Shown here one piece after another: positions 1 through 64,000 of a stretch of DNA of 64,000 bases. The position numbers and the translations under genes are program-made. Origin of the DNA: an uncultured Clostridia bacterium (GTDB lineage: Bacteria; Bacillota; Clostridia; Oscillospirales; Oscillospiraceae); the NCBI GenBank assembly GCA_946061515.1, contig CAMGRL010000002.1, positions 34,847 to 98,846 on the forward strand, read 5' to 3'. The notes under the pieces are model-generated. The model ran no database searches. It worked only from the letters and a program-made list of their open reading frames with translations, and was not told the DNA's origin. Within the stretch, counting starts at the first letter, position 1; each line of letters opens with the position of its first letter.

Positions 1-645
1 GGCCTTTACAAATGCGTTCCAGACCTCTTTGGCTTTGGCTCTGGGCTTGGCTACCATTCCGATCTTTTTGGCGTGGAAGTTGCAATACACCATGAATCCA
101 ACACCCATCAGTATACCGGGAACCATGCCCGACATAAACAGACGGTTGATCGGCATGTTTGTGGCACTGGCATAAATGATCATGATTATGCTCGGCGGAA
201 TAATTGGGCCCAGGTTACCAGACGCCGCGATCAGCGAGCAGGAGAAGCCATCGTCATAGCCTTCTTTGCGCAATCCGGGGATCATCATGGAGCCGATAGC
301 AGACGCCGACGCATTGTTGGAGCCGCACATGGCCGCCATCAGTATGCCGGTCAGGCAGGTCGTCTGCGCAAGACCGCCTCTGATGTGGCCCACGCATTTG
401 TCGCAGAAGTCGATCAGTTCCTCCGTGATACCGACGCGCTCCATCAGGTTTCCGGCCAGCATAAACAGCGGGATCGCCATAAGCGCGAAGGAGTTCGTCG
501 CAGTAAATGTGCGCTGTGCCATGACCATCGGATCGATCCCGGCATACAGAAAGGTAAAGGCTGCGGAGGCGCCCATGGTAAAGGCAATGGGCATGCCCAA
601 TATCATGAATACGAAGAACAGGATGATGAGCATTGCGAGCATCAT
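1..645 (-). CDS. TRAP transporter large permease (DctM-like), C-terminus truncated by window edge
   Basis: Reverse-strand translation MMLAMLIILFFVFMILGMPIAFTMGASA...GNLGPIIPPSIIMIIYASAT...; ATGA overlap with the DctQ stop at 642. Confidence 0.9.
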   Translation of the reverse strand, partial: MMLAMLIILFFVFMILGMPIAFTMGASAAFTFLYAGIDPMVMAQRTFTATNSFALMAIPLFMLAGNLMERVGITEELIDFCDKCVGHIRGGLAQTTCLTGILMAAMCGSNNASASAIGSMMIPGLRKEGYDDGFSCSLIAASGNLGPIIPPSIIMIIYASATNMPINRLFMSGMVPGILMGVGFMVYCNFHAKKIGMVAKPRAKAKEVWNAFVKA

Positions 646-1151
646 GCGGACGGGGCCTCCTTTCCTTTATCCTTTTTCACGAGATGAATCACCCGATAGA
701 CAGCACTTTCAATTGCGCAGAGCAGCAGCATCCCACCACACGCGATCTCAGAGGCATAAATGTATCCGGTTGGAATATTGAGCCCCTGGAAAATGTTTGC
801 TCCCGCCTTGATCGTGTATCTGAGTCCGCCGTATCCGAAATAGACAGCAAACGCGCCAACGATGAGATCCATAACAATGGCTGTTACCGCCTGCAGAACG
901 GGAGGAAAGTGCTCAATTACCAGATCAAGATTTGTCGCAAGCTTGGTGCGATACAAAATTGGTATGCCCAGCATGATCATCCACACAAAGAGGAAGCGCG
1001 ACACCTGTTCAGACCAGGTAAGGGAGTTGGCCAGAACATAGCGGCAGAAGACCGAGACTATGATCACGACGGTAAAAATGAACATTGCCGCAATCATAAT
1101 CCACTTGAAAACCACTTGGATGATGTCCAAGATCTTGGAAAAAACTTTCAA
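642..1151 (-). CDS. TRAP transporter small permease (DctQ-like)
   Basis: 169 aa, multi-TM, SLTWSEQVSRFLFVWMIMLGIPILYRT motif typical of DctQ; adjacent to DctM. Confidence 0.88.
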   Translation of the reverse strand: MKVFSKILDIIQVVFKWIMIAAMFIFTVVIIVSVFCRYVLANSLTWSEQVSRFLFVWMIMLGIPILYRTKLATNLDLVIEHFPPVLQAVTAIVMDLIVGAFAVYFGYGGLRYTIKAGANIFQGLNIPTGYIYASEIACGGMLLLCAIESAVYRVIHLVKKDKGKEAPSA

Positions 1152-1235
1152 ACCGGGATCACCGTCCTTTCTATCTTTTTTTGCCGGGTTTGCAGCAAAT
1201 TATTACAACATGTCTTCCGGAACAGCTCTTCCTGG

Positions 1236-2645
1236 TTATTTGCCGTATTTGTCAAGGAATGCGTATGCGGCCTTGACATAGTGTTCCGTACCAAAACGGG
1301 CCGCACCTGCGCCGATCTGGCCGCCGGTCTTGTTGACGATACCGCCGTGGCAGATCGGGGTGATGCCGGTTTCAACAACCTTCATAATATCAATACCCAT
1401 GCCCGGTCCGGTGAAGTCCAGCAGGGGGATCGGGAAATTCTTGTTGGTACCGGCGCAGATGGTGCGGAGCTCCTCGCTTTGGGCCTTTGCTTCACGCCAG
1501 CCGCCGTTACGCAGTCTGAGAACAGTAGGAGCGGCAGCAGCGGAGAATGCACCCATACCATAGGTCTCTGTCGCGGTGGAGTCTCCCATGTAGGGAACCG
1601 AGTCCTCCAGCGTCCACTGCGTGGAGAACAGCGTTCCCACAAAACGGGGAGCGGCCGTCTTGAACCACTGTTCGCCCAGGCCTGCCACTTTTATACCGGT
1701 CTCCACGCCGTTCTGGGCAATAGAGGTGACGATGGTGCAGTATTCCTTGCCTTTGATGCTGCGCATGGATGCCAGAGAGCAGCTCATGCCCAGGGGGTGG
1801 AACCAGCGCTCATTGCCGACAAACATTTCGACAACGCGCTTCATATCCTTGACAGGGATCTCCTCTGCGTCAAGCAGCATGGGAACGATCTCGCTGACCA
1901 GCATATTGCCGCAGGCGGCCTGTCTGGTGTGGCTCTCGTCGCCCATCATCATGCCCTTTGCCAGAATATTGCGGACGTTGATGCCGCCGTATTTTTTCAG
2001 AACAAAGTCAACGATCGGAGCAAAGAAATCCTCAATTTCCAGAAGGTTCTTCTCGATCTCGGGGTTCCACATTGCCCAGGCGCCCAGACCGTTTCTGCCC
2101 TCAAAGGGGATGCAGTATGCTCTGTTCCCATGGACAACATCTTCTGTCACGTTAACCACCATATTGTGGGTAACGATACCGGCCGCGGCGCCGATGGCAT
2201 ACATATCATTGCAGGATGCAAGCTCGATCTCGCCCGCTCTGACCATCGCGTCGGCTTCCTCAACGGTTTTCGCGAGCCCTGCATGGATCGCGCCGTAGCA
2301 TACGCCGCGTTTCTGGACCCCGATCATGTGATCCCAGTCGATGGGAGGGCCGGAGTGCATGATCATGTTTTCCTTAAATCCGGGGATCGCTTTTATTGCC
2401 TTTTCCAGGCCGATCCAGTGACCTTCCGCCGCATTCAGCGTGTCAATAGCCTCTGCGTTTGCCTTCGCGATCTTCTCCTTCAGGGTGGGCTCCATCGTGC
2501 TGATCATGCGGCAGAGCTTCGCGTCCACAGGCGGTTTCCACGCCAGATGGATGGCCTTTACGCCCTGATCCTTGATTCCGTCTGCAAATGGCTTTACACC
2601 AATATTGATAACAGCAGGTTCCTGCTTAAACATTTTGTATTCCAT
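1236..2645 (-). CDS. ylbE: YlbE-like DUF1116 protein (AllG-like subunit of oxamate carbamoyltransferase family)
   Basis: ~470 aa; DUF1116-like sequence directly downstream of FdrA as in E. coli fdrA-ylbE; ORF opens at 2660, likely start MEYKMF at 2645. Confidence 0.8.
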   Translation of the reverse strand: MEYKMFKQEPAVINIGVKPFADGIKDQGVKAIHLAWKPPVDAKLCRMISTMEPTLKEKIAKANAEAIDTLNAAEGHWIGLEKAIKAIPGFKENMIMHSGPPIDWDHMIGVQKRGVCYGAIHAGLAKTVEEADAMVRAGEIELASCNDMYAIGAAAGIVTHNMVVNVTEDVVHGNRAYCIPFEGRNGLGAWAMWNPEIEKNLLEIEDFFAPIVDFVLKKYGGINVRNILAKGMMMGDESHTRQAACGNMLVSEIVPMLLDAEEIPVKDMKRVVEMFVGNERWFHPLGMSCSLASMRSIKGKEYCTIVTSIAQNGVETGIKVAGLGEQWFKTAAPRFVGTLFSTQWTLEDSVPYMGDSTATETYGMGAFSAAAAPTVLRLRNGGWREAKAQSEELRTICAGTNKNFPIPLLDFTGPGMGIDIMKVVETGITPICHGGIVNKTGGQIGAGAARFGTEHYVKAAYAFLDKYGK

Positions 2646-2660
2646 TACTGTTGCCCCCAA

Positions 2661-4205
2661 TCAAGAAACAATAAGTCCGGCCAGCAGTGCTGCCTTGGCA
2701 TTGCTGGGCTGCAGAATGACTCCATACTCTTCCAGACGCGCAGCCTGTTCAGCAACGTTCTGCGGTTCAATATCGGTACCGCACAGGGAGGCGATAACAC
2801 AGATATGGCGACCTTCTTCTTTTTCTATACGCTTGATCTCCTTCAATGCGTCCTCAATTGCGCCAACCGGGTCCGGATGGATCGCGTGACCATACAGAAG
2901 GTCAAAGAGGATAACACCAACCTCGGGATCCCGGGCTTCCTGGATCATACGGTCTACCAGGATGGACGGGTCCATAACGGGATGGGGTTTACCCTTGGTA
3001 AAGACTTCGTCGCCCATGTCAACAAGGGAGTTTTCAAGGCTCTGATATCTGTCTTCGAGCAAATCGACCTTGCCAAAGGCGATGTTGGAGTGCATGTTTG
3101 GCACAAATTCCTGCAGGAGCGTGACCGCTTCCTCACTGTGTGTACCGCCGCAGAACAGGCCCCGCATATACTTCTGCGCGGGAGCCAGCCTGGCCTTCTC
3201 TTCTCCGGCCAGCTTTGCAAAAGCAGCCTTATCCTCCGCGACTATGTCCTTGTCGGCCGGGATCCTGCCATTGACCAGGTCAACGGCCATAATTGCCGCC
3301 TCTTCAAGCGTCCTGGGTGCATAGGCGCCGGCCGCTTTGATCTCTTCCGCGTTGCCGCCGAGGAAGAAGATGACCGAAGGCTTGTTCTTCGGGAGATTTT
3401 CATAAATCTTCTTGGCCACGCTGGGGTGAGGCGGCTTGGAGACCATGACCACGACTTCCGTTTCGGGATCGTTTGTGAAGTAGTCAATCGCCTGGAGGAA
3501 CATGATGCCGCCGATCTTCTCCCGCAGATCATGTCCGCCGGTACCTATCGCCTGGCTGACACCCTCGCCCATATTGTGGACAAGCACGGCGACCTCCTGC
3601 AGACCGCTGCCGGATGCGGCAACGATTCCGACCTTGCCGCGGCGGATCTTGCTCATCAGGCCCAGGGAAACACCATTGATGACCGCGGTGCCTGCGCCGG
3701 GTCCCATCACAAACAGCCCTTTTTCATGAGCGATCTGTTTGATCTCAAGCTCTTCATCCTCGTCCATATCGCTGAAGATAAACAGGTTCATGTCATTGGC
3801 CAGCGCCGTCTTGGCCTCATCCAGCGCATACTCACTGGGCAGAGAGATGATGCATATATTGGCTTCGGGCATCGCGCTCTTTGCCGCTGGGAGCTTGCGG
3901 TATTCCACCTCTGCCTCACCCTGATTGGAGCTGGACTTTCCTCCGGCAATTTCCTTCACCTTTTCTTCTGCCATTTTCATGACATCCTCTCTGTCGCAGT
4001 CCAGCGAGAGGATCAGATCGTTCGGGCCCGCGTTTCTGACCGCAGGTGTCATTCCGCCGAACTCATCTACGACTGTCTTGTTCATGTCTGTTGCCATAAC
4101 GACCACAGCCTTGTGTACGGTGGGCAGTTTCATCATTTCGCGGGACACAGACAGAATCAGGATCGAGTCCATGTAGCAGTTTGGCATAACAATTGTTTTG
4201 ATCAT
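2661..4205 (-). CDS. fdrA: FdrA-like acyl-CoA synthetase-fold protein (AllF-like)
   Basis: 514 aa; GIVAASGSGLQEVAVLVHNMGEGVSQAIGTGGHDL and GVILFDLLYGHAIHPDPVGAI motifs of the FdrA/SucD-like family. Confidence 0.85.
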   Translation of the reverse strand: MIKTIVMPNCYMDSILILSVSREMMKLPTVHKAVVVMATDMNKTVVDEFGGMTPAVRNAGPNDLILSLDCDREDVMKMAEEKVKEIAGGKSSSNQGEAEVEYRKLPAAKSAMPEANICIISLPSEYALDEAKTALANDMNLFIFSDMDEDEELEIKQIAHEKGLFVMGPGAGTAVINGVSLGLMSKIRRGKVGIVAASGSGLQEVAVLVHNMGEGVSQAIGTGGHDLREKIGGIMFLQAIDYFTNDPETEVVVMVSKPPHPSVAKKIYENLPKNKPSVIFFLGGNAEEIKAAGAYAPRTLEEAAIMAVDLVNGRIPADKDIVAEDKAAFAKLAGEEKARLAPAQKYMRGLFCGGTHSEEAVTLLQEFVPNMHSNIAFGKVDLLEDRYQSLENSLVDMGDEVFTKGKPHPVMDPSILVDRMIQEARDPEVGVILFDLLYGHAIHPDPVGAIEDALKEIKRIEKEEGRHICVIASLCGTDIEPQNVAEQAARLEEYGVILQPSNAKAALLAGLIVS

Positions 4206-4279
4206 ACCTTTTGCGCTTCCTTTCCTATTTTCGGCTTTGCCATTATCTGATGGCGATCAAATCTACAATTTACATAGGA

Positions 4280-4296
4280 GCAATTTATATGCCAAC
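4280..4296 (-). promoter_or_regulatory. Sigma-54 (-24/-12) promoter candidate upstream of fdrA
   Basis: Reverse strand TTGGCATATAAATTGC: GG and GC separated by 10 nt; matches TGGCAY-N5-TTGC. Confidence 0.72.
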
Positions 4297-4481
4297 TTTT
4301 TTTACGCCACGTTCTGTGGATTTCTCCTAAAACCCAATTGGTCCGAATGAACACATTGCACAACGTAAGCTGCCCTTCATTTCCCTATACGCGATTGGCC
4401 ATATTTACATTTTTACGTAAAGTTCATTACATTTTTTACGTTTTTCTTCTTTTCCCGGGCAGTTCCGGCAAACATTAATGA

Positions 4482-4514
4482 AAAAGTCCGAAAAACTGTT
4501 TTTTTCGGACTTTC
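4482..4514 (-). terminator. Rho-independent terminator of the PrpR-type regulator
   Basis: aaagtccgaaaaa-ctg-tttttttcggactttc hairpin with T tract, directly after stop at 4519. Confidence 0.7.
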
Positions 4515-4518
4515 ATTT

Positions 4519-6420
4519 TTATTCAATTCCGAGTTCGCGTAATCGTCTGTATAATGTCGGTCTGCTGATATTCAGCATTGCGGCCGCTGCGGTTTTGTTC
4601 CCGCCGCACTTTGCCATGACACGTTCGATCTCCGTATCGCTCGGCGCAAGAATGCTGGTTTTCCGGCTGTTTTCCTCCGGAGAAGGCGCTTCATAATTCT
4701 GATAAAGCAAGTCAAGCACCTCGTTGCTTTCTATTTTTCCCCCTTCATTTGTGACGGTAAGGCGCTCTGCAACGTTTGACATTTCGCGTACATTCCCGGG
4801 CCATCGGTATTCCGTCAGAAGCCGCATGGCCTCAGGCGTAACTTTCAGGGTAGGACGGCCGAATTTTTCGGCGAATACTTCCAGCATATACTCCAGCAGC
4901 TTTCGGGCGTCGCCTTCCCGTTCACGCACCGGCGGGAGATGCAGCTCAAGAACATTGATGCGGTAAAACAGATCTTCCCTGAACTTTCCTTCCTGAACCA
5001 TTTTGCGCAGATTTTTGTTTGTCGCCGCAATGATTCGCACATTAACAGGAATGATCTTATCGTCGCCAAGGCGCATTACCTGTTTTTCTTCCATAACGCG
5101 CAGCAGCTGGGCCTGCATCGGCGTATCGATCTCGGCAATTTCGTCCAGGAAAATGGTGCCGTTGTGCGCCAGTTCAAACAGGCCGACCTTACCGCCGCGC
5201 TTGGCTCCGGTAAACGCGCCCTCTGAGTAGCCAAACAGCTCTGATTCCAGAAGGCTCGTTGGCAGCGTCGCACAGTTTATGGCCACAAACGGGCCGTTTG
5301 CCCGCAGGCTGTGGTTGTGGATACTCTGCGCGAACAGTTCTTTTCCCGTTCCGGATTCGCCGGTTATCAGCACAATGGAGTCTACCCCGCTGTATCGTTT
5401 TGCTTTGCGTATGGCCTCGCGCAGTTGGGGGCTGTCTCCGATGATCTGATCAAATTTGTATTTTGCTGTCAGTCCGCGCTCAGCCAGCCGGGCGCGCGTA
5501 CTGCTCTCAATGGATTGAATATATTCCACGCTCTGCAGCTTTGCCACAACCGCGTTGACCACTTTGTCGCTTTTTACGGCGCGCAGGCTGCAAACATATT
5601 TTTTCCCCCCGCACTCCTGCAGGTCATACGGGATCGCTGTTCCGGTTTTGATGACCGTATCGACGCTGGAGCTGAGCTGCCCGTCTGTCAGCGGTTTGCC
5701 GAGCTGATCCTCGCTCTTTACACCGAGTATTTTACAGGCCTTATGGTTAAGCTGGACAACGTTTCCCAAGCCGTCAAAGAGGATCAGCGCATCCCCGATC
5801 ATTTCGAAGAGGGTATTCAGCTCTTCGTTTTTTTTGGCCTCAACGCGGATCTGAGAAACGATTTTCATTGACTCGTGCAGCGCCTCTGCTATCTCATCGC
5901 TGCCCGAAGCCATGACCACTCTGGCCAGACCCGCGTTTTCCGCATAGCGTGTTTCATCAAATCCGCCGACCAGGGCCACAACGCCATCGCGTCTGGCCTG
6001 AAAAGCAACGCGCGGGTAGTCCTCCGGAACGCTCGCCAAATAGTACTTTATGTTCGTTCCCAGCACACTGTCAAGCATGCGGCTCTGGTCGATCATATAT
6101 TGCGTGCCCGCCAGCCCAACGCAGCCATAGCGCCGGCTCGCCTCAACGCAGGTCTGCGTGATGTTGCTCATGGTAAAGGGGATCTCAATGACCGGTACCT
6201 TCAAATCGGCCACGCGCAAATGGGCTATATATCCTGCCCGTGTGACCAGCACCTTTGCGCCGTTTTCCACCATACGCTTTGCTGCGGCGATGCCCTCCTG
6301 ATAATCTGTAACCCGCATGACGTCTATTTCGCCCGGTCTGAACTTCTGGATCGCATCCTGGGCTGCATTATAGCTCGATTCCAGCTCAAGTATTACCCCT
6401 ATCTCTGCCATGCGGCTCAC
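4519..6420 (-). CDS. Sigma-54-dependent transcriptional regulator, PrpR N-terminal + PAS + AAA+ + Fis HTH
   Basis: ITGESGTGKELFAQSIHNHS Walker A, ELFGYSEGAFTGAKRGG (GAFTGA), C-terminal HTH GGNKTAAAAMLNISRPTLYRRL, PrpR-N-like N-terminus. Confidence 0.95.
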   Translation of the reverse strand: MSRMAEIGVILELESSYNAAQDAIQKFRPGEIDVMRVTDYQEGIAAAKRMVENGAKVLVTRAGYIAHLRVADLKVPVIEIPFTMSNITQTCVEASRRYGCVGLAGTQYMIDQSRMLDSVLGTNIKYYLASVPEDYPRVAFQARRDGVVALVGGFDETRYAENAGLARVVMASGSDEIAEALHESMKIVSQIRVEAKKNEELNTLFEMIGDALILFDGLGNVVQLNHKACKILGVKSEDQLGKPLTDGQLSSSVDTVIKTGTAIPYDLQECGGKKYVCSLRAVKSDKVVNAVVAKLQSVEYIQSIESSTRARLAERGLTAKYKFDQIIGDSPQLREAIRKAKRYSGVDSIVLITGESGTGKELFAQSIHNHSLRANGPFVAINCATLPTSLLESELFGYSEGAFTGAKRGGKVGLFELAHNGTIFLDEIAEIDTPMQAQLLRVMEEKQVMRLGDDKIIPVNVRIIAATNKNLRKMVQEGKFREDLFYRINVLELHLPPVREREGDARKLLEYMLEVFAEKFGRPTLKVTPEAMRLLTEYRWPGNVREMSNVAERLTVTNEGGKIESNEVLDLLYQNYEAPSPEENSRKTSILAPSDTEIERVMAKCGGNKTAAAAMLNISRPTLYRRLRELGIE

Positions 6421-6446
6421 CCCCTGCTATCTACAAAATTTATTTT

Positions 6447-7607
6447 TTACAGCTCAACATCGCGGAAGACAATTTGCCCTTTTCTGACGGTCATCATCGG
6501 CTTGAGTATCTTGCTGCCGCTGATACAGGCCAGCTTGGGATCGCCGTAAGCCCTGTCTCCAAACACAATTTTTTTATCTATCATTTTAAAGACGGCTATA
6601 TCCGCCGCAAACCCCACACGAAGTGCGGCGGTATGGTCGTCAATGCCCATAATACGCGCCGGACCACTTGTCATGCGCGGCAATATCTCCTCCAGCGCCA
6701 GGCCCATTGCAAGATATTTTGACGCAAGCATCGGCATGCTGTATACCGTTGGGTGCATGAAGGCGTCCGCCCCGATCAGATCGGAACTGATGATATCCGG
6801 CAGGAAACCATCTTGCAGACAGATCCGGGCGGTACTGAATCCGAAGTGCCGCCGGTCATTTGCGGCATCAAACAGCACCCCGCGTTCGCGTGCTCTCCAG
6901 GCCGCGTCGCAGACATGGCCCGAGGCGTCGACCACTGTCGGGCCGATGTTATGATATATATGCGACATAATGTCTCCCGGGCGCAGCATATTCAGCAAAG
7001 TCTCCATTGGGCAGGGAGGGTCAGTGGGATGGAGCATTAACGGCACCCCAAGATCATCTGCGATCTCAAGTGCGCGTTCCAATGGCGCAAGACCGTAATG
7101 GCCAACAATATCGCGGCTTGTTCGAAGCTTCAACCCCATCAGTTCCCCGGGGCAGGCCGCGAAAAGTTCCTTTATCCGAACAGGGTCAAATTTCCTGGGG
7201 TCCACATCCTCTGGCATGGGATGCGCGCAAATACCCGCCGTCGAGACGTTCAGAAACGCCTTGATGCGAAGCTGCGACGTATGGATAAACGGGCGAAAAA
7301 AGGGATATGTCGCGCAGCCTGAGCTGCCCGCATCCACCGCGGTGGTAACACCGGTGGCAAAACACACCGCCTCTGCCGGTATGCCGCTGGGCAGCAAAGG
7401 ATACAGGTGCACATGCATATCCACAAGGCCCGGCGTAACGATGCAGCCGGACGCATCGATCACAGCAGCGGCCTCGCAGTCTGCAAAATGCCCGATCCCG
7501 GCGATCCGGCCTTTATCCAGTGCAATGTCAGCTACCCGGTCTTCCCCCGATGATTTATCCATCAGGCGGCCATTTTTTATCATTAACGAATACATTTCCA
7601 TCCCCAA
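6447..7607 (-). CDS. Amidohydrolase/deacetylase family metallohydrolase
   Basis: 386 aa; SGCIVTPGLVDMHVHLYP, MLHPTDPP, HIYHNIGPT motifs. Confidence 0.85.
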   Translation of the reverse strand: MGMEMYSLMIKNGRLMDKSSGEDRVADIALDKGRIAGIGHFADCEAAAVIDASGCIVTPGLVDMHVHLYPLLPSGIPAEAVCFATGVTTAVDAGSSGCATYPFFRPFIHTSQLRIKAFLNVSTAGICAHPMPEDVDPRKFDPVRIKELFAACPGELMGLKLRTSRDIVGHYGLAPLERALEIADDLGVPLMLHPTDPPCPMETLLNMLRPGDIMSHIYHNIGPTVVDASGHVCDAAWRARERGVLFDAANDRRHFGFSTARICLQDGFLPDIISSDLIGADAFMHPTVYSMPMLASKYLAMGLALEEILPRMTSGPARIMGIDDHTAALRVGFAADIAVFKMIDKKIVFGDRAYGDPKLACISGSKILKPMMTVRKGQIVFRDVEL

Positions 7608-7684
7608 AAACGAGAAATTTTATATAAGATCCTTTTTATCATACTCAAAACCTTTTCCCTTGTCAATAACGGGGCCAAACGGAA

Positions 7685-7715
7685 GCCGCCCCGGCGGGGA
7701 ATTCGCCGGGGCGGC
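7685..7715 (-). terminator. Intrinsic hairpin downstream of PFOR gene
   Basis: gccgccccggcg-gggaatt-cgccggggcggc, 12-bp perfect stem. Confidence 0.65.
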
Positions 7716-7746
7716 CAAATCTGTTCTGTTCTGTAAAAACCGGGGC

Positions 7747-10700
7747 TTATCCCTTGTTTTCCGCCATCTGTCTGTACTGTTCGTACCTCTCATTGCACTG
7801 TTTTTCGGCTTCCGCGAAAAGGCGCTCAGCCGTTTCGGGGAAAGTCCTGGTCAGCGAGGAGAAACGAACCTCACCCATCATAAATTCACGCAGTTTTCCA
7901 TTGGGGGCCTTGCTGTCCAGAACGAAGGGATTCTTGCCCTTTTCCACATTCTCCGGGATGTAACGGAACAAAGGCCAGTATCCGCATTCCACGGCCGCTT
8001 TTTCCTCGCCCTGGGTTTTTCCCATTCCGTTGACAAGTCCATGGTTGATACAGGGCGCATAGGCGATGATCAGCGACGGCCCCTTGTGGGCCTCAGCTTC
8101 CTTCAGGGCGGTGATGAGCTGTACCGGGTTTGCGCCCATAGCGACCTTGGCAACATATACGTTTCCATATACCATCGCTATACGGCCAAGATCCTTTTTC
8201 GGCGTAGCCTTACCGCCGTTTGCAAACTGCGCAACTGCGCCAATGGGCGTTGCTTTGGAAGCCTGTCCTCCCGTATTGGAATAAACCTCCGTATCCACAA
8301 CAAGGATATTCACATCAACGCCGGAAGCCAGGACATGGTCCAGGCCGCCGTAGCCGATATCGTAGGCCCAGCCGTCGCCGCCATACATCCACATGGTTTT
8401 CTTTACCAGTGTATCCGTCCGTTCCTGGAGAAATTGGATATCGGCTCCGCCGCTGGCCGTCTCGGCCAGCGCCGCCTTCAGGTTCTCGGACACCTCACGG
8501 GTCTGCTCCGGGTCATCGCCGTATTCAAGCCAGGCCTGGAGCGCAGCTTTCAGTTGTTCATCCTCCGTGCTTTTCAGCGCGGCTGCCGCATGTGCTTTTG
8601 CCTGGGTCCGCATTTGTTCCACAGAAAGACACATACCGAGAGAATATTCCGCGTTATTTTCGAACAGAGAGTTGGAGGGAGCCGGACCGCAGCCGCGCGC
8701 GCTCTTCGCATAGGGGATAGAAGGCGTGGATGAGCCCACAACGTAGGTACAGCCGGTAGCATCCGCAATGTACATGCGTTCGCCGAACAGCTGCGTGAGC
8801 AGCTTCATGTAGGGCGCCTCCCCGCAGCCCGCGCAGGCGCCGCTGAACTCGTAAAGCGGACGCTCAAACTGACTGCCCTTTACGCTGAACATGCTCATGG
8901 GATTTTTCTTTGCCGGCAGAGTCAGCGCGTAATCCCAGTTGGCCTGCTCGCTGAGCTGGCTGTCCAGGCTCTCCATGCTAAGGGCCTTTTCCTTTGCCGG
9001 GCAGATGTTTGCGCAGGAGCTGCAGCCCTGGCAGTCTAGCGGATCGACCTGGACGCGGAAAGAATAGTCTTCAAAGCCTTTACCGGCGGCTTTTTTTACG
9101 GTAAAGCCTTCGGGCGCCGCGGCAGCCTCCTCCTCAGTCAGGAGGAAGGGCCGGATCGCGGCATGCGGGCAAACCAACGAGCACTGATTGCAGCCGATAC
9201 AGTTTTCGGGGATCCATCTGGGAACATTGACCGCAATGCCGCGCTTCTCATACTTTGAGGTCTCCACAGGAGTAACGCCGTCAGCATAGTCCATAAAGGC
9301 AGACACAGGGATCTGGTCCCCGGCCTGATTGTTGACAGGGATCTGAATTTCACGGATATATGGGGGAAGAGACGCGTCTATTACGGTCTGCTGATCCTTG
9401 AGCAGGGCCCACTGCGCCGGAACTTCGATCCTGCGTATGGCCGAAACGCCCTCGTCCACCGCAGCGCAGTTCATGCTGACAACCTTCTCCCCCTTTTTGG
9501 AATAGGTTTTCACGATGGCGTCCTTCATACAGGAAACCGCATTGTCTATGGGAATGATCCCGGTCAGCTTGAAGAAAGCTGCCTGTAAAACCGTATTGGT
9601 GCGGTTTCCCAGTCCAAGCCTTGCGGCGATATCGGTTGCGTCAATGGCATAGAATTGAATTTTTCTCTCTGCCAGCTCCCGTTTCGCCTTATTCGGCAGA
9701 TGTTCAGCAAGCTCTTCATCGCTCCAGGTGGTGTTCAGCAGGAAAATTCCGCCCGGCTTGATTTCAGACACGATATCAAAGCTCTTCATATAGGACTGCT
9801 TGTGGCAGGCTACAAAGTCGGCCATAGTGATGTAATAGGTGGAGCGAATGGGTTCATCACCGAAGCGGAGATGGCTTTTTGTAACGCCGCCGGACTTTCT
9901 GGAATCGTATTCAAAGTACGCCTGGACATACTTGTCAGTGTTATCGCCGATTATCTTGATCGAATTTTTATTTGCGCCAACCGTGCCGTCCGAACCAAGG
10001 CCCCAGAACTTGCAGGATACGATGCTCTTGCCGGAGGCCACGATGTTTTCGCCCACCGGAAGAGAGGTATGGGTGACATCATCGTTTATCCCAACGGTAA
10101 AATGATTCTTCAGCCCGCAGCTCATATTGTCAAACACGGCCTTCATATGGGCGGGGATGGTATCCTTGGAGGAGAGGCCGTAACGGCCGCCCAGAATGGT
10201 AATGTTCTTCCTGCCGCAGTTGTTGAGTGCAGTGCAGACATCCTCATACAGCGGCTCGCCGGCGCTGCCGGGCTCCTTTGTGCGGTCAAGCACAGAGACA
10301 AGCTTTACGGTGTCGGGGAGAGCCTTAACGAAGAAATCGGATGCAAACGGTCTGTACAGATGGACCTGGATCATGCCCACCTTCTCCCCTTTGGCCAGCA
10401 GATAATCAACCGTCTCCTCAAGCGTCTGGCATACAGAGCCCATCGCCACAACGACCCGCTCCGCGTCAGGCGCCCCATAATAATTAAACAGCTTATAGTT
10501 CCTGCCGGTAATGGCGTTGATCGCATCCATCTTCTCCTGTACGATTTCCGGCAGCCCATTGTACGCCGTATTGCAGGCCTCGCGGGACTGGAAGAAGGTA
10601 TCTCCGTTCTGAAGCGTAGAACGGATGGTGGGATGCTCAGAGTTGAGGGCATGGTCCTTGAATGCCTTTACGCAGTCCCAGTCCAGCAGCCTGCCAAGAT

Positions 10701-11274
10701 CTTCATAGTCCAGCACCTCGATCTTCTGCAGCTCATGTGAAGTGCGGAAGCCATCAAAGAAATGCTGGAAGGGTATGCTGCCCTTCACGGCGCTGAGATG
10801 CGCTACTGCGCCCAGATCCATACATTCCTGCACACTTGCCGAGGCAAGCTGAGCAAAGCCTGACTGCCGGCAGGCCATAACGTCTGAGTGGTCGCCGAAT
10901 ATGGAGATGGAGTGGGTACCCACAGTACGGGCCGCCACATGCATAACGCCGGGCAGCATGGAGCCGGCTATGCGGTACATGGGCGGGATCATCAGCATTA
11001 GTCCCTGAGACGCGGTGTAGGTCGTTGCGAGGGAGCCAGTCTCCAGCGCGCCGTGCATTGCGCCGCAGGCGCCGGACTCGGCCTGAAGCTCAACAAGCTT
11101 TACCGGCTGACCAAACAGATTCTTTTTGCCGTGTGCGGCCCAGTCATCCACATGGTCTGCCATGGGGCTTGAAGGGGTGATGGGGTAGATGGTTGCCACT
11201 TCGGTGAACGCGTAGGATACATATGCGGCCGCTTCGTTGCCATCCATCGTCTTCATAATCTTTTTTCCGGACAT
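7747..11274 (-). CDS. nifJ: Pyruvate:ferredoxin (flavodoxin) oxidoreductase
   Basis: 1175 aa; [18 protein letters not shown], two 4Fe-4S motifs ([30 protein letters not shown]), [20 protein letters not shown] TPP motif. Confidence 0.97.
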   Translation of the reverse strand: [1175 protein letters not shown]

Positions 11275-11306
11275 TTTATCTCTCCTGTCTTATTACGCAA
11301 TATTAA

Positions 11307-11347
11307 GCAAAAAAGACCAATTCCATTGTGAAATTGATCTTTTTTGC
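11307..11347 (-). terminator. Hairpin between UxaA-family gene and PFOR
   Basis: gcaaaaaagaccaattcc...gaaattgatcttttttgc imperfect inverted repeat with T tract. Confidence 0.6.
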
Positions 11348-11450
11348 CAGGGTTATAACAGTGAAAAATGGAGCTGAGAAATAATCACATCATGCCCGCT
11401 TCTCTGCCCGGCAGGCTGTGCCGCCGGTGGGCGCGGGGCGCTATGGTTTA

Positions 11451-12950
11451 TCAGAGCGCGCCCATCAGCAGCGGGAACGCATACTCTCTGTGGCCCAGTT
11501 TTTCCGCAATGGTGGGCTCGCCGTTGCATGCTGCAACGATTTTCTCAAACAGAAGCTTGCCGCCGTCGGCAATGGTCATTTCCCCTAAGGAAATGCCGGT
11601 CAGATCGGCATCCATGTTTTCTCCCATAAGCTTCATGGCATCGGGAGAGCCGGTCAGCTTGATTGCCGGTGCAATCGGATTGCCGACCGGGGTGCCGCGG
11701 CCGGTGCTGTACAGCAGGACCGTTGCGCCGGAGCAGGTCAGCCCCAGCAGGGAAAGCGGGTCAAGGCCAGGATTATCGACCACATACAAGCCCTTTCCTT
11801 CCGGGTACTGGCCAAAGTCGAGCGCGCCCTCCACAGGGGCTGTCCCGCCCTTTTTAACGTTGCCAAGCGCCTTTTCTTTGAGGGTGGTTATGCCGCCTGC
11901 GATATTGCCGGGAGCGGGGTTGCTCTCTTCGATACTTCTGCCCATAGATTTGGCCCGGTCGTACATGACCGTGAGCATGTCGATGATCTTGTCCGCGGTT
12001 TCCCTGGTTCTGGCCTGCTTGGTCAGAACACCTTCACCGCCATACCAGCCCACGGTCTCGCCCAGCAGAGAAGTACCGCCGTTCTTGACGATGATATCGG
12101 AGGCATAGCCGATCGCGGGGTTAGAGGCCACCGCCGTGGTCCAATCCGATGCGCCGCACTTAACGCCCAGACAGATATCCGCGACAGATACCTCTTCCCG
12201 CTCCTGCTTGTCAAGCTCTGCCTTCATGGCGATAACCAGCTTTTCCAGGTCCGCGTAGGCGGCCTCGGTGGAACCGTAATTCTGTGAGCGGACAAATGCG
12301 CAGGGCTTTTCCTCCTTGACCTGATCATAGAACCACTCTGCTTCCACGCTCTCACAGCCCAGACCGGCAAAAATCACCGCGCCCACATTGGGGTTGCGGG
12401 CAAGGCCCAGAAGGATCGCCTTGATCCGCTCTACCTCGTTGGGCAGGATGACGCAGCCGGAGGGATTGGTAATGGCAATAACATCCCGGAATTTGTACTC
12501 GATGTCGGAAACGATCTTGTTTGCGCAGACCGCAGTGGACAGCACGACCAGATGATTTCTGAAGCCCACTCTTCCGTCTTTGCGGCGATAGCCGTAAAGC
12601 TTTGGCGGATCATTCAGCAGAAAGCTGTTGTCGATTTCCGTGAGCGAGTTGGGGTTATATTCATAGAGATAGTTCTCTTTCCAGTTGGAGATCGGATCGA
12701 GCACATTGTGCACATGGACGTAGGTGCCGGCTTTCAAGTCTTCCCCGGCCACGCCGATGGGGTGGCCGTATTTATAAATCGTGTCACCCCTGGCAATCTC
12801 TTTTACCGCGATTTTATGTCCCTGGGGGACCTTGTCCGCACTGATCACATCGGACGCCGCTCCGTTAACGCTTATCCTGTCCCCCGGTTCGATCGCCTCA
12901 AGTGCGATCACAACATTGTCGTGCTCTTCAAATTTCAGTGTTTTTTTCAT
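11451..12950 (-). CDS. UxaA family hydrolase (altronate/galactarate dehydratase-like, SAF domain + C-terminal domain)
   Basis: 499 aa; N-terminal SAF-like (EPGDRISVNG...), GYRRKDGRVGFRNHLVVLSTAVCANKI, LGVKCGASDWTT motifs. Confidence 0.9.
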   Translation of the reverse strand: MKKTLKFEEHDNVVIALEAIEPGDRISVNGAASDVISADKVPQGHKIAVKEIARGDTIYKYGHPIGVAGEDLKAGTYVHVHNVLDPISNWKENYLYEYNPNSLTEIDNSFLLNDPPKLYGYRRKDGRVGFRNHLVVLSTAVCANKIVSDIEYKFRDVIAITNPSGCVILPNEVERIKAILLGLARNPNVGAVIFAGLGCESVEAEWFYDQVKEEKPCAFVRSQNYGSTEAAYADLEKLVIAMKAELDKQEREEVSVADICLGVKCGASDWTTAVASNPAIGYASDIIVKNGGTSLLGETVGWYGGEGVLTKQARTRETADKIIDMLTVMYDRAKSMGRSIEESNPAPGNIAGGITTLKEKALGNVKKGGTAPVEGALDFGQYPEGKGLYVVDNPGLDPLSLLGLTCSGATVLLYSTGRGTPVGNPIAPAIKLTGSPDAMKLMGENMDADLTGISLGEMTIADGGKLLFEKIVAACNGEPTIAEKLGHREYAFPLLMGAL

Positions 12951-12979
12951 GTCAGCTATTCCTCACAAGTATTTGGAAC

Positions 12980-14623
12980 TCATTCCGCCGAAATGACAGC
13001 ATCTCTGATCGAAAGCTCCATCTTTTCGCCGTTTTTGCGGATCAGTATATTTTTATTCCAATTTTTCTCATCTGTTTCCGGGTAATCAGCACGGTAGAAC
13101 ACGCCTCTGCTTTCTGTGCGGGTGTTGGAGGCCTTGACCTGCATTTCCGCCAGAAGCAGCATATTTCTGCAATGGATATACTCCGCCGCGTCTTTCAAGC
13201 CGTCGGTACTTACCTCCGCCAGCTCATCCCGCAGTGCACCGACGACCTGCGCAGCACGGGCAATACTCTCCCCGCTGCGAAGAACACCCATTTCCTCATG
13301 CAGCTTTTGGCCAAGCACCCGGCGGATATCGGAAAGATTTTTATCGCCGCCGCGTGCGCTGAGGGCTTCAAGCTCTGTCAGCACGCTGCCGCACTCCGCC
13401 GCGAACAGGCCAGCAGGCTCCAACTGCGCGGATACTGCGTAGTCCGCCGCGCTCTCCCCGGCCAGGCGGCCGAACACAACGGTTTCTGCCCCCGCGCAGC
13501 CGCCCAGACGGTTCGCGCCGTGCAGGCCGCCGGTCACCTCGCCGCAGGCAAAAAGTCCGGCCACTTCCGTACGGCCCTGGCAGTCAATGATCACACCGCC
13601 CAAATTGGTGTGGGACGCCGGCATCATCTCCGGCATCTCCCGGTTCAGATCCATTCCCACCTCCACAGCGGGTTTGGTGAAAATGGCATGATCCTTATAG
13701 AGCATATCATGGTCCATCATGGTCATGTTGTAGTAGATGCCGCCATGAGGCGTCCCTCTTCCGGCACGCACCTCAGTTTCCATGGCTCTTGCCAGGCTTC
13801 CCTTCTGCGCATTCTCGCGGGTAAGGCCGTAGTCTGCCATAAATTCTTTGCCCTCGCCGTTAAGCAGCTCTGCTCCGTGTCGGAGAAGGGTCGTGGCAAT
13901 AACCTTGCCTTCAATGGCTTCCGGATATACAAAGCAGCAAGGTTCAAACTGCTGAAATTCCATGTCCACCAGCGTCGCTCCAGCCTCATAGGCCATGGCA
14001 TACCCGTCGCCGATCAGGGCTTTGGGGTAGGTGGAAAAGCTCTGGATCGCTCCGCATCCGCCCATAGCCAGCACCACTGCCTTTGCACGGAAAAACAAAA
14101 CCCGGTCTTTATTGTCAACACCATATGCTCCGCTCACTTTTCCGGATGCCTTCAGCAGTCCGAGAATATCCACAGGCATATACTGTTCAATTTCCAATTC
14201 ATTGCACCGCTTCAGCAGTGCATTCATTTCAGTAACGCCGCTGGAAGTTCCGGACTTGATCAGTCGCGGGTACTTGGTTCCCAGTGTATGTATAGCAATA
14301 TAATTGCCGTTTTCGTCTTTATTGAAATGAACGCCTATACTCTCCAGCCAGGCCACTTCGCCCATTACATGCCGGGACAGGGTCCGGGCCAGGCGGTTAT
14401 CGTTGATGCCGAGACCGCTCTTTCCCATATCTTCATAATACAGTTCCTCTGAATCCCCCGGCATAACAGGTGCATTGAAGCCCATGATCTCAGGAGACGC
14501 GCAGGACCCCTTGCTGACAAGGGTGACAAGCTGTCCCTTTTCCGCCGCAGCGACTGCGGCACGCAGACCGGAAACTCCCCCGCCTATTACCAATACATCG
14601 CTATCTACGATTTTGTGTCTCAT
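12980..14623 (-). CDS. FAD-binding protein (fumarate reductase/L-aspartate oxidase-like flavoprotein)
   Basis: DVLVIGGGVSGLRAAVAAAEKG Rossmann motif; GGLHGANRLGGCAGAETVVFGRLAGESAA; likely start 14623 with ggagga RBS. Confidence 0.88.
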   Translation of the reverse strand: MRHKIVDSDVLVIGGGVSGLRAAVAAAEKGQLVTLVSKGSCASPEIMGFNAPVMPGDSEELYYEDMGKSGLGINDNRLARTLSRHVMGEVAWLESIGVHFNKDENGNYIAIHTLGTKYPRLIKSGTSSGVTEMNALLKRCNELEIEQYMPVDILGLLKASGKVSGAYGVDNKDRVLFFRAKAVVLAMGGCGAIQSFSTYPKALIGDGYAMAYEAGATLVDMEFQQFEPCCFVYPEAIEGKVIATTLLRHGAELLNGEGKEFMADYGLTRENAQKGSLARAMETEVRAGRGTPHGGIYYNMTMMDHDMLYKDHAIFTKPAVEVGMDLNREMPEMMPASHTNLGGVIIDCQGRTEVAGLFACGEVTGGLHGANRLGGCAGAETVVFGRLAGESAADYAVSAQLEPAGLFAAECGSVLTELEALSARGGDKNLSDIRRVLGQKLHEEMGVLRSGESIARAAQVVGALRDELAEVSTDGLKDAAEYIHCRNMLLLAEMQVKASNTRTESRGVFYRADYPETDEKNWNKNILIRKNGEKMELSIRDAVISAE

Positions 14624-14679
14624 GGTCCGATCCTCCAAGTTCGCCGGAATGGAATAACCGGCAAAGTATAAGGGGAATT

Positions 14680-14712
14680 GCCTGCTCTCCGTGCCAATGG
14701 CGGAGAGCAGGC
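14680..14712 (-). terminator. Terminator of transketolase operon
   Basis: gcctgctctccg...cggagagcaggc 12-bp stem between 14724 stop and next gene. Confidence 0.7.
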
Positions 14713-14723
14713 GCTGCATTGAA

Positions 14724-15674
14724 TCACAGGGCCTTTATTGCCTCTTTCATTGCGTCAACGCCAAATCCCAGATGGGCCATCTGCTCATCGAAGGAGCCAA
14801 ATCCGGGGAACAAATCGGGGACGCCCAAACGCTTGACCTTGCAGGGTATGCCGCTTTCTGCCGCAACTTCGCATACCGCTCCGCCCAGACCGCCAATGAT
14901 AAACGCATCCTCAACGGTGACGATTTTTCCGGTATTCTTTGCCGCCTTGCAGATCAGCTCTTTGTCAATGGGCTTGAGCGTGTGCATATCAACGACGCCG
15001 ACCTCCAGCCCCTCTTCCTTCAGCTGCTTTGCCGCTTCCACCGCAAAGGGGACCATCATGCCGCAGGCGATAATATAGCCGTCCTTGCCCTCGGCGATCT
15101 CAATGCCTTTGCCGAATTCGAACTTGTAGTCTTCCTGGTAAACTTCAGATTCATTGCGGCCATTGCCCAGGCGGAGGTAGACCGGTCCGTCTATCTCGTT
15201 TGCCGCTTCAAAGGCCTTGACAGCCTGGGTGGCATCGCAGGGCGCGCACAGAATAAGGTTCGGGAAAGTGCGGAGAATGGCCAGATCTTCAAGCGCGTAG
15301 TGGGTGGAGCCGCAGGGGCCCTGGCACAGTCCGGTGTTGCAGCCGATAACCTTGACGTTTGCCCGCTGATAGCACATGTTGGTGCGGATGCCCTCGCCGG
15401 CGCGAAGGGTGTTAAAAACCGACATGCCATAGACCCAGGGCTTATATCCCTCAAGGGCCAGGCCTGCTGCAAGGTCCATAGCCGCCATTTCGGCTATACC
15501 GGTGTTGTAGTACTGCTTGGGGAATTTTTGTATAAACTCGGGCATACCGGCGCGGCCAACATCGGCGGAGATCAGACGGAACTCAGGGTGTTCAACAGCA
15601 TACTTCTGCATTGCATGATCCAGATCAGGTCTTGCGTTGCCAAGCTTCTCTCGAAGTCCATAGGTTTTCATCAT
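14724..15674 (-). CDS. Transketolase C-terminal subunit
   Basis: Transketolase pyrimidine-binding/C-terminal family; start MMKTYGLREKLGNARPDLD at 15674 with ggaggg RBS. Confidence 0.92.
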   Translation of the reverse strand: MMKTYGLREKLGNARPDLDHAMQKYAVEHPEFRLISADVGRAGMPEFIQKFPKQYYNTGIAEMAAMDLAAGLALEGYKPWVYGMSVFNTLRAGEGIRTNMCYQRANVKVIGCNTGLCQGPCGSTHYALEDLAILRTFPNLILCAPCDATQAVKAFEAANEIDGPVYLRLGNGRNESEVYQEDYKFEFGKGIEIAEGKDGYIIACGMMVPFAVEAAKQLKEEGLEVGVVDMHTLKPIDKELICKAAKNTGKIVTVEDAFIIGGLGGAVCEVAAESGIPCKVKRLGVPDLFPGFGSFDEQMAHLGFGVDAMKEAIKAL

Positions 15675-15687
15675 TGTAATTCCCTCC

Positions 15688-16542
15688 TTATTTATAGCGG
15701 GTCTGCTTGACTTCCTCCAGGGCCTGTGCAAGCAGTTCGGGATCGGTCAGCATGCCATGATGCCACTTGGGCGTGCCTTCCATGAAGGAAACGCCATAGC
15801 CTTTGATGGTGTGGCCGATAATGACAGTAGGAACGTCAGAATCTGCATCAGGGATATTATCCAGTGCGTCTACAACTTCTTCCATGCAGTTGCCGTTTAT
15901 CTCAACAACATTCCAGCCAAAGGCTTTGAATTTGTCTCCCAGAGGCTCCAGCCTGAGGCCGCCATACTGCTCCTCTGTGGGCGAACTGAGACTGACCATG
16001 TTTCTGTCTACCAGGGCGACGAGGTTGCCGAGCTTGTAATGCGCTGCCAGCATGGCGCCTTCCCAGATCGCTCCTTCGTTGCACTCGCCGTCCCCGAGCA
16101 TTGTGAACACATGGTGCTTGTCTCCCCGCTCCTTCGCCGCCAGAGCCAGGCCGGAGCAAAGCGTTAGTCCGTGGCCAAGAGAGCCGGAGGATACCTCCAT
16201 GCCGGGGTTCTGGTTCTTGCAGGGATGCATGCCGTAGCGGCTGCCCCACGCGCCGTAGGTTTCAAAAATCTCATCAATACTGCCATAGCCCGCCATAGCC
16301 ATGGCAATATACAGGCATCCTGCGCCGTGCCCCTTGGAAAGGACAAATCTGTCTCTCTCGGGCCACTTGCCCGGGTAATCCAGATTTTTCTTCATCTTGT
16401 ACATATAGAGTGCTGTCATCATATCTGCCATAGAAAGATCTCCGCCCAGATGGATGACAGTCTTTGCGGAAAGCTTGAGTACTAATTCGCGCATTTCCAG
16501 TGCCTGGTCTTTCAACCGTTCAATGGTTTCTTTATCAGCCAT
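15688..16542 (-). CDS. Transketolase N-terminal subunit (TPP-binding)
   Basis: 284 aa; MLGDGECNEGAIWEGAMLAAHYKLGNLVALVDRN TPP motif, SKGHGAGCLYIAMA. Confidence 0.93.
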   Translation of the reverse strand: MADKETIERLKDQALEMRELVLKLSAKTVIHLGGDLSMADMMTALYMYKMKKNLDYPGKWPERDRFVLSKGHGAGCLYIAMAMAGYGSIDEIFETYGAWGSRYGMHPCKNQNPGMEVSSGSLGHGLTLCSGLALAAKERGDKHHVFTMLGDGECNEGAIWEGAMLAAHYKLGNLVALVDRNMVSLSSPTEEQYGGLRLEPLGDKFKAFGWNVVEINGNCMEEVVDALDNIPDADSDVPTVIIGHTIKGYGVSFMEGTPKWHHGMLTDPELLAQALEEVKQTRYK

Positions 16543-16602
16543 AGATTAGGTCCTCCTTAATTTTTGTTCTCCATGGTTGGGTACTTATCTATCTATATTT
16601 CA

Positions 16603-16619
16603 GCAATAATCATGCCAAC
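16603..16619 (-). promoter_or_regulatory. Sigma-54 promoter candidate upstream of split transketolase
   Basis: Reverse strand TTGGCATGATTATTGC, GG-N10-GC. Confidence 0.75.
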
Positions 16620-16621
16620 TT

Positions 16622-17527
16622 TCACGCCCACATAGTGTTTATCACTCTCGCCGTGAAAACCACGCCGGCCATCATGTCCGCGCCGGAGCTGCCGCCGATC
16701 GAAATCAGTCTCGCAGCCGCGTGCGGCCAGTCTTCTCCGCCTGCCGCGGTCAGAACATCCTCGATGGCGGAGAATCGGCCGCCGGCCGCAGCCGCGAGCA
16801 GATATGCCGCGCTGTATTTATTGGTCTTTTTTTCTGCCTTTTCCGCGACCAGAGAACAGAACGCAGTCCTTACTTTCAAATCGATCCCCCATTCTCTGGC
16901 GCAAAAATGGAGTGTGGAAAGCATTCCGGTGATAAAATCGTCAAAGGACGGGGTCAATCCCCTGCCCAGGCCAAGCACGCCATCCAGCCCTGTACTGAGC
17001 TCGGCCAAATTTGCCATCCTCAGCCCCCGCTCTATTTTCTGTATCCCGCCAAGACCGGTAAGGGCAAATATATCGTCAAGCGCATCCCGTTCGATCTCCG
17101 CGGAATCCCTGATCGAAAACGGCGAAAGATTGGATCTGTTTTGTGAGACCAAAAAGGCTCCGCCGCTGTTTTGGAGAAAATATATTCCCTCTGCCGCCGT
17201 TGACACCGGCCTTCCGGGCCCATAGGGCCTGTACTCTATTCGGGCAAACATGTCCCCATCCGCAAACCTGAGACAGTTATGCGCAAGGTTCAGCACACTT
17301 CCTGCCTCAATTCCCAGGTTCTTCGCCTTGTCGTTTATTTCCGTTCCAGCCAGCCCGAAGGGCAAGCTGCCATAGGCCCGGTCATAGAGCATAAGGATCC
17401 TGCCCTTATCATCCGCAAAATATATGCCGGAGCTGAACACGCCTGCCGCTGTAAGTTCATGTTTTTCTGCGCAATACCCGGCAAGCGCCGGATCACTGAC
17501 CGTCAGTATTCTGTTCAAGTTCCTCAC
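16622..17527 (-). CDS. DUF2877 protein (YlbF/AllH-like)
   Basis: 301 aa; GLGRGLTPSFDDFITGML motif and GGSSGADMMAGVV C-terminus typical of DUF2877. Confidence 0.75.
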   Translation of the reverse strand: MRNLNRILTVSDPALAGYCAEKHELTAAGVFSSGIYFADDKGRILMLYDRAYGSLPFGLAGTEINDKAKNLGIEAGSVLNLAHNCLRFADGDMFARIEYRPYGPGRPVSTAAEGIYFLQNSGGAFLVSQNRSNLSPFSIRDSAEIERDALDDIFALTGLGGIQKIERGLRMANLAELSTGLDGVLGLGRGLTPSFDDFITGMLSTLHFCAREWGIDLKVRTAFCSLVAEKAEKKTNKYSAAYLLAAAAGGRFSAIEDVLTAAGGEDWPHAAARLISIGGSSGADMMAGVVFTARVINTMWA

Positions 17528-19400
17528 CGTCCATCTGTTTGAGCCTTCTATGCAGTGTCGGGCGGCTTATTCCCAGTTTTTTCGCCGCGAGCGTCTTATT
17601 TCCCCCGCATTCTTTCAGCGTCCTTTGTATCAGTTCCTTTTTCGCATCATCCAGTGTTTGCGGCTCATCGGCCTGCTTAACCGCTTTCGGTGTACTGTTT
17701 ATATGCAGTGCGTCCATAACCTGTTCGGCTTCTACGTTTTCCCCTACGCTTGTCACCACCAGTCGTTCAACCACGTTTTTCAGTTCACGGACATTCCCCG
17801 GCCAGGCATAATTCTTCAGGATCTCCATCGCTTCAGGCGAATACTCCAAGGTCCGCCGTCCATTTTCCGCCGCATATTTTTTTGTAAAATTTTGAATCAG
17901 TGTTTCAATGTTTTCTCTGCACGCGCGCAGCGGCGGCAGCTCCAGTGACAAAACGTCAAGCCGGTAATAAAAATCGCTTCGGAACTTGCCCTCGTCCACC
18001 ATTTTTTTGAGATCGCGGTTTGACGCGGCAATAACGCGTATATCCACGGGGATGACCTTATCATCGCCAACGCGCATGATCTCATGCTCCTCCAGCACGC
18101 GAAGCAGTCTGGCCTGCATGTCGAGGCTCGTTTCCCCGATCTCATCCAGGAAGATCGTACCCTTATGCGCAAGCTCAAACAGGCCGATCTTTCCGCCGCG
18201 TTTTGCCCCGGTGAACGCGCCTTCAACGTAACCGAACAGCTCGGATTCCAGCAGGTTTGCCGGTATCGTCGCGCAGTTGACCGCAACAAACGCCTCCTCA
18301 CAGCGTTTGCTGTAGTTATGTATGCTCTGGGCAAACATCTCTTTGCCTGTGCCCGTCTCGCCCGAAATCAGTATGGAAGAATTAACCACCGCATAACGTT
18401 TCGCAGTCTGCACGGCCTTTTTCAGCAAAGGGCTTTCTGCGCAGATATTATCAAAGCTGTTTTTCGCGATAAGGCCCTTATTGGCCAGTTTCTGGCGTAT
18501 CTTCCGTTCGATCTTATGAACGTATTCGACTTCCTGCATCACGGTCACAAGGCTGTTTTCCTGTTCTTTTATGGGCAGAAAAGACGCTGTGAATTTGTAA
18601 TCGTTATACTCATACAATTCGTCATATACCGGCGTTCCGGTGCTCAGCGCTTTTTCCTTCATCTGCTGCATCTCGGGCAGCGGAAAACCGCTGAGAACCA
18701 CGTCTGCGCCAAGCAGCTTGGTGGCCCGCCGGTTCGCATGAGAGATGTCCCCTTTGCTGTCGACCACAATGACCCCTTCGCTTATGGTGTTCAACGCCGC
18801 TTCAAAAAGCTTGTCCCAGTGCTGGTCCCGGGCCAGCGCGGAGAGCACGCCCTTTGCCTCGATAATGGCGGTGACGATTTCATATTCGCTGGTTTTTATG
18901 CAGTAGTCATGGATGCCATAAGCCCTGGCTGCACGTGTTGCATCATAGCCGCCGATCACGGCTTTTATGCCGTCCTTCCGGAGCTGCGTCATGATCTTGT
19001 CAAAATCGGCCCACTGTTTTATCTCAAAATAATGGATCTTTGCGCCTATCGGCCTTTCAAGCTCACGGGTCATCTGAACCATGGTCGCGTTGCCGATAAC
19101 AGCAAACTCTCCCCACTCGTTCGTTGCTCTGACCAGCATCGCCGCAATGTCGTTTCCGGTAAAAGGAATTGCCGTAATGGGCAGCCCCATATTACGGGCG
19201 CGGAGATAACGTGCGTGGCCGCCGCGGGCAATGATGCACTGCCCGCCAAGCGCCCGGAAATTTTCTATGATCTTCAGGCTCTCTTCATAGGTGTGCGTCA
19301 TAAGCATCTCAACGTCATCCTCCGCTCCGGCGTGCGCGATGGCGTCTTTTACTGTGGGAAGCATCTCTTCGCTGTTTACAAGAAGTGCTATCGGTTTCAT
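17493..19400 (-). CDS. Second sigma-54-dependent regulator with PrpR N-terminal domain
   Basis: 635 aa; ISGETGTGKEMFAQSIHNYS, GYVEGAFTGAKRGGKIG (GAFTGA), C-terminal HTH GGNKTLAAKKLGISRPTLHRRL. Confidence 0.95.
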   Translation of the reverse strand: MKPIALLVNSEEMLPTVKDAIAHAGAEDDVEMLMTHTYEESLKIIENFRALGGQCIIARGGHARYLRARNMGLPITAIPFTGNDIAAMLVRATNEWGEFAVIGNATMVQMTRELERPIGAKIHYFEIKQWADFDKIMTQLRKDGIKAVIGGYDATRAARAYGIHDYCIKTSEYEIVTAIIEAKGVLSALARDQHWDKLFEAALNTISEGVIVVDSKGDISHANRRATKLLGADVVLSGFPLPEMQQMKEKALSTGTPVYDELYEYNDYKFTASFLPIKEQENSLVTVMQEVEYVHKIERKIRQKLANKGLIAKNSFDNICAESPLLKKAVQTAKRYAVVNSSILISGETGTGKEMFAQSIHNYSKRCEEAFVAVNCATIPANLLESELFGYVEGAFTGAKRGGKIGLFELAHKGTIFLDEIGETSLDMQARLLRVLEEHEIMRVGDDKVIPVDIRVIAASNRDLKKMVDEGKFRSDFYYRLDVLSLELPPLRACRENIETLIQNFTKKYAAENGRRTLEYSPEAMEILKNYAWPGNVRELKNVVERLVVTSVGENVEAEQVMDALHINSTPKAVKQADEPQTLDDAKKELIQRTLKECGGNKTLAAKKLGISRPTLHRRLKQMDGEELEQNTDGQ

Positions 19401-19466
19401 CTGTTTCCCTCCAAAAACTGTCGTTGCTTAACTATAACATGTTTCCGCGGAGGCTGTCGCATTATT

Positions 19467-20855
19467 TTACGGTTTATCATTTGTTGTATCAAAATATTCC
19501 TTTATCGCGTCTGCCCAACCGTTCTGGAAAAAACCGCACGCTCTCAAGTCAGGGGCAAGGTAATCTTCCCCGGCGCTTCCTGAGGCCGACGCTCTGCACC
19601 CTCCGCAGCAGCGGAGTCTGTACTTGCAGCTGCGGCACTTTGCATTGTGCTGCAGATACGCATCAAGCCGTCTGTCTGCATACCGCATATATTCCGAGTT
19701 GCTGAGGATCTCCCTGAGCGGGATTTGAAAAAGATTCGGAAACTGCTTTTCGATCGCTGTCCCGGCCATGGACATGCAGGGCAGTATATTTCCCTGGGGG
19801 CTGATATACAATTCTCTCCGAATATGCGCGCATAAGAGCTGGTGTGCTTCGCCGCCCTCAGCGCAATTATGCTCAAAGGGTACAAAACATTTTTTCTCAT
19901 CCTTCATGTACGCAAACATTCCGTCAAGCATCAGGCTCATGGGTGCGCCCTCTGCGAAAAACACCGGAATATATTTCATATAGATCCCGAAACACTCGTC
20001 GTCATCCAGATACTCACTGCGCTCATTAAGCCATTCGCCGGCCGGGCTGGTATTGTTCACCTTCAGGCCGGAACAGCCGAGCTGCGCGAGCAATTGTACG
20101 CTTTCGCGCAGAGTCCCGGCATTCCGGCGGTTAAGGCACATGGCTGCCGAGGTTTTGAAGCCCCTGTCCCGGCATATCTGAAAGGCCTCTATGACCCGTC
20201 TCTCCGCGCCTTCAAGTCCCCGCAGCCAGTCATGGCAGCCTGCGCCGTCAAAGCTGATCTGAAGCTGCGGATGTATTCCGCGTGCCTCAAACCCATCCAG
20301 CAGTGCGTCATTCACCAGCATCCCGTTGGTGAAAAGCGTGGTCAGCTTTATGTTTTTTTCACACAGCGCGTCTACGATTTTCCAGAAATCGCGCCGTACA
20401 AGCGGCTCTCCGCCGGTCAGAGAGACTTTTCCCACACCGCATTCTGCCAATTGGTCGATGATCTTCAGGCAGTCCCCATACCCCAGCTCACCCAATGCGC
20501 CCCCAGGGGCGGACATGAAGCAATGCCTGCACCGAAGATTGCAGTTTCCGGTAACAGACCATTGTGCCGATTCCTTAAACCGGGCAGGATACTGCCGGTA
20601 CCGCTGTCTTTCTTCCAGTGTACATTTTTCTGTGCACTCGCTGACTACGCCGGAGTCGATATACTCGTTCAGCATGCGGCGCTGAACCTCATTCAACGCA
20701 GCATCGGAAAACGCATATTCGCCGTCGCAATGGAACAACAGCAGAAATCGGTCGCGGCTGAGAAACGTGACATCATTGGACTTCAGCTCTACAAGTGCAT
20801 ACGGCAGACGCTGCCAACCCCGCAGGGCAAAGCTCCGTGAAAGAATATACTTCAT
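19467..20855 (-). CDS. Radical SAM/SPASM peptide maturase (Nif11-peptide-associated type)
   Basis: 462 aa; CNLRCRHC (CxxxCxxC), GGEPLVRRDFW, C-terminal SPASM-type Cys cluster (LPCMSM...CRSCKYRLRCCGGC...C); ~100-aa N-terminal extension that could be a RiPP recognition domain. Confidence 0.88.
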   Translation of the reverse strand: MKYILSRSFALRGWQRLPYALVELKSNDVTFLSRDRFLLLFHCDGEYAFSDAALNEVQRRMLNEYIDSGVVSECTEKCTLEERQRYRQYPARFKESAQWSVTGNCNLRCRHCFMSAPGGALGELGYGDCLKIIDQLAECGVGKVSLTGGEPLVRRDFWKIVDALCEKNIKLTTLFTNGMLVNDALLDGFEARGIHPQLQISFDGAGCHDWLRGLEGAERRVIEAFQICRDRGFKTSAAMCLNRRNAGTLRESVQLLAQLGCSGLKVNNTSPAGEWLNERSEYLDDDECFGIYMKYIPVFFAEGAPMSLMLDGMFAYMKDEKKCFVPFEHNCAEGGEAHQLLCAHIRRELYISPQGNILPCMSMAGTAIEKQFPNLFQIPLREILSNSEYMRYADRRLDAYLQHNAKCRSCKYRLRCCGGCRASASGSAGEDYLAPDLRACGFFQNGWADAIKEYFDTTNDKP

Positions 20856-20856
20856 T

Positions 20857-21216
20857 TCACATGGACATAAAGGTTGAGCCTACAGTTGCGGGTGAAGTCT
20901 GCGCGGTACACCATATACCTGTCTCAACCGACGCGGCACAGGTGTCCCGATTCTGTACCGTCGAAGTGCAGACGCCGGCGTGGCTCGTGACAGCCTCCAG
21001 CTCAAGCGCGTCGTTATCACCGCACTCGGTCATGGCCGTCTCGAGCTGCTTTGCGTCAAAATCATATCCCAGCTTGCGCGCAGCGGCCGCTGCGCTTTCA
21101 ATCCGTTCGGCGCGGGTCATTTCCCGGCCGGCAGGCATAAGCTCCTTCAATTTGGTCCTCAGTTCCTCGTTGAAATTCACGTCAAAAAGAAACACTTTTG
21201 CATTATCCAGTGACAT
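20857..21216 (-). CDS. Nif11-like leader RiPP precursor candidate
   Basis: 119 aa; MSLDNAKVFLFDVNFNEELRTKLKEL...AAAAARKLGYDFDAKQLETA...LELEAVTSHAG then VCTSTVQNRDTCAASVETGIWCTAQTSPATVGSTFMSM; RBS taaggaggg; 1-nt gap to rSAM start. Confidence 0.7.
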   Translation of the reverse strand: MSLDNAKVFLFDVNFNEELRTKLKELMPAGREMTRAERIESAAAAARKLGYDFDAKQLETAMTECGDNDALELEAVTSHAGVCTSTVQNRDTCAASVETGIWCTAQTSPATVGSTFMSM

Positions 21217-21272
21217 ATTTTCCCTCCTTAAATGTCATTTTTGTTAAAATGTCGGGTATCTCAAAGCGCCAG

Positions 21273-21310
21273 AATAACCGTGACGGGTTTTAAGGCCCAG
21301 CACGGTTATT
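21273..21310 (-). terminator. Terminator separating the VOC/mutarotase operon from the RiPP unit
   Basis: aataaccgtg...cacggttatt inverted repeat. Confidence 0.5.
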
Positions 21311-21332
21311 CGTATATTATGGTTTTTCCGTA

Positions 21333-21830
21333 TTACTTATCTTTGGTTTCCTGCGCTTCAAGCTTGGCCACTTCCTCAAAATTGGTCACCTCGATCATGG
21401 TGCCAAGTTTATCGTTCGTATTGAAGAAGCCCCACTTGAGCGCGGGATGTCTGGAATTTGGCCCGGTCTGAATCATCTGAACTCCGTTTTCGTTCAGATG
21501 TTTCTCGAAGGCATCGAAATTGTCGGTATCAAAGGCCACATGGTGGAGTCCTTCGCCATGCTCATCGAGGAAGTCGGTCAGCGCTGATCTATCGTTATAA
21601 GGCTGTAAAATCTCAAACTCAATTCCATTCATCTGGTACAGAGCCGCCCGCTGATAGAAGTCCCTCTCCTCGCCCAGATAGTACTTGGGTCCGGGCGCCG
21701 AGGGAGATTTTTCGATCACCCGGCTTGGCTCAGCGCCAAGTAAAATCCTGAATTGTTCCATGGTCTTATCCAAGTCCCTTACCACCAGGCCGACCTGGAC
21801 AAGTTTTGGTTTAGAATATACTTCGCTCAT
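21333..21830 (-). CDS. VOC family (glyoxalase/epimerase-like) protein
   Basis: 165 aa; LVQVGLVVRDLDKTMEQFRILLGAEP, GEGLHHVAFDTDNFDAF. Confidence 0.85.
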   Translation of the reverse strand: MSEVYSKPKLVQVGLVVRDLDKTMEQFRILLGAEPSRVIEKSPSAPGPKYYLGEERDFYQRAALYQMNGIEFEILQPYNDRSALTDFLDEHGEGLHHVAFDTDNFDAFEKHLNENGVQMIQTGPNSRHPALKWGFFNTNDKLGTMIEVTNFEEVAKLEAQETKDK

Positions 21831-21837
21831 ATCCGTT

Positions 21838-22161
21838 TCACTCCATCAGCCAAATCATTTTCCATACTTTGGGTTTGCCGTCCTTGTCCAGATCCATGCC
21901 CGACAAGCCTTCCATATTTTCATTCCATTTTGCCAGAATATCCCTGTGCTGCTCATATACTTCGCTCTTTCTCTCAGCGCCAAGGTATTCATAATAGCCT
22001 ATGGTATCCTCACCATTGGCCCAGATCGAATAGTTGCGCATACCCGCGGCGCGCATCAGCTCCTCCATCTCCGGATGAGTCTGGTACATCTCATTGTGTT
22101 TTCTGGCATATTCTTCAAGCTTCCCGGGGGTTACATGCCCTTTCCAGCAAAATCTTTCCAT
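21838..22161 (-). CDS. L-rhamnose mutarotase family protein
   Basis: 107 aa; RFCWKGHVTPGKLEEYARKHNEMYQTHPEMEELMRAAGMRNYSIW. Confidence 0.85.
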   Translation of the reverse strand: MERFCWKGHVTPGKLEEYARKHNEMYQTHPEMEELMRAAGMRNYSIWANGEDTIGYYEYLGAERKSEVYEQHRDILAKWNENMEGLSGMDLDKDGKPKVWKMIWLME

Positions 22162-22176
22162 ATTCTCTCCCTGCCC

Positions 22177-23136
22177 TCAGATGTGAAGGACCTTTGACGT
22201 CAGCAAATCATAAATTGCGGGAACATTGTTCTCCCGGCGGAGCTTCTTGAACTCATCCCGGGGCAAGCTCTTTGCAATTTCCCACATACCCAGCGTGCGG
22301 CGCACAGAAACCTTGGTGGCCTCAATGCCATCCATACGCGGCGGCCAGATGTCAAGCACATAGTTGCCATCATAGCCCACATCCTGAAGCTGCATGAAAA
22401 ACTCCAGTGTGCGCCACACCGTGATGCTGCCGATCAGGAAATCGTCATCTGTTTTGCCGTAGCAGTCGCTGAGATGGACATGAAACAGCCGTTTATACCG
22501 GTCGATCAGGGCGACGCTTTCTGCCGGATTTTCTCCCGCGACCAGAGCATGACCGTAATCCAGAATGATCCCCAGATTAGGAAGGTTAACCTCATTGCAG
22601 ATGGTGAGGGCCTTGGGCGCGGTCGAAACATATTGGTAAATGTGGGGATCGGCCGGCTTGTATTCAATCGTCACATTGACATCACTGCGGTACGAAGCGA
22701 TCTCATGCAGCCCCTCAACCAGCCAGCCATACCGTTCGGCATAGTCGTCTTCAAAAGGATAATCGTAGCCGTCGTGGGCCAGCCACAGCATAATATCGAC
22801 CCCGCCGATCTCCTTACAAAAGTCCATCGCCTTCTTGGATCTCTCCACAAATTCGCGGCGGAGCCCCGGGTCCCGGCTTGTCAGCGTGCCTTTTGCGAAA
22901 CGGGGTTGCGAATATGTATCAACAACGATAGTGCCGGGTTCGATCCCGTATTGTCCCATATAGCGGCGGCGCTCCAGCGGATCCACCGCAGGATCATATG
23001 TCACAGGAATTGCGTTGACATACGCAATGTCACGGAGTATTTCCAACTGCCGCTCGAAAGGGATATCCTCCTTGTAGTTTTTCATAAAACGATCGTTGCA
23101 GGAGGAAAAGGCAGACCGTGAGGCCTCTATTTTCAT
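22177..23136 (-). CDS. Sugar phosphate isomerase/epimerase (AP endonuclease 2-type TIM barrel)
   Basis: VNVTIEYKPADPHIYQ, GIILDYGHALVAGENPAESVALI, FHVHLSDCYGKTDDD; start MKIEASRSAF at 23136. Confidence 0.85.
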   Translation of the reverse strand: MKIEASRSAFSSCNDRFMKNYKEDIPFERQLEILRDIAYVNAIPVTYDPAVDPLERRRYMGQYGIEPGTIVVDTYSQPRFAKGTLTSRDPGLRREFVERSKKAMDFCKEIGGVDIMLWLAHDGYDYPFEDDYAERYGWLVEGLHEIASYRSDVNVTIEYKPADPHIYQYVSTAPKALTICNEVNLPNLGIILDYGHALVAGENPAESVALIDRYKRLFHVHLSDCYGKTDDDFLIGSITVWRTLEFFMQLQDVGYDGNYVLDIWPPRMDGIEATKVSVRRTLGMWEIAKSLPRDEFKKLRRENNVPAIYDLLTSKVLHI

Positions 23137-23326
23137 GGTGTGTTGGTCTCCTTTCTTCTTTTGTAAACGCTGAATAAATCGCCTGCGGCGTCTCCCGGAA
23201 AATTTTCGCCCTGATTTCGTCACTTTTTCTTGCAATACACAAAGTGTTCCTGCAAAAAAGTGCCATCATCAGAACGCAAATTTTCTCGCGATCCGCTCCT
23301 GCCGATTTAATCATCGTTTACTTTTG

Positions 23327-23362
23327 GAGAGAGCCTGTGTTGTGGTAGACCTAGGCTCTCTT
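23327..23362. terminator. Hairpin between sugar isomerase leader and TRAP dctP
   Basis: gagagagcct...aggctctct inverted repeat; no strong T tract on the minus strand. Confidence 0.4.
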
Positions 23363-23384
23363 AAACTATTGCAAGCCGGTTTTC

Positions 23385-24464
23385 TCAGCCCTTGTGCTCG
23401 ATGATCAGGTTGAGCATGGAGACTGCTTCATCGCCCAGCGTGGCCACCTTCTCGGTCCAGTATTCAGAGAACATCTCAACGATTGCGGCCTTGGATTCAT
23501 CATCAAACTCGTTGAAGGTGGTTCCCTTTTCAGCGAAGTCGGCCAGGAACTGGTCTTCACGGGCGGCGCACTCGGTACGCTCCTCCACAGTGATATCCGC
23601 AAGAGCGGAGAGCATGATCTCCTTGTATTCGGGAGCAAGATTGGCCCAGAACGCTTCATTCGCTACAATGCTGTTGGCGCTGAACATGTGGCGGGAACCC
23701 AGCAGATAGGGGCACAGCTGGTAGTAGCCGGTGGAGTACAGGTTCTGCAGGGGGCATTCAACCGCGCTGATAACGCCAGTCTCCATTGCGGTATAGGCAT
23801 CAGAGAAGGACATGGTCTCGCACTTGAAGCCGAGCATCTGCAGGGTATCCAGGTAAGTCTGGATGTTGGGGGAGCGGATAATTACATTCTTGGCCGTGTC
23901 CAGAGAAGTGATCTCATCTTCGGAGATGATGTAGCGGAAGCCGCAGTAGAAGTAGTTCAGCACTTCAATGCCCGCGTTGCTGCACTTTTCGTTAAACCAC
24001 TGTCCCACCTCGCCGTCCAGGATCCAGTCAGCTTCCTCGTAGCTGCTGTACAGCATGGGAAGGCTCAGCAGGCTTGCTTCGGGGACATAAGTTTCGATGT
24101 AGGAAGGCTCTGTGATCGTCAGGTCGTAAATACCGTTTACCGTACCTTCCAGAAGCTCCTCATAGTTGCCAAGAGCGCCGGAATCCGTGTAGTCAAAGGT
24201 AATTTTGCCGCCGGACTGCTCTTCAACTGCGGCGATCCATTTCTGCGCATACTCGCTTTCGATGTTGGCGTTTGCGTTGGGGGTCGCGAAAACGATGGTG
24301 ACAGGGTCAAGAGCGTCAAGGCCGCCCTCTGCGGGAGCTTCGTTGGTAGCGGGGGCTTCGCTGGCCGCGGGAGCCTTTTCTTCATTCGCGGGAGCCGCGC
24401 TGCCGCAGGCACACAATGCAAAGATCATGCAGAGTGCAAGTACAATTGCCAGGGTTTTTTTCAC
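23385..24464 (-). CDS. TRAP transporter substrate-binding protein (DctP-like lipoprotein)
   Basis: GTG start with ggagg RBS; VKKTLAIVLALCMIFALCACGS lipoprotein signal; DctP-like body. Confidence 0.9.
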   Translation of the reverse strand: MKKTLAIVLALCMIFALCACGSAAPANEEKAPAASEAPATNEAPAEGGLDALDPVTIVFATPNANANIESEYAQKWIAAVEEQSGGKITFDYTDSGALGNYEELLEGTVNGIYDLTITEPSYIETYVPEASLLSLPMLYSSYEEADWILDGEVGQWFNEKCSNAGIEVLNYFYCGFRYIISEDEITSLDTAKNVIIRSPNIQTYLDTLQMLGFKCETMSFSDAYTAMETGVISAVECPLQNLYSTGYYQLCPYLLGSRHMFSANSIVANEAFWANLAPEYKEIMLSALADITVEERTECAAREDQFLADFAEKGTTFNEFDDESKAAIVEMFSEYWTEKVATLGDEAVSMLNLIIEHKG

Positions 24465-24554
24465 TTTTGGTTCCTCCTTGTTTTTTTGTGTTTGTTTATT
24501 ACTTATACCGCTCAAAGGCGGAAAAGCTCCGGGTATGTGGTCTCTGCCAGCCGA

Positions 24555-25832
24555 TCATCCATAGATCAGGCCGGGAAGACCGCTTGCAATGCCGGGAATC
24601 AGCATGATCAGGATGATAATTACTATCAGCGCAATCATAAAGGGAATAACCGGTTTGACCATCTTGCTGATGGGTGTTCCATCTATTCCGGAGATGACGA
24701 AGAGCATGGAGCCGACCGGAGGAGTCATGCCGCCGGACATGATCGCGATCATGAAGATAATGGAAAACTGCATCATATCAATTCCCATAGCGTTGACCAC
24801 AGGGACAAAAATCGGCGTTAGCAGGAGCATCGTCGCCGTTCCGTCAACAAAGCAGCCTGCGACAATGCAAACCACCGCGCAGAACGCCATTACGCCAAAC
24901 TGGCTGGTGATGTTATTCTCCAAAAAGGCCGCGATGCTGGCCGTCACTCCCTCCCGGGCAAGCATATAGCTGAAAATGGAAGAAATGGCAATGAGAGAAA
25001 TGGGGCCTACAGCCGCCAGTATGCCTTCCCTCAGGGATTCCCACAAATCACGGATACGCAGCTTTTTTACAGCAAAGCCATAGATAATGCCATAAACCGT
25101 TGCAATAACGCCGCACTCTGTAGCGGTGAACAGTCCGCCCAGAATACCGCCGATAATGATCACCGGCATCAGAAGGGCCCACACGGCCTTCTTGAACGTA
25201 TTCCAGACATGTTTAAAGCCCTGAAAAGGGATCTTCGGGATATTGTGTTTTCTGGCATAACGGACAGAGACGATCATATAAGCCACGCCAAGACAAATCC
25301 CCGGGACTATTCCGGCGGTAAAGAGCTGGCCGATGTCCAGGCCCGCCGCGGTAGCATAAACGATCATAATGATGCTGGGTGGGATGATCGGTCCAATGCC
25401 TGAAGCCGATACAACAATTGCCGAGGCCATTCCCTCATCATATCCGCCTTTTTTCAATGCTCTGAGACATATTGCGCCGAGGGCGGACGCGTCGGCGTTT
25501 GAAGAGCCGGAAATACCGGCCATAAGCATACCGGCCAGCTCGACCGTACATGCAAGTCCGCCGCGAACCCAGCCGATAACCGCGTTGGCAAAATCAACGA
25601 TGGCCTCTGTTATTCCTGTCCTTTCCATCACCTGACCGGCCAGCATGAAAAACGGAATAGCCATAAGGGCAAAGCTGTCGACCGCGCTGAACATTTTCTG
25701 CCCCATCACCATGTTGGGGATCGCGCCGTTCTGAAGCAGCCAGACGACAGGCGGGATACCCAGGCACAGAATAATGGGCGCGCCGATCAAGAGCAGCACT
25801 ACAAATATAATAATGCAGACCCAAAGTATCAT
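24555..25832 (-). CDS. TRAP transporter large permease (DctM-like)
   Basis: MILWVCIIIFVVLLLIGAPIILCLGIP...GISGSSNADASALGAICLRALKKGGYDEGMASAIVVSASGIGPIIPPSIIMIVYAT. Confidence 0.94.
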   Translation of the reverse strand: MILWVCIIIFVVLLLIGAPIILCLGIPPVVWLLQNGAIPNMVMGQKMFSAVDSFALMAIPFFMLAGQVMERTGITEAIVDFANAVIGWVRGGLACTVELAGMLMAGISGSSNADASALGAICLRALKKGGYDEGMASAIVVSASGIGPIIPPSIIMIVYATAAGLDIGQLFTAGIVPGICLGVAYMIVSVRYARKHNIPKIPFQGFKHVWNTFKKAVWALLMPVIIIGGILGGLFTATECGVIATVYGIIYGFAVKKLRIRDLWESLREGILAAVGPISLIAISSIFSYMLAREGVTASIAAFLENNITSQFGVMAFCAVVCIVAGCFVDGTATMLLLTPIFVPVVNAMGIDMMQFSIIFMIAIMSGGMTPPVGSMLFVISGIDGTPISKMVKPVIPFMIALIVIIILIMLIPGIASGLPGLIYG

Positions 25833-26326
25833 TCGTCTGTCTCCTTTCCGTTCTTCAGTGATCTTAACCCGCCGAGCAATTCCATGATCTGGCCGGTCTG
25901 TACGATGAACAGTAATGCGCAGCAAACATTCTGCGCGCCATACAGTGCGTTTTTAGGAATGGCAATGCCGGGGAATACCAGTCCGACCGATTTACTGCAC
26001 AGCTCCCAGCTGAATATGAACCAGCAAATGCAGAAGAACAGGCCCAATACCCTGAAACCGATTTTCAGCCAGATATTTGCCGCCCCTTTGACCTTTTCCT
26101 GAAGAAGGTCAAAGGACATTAATATGTTCCGGTTGAACAAAGCCGGGATGCCAAGATAGGTCATCCATATGAACAATGCTCTGGATATCTGGTTTGTCCA
26201 GGTAATCGGATCGCCCAGGACATAGCGCCAGAACACTTGTGCAATGACCAGGATGACAGCCACAGCAAACATGATCGTCACAATGAACTCAACGATCCGC
26301 ATAAGTTTGTTGATAAGCTTGACCAA
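25829..26326 (-). CDS. TRAP transporter small permease (DctQ-like)
   Basis: 165 aa; YVLGDPITWTNQISRALFIWMTYLGIPALFNRNI; overlaps dctM start. Confidence 0.9.
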   Translation of the reverse strand: MVKLINKLMRIVEFIVTIMFAVAVILVIAQVFWRYVLGDPITWTNQISRALFIWMTYLGIPALFNRNILMSFDLLQEKVKGAANIWLKIGFRVLGLFFCICWFIFSWELCSKSVGLVFPGIAIPKNALYGAQNVCCALLFIVQTGQIMELLGGLRSLKNGKETDE

Positions 26327-26393
26327 GTTTCACCTCTCCAATCTGAATAAAAATTACACTGTGGTAAACACACGGCTTGTACGCATGATCCTG

Positions 26394-27842
26394 TCACTTC
26401 AAGATATTCTTGAACACAATGTTTTTGGTTTGTGTCATTGCCAAAAGGGTTTGTGTCTGGCCTTCGCGTCCCAGGCCGCTGTCTTTATTCGCTCCGTAGG
26501 GCGTGAGCAAATTGCGGTACAGGCTCTGGCCGTTGATCACAACAGAGCCCGCTTCAAGTTCAAGCGACGCTTTGAACGCGGTTCCCAGATCCTTTGTCAG
26601 AATGCAGGAACCGAGGCCGTACTTGGTGTCGTTGGCAATTTCAATTGCCTCTTCCAGCGTGTCAAAGGTCATCACCGGGAAGACCGGGCCAAACACCTCA
26701 ACATCGTGGGCAATGTCCATAGTCCGGTCAACGCCGTCCAGCACGGTAGGTCCATAAAATGCGCCCTGGCGTTTGTTCCCCAGCAGCAGCTTTGCGCCCT
26801 GTTCAATGGCCTTGTTGACTTGCGCCTCGACCCGCACCGCCGCTTTTTCGCTGATCAATGTGCCCATTGTGGTCTCCGGGTCCATGGGGTCTCCAACCTT
26901 AACGGTTTTTACCTTGGCAAGAAGTTTGTCAACAAACTCATCATGCACACTTCTGTGAACAATGAACCTCTTCGGAACCGAGCAGATCTGGCCTGCCATG
27001 TAAAACGCTCTGCATGCGGTAGCTTCGTTAACAGCATTGTCAATGTCGGCGTCCGCGCAGATGATCATGGGCGCGTTGCCGCCCAGCTCAAGGCTCTGAT
27101 ACTTCAAATTGCGGCCGCAATTTTCAGCGACTTTTTTGCCGGCGGTGGTGCTTCCGGTAAAGTTTACCCCCGCAATACGGTTATCCGCAGTGAGCCACTC
27201 GCCTACAGTCTCGCCGCGCCCGGTAATGCACTGGTACGCATAGCCGGGGAAGCCGGCCTCATACATCAGCTCGGAGAGGAGCAGAACGGTGAGCGGGTCA
27301 TCGCTGGCCGGCTTGACAATGCAGCAGTTGCCGCTGAGAAGCGCGGGAGCCACCTTCTTGGCAAACAAAGTCAGAGGAGCATTAAAGGGAATAATACCGA
27401 CAATGGTTCCGATGGGCTCCCGGATGGAGACGTCAAAGTCATTTTCCATACCGGCCTGGACGCCAAAAGGAATCGTGGTACCGCCCAGATTATTGCGGGC
27501 CGCGGAAATGAACCCTTCAATATGGGCCTTGAATCCGCCGAAGTCATTGTACGACTCTCTGTATGGCTTGCCGATCTCCTTGCACTGGATCAGCGCCAGT
27601 CGCTCATGGTTTTTGTCCTCCATAACCAGGTCAATAAACTTCTGCATCATGGCCATACGCCTGTGCAGCGGGACTTTTTTCCATTCTTTTTCTCCCTCGA
27701 CGGCTATGGTTATTGCGTCATAAACATCTTTTTCCGTCGCCGCCGGGACAGTGTCGATCACTTCGTTCGTTGCCGGATTGACAACTGCAATAACCTCGCC
27801 GTCAGATGCGTCGGCCGGCTTGCCGTTAATATACATCTTCAT
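26394..27842 (-). CDS. Aldehyde dehydrogenase family protein
   Basis: LELGGNAPMIICADADIDNAV, AFYMAGQICSVPKRFIVH catalytic Cys motif; start MKMYINGKPADAS at 27842. Confidence 0.94.
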   Translation of the reverse strand: MKMYINGKPADASDGEVIAVVNPATNEVIDTVPAATEKDVYDAITIAVEGEKEWKKVPLHRRMAMMQKFIDLVMEDKNHERLALIQCKEIGKPYRESYNDFGGFKAHIEGFISAARNNLGGTTIPFGVQAGMENDFDVSIREPIGTIVGIIPFNAPLTLFAKKVAPALLSGNCCIVKPASDDPLTVLLLSELMYEAGFPGYAYQCITGRGETVGEWLTADNRIAGVNFTGSTTAGKKVAENCGRNLKYQSLELGGNAPMIICADADIDNAVNEATACRAFYMAGQICSVPKRFIVHRSVHDEFVDKLLAKVKTVKVGDPMDPETTMGTLISEKAAVRVEAQVNKAIEQGAKLLLGNKRQGAFYGPTVLDGVDRTMDIAHDVEVFGPVFPVMTFDTLEEAIEIANDTKYGLGSCILTKDLGTAFKASLELEAGSVVINGQSLYRNLLTPYGANKDSGLGREGQTQTLLAMTQTKNIVFKNILK

Positions 27843-27933
27843 TCGTCCGATCTCCTTTTTAAGTAATATATACTGTTCATCGCGTCCACTGGTCCGCGCA
27901 TATTTTCCGTGTAAGGGATTCATCCTATTTACA

Positions 27934-27950
27934 GCAATCATCGTGCCAAC
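27934..27950 (-). promoter_or_regulatory. Sigma-54 promoter candidate upstream of ALDH-TRAP operon
   Basis: Reverse strand TTGGCACGATGATTGC, exact TGGCACG-N4-TTGC consensus. Confidence 0.82.
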
Positions 27951-28103
27951 TTTTCTTTTGACTGTGCGGATCAACTTTGTGCCGTTTTTTCGCTGTAAAA
28001 TCAGAAAGGCCGGGCAGTATCCGAGCCGCATTCAGATACTGCCCTGCCTTTCTGTGTCCGCAACACCTTTACAACTATGTAACATTATTTTACTATCTTT
28101 CTG

Positions 28104-29393
28104 TCATCGCTTTTTCCGGCCGGTTGCAGGCGGTATTCCAGCCTCATCTCTGTACTTTGCGACCGTGCGCCGGGCAACTTCAAATCCTCTTTCTGAAAGG
28201 CTCTTACACAGTGCATTATCGCTGAGCGGGTGCTTCGGATCCTCTTCCCGTATAATGTTTTTGATCGCTTCAGTAATTTCTTCCGATGTTCCGCCGCCGA
28301 TCTCCTGTGTAAATAAGCGGGACATGGGAACTATCCCCCAGCGGCAGGCAATATATTTGTTCTTTACCGTCCGTGAAACGGTCGAAGGGTGTACGCCAAG
28401 TTTGTTTGCAATATCGTTCATGGAACAGGGGTGAATTTTTCCGCCCGTCTCAAAATACTCCCGCTGTTCCTGCGCCATCACCTCCGCGCAGGCGACGATC
28501 ATCTCTTTTCTCCGGTCAACACAGTCCAGCGCCCATTTGGCCTGATTGATTTTTTCGCGAAGGTACCCGCTCTCTTCTTCGCTCAGGTCCTTTCTCGAAC
28601 CCATCTGTTCATAATATTGATTTATGGTGTATTCCGGCATATAGCTGTCAAGTTTTACGACAACAGGCTCTCCGCCATCGTACGCGATCTCAACATCCGG
28701 CACGGCCCAAATGGTATATTTACCGTCGTCAAATCCATTTGACGGTACAGGATTAAGAGAGGCAATAAGCTTTTTCGCTTCAATTACCTTGCTTTCTTCA
28801 ACATTAAGCGCTTTTGAAATATGATTAAAATGACTTTTTACCAGGTGTTGTAAATATTCTTTACATATTACATAGGCCAGCGTCTCCTTCTTTCCCATGC
28901 GTTCCAGCTGGAGGCAAAGGCACTCTGAAATGTTGCGTGCGCCCACGCCGGATGGCTCCAGGCTCTGCAGCACAGTTAACGCCTCCGCGAACGCCTGAGG
29001 CTTTTTCTTCCATTCTTTCGTTCCGGTAATATTTTCCGGCAAAAATCCTTTCTCGTCCAGATTGAGAAGCAGAAGCCTTAGCGCCGCCGCTGTAGACTCC
29101 GGTAAATGGTAAAACTGTATCTGCTCATTGAGCGACATTTTCAGCGTATTTCGCACCTTGTCCGGTATCGGCAGCTCAAGATCCTGGCCGTTCTGCATCC
29201 GAACTCTCCCGCAGCCTGAACTGGCAATATATGCGTCCGCTTTCCGGGGCTTTTCGTCAATCAGCGGGTTTTCCAGGCTCAGCTCATGCATATACTCTTC
29301 CAGTTCCTCTGCACCCATCTGCAGCAAGCTCATAGATTGATACATGCGCTGACCCAAAATCTGTTTTGTTTCTCTGCTAAGTAATATCTCCAA
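28104..29393 (-). CDS. rpoN: RNA polymerase sigma-54 factor
   Basis: 429 aa; N-terminal Q-rich region (QILGQRMYQSMSLLQMGAEELEEYM), HPSTVSRTVKNKYIACRWGIVPMSRLF, RpoN box-like ARRTVAKYRDEAGIP. Confidence 0.96.
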   Translation of the reverse strand: MEILLSRETKQILGQRMYQSMSLLQMGAEELEEYMHELSLENPLIDEKPRKADAYIASSGCGRVRMQNGQDLELPIPDKVRNTLKMSLNEQIQFYHLPESTAAALRLLLLNLDEKGFLPENITGTKEWKKKPQAFAEALTVLQSLEPSGVGARNISECLCLQLERMGKKETLAYVICKEYLQHLVKSHFNHISKALNVEESKVIEAKKLIASLNPVPSNGFDDGKYTIWAVPDVEIAYDGGEPVVVKLDSYMPEYTINQYYEQMGSRKDLSEEESGYLREKINQAKWALDCVDRRKEMIVACAEVMAQEQREYFETGGKIHPCSMNDIANKLGVHPSTVSRTVKNKYIACRWGIVPMSRLFTQEIGGGTSEEITEAIKNIIREEDPKHPLSDNALCKSLSERGFEVARRTVAKYRDEAGIPPATGRKKR

Positions 29394-29644
29394 TTTTTAC
29401 GCCTGCCAGTCTGTCTTTACCTGTCTGCTATTCAAACAGATCTTCCTTGTAGCAAGAATTATACCATACAGCTGCGTTTTTTTCTCTTTTCTGCAGCCAT
29501 TTCTCTTTTTTTAACAAAATTTCCGGGATGCATTTTGCCATAATGAACAATTACTTTTTTCATAAATATACGCAAAAAGTTATATGCCATTCCAAAAAAC
29601 GGAATAGCATACAATATGTGTAATAAATATTAATTTTTACCGTT

Positions 29645-29932
29645 TTACCTCTTTTTATCTTCATAAAGCGCTCGCCGGCATTTGGGACAAGTCTTCCATT
29701 TAAGCATGTTTATAAACAGATGTTTACCGCAATGCGGGCAGCGCGCCCACACGGCGCCAACAGCAATACCCGCACAGAGAAGGGCTACAGTAATGGTAAG
29801 GGTAAAGGTGTACAGGGGCGTACCTTCTTCAACGAGGAAAATTCCGGAGACTCCGACGGCCAGACCGGCAAGCAGCAACCCCAGTGCAGTATATTTTGCA
29901 GTTTCAAATTTCATATCGGCAGCTTCTTTCAT
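29645..29932 (-). CDS. Small membrane protein with C-terminal zinc ribbon
   Basis: 95 aa; two hydrophobic segments, CPHCGKHLF...CPKCRRAL. Confidence 0.6.
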   Translation of the reverse strand: MKEAADMKFETAKYTALGLLLAGLAVGVSGIFLVEEGTPLYTFTLTITVALLCAGIAVGAVWARCPHCGKHLFINMLKWKTCPKCRRALYEDKKR

Positions 29933-30303
29933 CTCTTTATCATGTGTATTATATCATATATGGTTTCTATCGTACAGCAGATTTTCTGTTCAACTCGCAA
30001 GCAGAGTACGATATAATTGATCCATCGGCAAATTTCCCCGCGAAAAAACATTATTTGTATGAAAACGCAAATATACGCTTTAATAAGCAAAGAACGATCC
30101 CCATAAGGGATACTCCGGAGAAATTTTGTCCCGAACCGGGGCTTGAACCTTTGTCCTGGTAGTCCCAAAGGAAAACTGAAAATTTTTTCTGGTCATTTAT
30201 AGTGGTTTTTCGTCGTTTCCGCTCGTTTTCTCTCACTTTTTATTCCTCTCTAATCTCGCATTTTCCACCCATTCCGCCCCTGGCTGTGGTCAGACATGTG
30301 GTC

Positions 30304-30360
30304 AAAAACGCTTCTCGCCCAAACCGGTGGTTTTTCACCGGCTTGAGGCGGGAAGCGTTT
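30304..30360. repeat. Long hairpin repeat, left copy
   Basis: aaaacgcttctcgcccaaaccggtggtttttcaccggcttgaggcgggaagcgttt; related to 35865-35922. Confidence 0.6.
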
Positions 30361-30719
30361 CGTGTTTCACGTTTGTTGGATTGTAACTCTATAAGGGAGG
30401 TTATGCAAGTGTTTTCTGACCGGAGAAAGGCGCATAATTGGGGCCGCAATAAGCAAAGAATAAAGTCTCCCCAACGCAGGAAGTCCTTTCAAATTTTGTG
30501 CTACACACGAAAAAACTTGCTCCAAAAATGTGATATCAAATTAATAAGTCGCTTTTTTGTGATTTCGATTAATTTCTACAGCTGATGCAGTGCAATTTAA
30601 GATTCGTCCATCAAATCATTCTTTTCAACATTTTCATAGTCTTTTTGTATGCTTTTGAAAAAATATTCTTTTTTCTTGCTATACATGTTCAGAAGTCAAT
30701 TCTCCCTTTGAGCCTTATT

Positions 30720-31967
30720 TTAATCAATCATGTCCAAAAAGTCCCATTTTCCACTTCCATCATATTCGCAGAAATAGTTGGCTTCAATATACTGATAGCC
30801 ATCTGTATATTTGGTATACTTGATGTAGTTTCCAAACAGCTGAGGATAGGCGATATTGGTGTCCTGAGTAATCAATGTAAGGTTAGAACCGTCTTTGTCA
30901 ATTCGATACAATCTATCACTATCATCTCCGTAGACAAAATAGATATGGTCATAAGACATCACCATGGCATTGGAGACTTGGTAGTTTGCCACTTGCTGGT
31001 TTTCGGAGCCATCTGGCTTAACTTTCCAAATGGTACGAACAGAATCCCCACCTGTGCCAGTATCACACACATAATAAATAAACTGTCCATCGTAAATAGG
31101 CATGTAAGAGTAAGCATCATTTAATTTTATGTCATCGGAACCATCAAGGTCGCAGACATGCAGAGAACTCTTATCATTATCATCCTGATATAGAATGCCA
31201 TCTTCAAAAACATAGAAGTGGAAAGTGGGTTTTGCAATGATTTCAGTTACATTGCTTCCATCTAACTCACATCTGTAGAGGTGGCAATACTCAGGGAGAA
31301 CTTTAATTTGACCGTTTTCGTCTTCTTCATACTCATAGTCATAATCGGAATAGTAATAAATCTGCCTGTTCACAATCTGCATTGAACCAAAAGCATCAGA
31401 TATTTTTTGTTTATCCTCGCCGCTGGTTTTCATTTTGTAAATTCCGTAGTCAGATCCATTAATATTCATGTAGTAGATATAGTTATCTACAATATGGATA
31501 TTGAGGGCAAAACCGTCATCAAGAACGGTAAAATCACTACCATCAGTACGCACCTTAACAAATTGCGATGATCCATCATAGTCCCATGCCTGACCATAAA
31601 TCCAGCCATTACTTTCTAGGAAAGATGCTCTATTTTGTATATTATTCTGCGCAAAGATGTTGAGGTACTTTTCAACTGCTTCCTCACCATCCTTAACCGG
31701 AACCCCATACAGGGGCTTGGTTTCGACAACAGCAGATTCATCAACTTTGCCACAGACAGAGCAGGTCATTACGCCATCTATGGATTCCCAAGTATGTTCA
31801 AGAGGTTCTCCATCAGTGGCATTACATTCAGAGCACGTCTTAGGGGAGGTACAAGTGGCATCAATCCATGTATGTTGATGTTCACCTACCTGCGGAGTAT
31901 CTCTTGAGCATCCTGTTAATAGAGCGATAACTATAGCAAGAGAAAAAAGAATGTGACGAACTTTCAT
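30720..31967 (-). CDS. DUF5050-like surface lipoprotein
   Basis: 415 aa; LLTGCSRD lipobox; repeated IYYxxxxxxxxIYKxxxDG beta-propeller-like repeats. Confidence 0.75.
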   Translation of the reverse strand: MKVRHILFSLAIVIALLTGCSRDTPQVGEHQHTWIDATCTSPKTCSECNATDGEPLEHTWESIDGVMTCSVCGKVDESAVVETKPLYGVPVKDGEEAVEKYLNIFAQNNIQNRASFLESNGWIYGQAWDYDGSSQFVKVRTDGSDFTVLDDGFALNIHIVDNYIYYMNINGSDYGIYKMKTSGEDKQKISDAFGSMQIVNRQIYYYSDYDYEYEEDENGQIKVLPEYCHLYRCELDGSNVTEIIAKPTFHFYVFEDGILYQDDNDKSSLHVCDLDGSDDIKLNDAYSYMPIYDGQFIYYVCDTGTGGDSVRTIWKVKPDGSENQQVANYQVSNAMVMSYDHIYFVYGDDSDRLYRIDKDGSNLTLITQDTNIAYPQLFGNYIKYTKYTDGYQYIEANYFCEYDGSGKWDFLDMID

Positions 31968-32180
31968 TGCTGTGCATCTCCTAATATTGAAGTGTCTTTA
32001 TATTATCAGAATTTTCAAATACTTTCAAGATACGACAAAGGGCACCAAATGTTTCTCAAAAATACCTGTGGCGCCGCATTATATACCTCTTTTTTAATCA
32101 GTAGGCGCAATAAATTACCTTTCCTTCTCCACCGTCGTATAGACAAAACCCATCACTTACCGATGGCCTTTATCAACTTT

Positions 32181-32930
32181 TTAAAGCGCCTCGAAATGAT
32201 ACCTGGGCTTGCCCAGGCTCTTTTTTCCGTACTCGATGGCTTCCGCAGGGCAGTAACAGATACAGGCCATGCAGTGGGTGCAGTCGCCGCCCCAGATTGG
32301 CTTGCCGTTTTGAAGGGTGATATTGTTCGTCGGGCACAGCGCGGCGCATTTCCCGCAGCCGATGCAGGCGTCGCTGGCGGTGAACGCCTTGGCCTTGACG
32401 CAGTAAGAATAGAAGATCGGATTCACCGGGCCGCTCATGAAGCGGTCGTAAAGATTATTGCGGGGCGGCGGGAATGCCTGATTTGCCGCGATGGCGGAGA
32501 GTGCACGGTCAATGTCCGGCTCCGCCCTGGCCACGATCTGCCGCGCCTCGTCCGCCTGGGGCGCGTCGAACATGGCAATGTAATTTTCAGGCATGATGAT
32601 CTGCGCCGTGCCCATATAGCTGAGCTGTTTCTCCCGGCAGAGCGCACGGTTGTACTTTGCCGCATTGCCGATCTCGCTGCCGCAGGTCATGACAAACCAC
32701 ACCCGCTTTGCGCCGGGGAATTCCGTTTTTATCAGCCAATCCCGTACGATGCGCGGAATGCGCCACGCGTAAGTGGGCGTGACGATAATCAGGCGCTCGT
32801 TCGTCTCGACCGGCGAAGTGTCGCCCGCTTTGATGCGGTCATTCATGCTGAGAAGCTCGTCATCCAGGGCGGCCGCGATGCGCTTTGCCACATACCGGCT
32901 GTTCCCGGTCCCGGAATAGGATAAAATCAT
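32181..32930 (-). CDS. EFR1 family ferredoxin (flavodoxin-like + 2x[4Fe-4S])
   Basis: MILSYSGTGNSRYVAKRIA; CIGCGKCAALCPTNNI...CTHCMACICYCPAEAIEYG. Confidence 0.92.
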   Translation of the reverse strand: MILSYSGTGNSRYVAKRIAAALDDELLSMNDRIKAGDTSPVETNERLIIVTPTYAWRIPRIVRDWLIKTEFPGAKRVWFVMTCGSEIGNAAKYNRALCREKQLSYMGTAQIIMPENYIAMFDAPQADEARQIVARAEPDIDRALSAIAANQAFPPPRNNLYDRFMSGPVNPIFYSYCVKAKAFTASDACIGCGKCAALCPTNNITLQNGKPIWGGDCTHCMACICYCPAEAIEYGKKSLGKPRYHFEAL

Positions 32931-33337
32931 ATCAAAATCCCCTCACAATGGTCAATCTCGTGCTGGATGATCTCCGCCGTCCAGCCGGTAAAGGTCCTGA
33001 GCCGCGTCTGGAACTTCTCGTTCTGCCACTGGACCTTGATGGTCTTGTAACGTTTCGTTTTTCGCGTGCCGGTAAGGGACAGGCATCCCTCCTCCGCCTC
33101 ATACGCCCCGGACTGCTTGACGATGACGGGATTGAACATGAGCATGTATTCCCCCTCGTTGTCAAAGACGATGATGCGTTTGTTGACGCCGATCATATTC
33201 GCCGCCATGCCCACGCAGCCGTCTTTATGGACGGCCAAGGTGTCCAGCAGATCCTGCGCCACGCTGAGATCATCCGCCGTGGCAGGCTCTGACTTCCGGG
33301 CAAGGAAAAACTGATCCCTGCAAATTTCCCGAACCAT
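32927..33337 (-). CDS. def: Peptide deformylase family
   Basis: 136 aa; EEGCLSL motif and HEIDHCEGILI motif; overlaps EFR1 start. Confidence 0.88.
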   Translation of the reverse strand: MVREICRDQFFLARKSEPATADDLSVAQDLLDTLAVHKDGCVGMAANMIGVNKRIIVFDNEGEYMLMFNPVIVKQSGAYEAEEGCLSLTGTRKTKRYKTIKVQWQNEKFQTRLRTFTGWTAEIIQHEIDHCEGILI

Positions 33338-33349
33338 GGTTTGTCCTCC

Positions 33350-33664
33350 TTATCCGTTCTTCGCCTTGTACTCCGCGCCCCAGGCCCACATGGCGTCCAG
33401 AACCGGTTTCAGGCTGTAGCCGGTCTCGGTGAGGGTATACTCCACTCTGGGCGGCACCTCGGCATAGACCTTCCGGGTCAGCAGGCCCTTCTCCTCCATG
33501 TCCCGCAGCTGGGCGGTCAGCACCTTCTGGGACACCGTGCCGATGGACTTTTTCAGCTCGCCGAAGCGCATGGTGCCATTCATCAGGTCCCGCAGGATCA
33601 GTACCTTCCACTTATCCCCGATGATCATCAGGGTCGTCTCCACCGGACATGCGGGCAAATTCAT
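33350..33664 (-). CDS. HxlR-type HTH transcriptional regulator
   Basis: MNLPACPVETTLMIIGDKWKVLILRDLMNGTMRFGELKKSIG...PPRVEYTLTETG. Confidence 0.92.
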   Translation of the reverse strand: MNLPACPVETTLMIIGDKWKVLILRDLMNGTMRFGELKKSIGTVSQKVLTAQLRDMEEKGLLTRKVYAEVPPRVEYTLTETGYSLKPVLDAMWAWGAEYKAKNG

Positions 33665-33799
33665 CACAAAGCCTCCAATAGTTTCTTTTTGGTAACTACA
33701 ACACATTATTGTGCTTACTTTACAACAGATACTTTTAGCCTTATTGTAAAGCCAGGCAAGGCGTAAGTCAAGCTGCAAAAACCATTGGAGGTATTCTTT

Positions 33800-34195
33800 A
33801 TGAAAAAAGTTGTTGAATTTCTGACTGCCAATCCCGTTCAGTATCTGGCCACCGTGGGCCGGGACGGAAAAGCCAAGTGCCGCCCCTTCATGTTCTGCTT
33901 TGAGCAGGACGGTAAGCTGTGGTTCTGCACCAACAACCAGAAGGATGTCTACAAGGACATGCAGGCCAACCCCTATGTGGAGGTCTCCGTGTCCAGCCCC
34001 AGCTATGCCTGGATCCGCCTGCACGGCAAGGCCGTGTTTGAGAACAACATGGCCGTCAAGGAGGGCTGCATGAACAACCCCATCGTCAAGGGCCAGTACC
34101 AGACCGCCGACAACCCCATCTTTGAGGTGTTCTATCTGGAAGATCCCCACGGCGTGATCGCCGACTTCTCCGGCAATCCTCCCTACGCGTTCTGA
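33800..34195 (+). CDS. Pyridoxamine 5'-phosphate oxidase-like FMN-binding protein
   Basis: MKKVVEFLTANPVQYLATVGRDGKAKCRPFMFCFEQDGKLWFCTNNQKDVYKDM. Confidence 0.9.
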   Translation: MKKVVEFLTANPVQYLATVGRDGKAKCRPFMFCFEQDGKLWFCTNNQKDVYKDMQANPYVEVSVSSPSYAWIRLHGKAVFENNMAVKEGCMNNPIVKGQYQTADNPIFEVFYLEDPHGVIADFSGNPPYAF

Positions 34196-34254
34196 TCACC
34201 GATACCCACTTCATTTTTTGGAGGAAAGATGGTACGATAGCGCGGGGTGATGTT

Positions 34255-35034
34255 ATGAACCAGGCTGAAAAAAGAGAATTTCTCATCCGGCGGCTGCTGG
34301 ATGAGAACGGGCGTTATAGCGGAATGGAAGTCCCGGCAGACGCATATGAACAGAAGCGCATGCTGCGCTCTCTGATGAACATCCGCCGCCCCGGAGCCAT
34401 CGACGCCGGATTTCTGACCGTGCAGGACGAATATCTGCGTCAAGAGATTGAAGCGTCAGGCATCACCAGCCTGGCCGATTTGGAGCCGGTTTGCGGGGAT
34501 TTGTACCTCTGGCAGGGCGATATCACCCGGCTGAGGTGCGGCGCCATCGTCAACGCCGCAAACAGCGGTATGACGGGCTGTTATGTACCCTGCCACGCCT
34601 GCATCGACAACTGCATCCATACCTTTGCGGGCGTCCAGCTCCGGCTGGATTGTGCCCGGCTCATGGAACAGCAGGGCCACGAGGAGCCTACCGGTCAGGC
34701 CAAGATCACCCGGGCCTACAACCTGCCCTGCGACTATGTGCTGCATACCGTCGGCCCCATCATTGAGGGCCGCGTGAGCCCGGAAGATGAGCGTCTGCTG
34801 GCCTCCTGCTACCGTTCCTGTCTGGAACTGGCCGGGGAAAACTTAGTTACAAGTATTGCGTTCTGCTGCATCTCCACCGGTGTGTTCCGTTTTCCCAATC
34901 AGCGGGCCGCCGAGATCGCCGTGGAGACAGTGAAGCGGTATAAAGCGGAAACCCAAAGCGAAATGAAGGTGATTTTCAATGTTTTCAAAGACCTGGACCT
35001 CGAAATCTACCAGCGATTACTGGCAGAAAATTGA
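34255..35034 (+). CDS. Zn-type macrodomain protein-ADP-ribose hydrolase
   Basis: 259 aa; DITRLRCGAIVNAANSGMTGCYVPCHACIDNCIHTFAGVQLRLDC...VLHTVGPI. Confidence 0.92.
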   Translation: MNQAEKREFLIRRLLDENGRYSGMEVPADAYEQKRMLRSLMNIRRPGAIDAGFLTVQDEYLRQEIEASGITSLADLEPVCGDLYLWQGDITRLRCGAIVNAANSGMTGCYVPCHACIDNCIHTFAGVQLRLDCARLMEQQGHEEPTGQAKITRAYNLPCDYVLHTVGPIIEGRVSPEDERLLASCYRSCLELAGENLVTSIAFCCISTGVFRFPNQRAAEIAVETVKRYKAETQSEMKVIFNVFKDLDLEIYQRLLAEN

Positions 35035-35848
35035 GCGGCTGAAGGCTGAGATACAAGGCGCGGACGCTATCCTCATCGGCGCGGGCGCCGGCCTTTCAAC
35101 CTCCGCCGGTCTGACCTACAGCGGCGAGCGATTTCTGAAATACTTCTCCGACTTCCATGCGAAATACGGCATTACCGATATATATTCCGGCGGTTTCTAT
35201 CCCTTTTCCTCTCTGGAGGAATACTGGGCCTGGTGGAGCCGGCATATCTACTATAACCGCTACGATCTGACGCCCGGAAAGCCTTATGCGGACCTGCTGG
35301 CGCTGGTCAGGGACAGAAATTACTTCGTTCTGACCACCAACGTGGACCATCAGTTTCAGCTGGCCGGGTTTAATAAGGCGCGGCTGTTCTACACCCAGGG
35401 CGATTACGGCCTCTGGCAGTGCAGCAAGCCCTGCCATCAGGCCACCTATGACAACGAGGCCGCTGTCCGCCGGATGATCGCGGAGCAAGCGGACATGCGT
35501 GTTCCCTCCGAACTGATCCCCCGCTGCCCCAGGTGCGGCAGGCCCATGACCATGAATCTGCGCTGTGACGACACTTTCGTTCAGGACCAGGGCTGGTATG
35601 CCGCCGCCCGGCGATATGAGGATTTCCTGCAGCGGTACAGGAACGGCCGCATCCTGCTTCTGGAACTGGGCGTCGGCGGCAATACGCCCGGAATCATCAA
35701 AATGCCTTTCCTCCGCATGGCCGCCCAGAACCCCAAAGCCACCTACGCCTGCCTCAACCTGGGCGAGGCCTTCACCATGAGCGGGCTTGAAGAGCAGTCC
35801 ATCCTGTTTGACGCCGATATCGGTAAAGTGCTGAGCGATTTGAGATAA
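34979..35848 (+). CDS. SIR2 family NAD-dependent protein (class M-like sirtuin)
   Basis: 289 aa; ILIGAGAGLSTSAGLTYSG, LTTNVDHQF, CPRCGRPM zinc motif; overlaps the macrodomain gene by 56 nt. Confidence 0.9.
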   Translation: MFSKTWTSKSTSDYWQKIERLKAEIQGADAILIGAGAGLSTSAGLTYSGERFLKYFSDFHAKYGITDIYSGGFYPFSSLEEYWAWWSRHIYYNRYDLTPGKPYADLLALVRDRNYFVLTTNVDHQFQLAGFNKARLFYTQGDYGLWQCSKPCHQATYDNEAAVRRMIAEQADMRVPSELIPRCPRCGRPMTMNLRCDDTFVQDQGWYAAARRYEDFLQRYRNGRILLLELGVGGNTPGIIKMPFLRMAAQNPKATYACLNLGEAFTMSGLEEQSILFDADIGKVLSDLR

Positions 35849-35864
35849 TTGAAGAGTGTAATGC

Positions 35865-35922
35865 AAAACGCTTCCCGTCCAAAACCGGTGATTTTCACCG
35901 GCCCAGGACAGGAGGCGTTTTG
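35865..35922. repeat. Long hairpin repeat, right copy (possible terminator of SIR2 gene)
   Basis: aaaacgcttcccgtccaaaaccggtgattttcaccggcccaggacaggaggcgtttt. Confidence 0.6.
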
Positions 35923-36167
35923 CCATCTTACACCAGCTCAAACTTTGCGGGGCAATAAGCAAAGAAATAGCTGTTTGCTGTCACTATATATCAAACTAAA
36001 AATCGTGTGATTTTATCATTTTCTTGCTATTTCTGCCTGAATGTGTTATTGTAATAAACAACGCTGTCAGGTGTTGGAACAGGCTTTGGCAGTATAGTCA
36101 CACAGGTCGGATGCTCTGCCAGATGGCGGAGTATTTTTCGTATATATGGTAAGGAAGGGATTCTTTT

Positions 36168-36380
36168 ATGGCTGTCAGTTATAAAAAGCTCTGGAAACTG
36201 CTCATTGACAAAGATATGAAGAAAAAAGACCTGTGCGCAAAGGCAGGAATCAGCCCAGCGTCCGTCACCAAAATGGGCCGCAACGGTCATGTCACTACCG
36301 AAATACTCCTAAAAATCTGCACGGCACTGAATTGCCAGATTGAGGACATTATGGAAATCAAACCGGATACTCTTGAGTAA
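36168..36380 (+). CDS. Small Cro/CI-type HTH regulator
   Basis: 70 aa; LWKLLIDKDMKKKDLCAKAGISPASVTKMGRNGHVTTEILLKICTALNCQIEDIMEI. Confidence 0.88.
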   Translation: MAVSYKKLWKLLIDKDMKKKDLCAKAGISPASVTKMGRNGHVTTEILLKICTALNCQIEDIMEIKPDTLE

Positions 36381-36573
36381 ACGGATGAAAATTATATTTA
36401 TCTTGTGAATAATGGGTGGTAACAATATGAGTACTACCTCTATTGTTTTCAAATGGCTATTGTGGATATTATCTGTTGTATATAAAATAAAAATTTAACT
36501 GTTTATAGCCAACCGTCCGCAACTCACAAAGACAGTATCAGTTATTCAGCTGTTAATTAACGAGGAAACTAAC

Positions 36574-39500
36574 ATGATGTTTTCATTAGACAAGCAACAC
36601 CGCATCAAAATTGCTGATATAGTGCCAAATGAATTTGAAGACTTTCTGACCTATTGCAGTATTGCGAACAAGATATTTCCCGATGAAATTACATCAGTTG
36701 ACTTTATTGCATATCGTTCCCAGTTTGGGCGCGAAAAGAGCGAGGTGAAGCGGCTGCGTGCGCTGATAGAATCCGGCGAAGCACATGGCAAATCTGATAT
36801 TAGCGCAGAGAAAATTGGTTTGGCTCCTAAAGTAGACGTGGAGGTTTTGCCATTAAATCATGAAATCTTTGCTAAGAAGCAAAATCTTGGCAATGAGACT
36901 AAGTCAATAGATAAGACTGTTGATATGCTAGAAAAAATAGGCCTTTCAGCTTATGCTCCTAAAAGCAATAATGTATTTACTAATTCCGAGAATACATATG
37001 CCGAGATTTTGGGAATAAATGCGGATGACTATGCCGATATTAGTGTCGAACTTGATTTGCGTGCACAGTATTCTGTTGATTTATCTATACGTTCACTGAA
37101 TGCGCTTAGAAATGCTAAATGCTTGTCACTCAAGGATTTACTTCTGTTGACTCCTTTGCAGTTGCCCAAAATTAAAAATCTTGGTGCAAAATCGGTAAAA
37201 GAAATTGAAAGTGTGCTCTTAGATATTTCTAAACAGTTGCCGTCGTCCAACGAACAGACTTTACCCGAGGGTAGTTGTTCTATTAGGAAAAAGGTACTTT
37301 ACCCAATCATTGAGTCAATGTTGCATGGGGAGCCATATTCCGAAGCAGGATTGACTGAGGATGAAAAAGGGGTTTTCGCCGAAGCAGTTGAAGCTGCTGA
37401 ACTGCTCGGAAATGATTTTTGCATTGAACTGATGGTTGGCAAGAACCATCAGTATATAAAAAACATTATTAAAGCATTCATGGACTTCAACTATAATACA
37501 ACGCTTGTTCAGAGCCTTGTAGATAGTGCAAAGTCTGCTGTCGCAACATGGAAGTCGGAGACCCTATCCAATTGGCTTCTTCCTTATCTGCAACTGTTTT
37601 GCATGTCACAGAAGAAAAAAGTTTCAGATGAATTTAAATCCCTTTTCAAACAGGATGTGACGGTAGCAAAGTATGCAGAGCTTTTATCCTCTGAAATCGA
37701 TTCAAACACTGAGAACCTTACTAATCTCGCGAAAGAGCTTGAGGCTTTCCAAAATTGGATGGGTGGAGTTGATCTGCCCGCTCTTTGTAAAAAAGCATTC
37801 AGCCCAAACATGTCAATGCGTGATCGCATATTTGATGTATTGACTTTACGTGCCGCTGGACATACGTTGGAAGAAATTGCACAACAATATGGCTTAACCC
37901 GAGAACGAGTTCGCCAGATAGAAAAGAGGGGACTTTATAATATAAAGTCCCGACTGTCCAACAGCAAGTACGACTTGATTGCGCTAGTTTCAGCCTATCG
38001 CAACGGCGACCATATTCTACTCAAAAATGAAGTCGCTGAAACTATTGGTTCGGAAAACGCTGACCTTCTGTGGTACTGTGCTACAAGGACCGAAGACAAG
38101 GGACGCACATATTTCCTGGACAGTAAAATCGTACATTACGACAGTACACATAATGCGATATTTGTGTTCTATAAGGAAACGCAAGAAGAATTCGTTGCTA
38201 TATCCGCCAACGAGATTTCAGAAGCACTTATTAACAGTCTACCAGATTTAATCGAAACCTCCACATTAAAAGAGGAACTTAAATCTCTGGCCATAGAACA
38301 TGGACTCTTGCCGGAACTGTTTATACTTGAAGCAGCGAAGCAATACAAAGAGGCTGGCATCTACTCCTACAAGGGCAGGCTTACGGTCGTTCAGATGTGC
38401 GACTTCGTCCTGAAAAAACGCTTTCAGAACGGCTATAAAATTTCAGACGAAACAGACAGCGGCCTGTTTATGAAATACTTGGTTGAGTTCTTTGGGGAAA
38501 AAGGCCAAATGACCGCGCGCGCTATCGATGCGAAAGTGATGGACTTAGGTGTTCTAATTGACCGGGGGAAGTATGTTCATAAGGATTACATTAGCGTTGA
38601 TAGAAGTGTCGTAGACGAAATTTTCGCCTATATTGAATCCAGCCCCAAAACGGCGCTTGCATATTTTGAGATTTTTGCTGCGCTTGAGGAATTGCTCAAG
38701 GGAACAGCAATAACGAATCGGTATGCACTTCAAGGCGTTATGAAGCTGTACGGCTGTCCGTATGCGTCCCATCGCGATTATATTTCAAAGGATCGTGACG
38801 GAAATGTGGCTGACGAGCTCAACGCATTTGTGGAAACAAACGGCTTAGTACATAAAGCTGAGATTTTTGCTGAATTTCCCGGCTGGAAGGATTATAACCT
38901 TGCCTTTGTTTTGCCCCGCTGCCCCGAAGTCATCGGAATTGATAACGGCTACTTTATGCATGCAAGCAAGCTTGTTATCAGTGAAGATACCCGTTGCAGC
39001 ATACGCAAGTACCTTGATGCAAACATCCAGGACATTCCTGTCTCAGCAAGATATTTGCAGGATGCGTTTATGCTTCGTTTCCCAGAGTTTATGATTAAGA
39101 ACGATATCCAAACTCACGGTAAACTGTTTGGTATTATTCAGTACATGTTTCCCAAAGCATACCACTTCTCTCGACCTTACATCGCTAAAGAAAACATTGG
39201 AGAAATCACGAACAAATCCGTTCTGCTCAAGCATCTTGAAGGGATAAAAAGTATTGATCTTTCGGACCTCATCGACCTTTGCAAAGAGAATGCTGTGCAC
39301 TATGTGAGTGTGTCTTATCTTCTGGATATGATGCAGCCGGAATTTGTCCGTATAGATAGTCATACATTGATGCGGTTCGAAGACATTGGTTTCAACGAAG
39401 AAATGTATCTGGATGTTTCTGATATCATTTCTGAGACGGTGGCAGCACATAACGGATACATTGCCGCAGGCAGTATCTTTGACTTCAGCTGGTATCCTGT

Positions 39501-39822
39501 GTTAAATATTCCATGGACACCCTTCCTACTTGAAAGCATCGCAAACATGATTCCCGGAGGAATCAATACGATCAAGATGGTATCGTTGTCATCTGAAGTC
39601 CCCCACGCAATTTTCGTGAGTGACGAATATGCCGACGATGACTGGAATAGCTTGCTTGTAAAACTGCTAAAGGCCGAGCATGCAATTGAACCATTTACTA
39701 CAAAAACGGCTATATTAGAATGGTTACAGGCAGAGGGGCTTTGTAATATAAAATACCCGACCTATTTAGATACAGAGAAACATGTATTCTTTGATGATAG
39801 CGGATCGTTAAGGATTGAATGA
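36574..39822 (+). CDS. Large protein with RNAP alpha-CTD-like HhH segment and sigma70 region-4-like HTH
   Basis: 1082 aa; LDLSIRSLNALRNAKCLSLKDLLLLTPLQLPKIKNLGAKSVKEIESVLLD and LTLRAAGHTLEEIAQQYGLTRERVRQIEKRGL. Confidence 0.85.
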   Translation: MMFSLDKQHRIKIADIVPNEFEDFLTYCSIANKIFPDEITSVDFIAYRSQFGREKSEVKRLRALIESGEAHGKSDISAEKIGLAPKVDVEVLPLNHEIFAKKQNLGNETKSIDKTVDMLEKIGLSAYAPKSNNVFTNSENTYAEILGINADDYADISVELDLRAQYSVDLSIRSLNALRNAKCLSLKDLLLLTPLQLPKIKNLGAKSVKEIESVLLDISKQLPSSNEQTLPEGSCSIRKKVLYPIIESMLHGEPYSEAGLTEDEKGVFAEAVEAAELLGNDFCIELMVGKNHQYIKNIIKAFMDFNYNTTLVQSLVDSAKSAVATWKSETLSNWLLPYLQLFCMSQKKKVSDEFKSLFKQDVTVAKYAELLSSEIDSNTENLTNLAKELEAFQNWMGGVDLPALCKKAFSPNMSMRDRIFDVLTLRAAGHTLEEIAQQYGLTRERVRQIEKRGLYNIKSRLSNSKYDLIALVSAYRNGDHILLKNEVAETIGSENADLLWYCATRTEDKGRTYFLDSKIVHYDSTHNAIFVFYKETQEEFVAISANEISEALINSLPDLIETSTLKEELKSLAIEHGLLPELFILEAAKQYKEAGIYSYKGRLTVVQMCDFVLKKRFQNGYKISDETDSGLFMKYLVEFFGEKGQMTARAIDAKVMDLGVLIDRGKYVHKDYISVDRSVVDEIFAYIESSPKTALAYFEIFAALEELLKGTAITNRYALQGVMKLYGCPYASHRDYISKDRDGNVADELNAFVETNGLVHKAEIFAEFPGWKDYNLAFVLPRCPEVIGIDNGYFMHASKLVISEDTRCSIRKYLDANIQDIPVSARYLQDAFMLRFPEFMIKNDIQTHGKLFGIIQYMFPKAYHFSRPYIAKENIGEITNKSVLLKHLEGIKSIDLSDLIDLCKENAVHYVSVSYLLDMMQPEFVRIDSHTLMRFEDIGFNEEMYLDVSDIISETVAAHNGYIAAGSIFDFSWYPVLNIPWTPFLLESIANMIPGGINTIKMVSLSSEVPHAIFVSDEYADDDWNSLLVKLLKAEHAIEPFTTKTAILEWLQAEGLCNIKYPTYLDTEKHVFFDDSGSLRIE

Positions 39823-40172
39823 GATGGGCAGGATTAAGAAAGCAACATTATGGAAGAGCTTTTGCCGTCAAATCATGAACACCTTGAGCGAATTAGTAAA
39901 GGTATCAAGAATGCGCAGAAAATGATACTGATGCAGAACAAGAAAATCTGCTCAATTTGCAGTTGTGTCTTTAAAACCATTATTCAGGACGGGCTAGTGA
40001 GTTGCTGGATTTCAATATTGCAATGTTCGTTACATCTCTAAATAAGAATGAAAAGATTCCATAGTCGGACATCTTGGTTTTGTGCCCGACATGCCATGAG
40101 CTAGCATATTCATTTCTAGGGTTGTTTGAAGAACAGCACCTACAATAATCAGTTGAAGGAAGATAAATTGCT

Positions 40173-43100
40173 ATGTACAACTACGAATGGGATGCCGAAA
40201 CAGGCGGGTACATCCTTACTACTAAAATTACGGGGGTGACCAAGGAAGTCCGCCCGGTATTTGAAGAAGAATTGAAATTTCTGGAGCTTGACAAAAATTA
40301 TGGCTGGGACATCCCCGAATGTGTTGAGCCTCTTATGTGGGCAGAGGGTAGACGCTATTTTTATCGCGGCGTGCTCGTTGCAGAAGCTGTTGGTGGTGGA
40401 CTATATTCCATGCCCATAATGAAAAATGTTGTCCGAAATCTGTCCCTTAAGCCAGTTAATATCCAAGCAATGGTTGCAAAAAATGAGGATCTTATGAACG
40501 GTCTTGTTCAGCGCACATTGCACTTTGTTTATGACACATATAAACAATATGAAGATCGCGTGAGTCTTTTTTATGTGGCATTTAGTGCGGGTAAAGACTC
40601 AATGGTGATGCTTGATATCGTACAAAGAGCGTTACCACACGATTCGTTTGTTGTTGTCTATGGTGATACGACGATGGAGCTTAATGCAACATATAAAGCC
40701 GTTGAAGATGCTAAAAAACGTTGGCCGCAGTTGGAATGGTATACAGCGAGAGCTCCATTTAATGCAATTGAATCTTGGGGGAAAATTGGATATCCTGCAC
40801 GACGATTAAGGTGGTGCTGTAGTGTTCATAAGACCGCCCCATCAATTCAAAAGCTGCGCGAAATATATAAAGAGAAATATCCTGAAAGTAACAAACCCTT
40901 CAAGGTCATGGTTTTTGATGGTATCCGCGCAGAAGAAAGCGACGCGCGTGCTGCCTATTCAATGATTTCCGAGGGCAACAAACACGCAGTTCAAGCAAAT
41001 TGCAGCCCAATTCATGAATGGAATACTACTGAGCTTTTTATTTACATGTTTGCAAATGATATCCCGATTAACGAACTATATCGGTATGGTTCTCATAGAG
41101 TCGGGTGCAAACTTTGTCCAATGGCTTCTGAATGGTATGAATGTATATTAAATCATGTTTATCCCGACCAAATAAAACCTCTTCTTGATATTGTGGATGG
41201 TTCAACAAAAAAGAGCTTTGGCAGTCAACAGGAAAAAGAACAATATTTGGAAAGTGGCGGTTGGAAATCCCGTGTTGGCGGAAAGGACATATCTCTCGGC
41301 GAAAATAAAATCACCGAGATAAAAAAAACTGACAAGATTGTTTTCATTATTAAAGGGGGAAATTATAAATGGGATAAATGGTTACCTACGGTTGGAGACT
41401 TAGTCAAAACCGGAAGGAACTCCTATTCAATACGATATCATGAACTATCCATGGAGTTCGATGTTACGGAAGAGAATGATTCAACAATAGTTACCGTACC
41501 AATTCTAATAAAGTCAAAGACAAGCATCCGTTTCATGTACTTGTTTAAGAATGCTTTATTCAAAGCTGCGTATTGTGAGAATTGCCGTGAATGTATGGCG
41601 GAATGTGCATTTGGAGCATTGACCATTACCGATGATGATATACAAATTAAAGGATGCCGGCATTGCGAATCGTGCCTTGATTCTTCAAAAGGATGTATTG
41701 TCGCAAGGTCACTGGGAATTACAGGAGAGGGTAATAATATGAGTGCTTTAAATATCAGCAGATATCAGAACTTTGGTTTCAGGCAAGAATGGCTTGATCT
41801 TTATTTCGAGTTAGGTGATAATTTCTGGAACAATGACCGCATGGGAAAATACATGGTCATTGGTTTCAAAACCTGGCTGAAAGAATCGGGCATTACAGAA
41901 AACAATGCCATCACTACGTTGGGGAACAAGCTGAACCATATCGGGGTTGAATCGCCTGTTACATGGGGTATTATTTTTGCGAATCTTGTTTACAACTCAC
42001 CAATTATAAACTGGTATGTAAGGAAAATCGATCTAAACCGAGCTGTTTCCCATGATGAAATGGTCATTCTTCTTGGTGACGCGTATTCACCGACCGTAAA
42101 GAAAAACGCATTGAGTTCATTAAAGGAAACAATTCGCCTTTCCCCAATCGGTGGTCTTTTGGGACAAGGAAAATGCGAGATGAAGGGTAAGGTTGTAACG
42201 TCAATTACTCGTACCGGCTGGTTTGAGCCTGAGCCGCTCGTCATGCTCTATACCCTTTATCTATTTGCGGAGCATAGCGATGGTCTCTACAGCTTTACTT
42301 TCAGTGAATTGATAGATGACAGTGATGACAGAGAAGCAATAAGTCCCAACCTGATTTTCGGAGTGAGCAGTGAGATGCTGCGCCCCATCCTTCAGGGGCT
42401 GGCTCACGATTACTCAGATTATATTCAGGTTGATTTTAACAACAATCTGATGGAGAATATTTTTCTACTCTTGTCTGCTCTTCACACAAAAAACGGAAGC
42501 GTAAGCCGTTCAGGAACAACATCATTGTTGCGTCCGACTGCAAAGAATATAAACGCCTGCTTTGTAGGTACGCCTATCGAAAACAAAGTAAACGAGTATC
42601 TGAATTTACTATCTTCCAAGGGCATTTTGGGGCAAGTTGAAGATTCCAACGATGTACTCTATGTTATTACTGCTGTGGCGATTGACAAAGATCGGATGGA
42701 AAAGATGGAAGAGGATGCCCGTAAAACGTTCTCATTCGATAAGATCATCACTGATCCTACATATGCAGTCACGAAGCAGTTTGTGCCGAACGGCTTCATG
42801 GCAGAACGGTGCTCAATTCAAATTATTACTCCCAGCAATGCACGAACTGTTGCAACCAAATATAGTCCCGAAAGCAATAAGATTGCTTTATTCTATCTTT
42901 TTGCTAAAAACGAAGCTGAGCAAGGGAAGGCCAGTGACGCAATCAAAAGCGTTTATTCCGAGATTTCGGAGCGTTGCATTATTGTTGATTTTACATCGCT
43001 GCCTTTTAGTGAGGACCGGTATGAGCGATTCATCAAGAGCAAGGCAAGGGAAGGGGAAATGCTATTACACCGCCTCGATCTTTCGGGTATATGCATTTCT

Positions 43101-43277
43101 ACTGGCTCAGCGTGTGATAGCAGGAACACACAAGTTTCTCATGTATTGCGCGCAATGAAGGTTCCCGAAGAATATGCTCTCGGAACAATCCGCATCTCGC
43201 TGGGAAAAGAAAATACAGAAGAAGATATAGAAAGAATAGCCAATGTACTGATAAAAACGCTGAAATTAATTCAATAA
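40173..43277 (+). CDS. PAPS-reductase/DndC-like PP-loop + ferredoxin + DUF4007-like + cysteine desulfurase C-terminal tail fusion
   Basis: 1034 aa; YVAFSAGKDSMVMLD PP-loop, IRAEESDAR, CENCRECMAEC...CRHCESCLDSSKGC, YQNFGFRQEWLDLYFELG, and C-terminal LDLSGICISTGSACDSRNTQVSHVLRAMKVPEEYALGTIRISLG. Confidence 0.85.
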   Translation: MYNYEWDAETGGYILTTKITGVTKEVRPVFEEELKFLELDKNYGWDIPECVEPLMWAEGRRYFYRGVLVAEAVGGGLYSMPIMKNVVRNLSLKPVNIQAMVAKNEDLMNGLVQRTLHFVYDTYKQYEDRVSLFYVAFSAGKDSMVMLDIVQRALPHDSFVVVYGDTTMELNATYKAVEDAKKRWPQLEWYTARAPFNAIESWGKIGYPARRLRWCCSVHKTAPSIQKLREIYKEKYPESNKPFKVMVFDGIRAEESDARAAYSMISEGNKHAVQANCSPIHEWNTTELFIYMFANDIPINELYRYGSHRVGCKLCPMASEWYECILNHVYPDQIKPLLDIVDGSTKKSFGSQQEKEQYLESGGWKSRVGGKDISLGENKITEIKKTDKIVFIIKGGNYKWDKWLPTVGDLVKTGRNSYSIRYHELSMEFDVTEENDSTIVTVPILIKSKTSIRFMYLFKNALFKAAYCENCRECMAECAFGALTITDDDIQIKGCRHCESCLDSSKGCIVARSLGITGEGNNMSALNISRYQNFGFRQEWLDLYFELGDNFWNNDRMGKYMVIGFKTWLKESGITENNAITTLGNKLNHIGVESPVTWGIIFANLVYNSPIINWYVRKIDLNRAVSHDEMVILLGDAYSPTVKKNALSSLKETIRLSPIGGLLGQGKCEMKGKVVTSITRTGWFEPEPLVMLYTLYLFAEHSDGLYSFTFSELIDDSDDREAISPNLIFGVSSEMLRPILQGLAHDYSDYIQVDFNNNLMENIFLLLSALHTKNGSVSRSGTTSLLRPTAKNINACFVGTPIENKVNEYLNLLSSKGILGQVEDSNDVLYVITAVAIDKDRMEKMEEDARKTFSFDKIITDPTYAVTKQFVPNGFMAERCSIQIITPSNARTVATKYSPESNKIALFYLFAKNEAEQGKASDAIKSVYSEISERCIIVDFTSLPFSEDRYERFIKSKAREGEMLLHRLDLSGICISTGSACDSRNTQVSHVLRAMKVPEEYALGTIRISLGKENTEEDIERIANVLIKTLKLIQ

Positions 43278-43368
43278 TTGCGTTAAATGGATAGCAAACG
43301 TGCATCACTCATGTACAACTCAAATGAATCTGCGCCAAACTCTTATCCCTGCCACTGTTATTCATTAC

Positions 43369-43803
43369 TCAAGCAAGCTTAATAATTGTTTTCTTCTGCC
43401 GCTCTGCCATTTTGGCGAACTGAGCTGCACCGCCCCAGGCGTGTGTGATATAAGTCACTACAAAATCAGACTGACTGAGCATCCATTTGTTGCGCCAGCT
43501 GATGGCAAAACGGGGCGGAACGGTTTCAATTCCCTCCGGCACCATGGTGTCGGAATAATCCGGGCAGCCACATTCCCCTTGCTTCACAGGTAAACGTTCC
43601 AAGACCACAGCATAACAAATGTGGGGATACTCCGACGAGACATCCCTCAAAACATCCCTCACCATTGCGTCAAAGGCTCCCTGCCGTCCAACATAAAATG
43701 TATCTACCTTGCCATTCTCAATCAGATCAATCACCGCCCTGCGCAGTTTTGGTTTGACAGTATCAGGGCAGTCCCGGTGTCCAAAGAAAGTACAGGCAGC
43801 CAT
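43369..43803 (-). CDS. SLOG/YpsA-like (DUF1273-type) protein
   Basis: MAACTFFGHRDCPDTVKPKLRRAVIDLIENGKVDTFYVGRQGAFDAMVRDVL. Confidence 0.75.
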   Translation of the reverse strand: MAACTFFGHRDCPDTVKPKLRRAVIDLIENGKVDTFYVGRQGAFDAMVRDVLRDVSSEYPHICYAVVLERLPVKQGECGCPDYSDTMVPEGIETVPPRFAISWRNKWMLSQSDFVVTYITHAWGGAAQFAKMAERQKKTIIKLA

Positions 43804-43818
43804 ATACAGCCCCTCCTT

Positions 43819-43920
43819 GTGTGGGATATATCGCATATTATAGCACTTTTCTAAAATTTGCGATATATCCCACACGATTTATCGCAAATTTGGTTAGACT
43901 TTAATTGCGATATGTCGTAA
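43819..43920. promoter_or_regulatory. Divergent operator region with four TGCGATA-type repeats
   Basis: Perfect 17-nt inverted repeat GTGTGGGATATATCGCA (43819-43835)/TGCGATATATCCCACAC (43859-43875), plus cgatttatcgcaaa (43875-43888) and ttgcgatatgtcg (43905-43917). Confidence 0.7.
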
Positions 43921-43933
43921 GGAGGGATGCGAT

Positions 43934-44176
43934 TTGAATACGAAACAGGCAGTTGCAAAGCGCATTCTGGATCTTTGCGAGGAACGATCCATCGCCATAA
44001 ATGCATTGGCAACCGTATCCGGTGTATCGCCGTCCACAATTTACAGCATGCTCAATGAGAAAAGTCAAAATCCCGGTGTGGTCTCCATAAAGAAAATCTG
44101 TGACGGGCTGGAAATCAGTATCCGGGAATTTTTTGACTGTGATCTGTTTGATGATCTGGAACAGGAAATCAAATAA
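43934..44176 (+). CDS. Cro/CI-type HTH regulator
   Basis: 80 aa, TTG start with aggaggg; LDLCEERSIAINALATVSGVSPSTIYSMLNEKSQNPGVVSIKKICDGLEISIREFF. Confidence 0.85.
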   Translation: MNTKQAVAKRILDLCEERSIAINALATVSGVSPSTIYSMLNEKSQNPGVVSIKKICDGLEISIREFFDCDLFDDLEQEIK

Positions 44177-44194
44177 TCCAAGGACACGCCAACG

Positions 44195-44482
44195 GTGTCC
44201 TTTTCATTTTTTGGGAAGAAGCATTTTATAAAAGCAATCCTGAAACCGAAACGGGAGCCAATGAAAATGTTCAAACGAAAAAGTAAGCGAACAGTGCGGG
44301 AATACGACAAAGAAAACCTGAAACCGGTTCTGCGGTGCAGTATTTGTACCGGTGAGCAGGTGGCGGGATTTCGGAATGTGCACACCGGGAAATTTCAGGA
44401 GGTCATGCTCATTAGAAACGCCTCTGACCTGCAGGAGTTTCTGGACAGCTACGGTCTGCAGGACATAGAAAGAATCTACTGA
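44195..44482 (+). CDS. Small conserved mobile-element protein of unknown function
   Basis: 95-aa ORF, likely starting near MKMFKRKSKRTVREYD; CSICTGEQVAGF motif. Confidence 0.5.
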   Translation: MSFSFFGKKHFIKAILKPKREPMKMFKRKSKRTVREYDKENLKPVLRCSICTGEQVAGFRNVHTGKFQEVMLIRNASDLQEFLDSYGLQDIERIY

Positions 44483-44515
44483 TATTTTTTATGGGAGTCT
44501 GGTATGAAACCAAAA

Positions 44516-44550
44516 GCGCAGGGAATTGGATTTGCTCCAATTCCCTGCGC
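44516..44550. terminator. Perfect terminator hairpin between convergent genes
   Basis: GCGCAGGGAATTGGA-TTTGC-TCCAATTCCCTGCGC, 15-bp perfect stem. Confidence 0.8.
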
Positions 44551-44554
44551 GCCT

Positions 44555-45736
44555 TTATATTTTCAGCAGCCGTTCATACTCGGCCTGCTCCAGTTCTCCC
44601 TGCTCTGCCTGCTCCCGCAGCTCTACTGCATACCGTGACCACTGCTCGAACTGGGCGGTGGTCATTTTCTTTTTCATATACCTGGCGTAGTGCGCCTTGT
44701 AGGCCCGGTTATAGGGGATCCAGACCGGATCAGTTTTACATTTGTCATCATAGCGTTTACGCGCCCCCACATCCCGGCAGGTCTTGTCCGGGTCGCTCTC
44801 CAGCGGACGCTCACAGTAGCTGCTGTACTTGCCGGCGGTCAGCAGAAAATACCGTCCGCAGTTGTCGCAGCGCCGGGGAAGATAGCCCCGGTCAATCCCC
44901 CGGAAGAAATCCACATAGAGGAAGGTCCCCAGGCTGTCAAAGGTATAGGTCTCGCACAGCCGGCTGCCGTACACCTCACGACTCATCTGCATGGAGCCGG
45001 AGGAACACACCCGCTCGGTGTCGCTGCGCTTCCCCGCTGTCTGCAAATACCGAACATACTGCTCCGCTGTCTCGCCGGCGGAAAGAAACTTCCGTTTGCT
45101 GTGCAGATAGCTGTCCAGCAGCTCAGCGTACGCCTGCTGAACACGCAGGACATCCTTCAGCAAGGTGATATAAGAATCAAACAGCTCCCCGCTCTCCTCG
45201 TTGGTGCGGCGAAGCCGCAGTACAATGTCGGGATCTCCGCTCTCCAGATCCTCCGGATAAGGGAAGAAGTGCTGATTGTAAAAGCACAGCTCGCCGTTAT
45301 CATCTCTCTCAATGAAGCCAAAGGTATTGCTGAAGTCTCCGTCCAGAGCATCTGCCTCATCCTCGTCAAGGGAGTCCAAACCGTCCTGCCAGGAGAAATT
45401 TGCGTTCAGGCAGTCGAACAGCAGCGGCTTATCCAGCTCCGCTGACACCTGAAGTCTGTCATAGGGCGGCAGCCCTTTCACCACGCTGCCAATTTTGAAA
45501 AACAGCTGCTGCGCTCTCTGCGCCTGGGCGTCATAGCGCCGGCAGAAACTCTCCTCGCCGCCCTCAATGAGCCGCACCCTCTGCCGCAGCTTCTGCAGCT
45601 CTGCCAAATCGCTTTTCAGTTGTTCATAGGGAAGGTTTAAATAAGCCGTCAGGATCTCATTGTTTTGATAAACCTGATCGCCGATACAGACCTGCTCATC
45701 CCAAAAGTATGCTTTGAATCCAAACATGGCCGTCAC
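44555..45736 (-). CDS. DUF6076-like protein with zinc-finger-like region
   Basis: 393 aa; PRRCDNCGRYFLLTAGKYSSYCERPLESDPDKTCRDVGARKRYDDK. Confidence 0.7.
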   Translation of the reverse strand: MTAMFGFKAYFWDEQVCIGDQVYQNNEILTAYLNLPYEQLKSDLAELQKLRQRVRLIEGGEESFCRRYDAQAQRAQQLFFKIGSVVKGLPPYDRLQVSAELDKPLLFDCLNANFSWQDGLDSLDEDEADALDGDFSNTFGFIERDDNGELCFYNQHFFPYPEDLESGDPDIVLRLRRTNEESGELFDSYITLLKDVLRVQQAYAELLDSYLHSKRKFLSAGETAEQYVRYLQTAGKRSDTERVCSSGSMQMSREVYGSRLCETYTFDSLGTFLYVDFFRGIDRGYLPRRCDNCGRYFLLTAGKYSSYCERPLESDPDKTCRDVGARKRYDDKCKTDPVWIPYNRAYKAHYARYMKKKMTTAQFEQWSRYAVELREQAEQGELEQAEYERLLKI

Positions 45737-45884
45737 CCGAAAAAATTTTTGCCGATAGATGATGTAAAACCAAAAATAGAGAATACCTAAAAAATAATAC
45801 CACGTCTATTTACAAAGTGCAAGGATTATGTTAAAGTCGGAAATAGATGTAATAATCAAATTGTTCTATCATCTATTTTGAGAA

Positions 45885-46112
45885 GTGAACGGAGGTCACA
45901 TGAAAGAATCCATCTACAAAGACTACGAAGAGCTGCCGCTGTTCCTCAACGCAAACACTGTGGCAAAGGTCCTGGGCGTGTCGCCCGCCTCCGGGTATGA
46001 GCTGATGCACGAAAAGGATTTCCCGTCTCTGCGCATCGGCAGCCGCATTGTGGTTCCCAAGGAGCAGTTCCTCCAATGGGTGAAGCAGCACACAAAGGGA
46101 GGCGCGGTTTGA
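45885..46112 (+). CDS. Excisionase-like HTH protein
   Basis: 75 aa; LFLNANTVAKVLGVSPASGYELMHEKDFPSLRIGSRIVVPKEQFLQWV. Confidence 0.88.
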   Translation: MNGGHMKESIYKDYEELPLFLNANTVAKVLGVSPASGYELMHEKDFPSLRIGSRIVVPKEQFLQWVKQHTKGGAV

Positions 46113-46567
46113 ATTTCAGCACCTGGCCCTGGCGCGACCCCATCAAAAATTATTTTCCCCTGCCCAACGAGATCTTCCTGCTGCGGCTGAAGCCGGGCGA
46201 GCTGGCCGTCTACGCCTACCTGATGTATTGCGAGAACCGGAAAACCTATCAGTGCTATCCCAGCTATCGCACGATCACGGAGCACATCGACATGAGTGAA
46301 AACACCGTAAGTAAATACGCAAAGATGCTGGAGGAGCGAGGGCTTATCACCACAGAGCCAACCAGCATCTGCACCAGGGACGGCAGGAAGAGAAACGGCA
46401 GTCTGCTCTACACCATCCAGCCCATTCGGGGCGTGCTGGACGACTACTACACACAGCAGATGCTGCGGCTGGAGGAAGATGCGGATGCCCGAAAAATCAT
46501 GGATCGGCTTGAAAACAGTCCGGTAATTTCGGGCGCTGTACGGGGGACGAAAGGCGAAGCAGGATAA
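46076..46567 (+). CDS. HTH domain protein (replication initiator/plasmid-type wHTH)
   Basis: 163 aa; LNFSTWPWRDPIKNYFPLPNEIFLLRLKPGELAVYAYLMYCENRKTYQCYPSYRTITEHIDMSENTVSKYAKMLEERGLI; true start probably near 46109. Confidence 0.8.
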   Translation: MGEAAHKGRRGLNFSTWPWRDPIKNYFPLPNEIFLLRLKPGELAVYAYLMYCENRKTYQCYPSYRTITEHIDMSENTVSKYAKMLEERGLITTEPTSICTRDGRKRNGSLLYTIQPIRGVLDDYYTQQMLRLEEDADARKIMDRLENSPVISGAVRGTKGEAG

Positions 46568-46672
46568 AGGCCCGGGGGCGCCCAGGACGCCCGGACCTGC
46601 CACATTCGCCCGCAGTGCGGACGTTTTCTGCTGTGTCGGAAATGGGGTCAGAATCGGGACAAAAGCACCGCC

Positions 46673-47164
46673 GTGGGGTCGCTTTCCCCTGAATCCCGCG
46701 AAAAAACGGCATCACTCTTGGGGTCAGGCCCCGGAAAGGAGACCATTTTGAGCAAAAAAGAAAAATTCGCCCTCTATCTGCCGCCGGAGAAGAAAGCGGA
46801 GCTGGAACGGCGCTGTCATGAGGACGGCAGCCGCAGCGCCACGGCCTTCGTGGAAAACGCGGTGGATTTTTATCTGGGCTATCTCAGCGCCGGCGGCGCG
46901 GATCTCTTTCTGTCCAAAGCCCTGCAGTCCTATCTGGACGGCAGACTGGGGATGCTGGAAAAGCGCCTGTCCGCTATGCTGTTCAAGCTGGCCGTGGAAA
47001 ACGACATGACCATGCACATCATGGCGGACAGCTTCCAGCTGGACGAGGATTACCTGCGCCGCATGCGTTCCCAGAGCGTCAAAAACGTGAAGCAGACCAA
47101 CGGTCAGCTCTCCTTTGAGCGCATCGCCCGCAGCGCTGCCTGGGAGGATGAATGGCAAGACTGA
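46673..47164 (+). CDS. Relaxosome accessory protein (ribbon-helix-helix/MobC-like)
   Basis: SKKEKFALYLPPEKKAELERRCHEDGSRSATAFVENAVDFYLGYL; immediately upstream of and overlapping the relaxase. Confidence 0.65.
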   Translation: MGSLSPESREKTASLLGSGPGKETILSKKEKFALYLPPEKKAELERRCHEDGSRSATAFVENAVDFYLGYLSAGGADLFLSKALQSYLDGRLGMLEKRLSAMLFKLAVENDMTMHIMADSFQLDEDYLRRMRSQSVKNVKQTNGQLSFERIARSAAWEDEWQD

Positions 47165-49113
47165 TTCTCAAAAGTCCGTACATCCGCTGCGGCGGTTCCG
47201 GCGAAGCCACCGGCTACATGTCCTATATTGCCACGCGGGAGAACGTGCAGCTCATCGCCGACGACCGCCCTGCCACCCGCCGGCAGACGCAGCTGATCCA
47301 AAAACTCCTGCAGGACTTTCCGGACACAGCATCCCTCTACGAGTATGAGGACTGGACAGCGTCGCAAACCAAGCGTGCCGCCTCCGCCCTCATCTCTACG
47401 GTGCTTCATCTCCACCGGGATACCATGGCCCAGTCGGACATCTACATGAAGTACATTGCCCAGCGTCCCCGGGCGGAGCGTCTGGGGACCCACGGTCTGT
47501 TCGGCGACGAGGACAATGTGGATCTGGAGCAGGCCATGGCTCAGCTGGAAAGCTACACCGGCAGAGTATGGACGCACATTATCTCCCTGCACCGGGAGGA
47601 TGCAGAACGGCTCGGCTATGACAACGCTCCGGCCTGGCGGGATTTTCTGCGCACGCACCGCAACGAGATCGCCGGGGCGATGCACATCCCGCCGGGTAAC
47701 TTTCGCTGGTACGCCGCCTTCCACGACGAGGCCGATCATCCCCATGTGCATATGATGGCCTGGTCCTGCGACCCGGCTCAGGGACAGCTTGACCGGGACG
47801 GCATACGGAAGATCCGTTCCGTTTTGACCAATGACCTCTTTCGTCATGAGCTGCTGCATGTCTATGAGCAGAAGTCCCAGGTCCGGGATGAGCTGGTGCA
47901 GCAGGCACGCCGATCCGCGGCGGAGCTGATCCGGACCATGCAGGTTGGCATCTGTGATTTTCCGGAGGCCGAAGCCCTGTTCCGGGAGCTGGCTATGCAG
48001 CTGGAAACGGTGAAAGGGAAAAAGCAGTACGGCTATCTCCCCAAAAAGCTCAAGGCTCTGGTCGATAACATCGTGGATCAGATGCAGAGCCTCCCGCCTG
48101 TCAGCGAATGCTATACGCGGTGGCAGGCGCTTCAGGATCAAGTGCAGGATTTTTATTCCGAAAAGCCTGCGGAGCGTCTGCCGCTGTCCCGGCAAAAAGA
48201 ATTCCGCGCAGTGAAAAACGCCGTCATTCAGGAGGCGGAGCGGATCCGCTGTGGGGAGCTCAGTTTTGAGGATGAGGACGGACCGAAGGAAGCGCCGCCG
48301 GATGAACACGGCGCTTCCTATCCCTATCAGTACCTGAGTGAGATCATCGACGATCCTTCCGTTCCGCTGGACCTGCGGGACGAGGCAGTCGGTCAGCTGG
48401 AGGCGCTGGCGGAGGGCGGCGACATCCTGGCACAGTATCGTATGGGACAGCTTTTCCGCGACGGCGGCATTGTGATCCCGGACGTACGCCGGGCCTCTGC
48501 CTGGTTTCGCAAAGCCGCAGAGCAGGGGCAGCCGGAAGCACAATATGCGCTGGCCAGGCTGCTGCTCTCCGCCGACCCGGAACTGCGCGACCCGGAGGAG
48601 GGATTGACGTGGCTGAAAGCCGCCGTGAGAAACGGCAGCAGCTATGCGGCCTGCCGTCTGGCAAAAGAGTATCTGAAAGGGGAAAACCTGACGCGGGATG
48701 TGCAGGCGGCCATGGACTGCCTCTCCCCTGCCGCTGCCGCCGGCGACCAGTACGCCCAGTACCTGCTGGGCAAGCTCTATTTGGGCGGCGACGGTGCGGA
48801 ACGCGACCGAGACCAGGCTGCCTATTGGCTGGAGCGCTCTGCCGCGCAGGGAAATCCTTATGCGGAGTTTCTGCTGGAGCGTATCGACGACCCCAATCCG
48901 CCCTCGGTGATCCTGTCTGTCACCCGGCTGCTCCACCACATGTCCCGGATTTTCCGGGACAACATGCAGACGGCCTGCGCCCCTGCCGGTATGCAGATGG
49001 ATCAGAAGCGGCGCAGGAAGCTTCAGCAAAAGCGGATTGCCCTGGGACACAAGCCCGACGACCACGAGGAGCCCCAAACCCGGCAGGAGCAGAGCCAGCA
49101 AATGGGCTGGTAA
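47152..49113 (+). CDS. MobP-type relaxase with C-terminal Sel1-like repeats
   Basis: 653 aa; FRWYAAFHDEADHPHVHMMAWS (HxH-type relaxase motif); repeated AQYRMGQLFRDGG/AQYALARLLL/AACRLAKEYLKGE/AQYLLGKLYLGGDG Sel1 repeats. Confidence 0.88.
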   Translation: MARLILKSPYIRCGGSGEATGYMSYIATRENVQLIADDRPATRRQTQLIQKLLQDFPDTASLYEYEDWTASQTKRAASALISTVLHLHRDTMAQSDIYMKYIAQRPRAERLGTHGLFGDEDNVDLEQAMAQLESYTGRVWTHIISLHREDAERLGYDNAPAWRDFLRTHRNEIAGAMHIPPGNFRWYAAFHDEADHPHVHMMAWSCDPAQGQLDRDGIRKIRSVLTNDLFRHELLHVYEQKSQVRDELVQQARRSAAELIRTMQVGICDFPEAEALFRELAMQLETVKGKKQYGYLPKKLKALVDNIVDQMQSLPPVSECYTRWQALQDQVQDFYSEKPAERLPLSRQKEFRAVKNAVIQEAERIRCGELSFEDEDGPKEAPPDEHGASYPYQYLSEIIDDPSVPLDLRDEAVGQLEALAEGGDILAQYRMGQLFRDGGIVIPDVRRASAWFRKAAEQGQPEAQYALARLLLSADPELRDPEEGLTWLKAAVRNGSSYAACRLAKEYLKGENLTRDVQAAMDCLSPAAAAGDQYAQYLLGKLYLGGDGAERDRDQAAYWLERSAAQGNPYAEFLLERIDDPNPPSVILSVTRLLHHMSRIFRDNMQTACAPAGMQMDQKRRRKLQQKRIALGHKPDDHEEPQTRQEQSQQMGW

Positions 49114-49189
49114 AAGCAAAAAGTTTCTCTGGATATTATCGCAAAAGTGTGGTAGTTGTTTGTGTTGCAAAATCAGGAGGTGACGCTCA

Positions 49190-50391
49190 TGGCAAAACGC
49201 AGACCGGCCGGTGACGGCATGGTGCGAAAGCGCGACGACGGCCGCTGGGAGGGCCGCATCGTTGTAGGCCACAAGAAAAACGGCGATCCCATCTTCCGCC
49301 ATGTCTATGCCCGGACGCAGAAGGAGCTGATGGACAAGCTCCATCAGAACATCGAGAGCTATCACGACGTGGAGCTGACAGAGGAGAGCCGCATGAGCCT
49401 GTCGGAATGGCTGGACCGCTGGCTGGAGGAATACAAATCCGGCACCCTCCGCCCCAGCACGGTGGAAGGATACCGCCGCTACATCAACCTCTATATCAAA
49501 CCGGTACTGGGTCACAAGCAGATGTCCCTCATCACCACACAGGATGTCCAGCGCATGTATCAGCGGCTGAAAAAGGAGGGTCGCATCCGCGAACATCCGG
49601 AGTATGGCTCTCAGCTCTCCGACTCTATGGTAAACCACATCCATTCCTTGCTCCATGAGGCGATGGCGGACGCGGTACAGGCCCACATCATCCCCAAAAA
49701 TCCCACGGAAGGGGCCACCGCGCCCAAGCCAAACTACAAGCCCAAACAGATTCTGAACGACCGTGAGCTGGACACTTTCATGGAGACGATCCGGCAGGAC
49801 AAGGTCTGGTACGACTTCTTCTATACGGAGCTGACCACCGGACTTCGCCGGGGCGAGATCTGCGGGTTGATGTGGAAGGATTTCGACGAGAAGAGCGGCA
49901 GGCTGAAAGTGTGCCGCACACTCCACAGCAAAAAGGCCGGCATATTCGCGCTGGGCGACACCAAAACAAGCAAAGGCATGCGCACGATCATCCTGCCGGG
50001 AAGCACGGCGGAGCTGCTGCGGCAAAGGAAGAAAAAGGCCCTCAGTCAGTGGATCTTTCCGGACCCTGTCAGTCCGGAGCTGCCGGTACCCCCCGCCTCG
50101 GCCTACCGGCGGCTGAAGGTGCTGCTCCAGCAGGCCGGGCTGCCCAGCATCCGCTTCCACGATCTGCGCCACACCTTCGCCACCCATGCGCTCACCAGCG
50201 GCGTGGACGCCAAGACCCTGTCCGGGATTCTGGGGCACACCAACGCCTCCTTCACCCTGGACACCTACACCCACGTGACCTCAGACATGCAGAAAACCGC
50301 CAGCAACATCGTGGGCGGATTCATGGAAGACCTGTTCGGGAAGGAGCTGAAGCCATGGCAAGAAAGCGAAAGAATGGAGAAGGAACCGTAA
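49190..50391 (+). CDS. Tyrosine recombinase/integrase 1
   Basis: MAKRRPAGDGMVRKRDDGRWEGR arm-binding domain; TGLRRGEICGLMW, HDLRHTFATHALTSGVDAKTLSGILGHTNASFTLDTYTH catalytic motifs. Confidence 0.96.
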
Positions 50392-51857
50392 GGCTGCGCC
50401 AGGACGGGCGCTGGGAGGGGCGCTGTGTTATCGGCTATAATGACAACGGCTACCCCAAAACCAAAAACGTCCTTGCCAAAACAAAACGGGAGTGCGTGGA
50501 AAAGCTGCGGCAGCTCCGGGAGGAGTGCGGCAGCGCCAAGTCGGACAAGATCCGGCCCGATATGTGCTTTGGGGACTGGATCACCTATTGGTACGAAAAT
50601 CACTGCAAGCCCAAGATCCGACTCACCACCCAAGCCAACTACGAAGACCGCATCCGCCTGCACATCATCCCGGAGATCGGCCAGATCCCGCTGAACAAGC
50701 TGACCCAGAACGACCTGCAGCAGTTTTACGGACGGCTGAAAAAGAACGGCCGGAAGTCCCACACCGAGCTTTATGGTGAAGGGCTGTCCGACCGGATGGT
50801 GCGTATGTGTCACGCCAGCTGCCGCTCGGCGCTGGAAAAGGCGGTGCAGGATGGGCTCATCCGCACAAATCCGGCCAGCGGCTGCAAGCTGCCGCCCAAG
50901 AAGGCGCGGGAGATGCAGGTGCTGAACCGGGACGAGCTTCAGCGCCTTCTCATCCAGGCCAGGGAGGAAGGCTACTACGAGCTGTTCCTTCTGGAGCTGG
51001 CCACCGGCCTGCGGCTGGGCGAGCTGATGGCGCTTCAATGGGATGACCTGAACTTCAAAACCGGTGTGCTGACCATAAACAAGCAGGTCTACGAGGTGAA
51101 AGGCCAGCTGATCCTCAACCAGCCGAAAACCAAAGCGTCCATCCGCAAGCTGGTCCTGCCGCGCGCATTGTTGGCGGTGCTGAAAGAGTATAAGAAAACC
51201 GTGGACTCCCGCTGGATGTTCCCCTCCCCGGTGAAGGAGGACCGGCCCCTCACACCCGGCATGGCGGAACGGCGGCTCAGGCTCATTCTGCAGCACGCCG
51301 GCTGCCGGCATGTCCGCTTTCACGACCTGCGGCACACCTTTGCCACGCTGGCGCTGGAAAACGGCATGGACGTGAAGACCCTCTCCGCCTTGCTGGGCCA
51401 TGTGTCGGCGGCTACCACGCTGGACATTTACACCCACATCACCGATGATATGCAGCGCGCAGCCGCCGCCAACATCGACCGGGAAATCGGCAAGGCAGAG
51501 CCGCAGGCGAGTGCATTGACGCCGGAGCAGAAAACGTCCCGGCCGGAGGCGACGGGCATGACCGATTTCAAGCCCTATAAAGGGCGCATGCGCAAACCCG
51601 GCACCGGCTGCATCAGCAAGATCAACGACCACCTGTTCGAGGGGCGCTACTCCCCCAACTGGATCGACGGCAAGAAACACGCCCGCAATGTCTACGCCCA
51701 CACCCGGGAAGAGTGCGAGGAGAAGCTGAAGGTGCTCATCAAAGAGATGCAAGCCGAACTGGCGGAGCTGAAGAAGCAGCAGGCAAAGGCCGAAGCGGAG
51801 TCTCAGCCCCCGGAAGCCGGGAAAAGAAAACCAGGGAAGAAAAATTCACCGGCATAG
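50355..51857 (+). CDS. Tyrosine recombinase/integrase 2 with C-terminal second arm-binding-like domain
   Basis: MARKRKNGEGTVRLRQDGRWEGRCVIG...; TGLRLGELMALQW; HDLRHTFATLALENGMDVKTLSALLGHVSAATTLDIYTH; ORF opens artefactually at 49872 in the same frame. Confidence 0.95.
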   Translation: MARKRKNGEGTVRLRQDGRWEGRCVIGYNDNGYPKTKNVLAKTKRECVEKLRQLREECGSAKSDKIRPDMCFGDWITYWYENHCKPKIRLTTQANYEDRIRLHIIPEIGQIPLNKLTQNDLQQFYGRLKKNGRKSHTELYGEGLSDRMVRMCHASCRSALEKAVQDGLIRTNPASGCKLPPKKAREMQVLNRDELQRLLIQAREEGYYELFLLELATGLRLGELMALQWDDLNFKTGVLTINKQVYEVKGQLILNQPKTKASIRKLVLPRALLAVLKEYKKTVDSRWMFPSPVKEDRPLTPGMAERRLRLILQHAGCRHVRFHDLRHTFATLALENGMDVKTLSALLGHVSAATTLDIYTHITDDMQRAAAANIDREIGKAEPQASALTPEQKTSRPEATGMTDFKPYKGRMRKPGTGCISKINDHLFEGRYSPNWIDGKKHARNVYAHTREECEEKLKVLIKEMQAELAELKKQQAKAEAESQPPEAGKRKPGKKNSPA

Positions 51858-51884
51858 GCGTCATGGAATCGACGCCTGTGCCGG
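51849..51884 (+). terminator. Terminator of integrase operon
   Basis: ccggcataggcgtc-atggaatc-gacgcctgtgccgg followed by tacttttat. Confidence 0.75.
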
Positions 51885-52094
51885 TACTTTTATGCCTCTG
51901 TCCTTCAGCAGAACAGGAGCTATTTCGCAAGATGCGCTAAAAGAAAGCAAAAACACAAAATAGTTTGCAACACGGCTGCGCTGTATTGCGTTACGCAAGT
52001 ACGCCTATTGACGAGCGCGAAAAGAAATTCTAAAATAATGTCATAAGCTCAGATGGCGGCGCGCACCATCTGAAAAAGGCGGAGGTGGAACTGT

Positions 52095-52619
52095 ATGTGG
52101 ATCGACGGCATTGATGAAAAGGACAATCAGATCATCGCCCTGCTCCGTGAGGACGGCAGAATGTCTTACAGCGACATCAGCCATCGGATCGGACTGTCCA
52201 GAACCGCGGTAAAAAACCGAATCTCCGCTTTGGAAAAGGCCGGGATCATCTGCGGTTATCGCGCCGTGGTCGCACTGCAGCCGTCTCCCCAGGCAATGAC
52301 TTTTGTGGTAAACATCGAAACCGAACCGGGGCATTTTGAGGAAGTCCGGGATGCGCTGACGGAAGAAGAGCAGGCCATCACCGTGGTGCAGACCACCGGG
52401 CGCTGTCACTTAATGGCCGTCTGCATCGCCGCTGACCGGCAGGATCTGCGGGATTTTCTGAACCGAATGTACAAAAAGGTCCCCGGAATATTGGGCATAA
52501 ACGCCAATACGGTGATCGACGTTGCCAAAGGATCATTGCTGCCCGACAATACGTTGATTGAGGTGCGTGCAAATGACGAAAAACGAACTGGTGCAGAAAT
52601 TAGCGCAAAGAACCAATGA
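52095..52619 (+). CDS. Lrp/AsnC family transcriptional regulator
   Basis: 174 aa; IDEKDNQIIALLREDGRMSYSDISHRIGLSRTAVKNRISALEKAGIICGYRAV. Confidence 0.92.
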   Translation: MWIDGIDEKDNQIIALLREDGRMSYSDISHRIGLSRTAVKNRISALEKAGIICGYRAVVALQPSPQAMTFVVNIETEPGHFEEVRDALTEEEQAITVVQTTGRCHLMAVCIAADRQDLRDFLNRMYKKVPGILGINANTVIDVAKGSLLPDNTLIEVRANDEKRTGAEISAKNQ

Positions 52620-52947
52620 ATGCGGCTTGATCCCGGCAATACATGAGTTGATTGGAAACAACGTGGAGGTGGAAATCGGCTTTTCTGCGGAGGCCTGCGC
52701 AATGGACATTGACGAGATCAATTTCTCCGTCCGGGCAATGAACGCCCTGCGCCGGGCCAAGATTTTCACCCTCGGCGATGTGATCAAGGCCCTCTCCGCC
52801 GAGGATTTAATCAAAATCCGGAATCTGGGGAAAAAGAGCCTGAATGAAATCAAAAGCAAAATGCTGAGCTTCGGTTTTGCGCAGTTAAGCCCCTCAGCCC
52901 AGCGGGCATTCTTTGAAGATTTGGTAAGCAAAAACAGCATCTGTTGA
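52573..52947 (+). CDS. Stand-alone RNAP alpha-CTD-like protein
   Basis: MTKNELVQKL...MDIDEINFSVRAMNALRRAKIFTLGDVIKALSAEDLIKIRNLGKKSLNEIKSKMLSFG; overlaps the Lrp gene end. Confidence 0.82.
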   Translation: MTKNELVQKLAQRTNECGLIPAIHELIGNNVEVEIGFSAEACAMDIDEINFSVRAMNALRRAKIFTLGDVIKALSAEDLIKIRNLGKKSLNEIKSKMLSFGFAQLSPSAQRAFFEDLVSKNSIC

Positions 52948-52965
52948 GGAAGGAGCAGAAGCTAC

Positions 52966-53847
52966 ATGGGTTTATTTTCGAAAGCAGGGAAAAAACGAGC
53001 CGCCCCATTACAGCCTGCGCAGGAAGCCGGGAAGAGCCCGGAATCGCCGTACCTGACCCAAACGGTGGTGTTTGGAATGCACAGGGATCGCAGAGAGGGC
53101 GAAGATTCTTCTGTTTTCTTTGTGGATGAAGCCCGGCACATCCGGAAAAAGCTGGTGGATTCAAAGGGGGTTATTCGGCATTTCCCCGGCATTGTAAAAG
53201 AAGATTTCTGGGTCAAAGCCGTTTCGAAGCGTGCGCTGAGGCCGCAGATCCGGTTCCGCACCAGCTTTGAAAAGCGGGACGAGGGCTGGATCATGCTATG
53301 GCAGATCTGGCCGGACGGGCGATACTGGGCAGACAGCGACGGCTTTGGTATGGAAAACAATGAAGAGGTCACGCTCTATACCTTTGTAGACAGGGACGGA
53401 AATTTTACCGGCCCCTTCCGGATCTATAAACTGGGGAACAGAGGCTATGCTCTGGACCGCTTTCACGGCTCGCACGGCAGTGCTCAGGCCGCTGCGCTCA
53501 ATGCGCTCAAAGAAGGGACTCCCCGCAGTTTTATACGCGGCGATCTTTTCCCGCAGCTTTGGGGCCAGCCCGCGAAGTATGTGGGAGATCGGTTTTACCT
53601 GCTCCGGAATCGGGAAGAAGCCCTCGCCTACTGGAACGATCCTGTCCTGTCCCGAGATCTGCTTATCCTGTCCGAAGCGCTCCTTGACTGCGACATGGCC
53701 CATTGGTGCGTGGACAGTCAGCGCGTTCAACGCTGCATGACCCTGTTTTATCTGGTCAGCAGGGAGTCGGTTTTCAGGCAGGTGCTGGACAAGTTTTTCG
53801 ACGGTCAGCTGGATGATGACACCGTAAAGCGGTTGGAGCAAGAATAA
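52966..53847 (+). CDS. Hypothetical protein
   Basis: 293 aa ORF with RBS (gaaggag), continuous with the preceding genes. Confidence 0.65.
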   Translation: MGLFSKAGKKRAAPLQPAQEAGKSPESPYLTQTVVFGMHRDRREGEDSSVFFVDEARHIRKKLVDSKGVIRHFPGIVKEDFWVKAVSKRALRPQIRFRTSFEKRDEGWIMLWQIWPDGRYWADSDGFGMENNEEVTLYTFVDRDGNFTGPFRIYKLGNRGYALDRFHGSHGSAQAAALNALKEGTPRSFIRGDLFPQLWGQPAKYVGDRFYLLRNREEALAYWNDPVLSRDLLILSEALLDCDMAHWCVDSQRVQRCMTLFYLVSRESVFRQVLDKFFDGQLDDDTVKRLEQE

Positions 53848-53928
53848 AGGTTATTTGGCAATGCGCTCATGTTCTTGACTTCGCGCCTGTTCCGGCAAGA
53901 ATATCCGACCACAGGGCAGCCGATGAAG

Positions 53929-53968
53929 CCCCAAATCCTGCGCCGCATAAACAATGAATAAGCGCCCG
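53929..53968. repeat. 40-bp direct repeat, left copy
   Basis: ccccaaatcctgcgccgcataaacaatgaataagcgcccg; 38/40 identical to 56484-56523. Confidence 0.85.
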
Positions 53969-54147
53969 CTTGCATAGCTGTATTGTTTCGTAAAATCACC
54001 CTGCATTATTCCGACAGAATGGATAATGTTCCGAAATCGGGAAATTCCTCTGCCTACTGTCAGACACAGCGGCGAATGGTTCAATACTGCCAAAAGCCTT
54101 TTGATCAGAGCCAGACAGAATCGAAAACTGCGAGAAAGAGTAAAAGA

Positions 54148-54186
54148 ACCACCGACAAGCGTACTTGTTGTATCCTTGTCGGTGGT
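54148..54186. terminator. Intrinsic hairpin
   Basis: accaccgacaag...cttgtcggtggt, 12-bp stem. Confidence 0.65.
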
Positions 54187-54243
54187 ATTTGATTATACAA
54201 ATAGTAACTAAAGCAAATCGTCCTGTACAAATCTTCTGGGCTA

Positions 54244-55182
54244 TTACATTAAGTGGTTTAGGGCTTCTTCCAGTTGACCGCGATCAATAGATATCATTTT
54301 GATTGTAGGCTGTCCATAGTCAGCATAATAAACTACCATGTTGGATAAGAAATTGGCTTTGCAATTGATGGCCTCTCGTTTCATTTCAAGTTCGTCTGTT
54401 GATTTGCTTAACCACATTTTTAGAATATTCTCTGGTAATTGGAATAAATACTCTTCTCTGTCTGACCTTAGAATCCATGGTTCTTTGGGATGTTTCCAAT
54501 GCAAAGAATAGTTTTGACCAAAGTGGACACATTCATCTTTTGTGTGATATAAAAACAGCATTTGTCCAGAATTTGTGATTGCCACCGCCATGCGTTGTCC
54601 GATTTTATCCACCAAGTAATTTAATCGGTTCGCAGAATCAATAGTGTCAAAATTTACTCTTCGATAACTGAAATTATGGTGATCATATCCAATGGCCTCA
54701 CAAAAATCATTCCAAAACGGGAGCTTATTGAACTCGATTAAGGGGATTCGATATGTAGCAGCGAACTTTTGCGCCGGTGTAGTAAATCCTGCTAATGCTG
54801 CAATAGCAACCTGATAGGAATAGCGATCAAAAAGCGGAGGGACGGCTCGACGATTTTGTTGGCGTCGGGCTGCTAATTCGTCCAGATCAACAATGTTGAA
54901 GTTGTTTATATCTTCACGTAACCCCAGAACACTCCTGACCGTATTCAAGCCAATTTTTCTTCGATAATCTTTGCATTCTATGAGAAGTCTCGTTTTTGAA
55001 TAAAATGGTGTTTGGACAGGCGGTTCCAGTAACACATCCGCATTATGGGCTTCACCTAACCCCTGGATCATTTGGCCGGGTGGGCCATCAAAAACATACA
55101 AGCCATCAGATACTATTTCGGAAAAACCAATATTAACAAGAATACGCTTAACTAGAAATTCAAATGCTTTTCCAGGCCCCAT
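54244..55182 (-). CDS. Mrr/PD-(D/E)XK-like nuclease candidate
   Basis: 312 aa; GKAFEFLVKRILVNIGF...NADVLLEPP...TRLLIECKDYRRKIGLNTVRSVLGL (D...ExK pattern). Confidence 0.65.
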   Translation of the reverse strand: MGPGKAFEFLVKRILVNIGFSEIVSDGLYVFDGPPGQMIQGLGEAHNADVLLEPPVQTPFYSKTRLLIECKDYRRKIGLNTVRSVLGLREDINNFNIVDLDELAARRQQNRRAVPPLFDRYSYQVAIAALAGFTTPAQKFAATYRIPLIEFNKLPFWNDFCEAIGYDHHNFSYRRVNFDTIDSANRLNYLVDKIGQRMAVAITNSGQMLFLYHTKDECVHFGQNYSLHWKHPKEPWILRSDREEYLFQLPENILKMWLSKSTDELEMKREAINCKANFLSNMVVYYADYGQPTIKMISIDRGQLEEALNHLM

Positions 55183-55457
55183 AGTTTTTCCCCCAATCGA
55201 AGGCTCAAAACGCCAAAAATAGTTTTGGGTGTTTTATCTCAAAGATTTTGTGATATGACCATTATAGAATATTTTATTTATTTTCAATTGCATTAGGTGA
55301 AAGGTATATCCTAGCACTGGTCCAATAGCGAAAAGTGAATCTCGTCTTCATGCTGACGAATGCTGGAGTAAACAAATAACAATGCCCTCGGGAGCATAGC
55401 TTCTGAGCGCATTGTCTTGCATGTGCAAATGAAGTAGTTTGAAAAATTCTCTGAAGC

Positions 55458-56375
55458 TCAGTCCTCAGGGTTATCTCCCTCGCGATAAGGGACGACTGCA
55501 GCTGGAACTACTTCAGAAGCCGGGTCTGCATGAACATGCTGATCATCGAAGAAAATATGAGCACCGAAAGCAGAGAGTACATCTGTTTTGCTGACACCGC
55601 CAAGGAAAAACGCTTCATCTATACGTACTCCCCATTTGCGAAGTGTTTTGACTGCTCGTTCATGTGCCGGTGCGTTTCTGGATGTAACTAAGGCTGTCCG
55701 GATTGGTGCCTTGTCCTTGTCCGTAAAAAGGGACTGAATATGAGCAAGCGTCAACAAGAAGTTTGCAAATGGACCCTTCTGCAGAGGGATATCTGCTTTG
55801 GATTGCTCGTTTTCCATGAAGGCCTGCATGCCTTTTCTCTTATATATTCTCTCTGACTCAGCGTCAAACAGAACCGCATCCCCATCAAACGCAATTCGTA
55901 TTTGCTCAATTTTTGCTCTTGGATCAGCACGCGGGTTACGAGGCAGTATCATACCTGCAGCTACATCGCTGTCGACAGCCTGTTTAACATCTTTTTCATT
56001 CGCTGAAAGGAACAAATCTGTTTTAAACGCTTTCAGATAAGGAGCAATCTCTGCACCTCCAGTCAAAGCTGCGCGGGTGATATCCAAGTCATAATCCTTG
56101 ATGGAATTAAATATTCTTAAACTTGTATTTGGACTGTTGCGAGACATAACAATTACTTCTACAAGGCGCTTGTCCTGAAGAGTATTCAAATTCAAAAAAG
56201 CCTTTACAAGTTGGAATGCAGGACCTTTCTGAAGTATATCATTCTCATGTTCAACCTGATACTTTTCGTACTCATCTACGCCGCACTCTTCGTAGATTTT
56301 GTTTTCTTCCTCAAGATTGAAAAGCGCACGAGAGCCTATCCCGATCACTAAAGGCTCAGTCAGATCATATGGCAT
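55458..56375 (-). CDS. Cytosolic 5'-nucleotidase family
   Basis: 305 aa; LVIGIGSRALFNLEEENKIYEECG, MSRNSPNTSLRIFNSI, TGGAEIAPYLKAFKTDLFLS, RIAFDGDAVLFDAESERIY. Confidence 0.85.
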   Translation of the reverse strand: MPYDLTEPLVIGIGSRALFNLEEENKIYEECGVDEYEKYQVEHENDILQKGPAFQLVKAFLNLNTLQDKRLVEVIVMSRNSPNTSLRIFNSIKDYDLDITRAALTGGAEIAPYLKAFKTDLFLSANEKDVKQAVDSDVAAGMILPRNPRADPRAKIEQIRIAFDGDAVLFDAESERIYKRKGMQAFMENEQSKADIPLQKGPFANFLLTLAHIQSLFTDKDKAPIRTALVTSRNAPAHERAVKTLRKWGVRIDEAFFLGGVSKTDVLSAFGAHIFFDDQHVHADPASEVVPAAVVPYREGDNPED

Positions 56376-56483
56376 AAGTACCCACTCCCCCCTACGGCTT
56401 GCAAAATTTTTTTACGCCGTGCATATCTTTCCTATGTTGAATTATACGCCTGCGGCCTATTAATTTCAATGGCCTCGACCCAT

Positions 56484-56523
56484 CCCCAAATCTTGCGCCG
56501 CATAAACAAAGAATAAGCGCCCG
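56484..56523. repeat. 40-bp direct repeat, right copy
   Basis: ccccaaatcttgcgccgcataaacaaagaataagcgcccg. Confidence 0.85.
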
Positions 56524-56590
56524 GGAGCGATGCTCCGGGGCACCCACGCAAAATCGGGACGGCAATTCTGCCGCCCCGATTTGCATTTTT

Positions 56591-58744
56591 TCAGCATTTC
56601 TCCAGCTTGGCCCGGAAGGAGATCCGCCGGGGCGTTTCCATGCCGTCGAACTGCACCACATGGGCCCCTTTATCCCTATCCACATCCAGAACCGTGCCGG
56701 CGCCGAACATGGCGTGCTTTACCCGCTGGCCGATGGGAAAGACCATGGCACTATCGTCTTCCGGAAGATACCGCTGGCTGTGCTCCACATACTCTCTGGT
56801 CTCCCGGATCAGCCCCTCCCGGGGCTTCTGGGTAAAGCTGAGGAGCTGCTGATCAATGTCCAGAAGAAACCGTGAAGGGTACCGGGGCGAGCCGTCGAAG
56901 TTTCGCCCGTCCGCTTCCGAAAGATACAGCCTTTTCTCCGCGCGGGTGAGGGCCACGAAGGCCAGCCGGCGCTCTTCCTCCATGCCCTGAATGGTCCGAA
57001 CTTTTCTGGAGGGGAAAATGCCTTCATTCATCCCGCACAGGAACACATGGGGAAACTCCAGACCCTTTGCCGCATGGATGGTCATGAGTCTGGCCTTGTC
57101 CCCCTGTTCCCCGGTATCACTGTTGGTAAACAGAGCCACATGTTTCAGATAGTGCTCCAGCGTACATTCCTCGCCGCAGCTTGTCTCATATTCATAGACG
57201 GACTGCTTCAGTTCGGCCAGATTGTCCAGCCGCTCCTGGCTGCCCTCTGTGCGGAGAACCGTTTCGTAGCCGCTTTCGTTCAGAATCGCGGCCAACACCT
57301 CGGAAACCGGCCTGTCCTCATATCCGGAGGCGTAGCGTTCGATCAGCGAGACAAACTGCTGCGCTTTTGTGCCCTTAAAGATGGGATCTTCCAGATTGTT
57401 CCGCAGGGCCTGGTACAAAGAGCAGCCCTGTTCGGCCGCGCATTCCTCCAGAAACGCCATCCGCCTTTTGCCAAGGTTTCGTTTCGGCACATTGGCGATG
57501 CGCCGGAAGGACAGATCATCCTGAAATACGATCATGCGCAGATAGGACAGCGCATCCTTGATCTCCATCCGGTTGAAAAACTGAACGCCGCTGTAAATGG
57601 TATACGGGACCTTTTCCTGCAGCAGAACTTCCTCCACCGCCCGGGTGACATAGTACGCGCGGTACAGGATCGTCATATCCCTATACGGCGTGCCGCTCTC
57701 GTGGAGCCGCTGCATCTCGGACACAATCCATTTTGCTTCGGCTTCCTGCGTCTGCGCAAAATGGCAGAGGACCTGCGGGCCGGAGGGCAGCGTTGGGATC
57801 AGCTCCTTTTTGATGCGGTGCCCGTTCTTGTCGATGAGCGAGTTGGCAACGGCCAGAATCTCCGGCGTGGAGCGGTAGTTCTGCATCATCATGATGGTCT
57901 TCACCTTCGGGAAGGCCTTGTCAAAATCCAGCAGGTATTTCACATTTGCTCCGCGCCAGGTGTAAATGGTCTGGTCCGGATCGCCCACGATAAACAGGTT
58001 TTTATGGTAGCCGCACAGGACCTCCATCAGCCGGTACTGAAGCTCATCGATGTCCTGAAACTCGTCGATCATGATATACTCCAGCCTCTGCTGCCACTTG
58101 AGCCGGATATCCACATTCTGTTCGAATATATAAAGGGAGAACTTGATGAGGTCGTTATAGTCCAGGCCAAAGCACTTTTTCTCCTGATAGAGATAGCCGT
58201 AGAAGATGATATCCGAAGCGCTCACGGCCTGATCGTATTTCTCCTTCAGGGTGTCCAGCGGCATGGTGATCATGTCCCGGTAGTACTCGGGTTCCTTGAA
58301 CAGCTTCCGGATCTCGATCATATCCCGGGCAGAGGAGAAGGTCATATCCCGCAGGCTCAGCCCCCGCTCATCATAGATGATCTGGAGCATGGCGTCGATA
58401 TCCGAATTATCCAGCACCAAAAAGCTCTTGGGATACTGAACGGCATGGCTGTCTTCCTGAAGAACAGAAACGCAGAAGCCGTGAAAGGTGTTGATATAGC
58501 CGGTGTCATTATCTCCGGTCAGGGCGTGGATCCGCTGGCGCATCTCATTTGCCGACTTGTTGGTAAAGGTGACGCAGAGGATATTGCCGGGCAGGATGCC
58601 CAGCTCATTTACCAGGAAGGCAAAGCGGTGGGAAAGGGCCCGGGTCTTGCCGGAGCCGGCGCCGGCAATCACGCGGATAAATCCTTCTGTCGCAGTAACC
58701 GCTTCCCGCTGGGCCGCATTCAGATTACTGAGCAGGTCTGTCAT
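56591..58744 (-). CDS. UvrD/PcrA-type ATP-dependent helicase
   Basis: MTDLLSNLNAAQREAVTATEGFIRVIAGAGSGKTRALSHR; IMIDEFQDIDELQYRL; VGDPDQTIYTWRGA; MTIHAAKGLEFPHVFLCG. Confidence 0.96.
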   Translation of the reverse strand: MTDLLSNLNAAQREAVTATEGFIRVIAGAGSGKTRALSHRFAFLVNELGILPGNILCVTFTNKSANEMRQRIHALTGDNDTGYINTFHGFCVSVLQEDSHAVQYPKSFLVLDNSDIDAMLQIIYDERGLSLRDMTFSSARDMIEIRKLFKEPEYYRDMITMPLDTLKEKYDQAVSASDIIFYGYLYQEKKCFGLDYNDLIKFSLYIFEQNVDIRLKWQQRLEYIMIDEFQDIDELQYRLMEVLCGYHKNLFIVGDPDQTIYTWRGANVKYLLDFDKAFPKVKTIMMMQNYRSTPEILAVANSLIDKNGHRIKKELIPTLPSGPQVLCHFAQTQEAEAKWIVSEMQRLHESGTPYRDMTILYRAYYVTRAVEEVLLQEKVPYTIYSGVQFFNRMEIKDALSYLRMIVFQDDLSFRRIANVPKRNLGKRRMAFLEECAAEQGCSLYQALRNNLEDPIFKGTKAQQFVSLIERYASGYEDRPVSEVLAAILNESGYETVLRTEGSQERLDNLAELKQSVYEYETSCGEECTLEHYLKHVALFTNSDTGEQGDKARLMTIHAAKGLEFPHVFLCGMNEGIFPSRKVRTIQGMEEERRLAFVALTRAEKRLYLSEADGRNFDGSPRYPSRFLLDIDQQLLSFTQKPREGLIRETREYVEHSQRYLPEDDSAMVFPIGQRVKHAMFGAGTVLDVDRDKGAHVVQFDGMETPRRISFRAKLEKC

Positions 58745-58921
58745 GGTGCCGCCTCCTTTGAGCATTTGTTTCGTTCATTATATCACCAAAACGCAGGAAA
58801 GACAGCTCTTTTGACCATTTTCAGCAAATCGTTTCTGCTGTTTCTGCAAAAAACCTTATCGCTCTTTATCTGCTTTATATCCTCTGCTGTCCGCAAGCTA
58901 TATCCTGTAGTGTTATGGCGC

Positions 58922-59854
58922 TTACAGGTGGCGAAGATTCCTTCTGTATCGCCGAAGTTCTTCCTCGATGACTTCGGAGATAATCCTGTCCAGCGTCGCC
59001 AAAAGCTTTTCCTTATCTTCCGGCAGTTTGCCTCTGAGCTGAAAAGCGTTTGAGGCTCCCATGGCAGCAAAGTATGTGGAAATGTCCAGGTTTTCTACAA
59101 GGCTGCGAAGCTCCCGGTATTTTTCAATCTCACCTTCCTCCTCCCAATTTCCATTCTGAATCTCCTGATACAAATCGGATTCCGGATAGATCGTCAGCAT
59201 ATTCGGGCCGACCAGGAAAGGATGCAGCTGATTGAAAATTTCTGCGGAGGCTTTTGCCCCGTCTTCACCTCGGCCCTTACCGGAAATGCTGGTCAGATAG
59301 AAGAAGCCGTATTCGATACCAGCCTGCTCCAAGCGCCTGCACTGGGCCAGAATATCAAGGGAAGTATATCCCTTGCGCATGAAGGCAAGGGCCACATCAT
59401 CTCCGGTTTCCACGCCAATGGTCAGTCCATTGTAACCTGCCTGTCGAAGCTGGAGAAGCTCTTCATCTGTCTTATTGACTGAATCCGTAACGCGGGCAAA
59501 GCAGCCTATGGATTCGACGGAAGGCAGATACTGATGAATGAGTGATGCGATCTTAAGCAGCTTTCCTGTTTTAAGCACAAACGGATTTGCGCCGGTCAAA
59601 AAAACACGCCGGATCGGATCAGGGTCTTCTCCCTGAAGGCGCGTCAACATCCTGGAATAGGGATTTGTACGCAGCGTCCGTACTTCCAGCAGATCTCTTT
59701 CAATGTCCTCCATAGACGTCATTCTGAATTTGAAGGGCAGATCACTGTAAAGCGTACAAAATTTGCACTTATGATGGGTGCAGCCCGCTGTAACCTCCAG
59801 CAAAAGGGAATCTGCCTCATAAGGAGGACGCCAAATGGTTCCTGTGTAATGCAT
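58922..59854 (-). CDS. Radical SAM protein
   Basis: MHYTGTIWRPPYEADSLLLEVTAGCTHHKCKFCTLY (CxxxxCxxC spacing as written CTHHKCKFC). Confidence 0.88.
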   Translation of the reverse strand: MHYTGTIWRPPYEADSLLLEVTAGCTHHKCKFCTLYSDLPFKFRMTSMEDIERDLLEVRTLRTNPYSRMLTRLQGEDPDPIRRVFLTGANPFVLKTGKLLKIASLIHQYLPSVESIGCFARVTDSVNKTDEELLQLRQAGYNGLTIGVETGDDVALAFMRKGYTSLDILAQCRRLEQAGIEYGFFYLTSISGKGRGEDGAKASAEIFNQLHPFLVGPNMLTIYPESDLYQEIQNGNWEEEGEIEKYRELRSLVENLDISTYFAAMGASNAFQLRGKLPEDKEKLLATLDRIISEVIEEELRRYRRNLRHL

Positions 59855-60015
59855 AATCCATACCTCATCTTGAAGAATTGTACGCAGGCAACGAGGCAAA
59901 CCTGCGCACGACGGCCTCGTTGGCATCATTATAGCAAATCACCGCAGGAATTAAAGTACTGTACTTTTTTGAAGTACCTTTCAATTTGATGGGAAATAAG
60001 TTATGATGTTAAGGA

Positions 60016-60369
60016 ATGGAGATGGGGAAAATGAGAAAATCAGAATCCGCCGTGAATCGTTGCAAGACAATTTCTACCGTGCAGAAATTGCTGGGCGGAA
60101 AATATAAAATTGAGCTTCTTTGGTACATCGGTAAATGCGATATCCGGCGCTTCGGCCAGCTTCGCCGTCAGATTGGTGAAATAACGGAAAGTTCCCTTAC
60201 AAAGCAGCTTCGGGAGTTGGAAACAGATGGCTTTATCCTTCGCCACGACTTTTGTGAGGTGCCGCCGCGGGTGGAGTATACCCTGACGGAACTTGGGGAG
60301 AGCTTTTTATCCGTCCTCGATTGCATGAAAGCATGGGGCGACAAAAATCTTCACGATTTGCAGGGTTGA
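60016..60369 (+). CDS. HxlR-type HTH transcriptional regulator
   Basis: 117 aa; TVQKLLGGKYKIELLWYIGKCDIRRFGQLRRQIGEITESSLTKQLRELETDGFI...PPRVEYTLTELG. Confidence 0.93.
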   Translation: MEMGKMRKSESAVNRCKTISTVQKLLGGKYKIELLWYIGKCDIRRFGQLRRQIGEITESSLTKQLRELETDGFILRHDFCEVPPRVEYTLTELGESFLSVLDCMKAWGDKNLHDLQG

Positions 60370-60381
60370 AATAGGCAAAGG

Positions 60382-60414
60382 AAAGCGCAGCTCCCGGTTG
60401 GAAGCTGCGCTTTT
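60382..60414 (+). terminator. Terminator
   Basis: aaagcgcagctccc...ggaagctgcgctttt. Confidence 0.7.
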
Positions 60415-60461
60415 AACTTTAGCGCTGTCAGCCCTGTGTGTTGATGCAGACAAGCCGGAGC

Positions 60462-60905
60462 TTATATCTTTCTTTGCAAATAAACCATATCGATCAGCTG
60501 AATGCCGCATTCAACGATAGGGTGGTCATAGTGATCCACAAAAAAGTTTTTCATGATATGCGAGCGAACAAATCCGCATTTTTCGTAAAACGGAATCGTC
60601 AGGGGACTATCTCCCGTTCCGACCTGAATAAGCGCGTATTGTCCTTTATATTTCGCTGCCAAAAAATCAATCAGCGCTTTTCCATATCCTTTCCGCTGAA
60701 ATTCCGGGATCGTAGCAATATTCTTGATTTCAAGAATACCGTTTCCCTCGTCAGTAACAATGCACTCGCATTTCACGCCGTCATCAGCCAACACATACAT
60801 CGTGCCTCTTTCAATGTATCGTTCCACCATGTCTTCTTGTTCGTCCGCCAATAACAGCAGCGAAAGGTACTGCTTTTTGTTATGCTTAACTTCTTTTATC
60901 TCCAT
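60462..60905 (-). CDS. GNAT family N-acetyltransferase
   Basis: IKNIATIPEFQRKGYGKALIDFLAAKY motif A. Confidence 0.9.
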   Translation of the reverse strand: MEIKEVKHNKKQYLSLLLLADEQEDMVERYIERGTMYVLADDGVKCECIVTDEGNGILEIKNIATIPEFQRKGYGKALIDFLAAKYKGQYALIQVGTGDSPLTIPFYEKCGFVRSHIMKNFFVDHYDHPIVECGIQLIDMVYLQRKI

Positions 60906-60967
60906 ATCTTTCTGCCTCGTCAAATTAAAGATTCGCCAGCAGCAAAACTGGTGGTTGTCGAGATGTG

Positions 60968-61342
60968 TTAAACGGGTGTTCCTACTTCAATCAGGTTTCC
61001 GTCAGGGTCATAAAATCTAACTACCTTTTGCCCCCAACTGTGTGTCATCAGGCGATTGACATATTCTGTTTGGGGGTAGAGCATTTCAAGTCGTTCCACA
61101 AATTTTTCTATATCGGATTCTTCAAAATATAATTCAGACTGATTGCTGTTTGAAATGATGGGCTTTTTCGTGAAATCTTCCCAGTAACCCTGCTCCTGCA
61201 AATACAGATGATCTGTCAGTTCCATATTTCCATCGTTGTCTTGCAGCAGTTGAAACCCAAATATATCGCGATAAAACTTCAGAGCACGGTTGCAGTCTTT
61301 CACAACAATAAGCGTTCCTTTGTATTTCATACTCTCCTCCAC
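60968..61342 (-). CDS. VOC family protein
   Basis: 124 aa; VVKDCNRALKFYRDIFGFQ...VVRFYDPDGNLIEVG. Confidence 0.9.
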   Translation of the reverse strand: MEESMKYKGTLIVVKDCNRALKFYRDIFGFQLLQDNDGNMELTDHLYLQEQGYWEDFTKKPIISNSNQSELYFEESDIEKFVERLEMLYPQTEYVNRLMTHSWGQKVVRFYDPDGNLIEVGTPV

Positions 61343-61372
61343 AAATTTTGTTTTGCCGCAATCAACCCTTGG

Positions 61373-62305
61373 TCAACGCTTTTCCCCATATTTTTCTTTC
61401 ATTTCTTTCGTATGTGCATGGAGCAGCTCCAGGGCCCGCGCCTGGATGCGGGAGAGATCGGATTGATCCGTATCGGCAAAATCGCGTTTGACCCACGCGG
61501 AAGCTACCGAATGACTGTCACTTGCTCTGCTTTCATTCGCTTCCGATAAAAACTTTTGCAGCAAGCCCAAATTGCCGGAGTAGTGGAGCTCCACCAGTTT
61601 TGCCCGGTATTCCAGCTCTGTGGGGGTGATACCCGGGAACTGTTTCATATCTACGGTGTGCTGCGCTTCATGCTTCAGCAGAGAAACGAGAAAGCGTTCG
61701 CTTTCAAAATCATACGCCTGCTCAACGCAGTTGATCGTGCCATCGGGCGAAGCCCAGCCGCCGGTACCGAACCGGCCGAAGGTCAGATAATCCATCCAGC
61801 TGCGGAATACAAAGCCCTTGAGAATGTTGACGGTATATTCCGCCGTTCCGCCCGGCAGCTCCACGCTGTAAACGGTCGGCACGGTATCCTTCCAGACATA
61901 GGGGCCGTAAAATCCCTGGGTTTTCCCGAAAAGCGCATGATAACCATGCTGTTCAAACACAGCACACAGCCGATTAGCAAGCTGGTCTTCGTCTGCGTCC
62001 GGCAGTTCCAGCAGGGTTTTCAGCTGGGGAAGCAGCTTGTCCGCGGCCTCTGCCTCCGGCAGCCCGCAATAGAAAATATCCCGATAATATACCTGATACA
62101 GCCGCAGTATCTGGTTGAGCTGTTCGGGCACATCATAGCTGCGGTATTCGCCGTTTTCAAAAAGGGCGATGTAAGTCGGGAGGACGTCCTGAAATTCCTC
62201 GTGTTCACGCATATACGCAATAGCGCCTTTCACGTCTCCATTCATAAAGAACTGACCGATTTCCATGTCTGCTGTCTCCTCTGTAAAAATCGATTTGTCC
62301 GCCAA
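61373..62305 (-). CDS. Hypothetical protein with HExxH-type motif
   Basis: 310 aa; LLKHEAQHTVDMKQFPGITPTELEYRAKLVELHYS. Confidence 0.6.
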   Translation of the reverse strand: MADKSIFTEETADMEIGQFFMNGDVKGAIAYMREHEEFQDVLPTYIALFENGEYRSYDVPEQLNQILRLYQVYYRDIFYCGLPEAEAADKLLPQLKTLLELPDADEDQLANRLCAVFEQHGYHALFGKTQGFYGPYVWKDTVPTVYSVELPGGTAEYTVNILKGFVFRSWMDYLTFGRFGTGGWASPDGTINCVEQAYDFESERFLVSLLKHEAQHTVDMKQFPGITPTELEYRAKLVELHYSGNLGLLQKFLSEANESRASDSHSVASAWVKRDFADTDQSDLSRIQARALELLHAHTKEMKEKYGEKR

Positions 62306-62320
62306 AAACGGATATTTATA

Positions 62321-62779
62321 TTATTCAATCACCTTGGATGCGTAAGATGCCATAATCTTTCTGATCTCCGGTAAATTCACCTTTTGATATTTGTCGGCCC
62401 ACCTGAGCAGAGCTGCCAACGACTTCAGACTTTCCTGTTTCCCTTGTTCCAAGCCGAGTTTTCTTCTGATGAACCTGCGGATAATGCGGGTTCTGTATTG
62501 ATATCGGGGAACTTCCAGCACATAGATCCTGTCGGCGTCCGCAAAGCATTGCCCGCACCACGCGTAATAAACGCCCTCGATGATCCAGTCCTCTCTCTGC
62601 AGGATCTGATCCAGGAGCTCGGCTCTTTCCTGCGGGTCTCTTTTCGTCCCATAGTCGTTTGCCGCGTTATCCCACTGTAAATCGTCCAGATCGTAATGGG
62701 GTATTCCGTACTGTCTGGAGAGCTTGTCCGCAAGAAAGGTTTTTCCGCTTCCCGGCCCTCCGATAATATGTATTTTCAT
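62321..62779 (-). CDS. P-loop NTPase, adenylate kinase/FlaR-like
   Basis: MKIHIIGGPGSGKTFLADKLSRQYGIPHYDLDDLQWDN. Confidence 0.87.
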   Translation of the reverse strand: MKIHIIGGPGSGKTFLADKLSRQYGIPHYDLDDLQWDNAANDYGTKRDPQERAELLDQILQREDWIIEGVYYAWCGQCFADADRIYVLEVPRYQYRTRIIRRFIRRKLGLEQGKQESLKSLAALLRWADKYQKVNLPEIRKIMASYASKVIE

Positions 62780-62805
62780 GTCTTTGTGCCCTCACGAATT
62801 TGGAC

Positions 62806-63327
62806 TTACAGCACCCGCTGATACAGCCGGAACCGGTCCAGCCCGTACATCCCGTAGCCCAGGTCCACCGTGTCCACATACTGAAAACCCATCTGCTCAT
62901 ACAGGCGGATGGCCGGCGTATTTTTTTCGTAAACGTCCAGGCGGACCGCCTTGATTTTCTCCCGGGCAGCCCAGGCCAGAATGAATTCCATCAGCTGCTT
63001 TCCGATCCCCTGACGGAGAAACCGGGGATGCACCGCGAAGGTGTACAGCACCAATATCTCGCTGTAATCCAGCCGATTGCCCCAATCCGCCAGCGCATAG
63101 GCTTCTTCCGGCCGGTGCCGCAGAATAAATGTGCCCGCGATCTGTCCTTCGGCCTCGGCCACGAAGAGATTGTTCTCCGCGATCCCCTGCGCCGCATCCT
63201 CCCGGATCGGATAGATGCCCTTTCGCCACCCCGGATAATTCGTATGGCTTTCCAGGTAATCATTTACCGCGTCGTATAACGCGGCCACTTCCTCAATGTC
63301 GTTTTCCGTCCCTTTTCTGATCTGCAT
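62806..63327 (-). CDS. GNAT family N-acetyltransferase
   Basis: LYTFAVHPRFLRQGIGKQLMEFILAWAAREKIKAVRLDVYEKNTPAIRLYEQMGFQYV. Confidence 0.93.
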   Translation of the reverse strand: MQIRKGTENDIEEVAALYDAVNDYLESHTNYPGWRKGIYPIREDAAQGIAENNLFVAEAEGQIAGTFILRHRPEEAYALADWGNRLDYSEILVLYTFAVHPRFLRQGIGKQLMEFILAWAAREKIKAVRLDVYEKNTPAIRLYEQMGFQYVDTVDLGYGMYGLDRFRLYQRVL

Positions 63328-63464
63328 CGTTCGGCTTATTTCTCCTTAACGTCAGCATCTGCTCCGCCGGTTTGTCCTTTTGTACCTATTATTATAACGC
63401 AAGCCGCTCCATATAGCGAGTTATGTTTTTTTGAATTATGCAAAAACATTGCCCGAAAAACGGA

Positions 63465-63499
63465 AACACCCACCAGGCCGGTCAGGCTCGGTGGGTGTT
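63465..63499. terminator. Intrinsic hairpin
   Basis: aacacccacc...ggtgggtgtt inverted repeat. Confidence 0.55.
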
Positions 63500-64000
63500 G
63501 GACTAAGTTTAAGTTCCATTTTAGGCTTTAAGCACCATAGTCAATAACGATTGATAATAAAACCAACTCGCGGAAAATACAGACTCTTTTATGCGATGTT
63601 CTCCCCCGGTAATCAGGCCTAGACTAAGAGAGATAGATTGACAAAAAATTTTGCTTTAATTGCAATAAATACATAAGGAAAAGATAGACGGTGCTATACA
63701 TGGGTGACTATTTTGATATCTGCAAAATGCATATTCCTGATTTATAAAATATTGTTCCGAAAATTGATACTGTTCCGTAGCCGCTGAAAGTATGACCATG
63801 GCATTTATCGGCGTGTTCCCGTCTATATCACGGGCGCTCAGTACAAACCTGTACATCCCTATCTGCCCCAACCGAAAACAGAGCAACTCATGGCTAGCTG
63901 GGTTGTTCGCCAAAAGCATCCCTGTAAAGTCTATGTCTCCACTCAAGTAAACGCTGATTAAAACTATCGAACACGGAAGAAATATGGTAAGATAGAACAA

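Follow-up and report, generated by a model that had tools for sequence, protein, structure and literature searches.

Precursor–Maturase Pair and Its Locus

The window analysed here, a stretch of 64,000 nucleotides of DNA from a gut-type Clostridia bacterium, encodes on its minus strand a Nif11-leader precursor and, after a single intervening base, a radical SAM/SPASM maturase. An earlier note on this DNA had proposed both open reading frames, with the maturase starting 1 nt past the precursor stop; both are found there and the pair is confirmed as real. The ribosome binding site of the precursor is a good one. The features are collected in Table 1.

Table 1. Features of the precursor–maturase locus (window coordinates)
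Feature	Position	Strand	Evidence
Nif11-leader RiPP precursor, 119 aa	20857..21216	-	Pfam PF07862; broken homologue at the same position in sister genome G302
Radical SAM/SPASM maturase, 462 aa	19467..20855	-	PF04055 and PF13186 matches, AlphaFold model, PDB matches
Ribosome binding site of the precursor, AAGGAGG	21223..21229	-	Read in the sequence
SH (S78-H79) replacing the Gly-Gly leader cleavage motif of relatives	20980..20985	-	Comparison with precursors of L027, L028 and L155-L159
Core motif copy 1, C83-TSTVQNRDT-C93	20938..20970	-	Motif common to relatives
Core motif copy 2, C93-AASVETGIW-C103	20908..20940	-	Alignment with CAATVEDGSWC (L159) and the CAATVE cores (L155-L158)
Predicted RRE-like leader-binding domain, maturase N-terminus, about residues 1-92	20580..20855	-	Model and PDB matches
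CxxxCxxC radical SAM cluster motif, residues 105-112	20520..20543	-	Invariant in alignments A1 and A2
SPASM region, auxiliary cluster Cys 342, 360, 407, 410, 416, 420, 440	19536..19832	-	Each Cys conserved without exception in A1 and A2
Inverted repeat GAATAACCGTG...CACGGTTATTC upstream of the pair	21272..21311		Arms; comparison with sister G302
PrpR/PrdR-like sigma-54 activator, downstream neighbour	17493..19400	-	Found in G302 and G337, neither of which has an intact pair

The pair is placed between a glyoxalase-like gene and the sigma-54 activator, 66 bp beyond the maturase, in a sugar-acid catabolic locus with altronate/galactarate dehydratase-type genes, transketolase halves and a TRAP transporter. 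Another PrpR-like sigma-54 activator is encoded at 4519-6420 (minus strand) and shares 41% identity with this neighbour of the pair. The inverted repeat upstream had been described as terminator-like. The repeat itself is real (z −4.6), and its arms are identical in the sister genome, with a different loop. It has no T tract and a terminator scan gave no call there; it may be an operator or a terminator.

Two other regions of the window are recorded here as observations in their own right. A low-GC island (about 40%) at 36574-43277 (plus strand) holds a BrxP-like protein (40173-43277, PADLOC 776 bits) terminating in a DndA/aminotransferase-V-like stretch; its neighbour, a 1082-aa protein, combines an RNA polymerase alpha CTD with a sigma-70 region 4 domain, and the two are candidates for an unusual defence pair. 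At 34255-35848 (plus strand), a macro-domain protein overlaps an open reading frame with a Sir2-like start (GAGAGLSTSAG) and no Pfam match at 0.01, possibly an ADP-ribose signalling pair.

Leader, Cleavage Site, and Core of the Precursor

The Nif11-like N-terminus seen earlier passes the Pfam model Nif11 with 26.2 bits (gathering score 23.8) and scores below the cut-off of the NCBIfam model leader_Nif11 (TIGR03798; 23.2 versus 32.3 bits), as do the precursors of those relatives that were tested. Leaders of close relatives end in a GG-type site, mostly ELExV-x-GG. In the window this site is gone: the precursor reads LELEAV-T-SH where L027, a related locus, has ELEAV-S-GG, and hence LELEAVTSHAG takes the place of a double-glycine leader end. 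Recognition by C39 peptidases follows Leu-12, Glu-8, and Leu-7 ahead of Gly-Gly (PMC6363468); on direct reading, the later Ala-Gly of the window precursor does not fit this rule in register either.

The tail of the precursor is TSHAGVCTSTVQNRDTCAASVETGIWCTAQTSPATVGSTFMSM. Relatives share the core motif C-x-x-[TS]-[VAYF]-x5-C, two overlapping copies of which, CTSTVQNRDTC and CAASVETGIWC, make up the window core with Cys93 in common. The spacing of Cys 83, 93, and 103 is C-x9-C-x9-C; the C-x10-C-x9-C given earlier was incorrect. Local alignment of the window core against 14 cores, all from precursors of motif-bearing clades, gave a best score of 57 versus 29.7 ± 4.5 for shuffles (p = 0.0002; p = 0.0008 with Cys positions fixed in the shuffles), and the resemblance is thus more than chance. 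Judged by its letters, the window core contains the family motif twice. None of the NCBIfam models extends over the cores of the relatives, and a text search for the CAATVE motif found no relevant paper in the open-access literature.

Maturase Domains, Fold, and Family

The maturase matches the Pfam families Radical_SAM (74.3 bits) and SPASM (28.4 bits). The CxxxCxxC motif and the SPASM cysteine set, both claimed by the earlier note, are present, the latter complete, and do not vary in either family alignment. The AlphaFold model (pLDDT 88.6) finds its best PDB matches in SkfB, SuiB, BlsE, PqqE, CteB, and anSME. Since a Pfam scan of eight maturases revealed no PqqD/RRE match, structure was used for the N-terminal domain. 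Modelled alone, the first 95 residues (pLDDT 89.8) match leader-bound lasso-peptide RRE proteins and SuiB at the top of the list, albeit with weak E-values of 0.04-2, and TigE and a LynD-type heterocyclase RRE at lower rank, again with weak E-values. The N-terminal extension, previously suggested as a possible leader-binding element, models as an RRE-like domain.

In NCBIfam, the maturase scores far under every curated equivalog cut-off and no curated maturase family matched above its cut-off. The family is unnamed in the curated models searched and no curated family claims its members. Its signature consists of LRGWxxLPYA near the N-terminus, CNxxCRHCFMSAP, and CGGCRA. Of the 102 genus genomes, 12 encode a homologue, as do 12 of the 394 genomes sampled from the order when a stricter threshold is applied; homologues are found across Clostridia, the nearest being 46-48% identical, and scanning the collection extended the family to Erysipelotrichaceae, Synergistaceae, Atopobiaceae, Butyrivibrio, Ruminococcus, and Gemmiger. 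A search of the genome contigs with the maturase sequence alone gave no matches; a search with alignment A1 reached the family.

Out of 72 columns that are near-invariant in the rest of the close group, the window maturase retains 71 (the exception is F175 for Y), as many as relatives from intact clusters. In the tree, it forms its own line within a clade of 27 rows (100/99 support), with the distant ALRSW group outside; its placement nearest to the CAATVE-core clade is without support.

Relatives of the Pair

In other genomes, homologous maturases adjoin precursors of the Nif11/GG type, which frequently share the core motif. In close relatives the core takes the form C-[AST]-[AS]-T-[VA]-x5-C, after which comes [ND]D-x-C or D-x2-C; examples are GCAATVEPGSDCWGTDGGC, KCAATVEPGSHCWSNDRC, NCAATVEDGSWCSTNDAC, and GCSSTAKVGEFCLSNDSC. 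Genome G149 has at least six precursor paralogues of the form CxDTFxxxENCWWNDGCD; at L031:1-2661, one maturase and an NHLM exporter are accompanied by a tandem array of at least six paralogous precursors with this core. Cores of the clades L029, L030, L043, L160, and L161 differ from the motif, and no Nif11 precursor is obvious in the L032/L045 clade. Since the maturases of some clades, namely L029, L032, and L161, are paired with a different core or with a precursor that is not of the Nif11 type, the enzyme does not always go with the motif.

Several relatives show features of their own. At L032:10344-11981 and L045:662-1269, the same maturase family is accompanied by short precursor-like open reading frames without a Nif11 leader; L032 further encodes a PqqD protein of its own (53 bits), which adjoins the maturase, together with a signal-peptidase-like and an HprK-like open reading frame. 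Precursors at L028:2812-3688, L041:9443-9919, L155, L156, and L157 carry CxxC...CxxC tails after the core motif, which look zinc-ribbon-like and, given weak Pfam matches, are possibly metal-binding. One precursor copy at L158:1499-1960 (also at L136) has an insertion within the motif, GCAATVEVQELAFGQLASQGTCSNNDNC, possibly a natural ring-size variant. The window's own genome encodes a second, solitary Nif11-like open reading frame (L130:1498-1869; 123 aa; 16.7 bits, below cut-off), alongside which no maturase was noticed.

Export Machinery

Relatives of the pair are placed in NHLM clusters with GG leaders and a C39-peptidase exporter; the exporter of L027 passes TIGR03796 with 929 bits. An NHLM exporter above the TIGR03796 cut-off is encoded in 63 of the 102 genus genomes, including all 11 other maturase-positive ones, for which simple arithmetic gives a chance expectation of roughly 0.62^11, about 0.005. 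In some genus genomes exporter and maturase are on different contigs (e.g., C29 and C32 of G004).

The earlier note had seen no dedicated transporter or protease adjacent to the pair. This extends to the window genome as a whole, at 81% completeness: no NHLM exporter was found there (best match 345 bits, cut-off 853; TIGR03796/TIGR03797), the best matches being ordinary ABC exporters without a peptidase part, and no C39 peptidase. Neither was an NHLM exporter found in the sister genome G302, also 81% complete. The absence from an 81%-complete genome is strong but not final evidence.

Sister Species and Selection

Sister genome G302 has the same catabolic locus, with 78-96% protein identity in most genes (47% for the AllH-like one). 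Between the same two flanking genes, the start of the precursor is followed by a frameshift, by the junction KAVTSHAGVCTS and a stop, after which the last approximately 50 maturase codons remain, with about 1.3 kb gone. The pair therefore predates the split of the two species and can be lost. In a third species, G337, a pyruvate:ferredoxin oxidoreductase-like gene takes the place of the pair, and no pair is present at this locus. Given the loss in G302 and the pair-less locus of G337, the pair is dispensable. The earlier note was right in placing it inside a catabolic locus, but the same two genomes leave a functional tie to that locus unsupported; the catabolic neighbours are not required partners.

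Sequence comparison between the window and G302 bears on selection. Codons 1-21 of the precursor differ by 2 non-synonymous and 8 synonymous changes (dN 0.04, dS 1.5, dN/dS about 0.03). AVTSHAGVCTS, the 11 residues spanning the former GG site, is identical in protein sequence with 8 synonymous codon changes, while the residues right after the junction (TVQ) and past Cys93 are unconserved in the broken copy. The ratios are limited to codons 1-21 and a short C-terminal maturase stretch, since dS is saturated further along the precursor and in the regulator; for the junction we give codon counts. As the loss of GG is common to both species, the conservation of the junction accumulated in the GG-less state. 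The synonymous-only change suggests that selection acted after the GG site was lost, and speaks for a peptide that, without GG, kept its usefulness over most of the period since the two species diverged. Given that conservation, the decay in G302 would be recent. Only one intact copy of this GG-less variant is known.

Comparison with Known Systems

The closest parallel is with the Nif11-derived NHLM-exported peptides (N11P/NHLP) of Haft, Basu, and Mitchell (2010; PMC2887384), which share with the window the Nif11-type leader, the Cys/Ser/Thr-rich tail, and an adjacent maturase, and relatives of the window pair adjoin NHLM exporter genes. In contrast to them, the window precursor has no GG motif and stays below the TIGR03798 cut-off, and an exporter was found neither locally nor in the 81%-complete genome. 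The thermocellin/SCIFF ranthipeptides (CteA/CteB) likewise combine an RRE-SPASM radical SAM enzyme from Clostridia with a Cys-rich core; the window differs by its Nif11 leader and doubled CxxT-x6-C core, and the maturases are only remotely similar in sequence. Fold and domain order are those of the sactipeptide maturases SkfB, AlbA, and StsB (98.7 bits with the StsB model; SkfB as best fold match), yet the maturase is far under the equivalog cut-offs and the core is unlike known sactipeptide cores. Nif11-class peptide radical SAM maturase 3 (TIGR04103) is also a radical SAM/SPASM enzyme with a Nif11-type substrate, but at 85.9 bits against a cut-off of 725 the window maturase is not a member. 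Finally, the spliceotide system PlpX/PlpY has a radical SAM SPASM enzyme acting on Nif11/NHLP-leader precursors (PMC11002830), as in the window, but depends on an Xaa-Tyr-Gly motif in the core and on a stand-alone RRE, whereas the window core has no Tyr.

Interpretation and Alternatives

Taken as a Nif11-leader RiPP precursor with a cognate radical SAM/SPASM maturase, the earlier interpretation of the pair is supported, both by homologues that adjoin Nif11/GG precursors and by the SkfB/SuiB/PqqE/CteB-like fold. From the sequences, the neighbouring enzyme almost certainly modifies the precursor peptide. We lean towards a functional stand-alone RiPP pair, descended from the NHLM-linked exported radical-SAM peptides of gut Clostridia, minus the GG site and the NHLM exporter. 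Against this reading count the dispensability of the pair, the 81% completeness of the window genome, whose missing part could hold exporter and peptidase, and of G302, the single intact copy, the loose coupling of motif and enzyme, the unsupported tree position next to the CAATVE clade, and the weak E-values of the RRE match. As a Nif11/radical-SAM RiPP unit the pair belongs to a known kind, and it stands out by a maturase whose family is uncurated, by the doubling of the motif, and by the lack of any export route in the sequences searched.

Cys-Thr thioethers made by an RRE-SPASM enzyme have a precedent in thermocellin/CteB (PMC8326336, PMC11002830), and by analogy we infer Cys-Thr/Ser thioether crosslinks for the pair. 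The RRE-like domain, as its fold suggests, would bind the Nif11 leader; reductive cleavage of SAM would yield a 5'-deoxyadenosyl radical, which would take a hydrogen from the core, the likeliest donor being the conserved Thr/Ser at Cys+3 (T86, S96). Attack by a Cys thiolate held at a SPASM cluster would then close the thioether ring. One or two such rings may form within C83-xxT-x6-C93-xxS-x6-C103, with a predicted mass loss of 2 Da per ring. As to its fate, the product would presumably either be retained inside the cell with its leader or be freed by a general protease.

That the same pair performs a different radical chemistry on the same core, such as a C-C or C-O crosslink, epimerisation, or Cys/Ser oxidation, seems to us a rather unlikely but serious alternative: the structural matches include SuiB and PqqE (C-C) as well as anSME (Ser/Cys oxidation), and no curated maturase family was matched above cut-off, while the Cys-Thr/Ser motif conserved across relatives, the full SPASM set, and the CteB precedent (PMC8326336) speak for thioethers. 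Alternatively, the pair could be a decaying relic, which has lost exporter and cleavage site, drifts towards loss, is not yet broken in the window species, and makes an immaterial product. The broken copy in G302, the missing exporter and C39 peptidase (in an 81%-complete genome), and several non-synonymous core differences around the second Cys would fit; we hold it unlikely in view of the low dN/dS of the leader codons, a GG-less junction that changed at synonymous sites only, and a maturase that keeps its near-invariant columns as well as relatives in intact clusters do.

Two further readings concern where the product acts. An ordinary exported RiPP, whose exporter and protease are encoded in the unassembled 19% of the genome and cut at a non-GG site, would be consistent with the 81% completeness, the exporter count in the genus, and the separate contigs of G004; we judge it very improbable, as CxxT-core precursors near intact exporters retain the GG-type site, the sister genome is also without an exporter, and the GG loss is common to both species. 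Only slightly less doubtful appears a domesticated RiPP system, in which the Nif11 protein keeps its leader and works within the cell through a Cys core that is crosslinked or metal/redox-sensing; its targets might be the neighbouring PrpR-like sigma-54 regulator and the sugar-acid catabolic genes. If this were true, a radical-SAM-modified peptide would serve metabolic control instead of being secreted.

For the favoured stand-alone pair, the findings tie an unnamed radical SAM maturase family to its substrates through a common core motif, and the pair yields a short crosslink prediction that is open to testing. As a RiPP pair that has apparently outlived its export machinery, it lets one ask whether such peptides work within the producer cell.

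Follow-up and report, generated by a model that had tools for sequence, protein, structure and literature searches.

A 1034-codon frame joining brxP to remnants of brxC and a desulfurase gene is probably a deletion scar in a degenerate BREX type 4 locus

In a 64,000-nucleotide stretch of DNA from an uncultured Clostridia bacterium (contig CAMGRL010000002.1; hereafter the window), a single open reading frame combines parts of several proteins of sulfur chemistry. An initial annotation had read this frame as a collapsed, minimal single-polypeptide module of DNA phosphorothioation-like modification or defence, which raises the question of whether it encodes a new multidomain enzyme or the remains of a known system. 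Here, we found that the frame is very probably a deletion-scar fusion in a degenerate BREX type 4 locus, produced by an accidental in-frame join during recent decay. It is most likely that ordinary gene decay of a known system is involved and no new enzyme.

Examination of the letters of the window confirmed one uninterrupted frame of 1034 codons at 40173-43277 (+), which is composed of one nearly complete protein (BrxP) and two truncated pieces, one of BrxC and one of a cysteine desulfurase (Table 1). The N-terminal three quarters correspond to BrxP of BREX type 4, and thus the proposed link to phosphorothioation-type defence held. The PADLOC model PDLC02510 matched this segment over nearly its full length with 776 bits, and identity was 67% to BrxP of the Pseudoruminococcus massiliensis locus (L032; aligned BrxP positions 1-766) and 68% to G601. 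As had been proposed, the segment contains a PP-loop PAPS-reductase domain (Pfam PAPS_reduct, aa 135-316, E=3.3e-25) and a ferredoxin-like, 4Fe-4S-type Cys cluster (aa 468-508), which is invariant across the aligned homologues. The third domain that had been named, a DUF4007-like region, stood in part: it is the matching part of BrxP in models PDLC02510 and PDLC02511, whereas Pfam DUF4007 gave no match to the window protein at E<=1. The same Pfam model matched just one of 10 aligned homologues (E=0.0071), and a search of PDB profiles gave none for this region, the matches obtained being PAPS reductases, ferredoxin-type proteins and a sulfate adenylyltransferase subunit. The assignment of the region was therefore based on the BrxP models and the published description of BrxP, whose usual form is a PAPS reductase fused to DUF4007 (PMC12839542). 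Such a fusion is standard in BREX type 4 and has already been published. Nearly all invariant BrxP residues are kept in the window, the sole departure being the PP-loop, where a nearly invariant Gly is replaced by Ala (SAGKDS versus SGGKDS in 11 aligned homologues). The full-length match, the PP-loop and the conserved Cys positions place the segment in the BrxP family; it departs from the family in SAGKDS and in the normal last ~16 residues, the only part of BrxP that is missing, which are replaced in the frame.

The two following pieces are different in nature. About 196 codons of brxC remain, 50% and 44% identical to BrxC of loci L058 and L059, respectively, and the PADLOC BrxC model matched weakly at aa 732-849 of the frame. 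Judged by eye and from general family knowledge, this fragment presumably lies outside the Walker motifs and carries no ATPase motifs. The annotation had listed an ATPase among the missing partners; no working copy was indeed found, but it had overlooked this fragment inside the frame. The desulfurase tail that it had recognized is literally the last fifth of the enzyme: aa 957-1031 match the last 74 positions of both SspA and DndA in PADLOC, and in Pfam the end alone of the aminotransferase class V domain was detected (aa 960-1021). This tail is 58-73% identical to the tails of intact BREX type 4 desulfurases, with the lowest value for L032 (aligned range 280-381). Again by eye and from general family knowledge, we take the catalytic-Cys loop STGSACDS to be present and the part bearing the PLP-binding lysine to be absent.

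Table 1. Features of the BREX type 4 remnant and of the genes upstream of it (positions in the window)
Feature	Position	Strand	Evidence and remarks
Regulator-like protein, full length, 1082 aa	36574..39822	+	Pfam; L032 gene directly upstream of brxP is 32% identical over the full length
Zinc-ribbon (HNH-like by eye) gene remnant, decayed	39859..40145	+	tblastn with the intact 229-aa protein L058:14895-15581 (-)
brxP, nearly complete	40173..42464	+	aa 1-764; PADLOC BrxP E=8e-234, profile positions 1-762 of 779
Deletion joint 1, in frame	42461..42468	+	brxP aa ~765 to brxC aa ~485; comparison with L032 BrxP and BrxC
brxC internal fragment	42465..43052	+	aa 765-960 of the frame; ~aa 485-682 of 1404; 47% identical to L032 BrxC, E=6e-58
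Deletion joint 2, in frame	43047..43058	+	brxC aa ~682 to desulfurase aa ~312; pglZ and brxL lost; comparison with L032, L048 and L058
Cysteine desulfurase, C-terminal ~74 residues	43053..43277	+	aa 961-1034; PADLOC SspA and DndA positions 298-371

In the current view of intact BREX type 4 systems, sulfur comes from the desulfurase and is placed in the DNA backbone by BrxP, with BrxC, PglZ and BrxL as the other core modules, and a phosphorothioation-type role has been described (PMC12839542). A passage of PMC11931770 that cites Yuan et al. reports that brxPCZL of type 4 makes phosphorothioates. PglZ was present in all surveyed type 4 systems, BrxL in 96% and a cysteine desulfurase in 56% (PMC12839542). 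The window resembles these systems in the PAPS-reductase, ferredoxin-type Cys region and DUF4007 of its BrxP and in the presence of a companion regulator, and differs from them in that brxC and the desulfurase gene are reduced to pieces, pglZ and brxL are absent and everything is fused to brxP. Among the components of a working type 4 system, BrxP was found, whereas in the 81% complete assembly a full BrxC ATPase, PglZ, BrxL and a full cysteine desulfurase of the system itself were not. The pieces of the frame also have counterparts in SspABCD, namely SspD (PAPS reductase), SspB (DUF4007), SspC (ATPase) and SspA (desulfurase) (PMC12839542). In PADLOC, the tail clearly matches SspA and the protein weakly matches SspD; however, the N-terminal part is best matched by BrxP (776 versus 26 bits for SspD), SspD, SspB and SspC are not the best-matching families, and the intact relatives of the window carry PglZ and BrxL, the marks of BREX type 4. 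With DndABCDE it shares a DndA-type desulfurase and the PAPS-reductase superfamily of DndC, but the DndC match is weak (E=1.6e-4, PADLOC) and the intact relatives have BrxC, PglZ and BrxL, apparently in place of Dnd genes.

The most informative relative was the L032 locus (NZ_OLMR01000006.1:5515-21702), found by a genome scan. It contains separate genes for a 1106-aa regulator, BrxP (782 aa), BrxC (1404), PglZ (772), BrxL (497), a cysteine desulfurase (385) and a WYL regulator, and PADLOC confirmed BrxP, BrxC, PglZ, BrxL and a DndA/SspA-type desulfurase. It shares with the window the regulator-brxP arrangement and similarity in all four proteins, whereas its genes are intact, separate and followed by the WYL regulator, with no zinc-ribbon gene between regulator and brxP. 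The order regulator-brxP-brxC-pglZ-brxL-desulfurase, with all genes separate, was observed in L032, L058 and L059; L033 has an identical order, including the regulator, up to BrxL, and L034 shows the order in part. Loci L046-L050 contain the full set of BREX genes and the desulfurase, separate and in the same order, without that regulator. The window segments keep the order brxP, brxC, desulfurase of the intact loci. In the window, a SLOG/YpsA-like protein (43369-43875 (-)) was suggested by a weak Pfam match below the cut-off, and a protein that looks similar is encoded upstream of the BREX locus of L032 (4617-5087).

The fusion itself appears to be confined to the window. Among 301 genomes of the family, the window alone gave a match running through both joints, and in 396 genomes of the order all remaining BrxP frames have the usual length; thus, the search for homologues with the same fusion, which had been proposed as a check, returned none besides the window. 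About 17 distinct full-length BrxP homologues in the fetched loci end 13-32 aa past the BrxP match. In plasmid and phage records, just BrxP-like, PAPS-reductase or desulfurase-only matches were obtained, and viral contigs gave no matches to the fusion. No other examined BrxP has the extra C-terminal parts, and a conserved fusion family was therefore rejected. Nor is the proposed collapsed, minimal module supported: its PAPS-reductase-DUF4007 core is normal for BrxP, and the extra parts, seen in no other examined BrxP, are truncated remnants of the brxC and desulfurase genes.

Two genes upstream of brxP belong to the same story. The regulator-like protein contains an RNA polymerase alpha-CTD (aa 168-215) and sigma-70 region 4 (aa 428-458) according to Pfam, and has no clear PADLOC family. 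Homologues lie directly upstream of brxP in L032, L033, L058 and L059, and none was detected in L046-L050, so that it may be regarded as a candidate regulator of one BREX type 4 subgroup. The 350-bp gap between this gene and brxP holds the remnant of a zinc-ribbon gene, whose intact form occupies the same place in L058 and which has a homologue directly upstream of brxP in L050 as well (4508-5098 (+)). The remnant consists of two colinear pieces (39859-39960 in frame +1 and 39999-40145 in frame +3); it is frameshifted, contains an in-frame stop and lacks the first ~127 codons. The two tblastn HSPs of 30 bits each have a combined E=1.2e-8, and the best of 2000 codon-block shuffles reached 25.8 bits. 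The intact protein had no Pfam match above the cut-off in either L058 or L050; it is possibly an accessory nuclease or regulator of BREX type 4. Being frameshifted and interrupted by a stop, the remnant gives the locus a mark of decay independent of the two deletions. Elsewhere in the window, a 129-aa frame at 52558-52947 resembles, by eye, a stand-alone RNA polymerase alpha C-terminal domain, and at 34255-35848 a gene for a macro-domain protein (PF01661) overlaps a frame that looks SIR2-like by eye and has no Pfam match, possibly a macro/sirtuin pair.

Codon-level comparison placed joint 1 near 42,465 and joint 2 near 43,052, and the missing DNA, sized on L032, amounts to ~1.5 kb at the first and ~7 kb at the second. 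The ancestral locus very probably had the order regulator, zinc-ribbon protein, brxP, brxC, pglZ, brxL and cysteine desulfurase. One deletion of ~1.5 kb would have joined the end of brxP to about codon 485 of brxC, whereas in another, of ~7 kb, pglZ and brxL would have been lost and about codon 682 of brxC brought up against the final fifth of the desulfurase gene. As both junctions would by chance have preserved the frame, a single one of 1034 codons is left. We infer that these deletions occurred in the organism itself. GC content is 0.41-0.43 across the three segments, and GC and GC3 are similar throughout; the region of 36-43.3 kb forms a low-GC island in a GC-richer neighbourhood. The BrxC fragment is 32.3% identical to L033, and L032 BrxC is 29.2% identical to L033, so the fragment is no more diverged from L033 than its intact counterpart, which fits recent deletions. 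Similar composition, the low-GC island and the undiverged fragment together are consistent with recent deletion within an acquired BREX type 4 locus. Just downstream of the remnant, 47152-51857 holds a MobL relaxase gene followed by a tyrosine integrase gene (Pfam) and, judged by eye, by another frame that resembles this integrase; together they would form an integrative mobilizable element.

The genome comprises 118 contigs and is 81% complete, and missing genes may sit in its gaps. Within this assembly, neither PglZ nor BrxL was matched by queries that each matched 4 of 4 control genomes, and the BrxC query, which matched 3 of 4, found the fragment only. Relocation of these genes elsewhere in the genome was rejected on this basis. 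A full NifS-like cysteine desulfurase gene on contig C22 is probably a housekeeping one.

Assembly artefact and retained function are both less probable than decay. It is unlikely that the joints were created during metagenome assembly, with the organism holding an intact BREX type 4 locus in which the assembler skipped brxC, pglZ and brxL. The fragmented and incomplete state of the genome would favour such an origin, as would the seamless, in-frame nature of both joints and the lack of accelerated divergence in the BrxC fragment. However, two separate skips would be needed in one locus, no other contig carries the genes that would have been skipped, and the zinc-ribbon gene upstream has decayed independently. 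No long direct repeat was seen around the joints either, in an inspection confined to the sequence that remains there and so blind to the deleted partners.

Very unlikely, in our view, is a functional fusion in which selection maintains BrxP with a BrxC domain and a sulfur-carrying Cys loop, acting either as a minimal enzyme of phosphorothioation or to regulate or inhibit BREX type 4. It is weakly favoured by the in-frame state of both joints, for which the chance is about 1 in 9. In addition, the frame is open, without stops, through both of them; BrxP is nearly intact, the catalytic-Cys loop of the desulfurase is retained and the adjoining regulator gene is full length. Against this, the examined BrxP homologues include a single case of the fusion, ATPase motifs of BrxC and the PLP-binding part of the desulfurase are missing, the PP-loop Gly is substituted, the upstream gene is decayed, and the BrxC and desulfurase fragments give no sign of evolving as a unit. 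More improbable still is that a single chain of BrxP, BrxC module and Cys loop makes phosphorothioates with sulfur delivered by the housekeeping desulfurase, or inhibits BREX type 4. An ordinary protein of sulfate assimilation or tRNA thiolation without a defence role has a practically negligible probability. Its PAPS_reduct domain and PP-loop occur in such proteins too, but the BrxP score over nearly the full profile is far above those of PAPS reductases, and NCBIfam models for assimilation and tRNA modification scored far below their cut-offs. The nearly full-length BrxP match and the position of the intact relatives in BREX operons refute this reading.

For the organism, decay of the BREX type 4 locus implies that modification and exclusion should be dead, because PglZ and BrxL have been lost, the BrxC piece lacks ATPase motifs and the desulfurase piece is unable to bind PLP; judged from its gene content, the locus is presumably inactive. 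Should the fusion prove to be active, it would represent a phosphorothioation machine of unusually small size. The locus adds one more example of BREX type 4 decay, and cautions that, in the annotation of a single genome, what looks like a new multidomain enzyme can be the product of an in-frame deletion within a defence operon. It also shows that brxP of one BREX type 4 subgroup adjoins genes for a companion regulator and an accessory zinc-ribbon protein.
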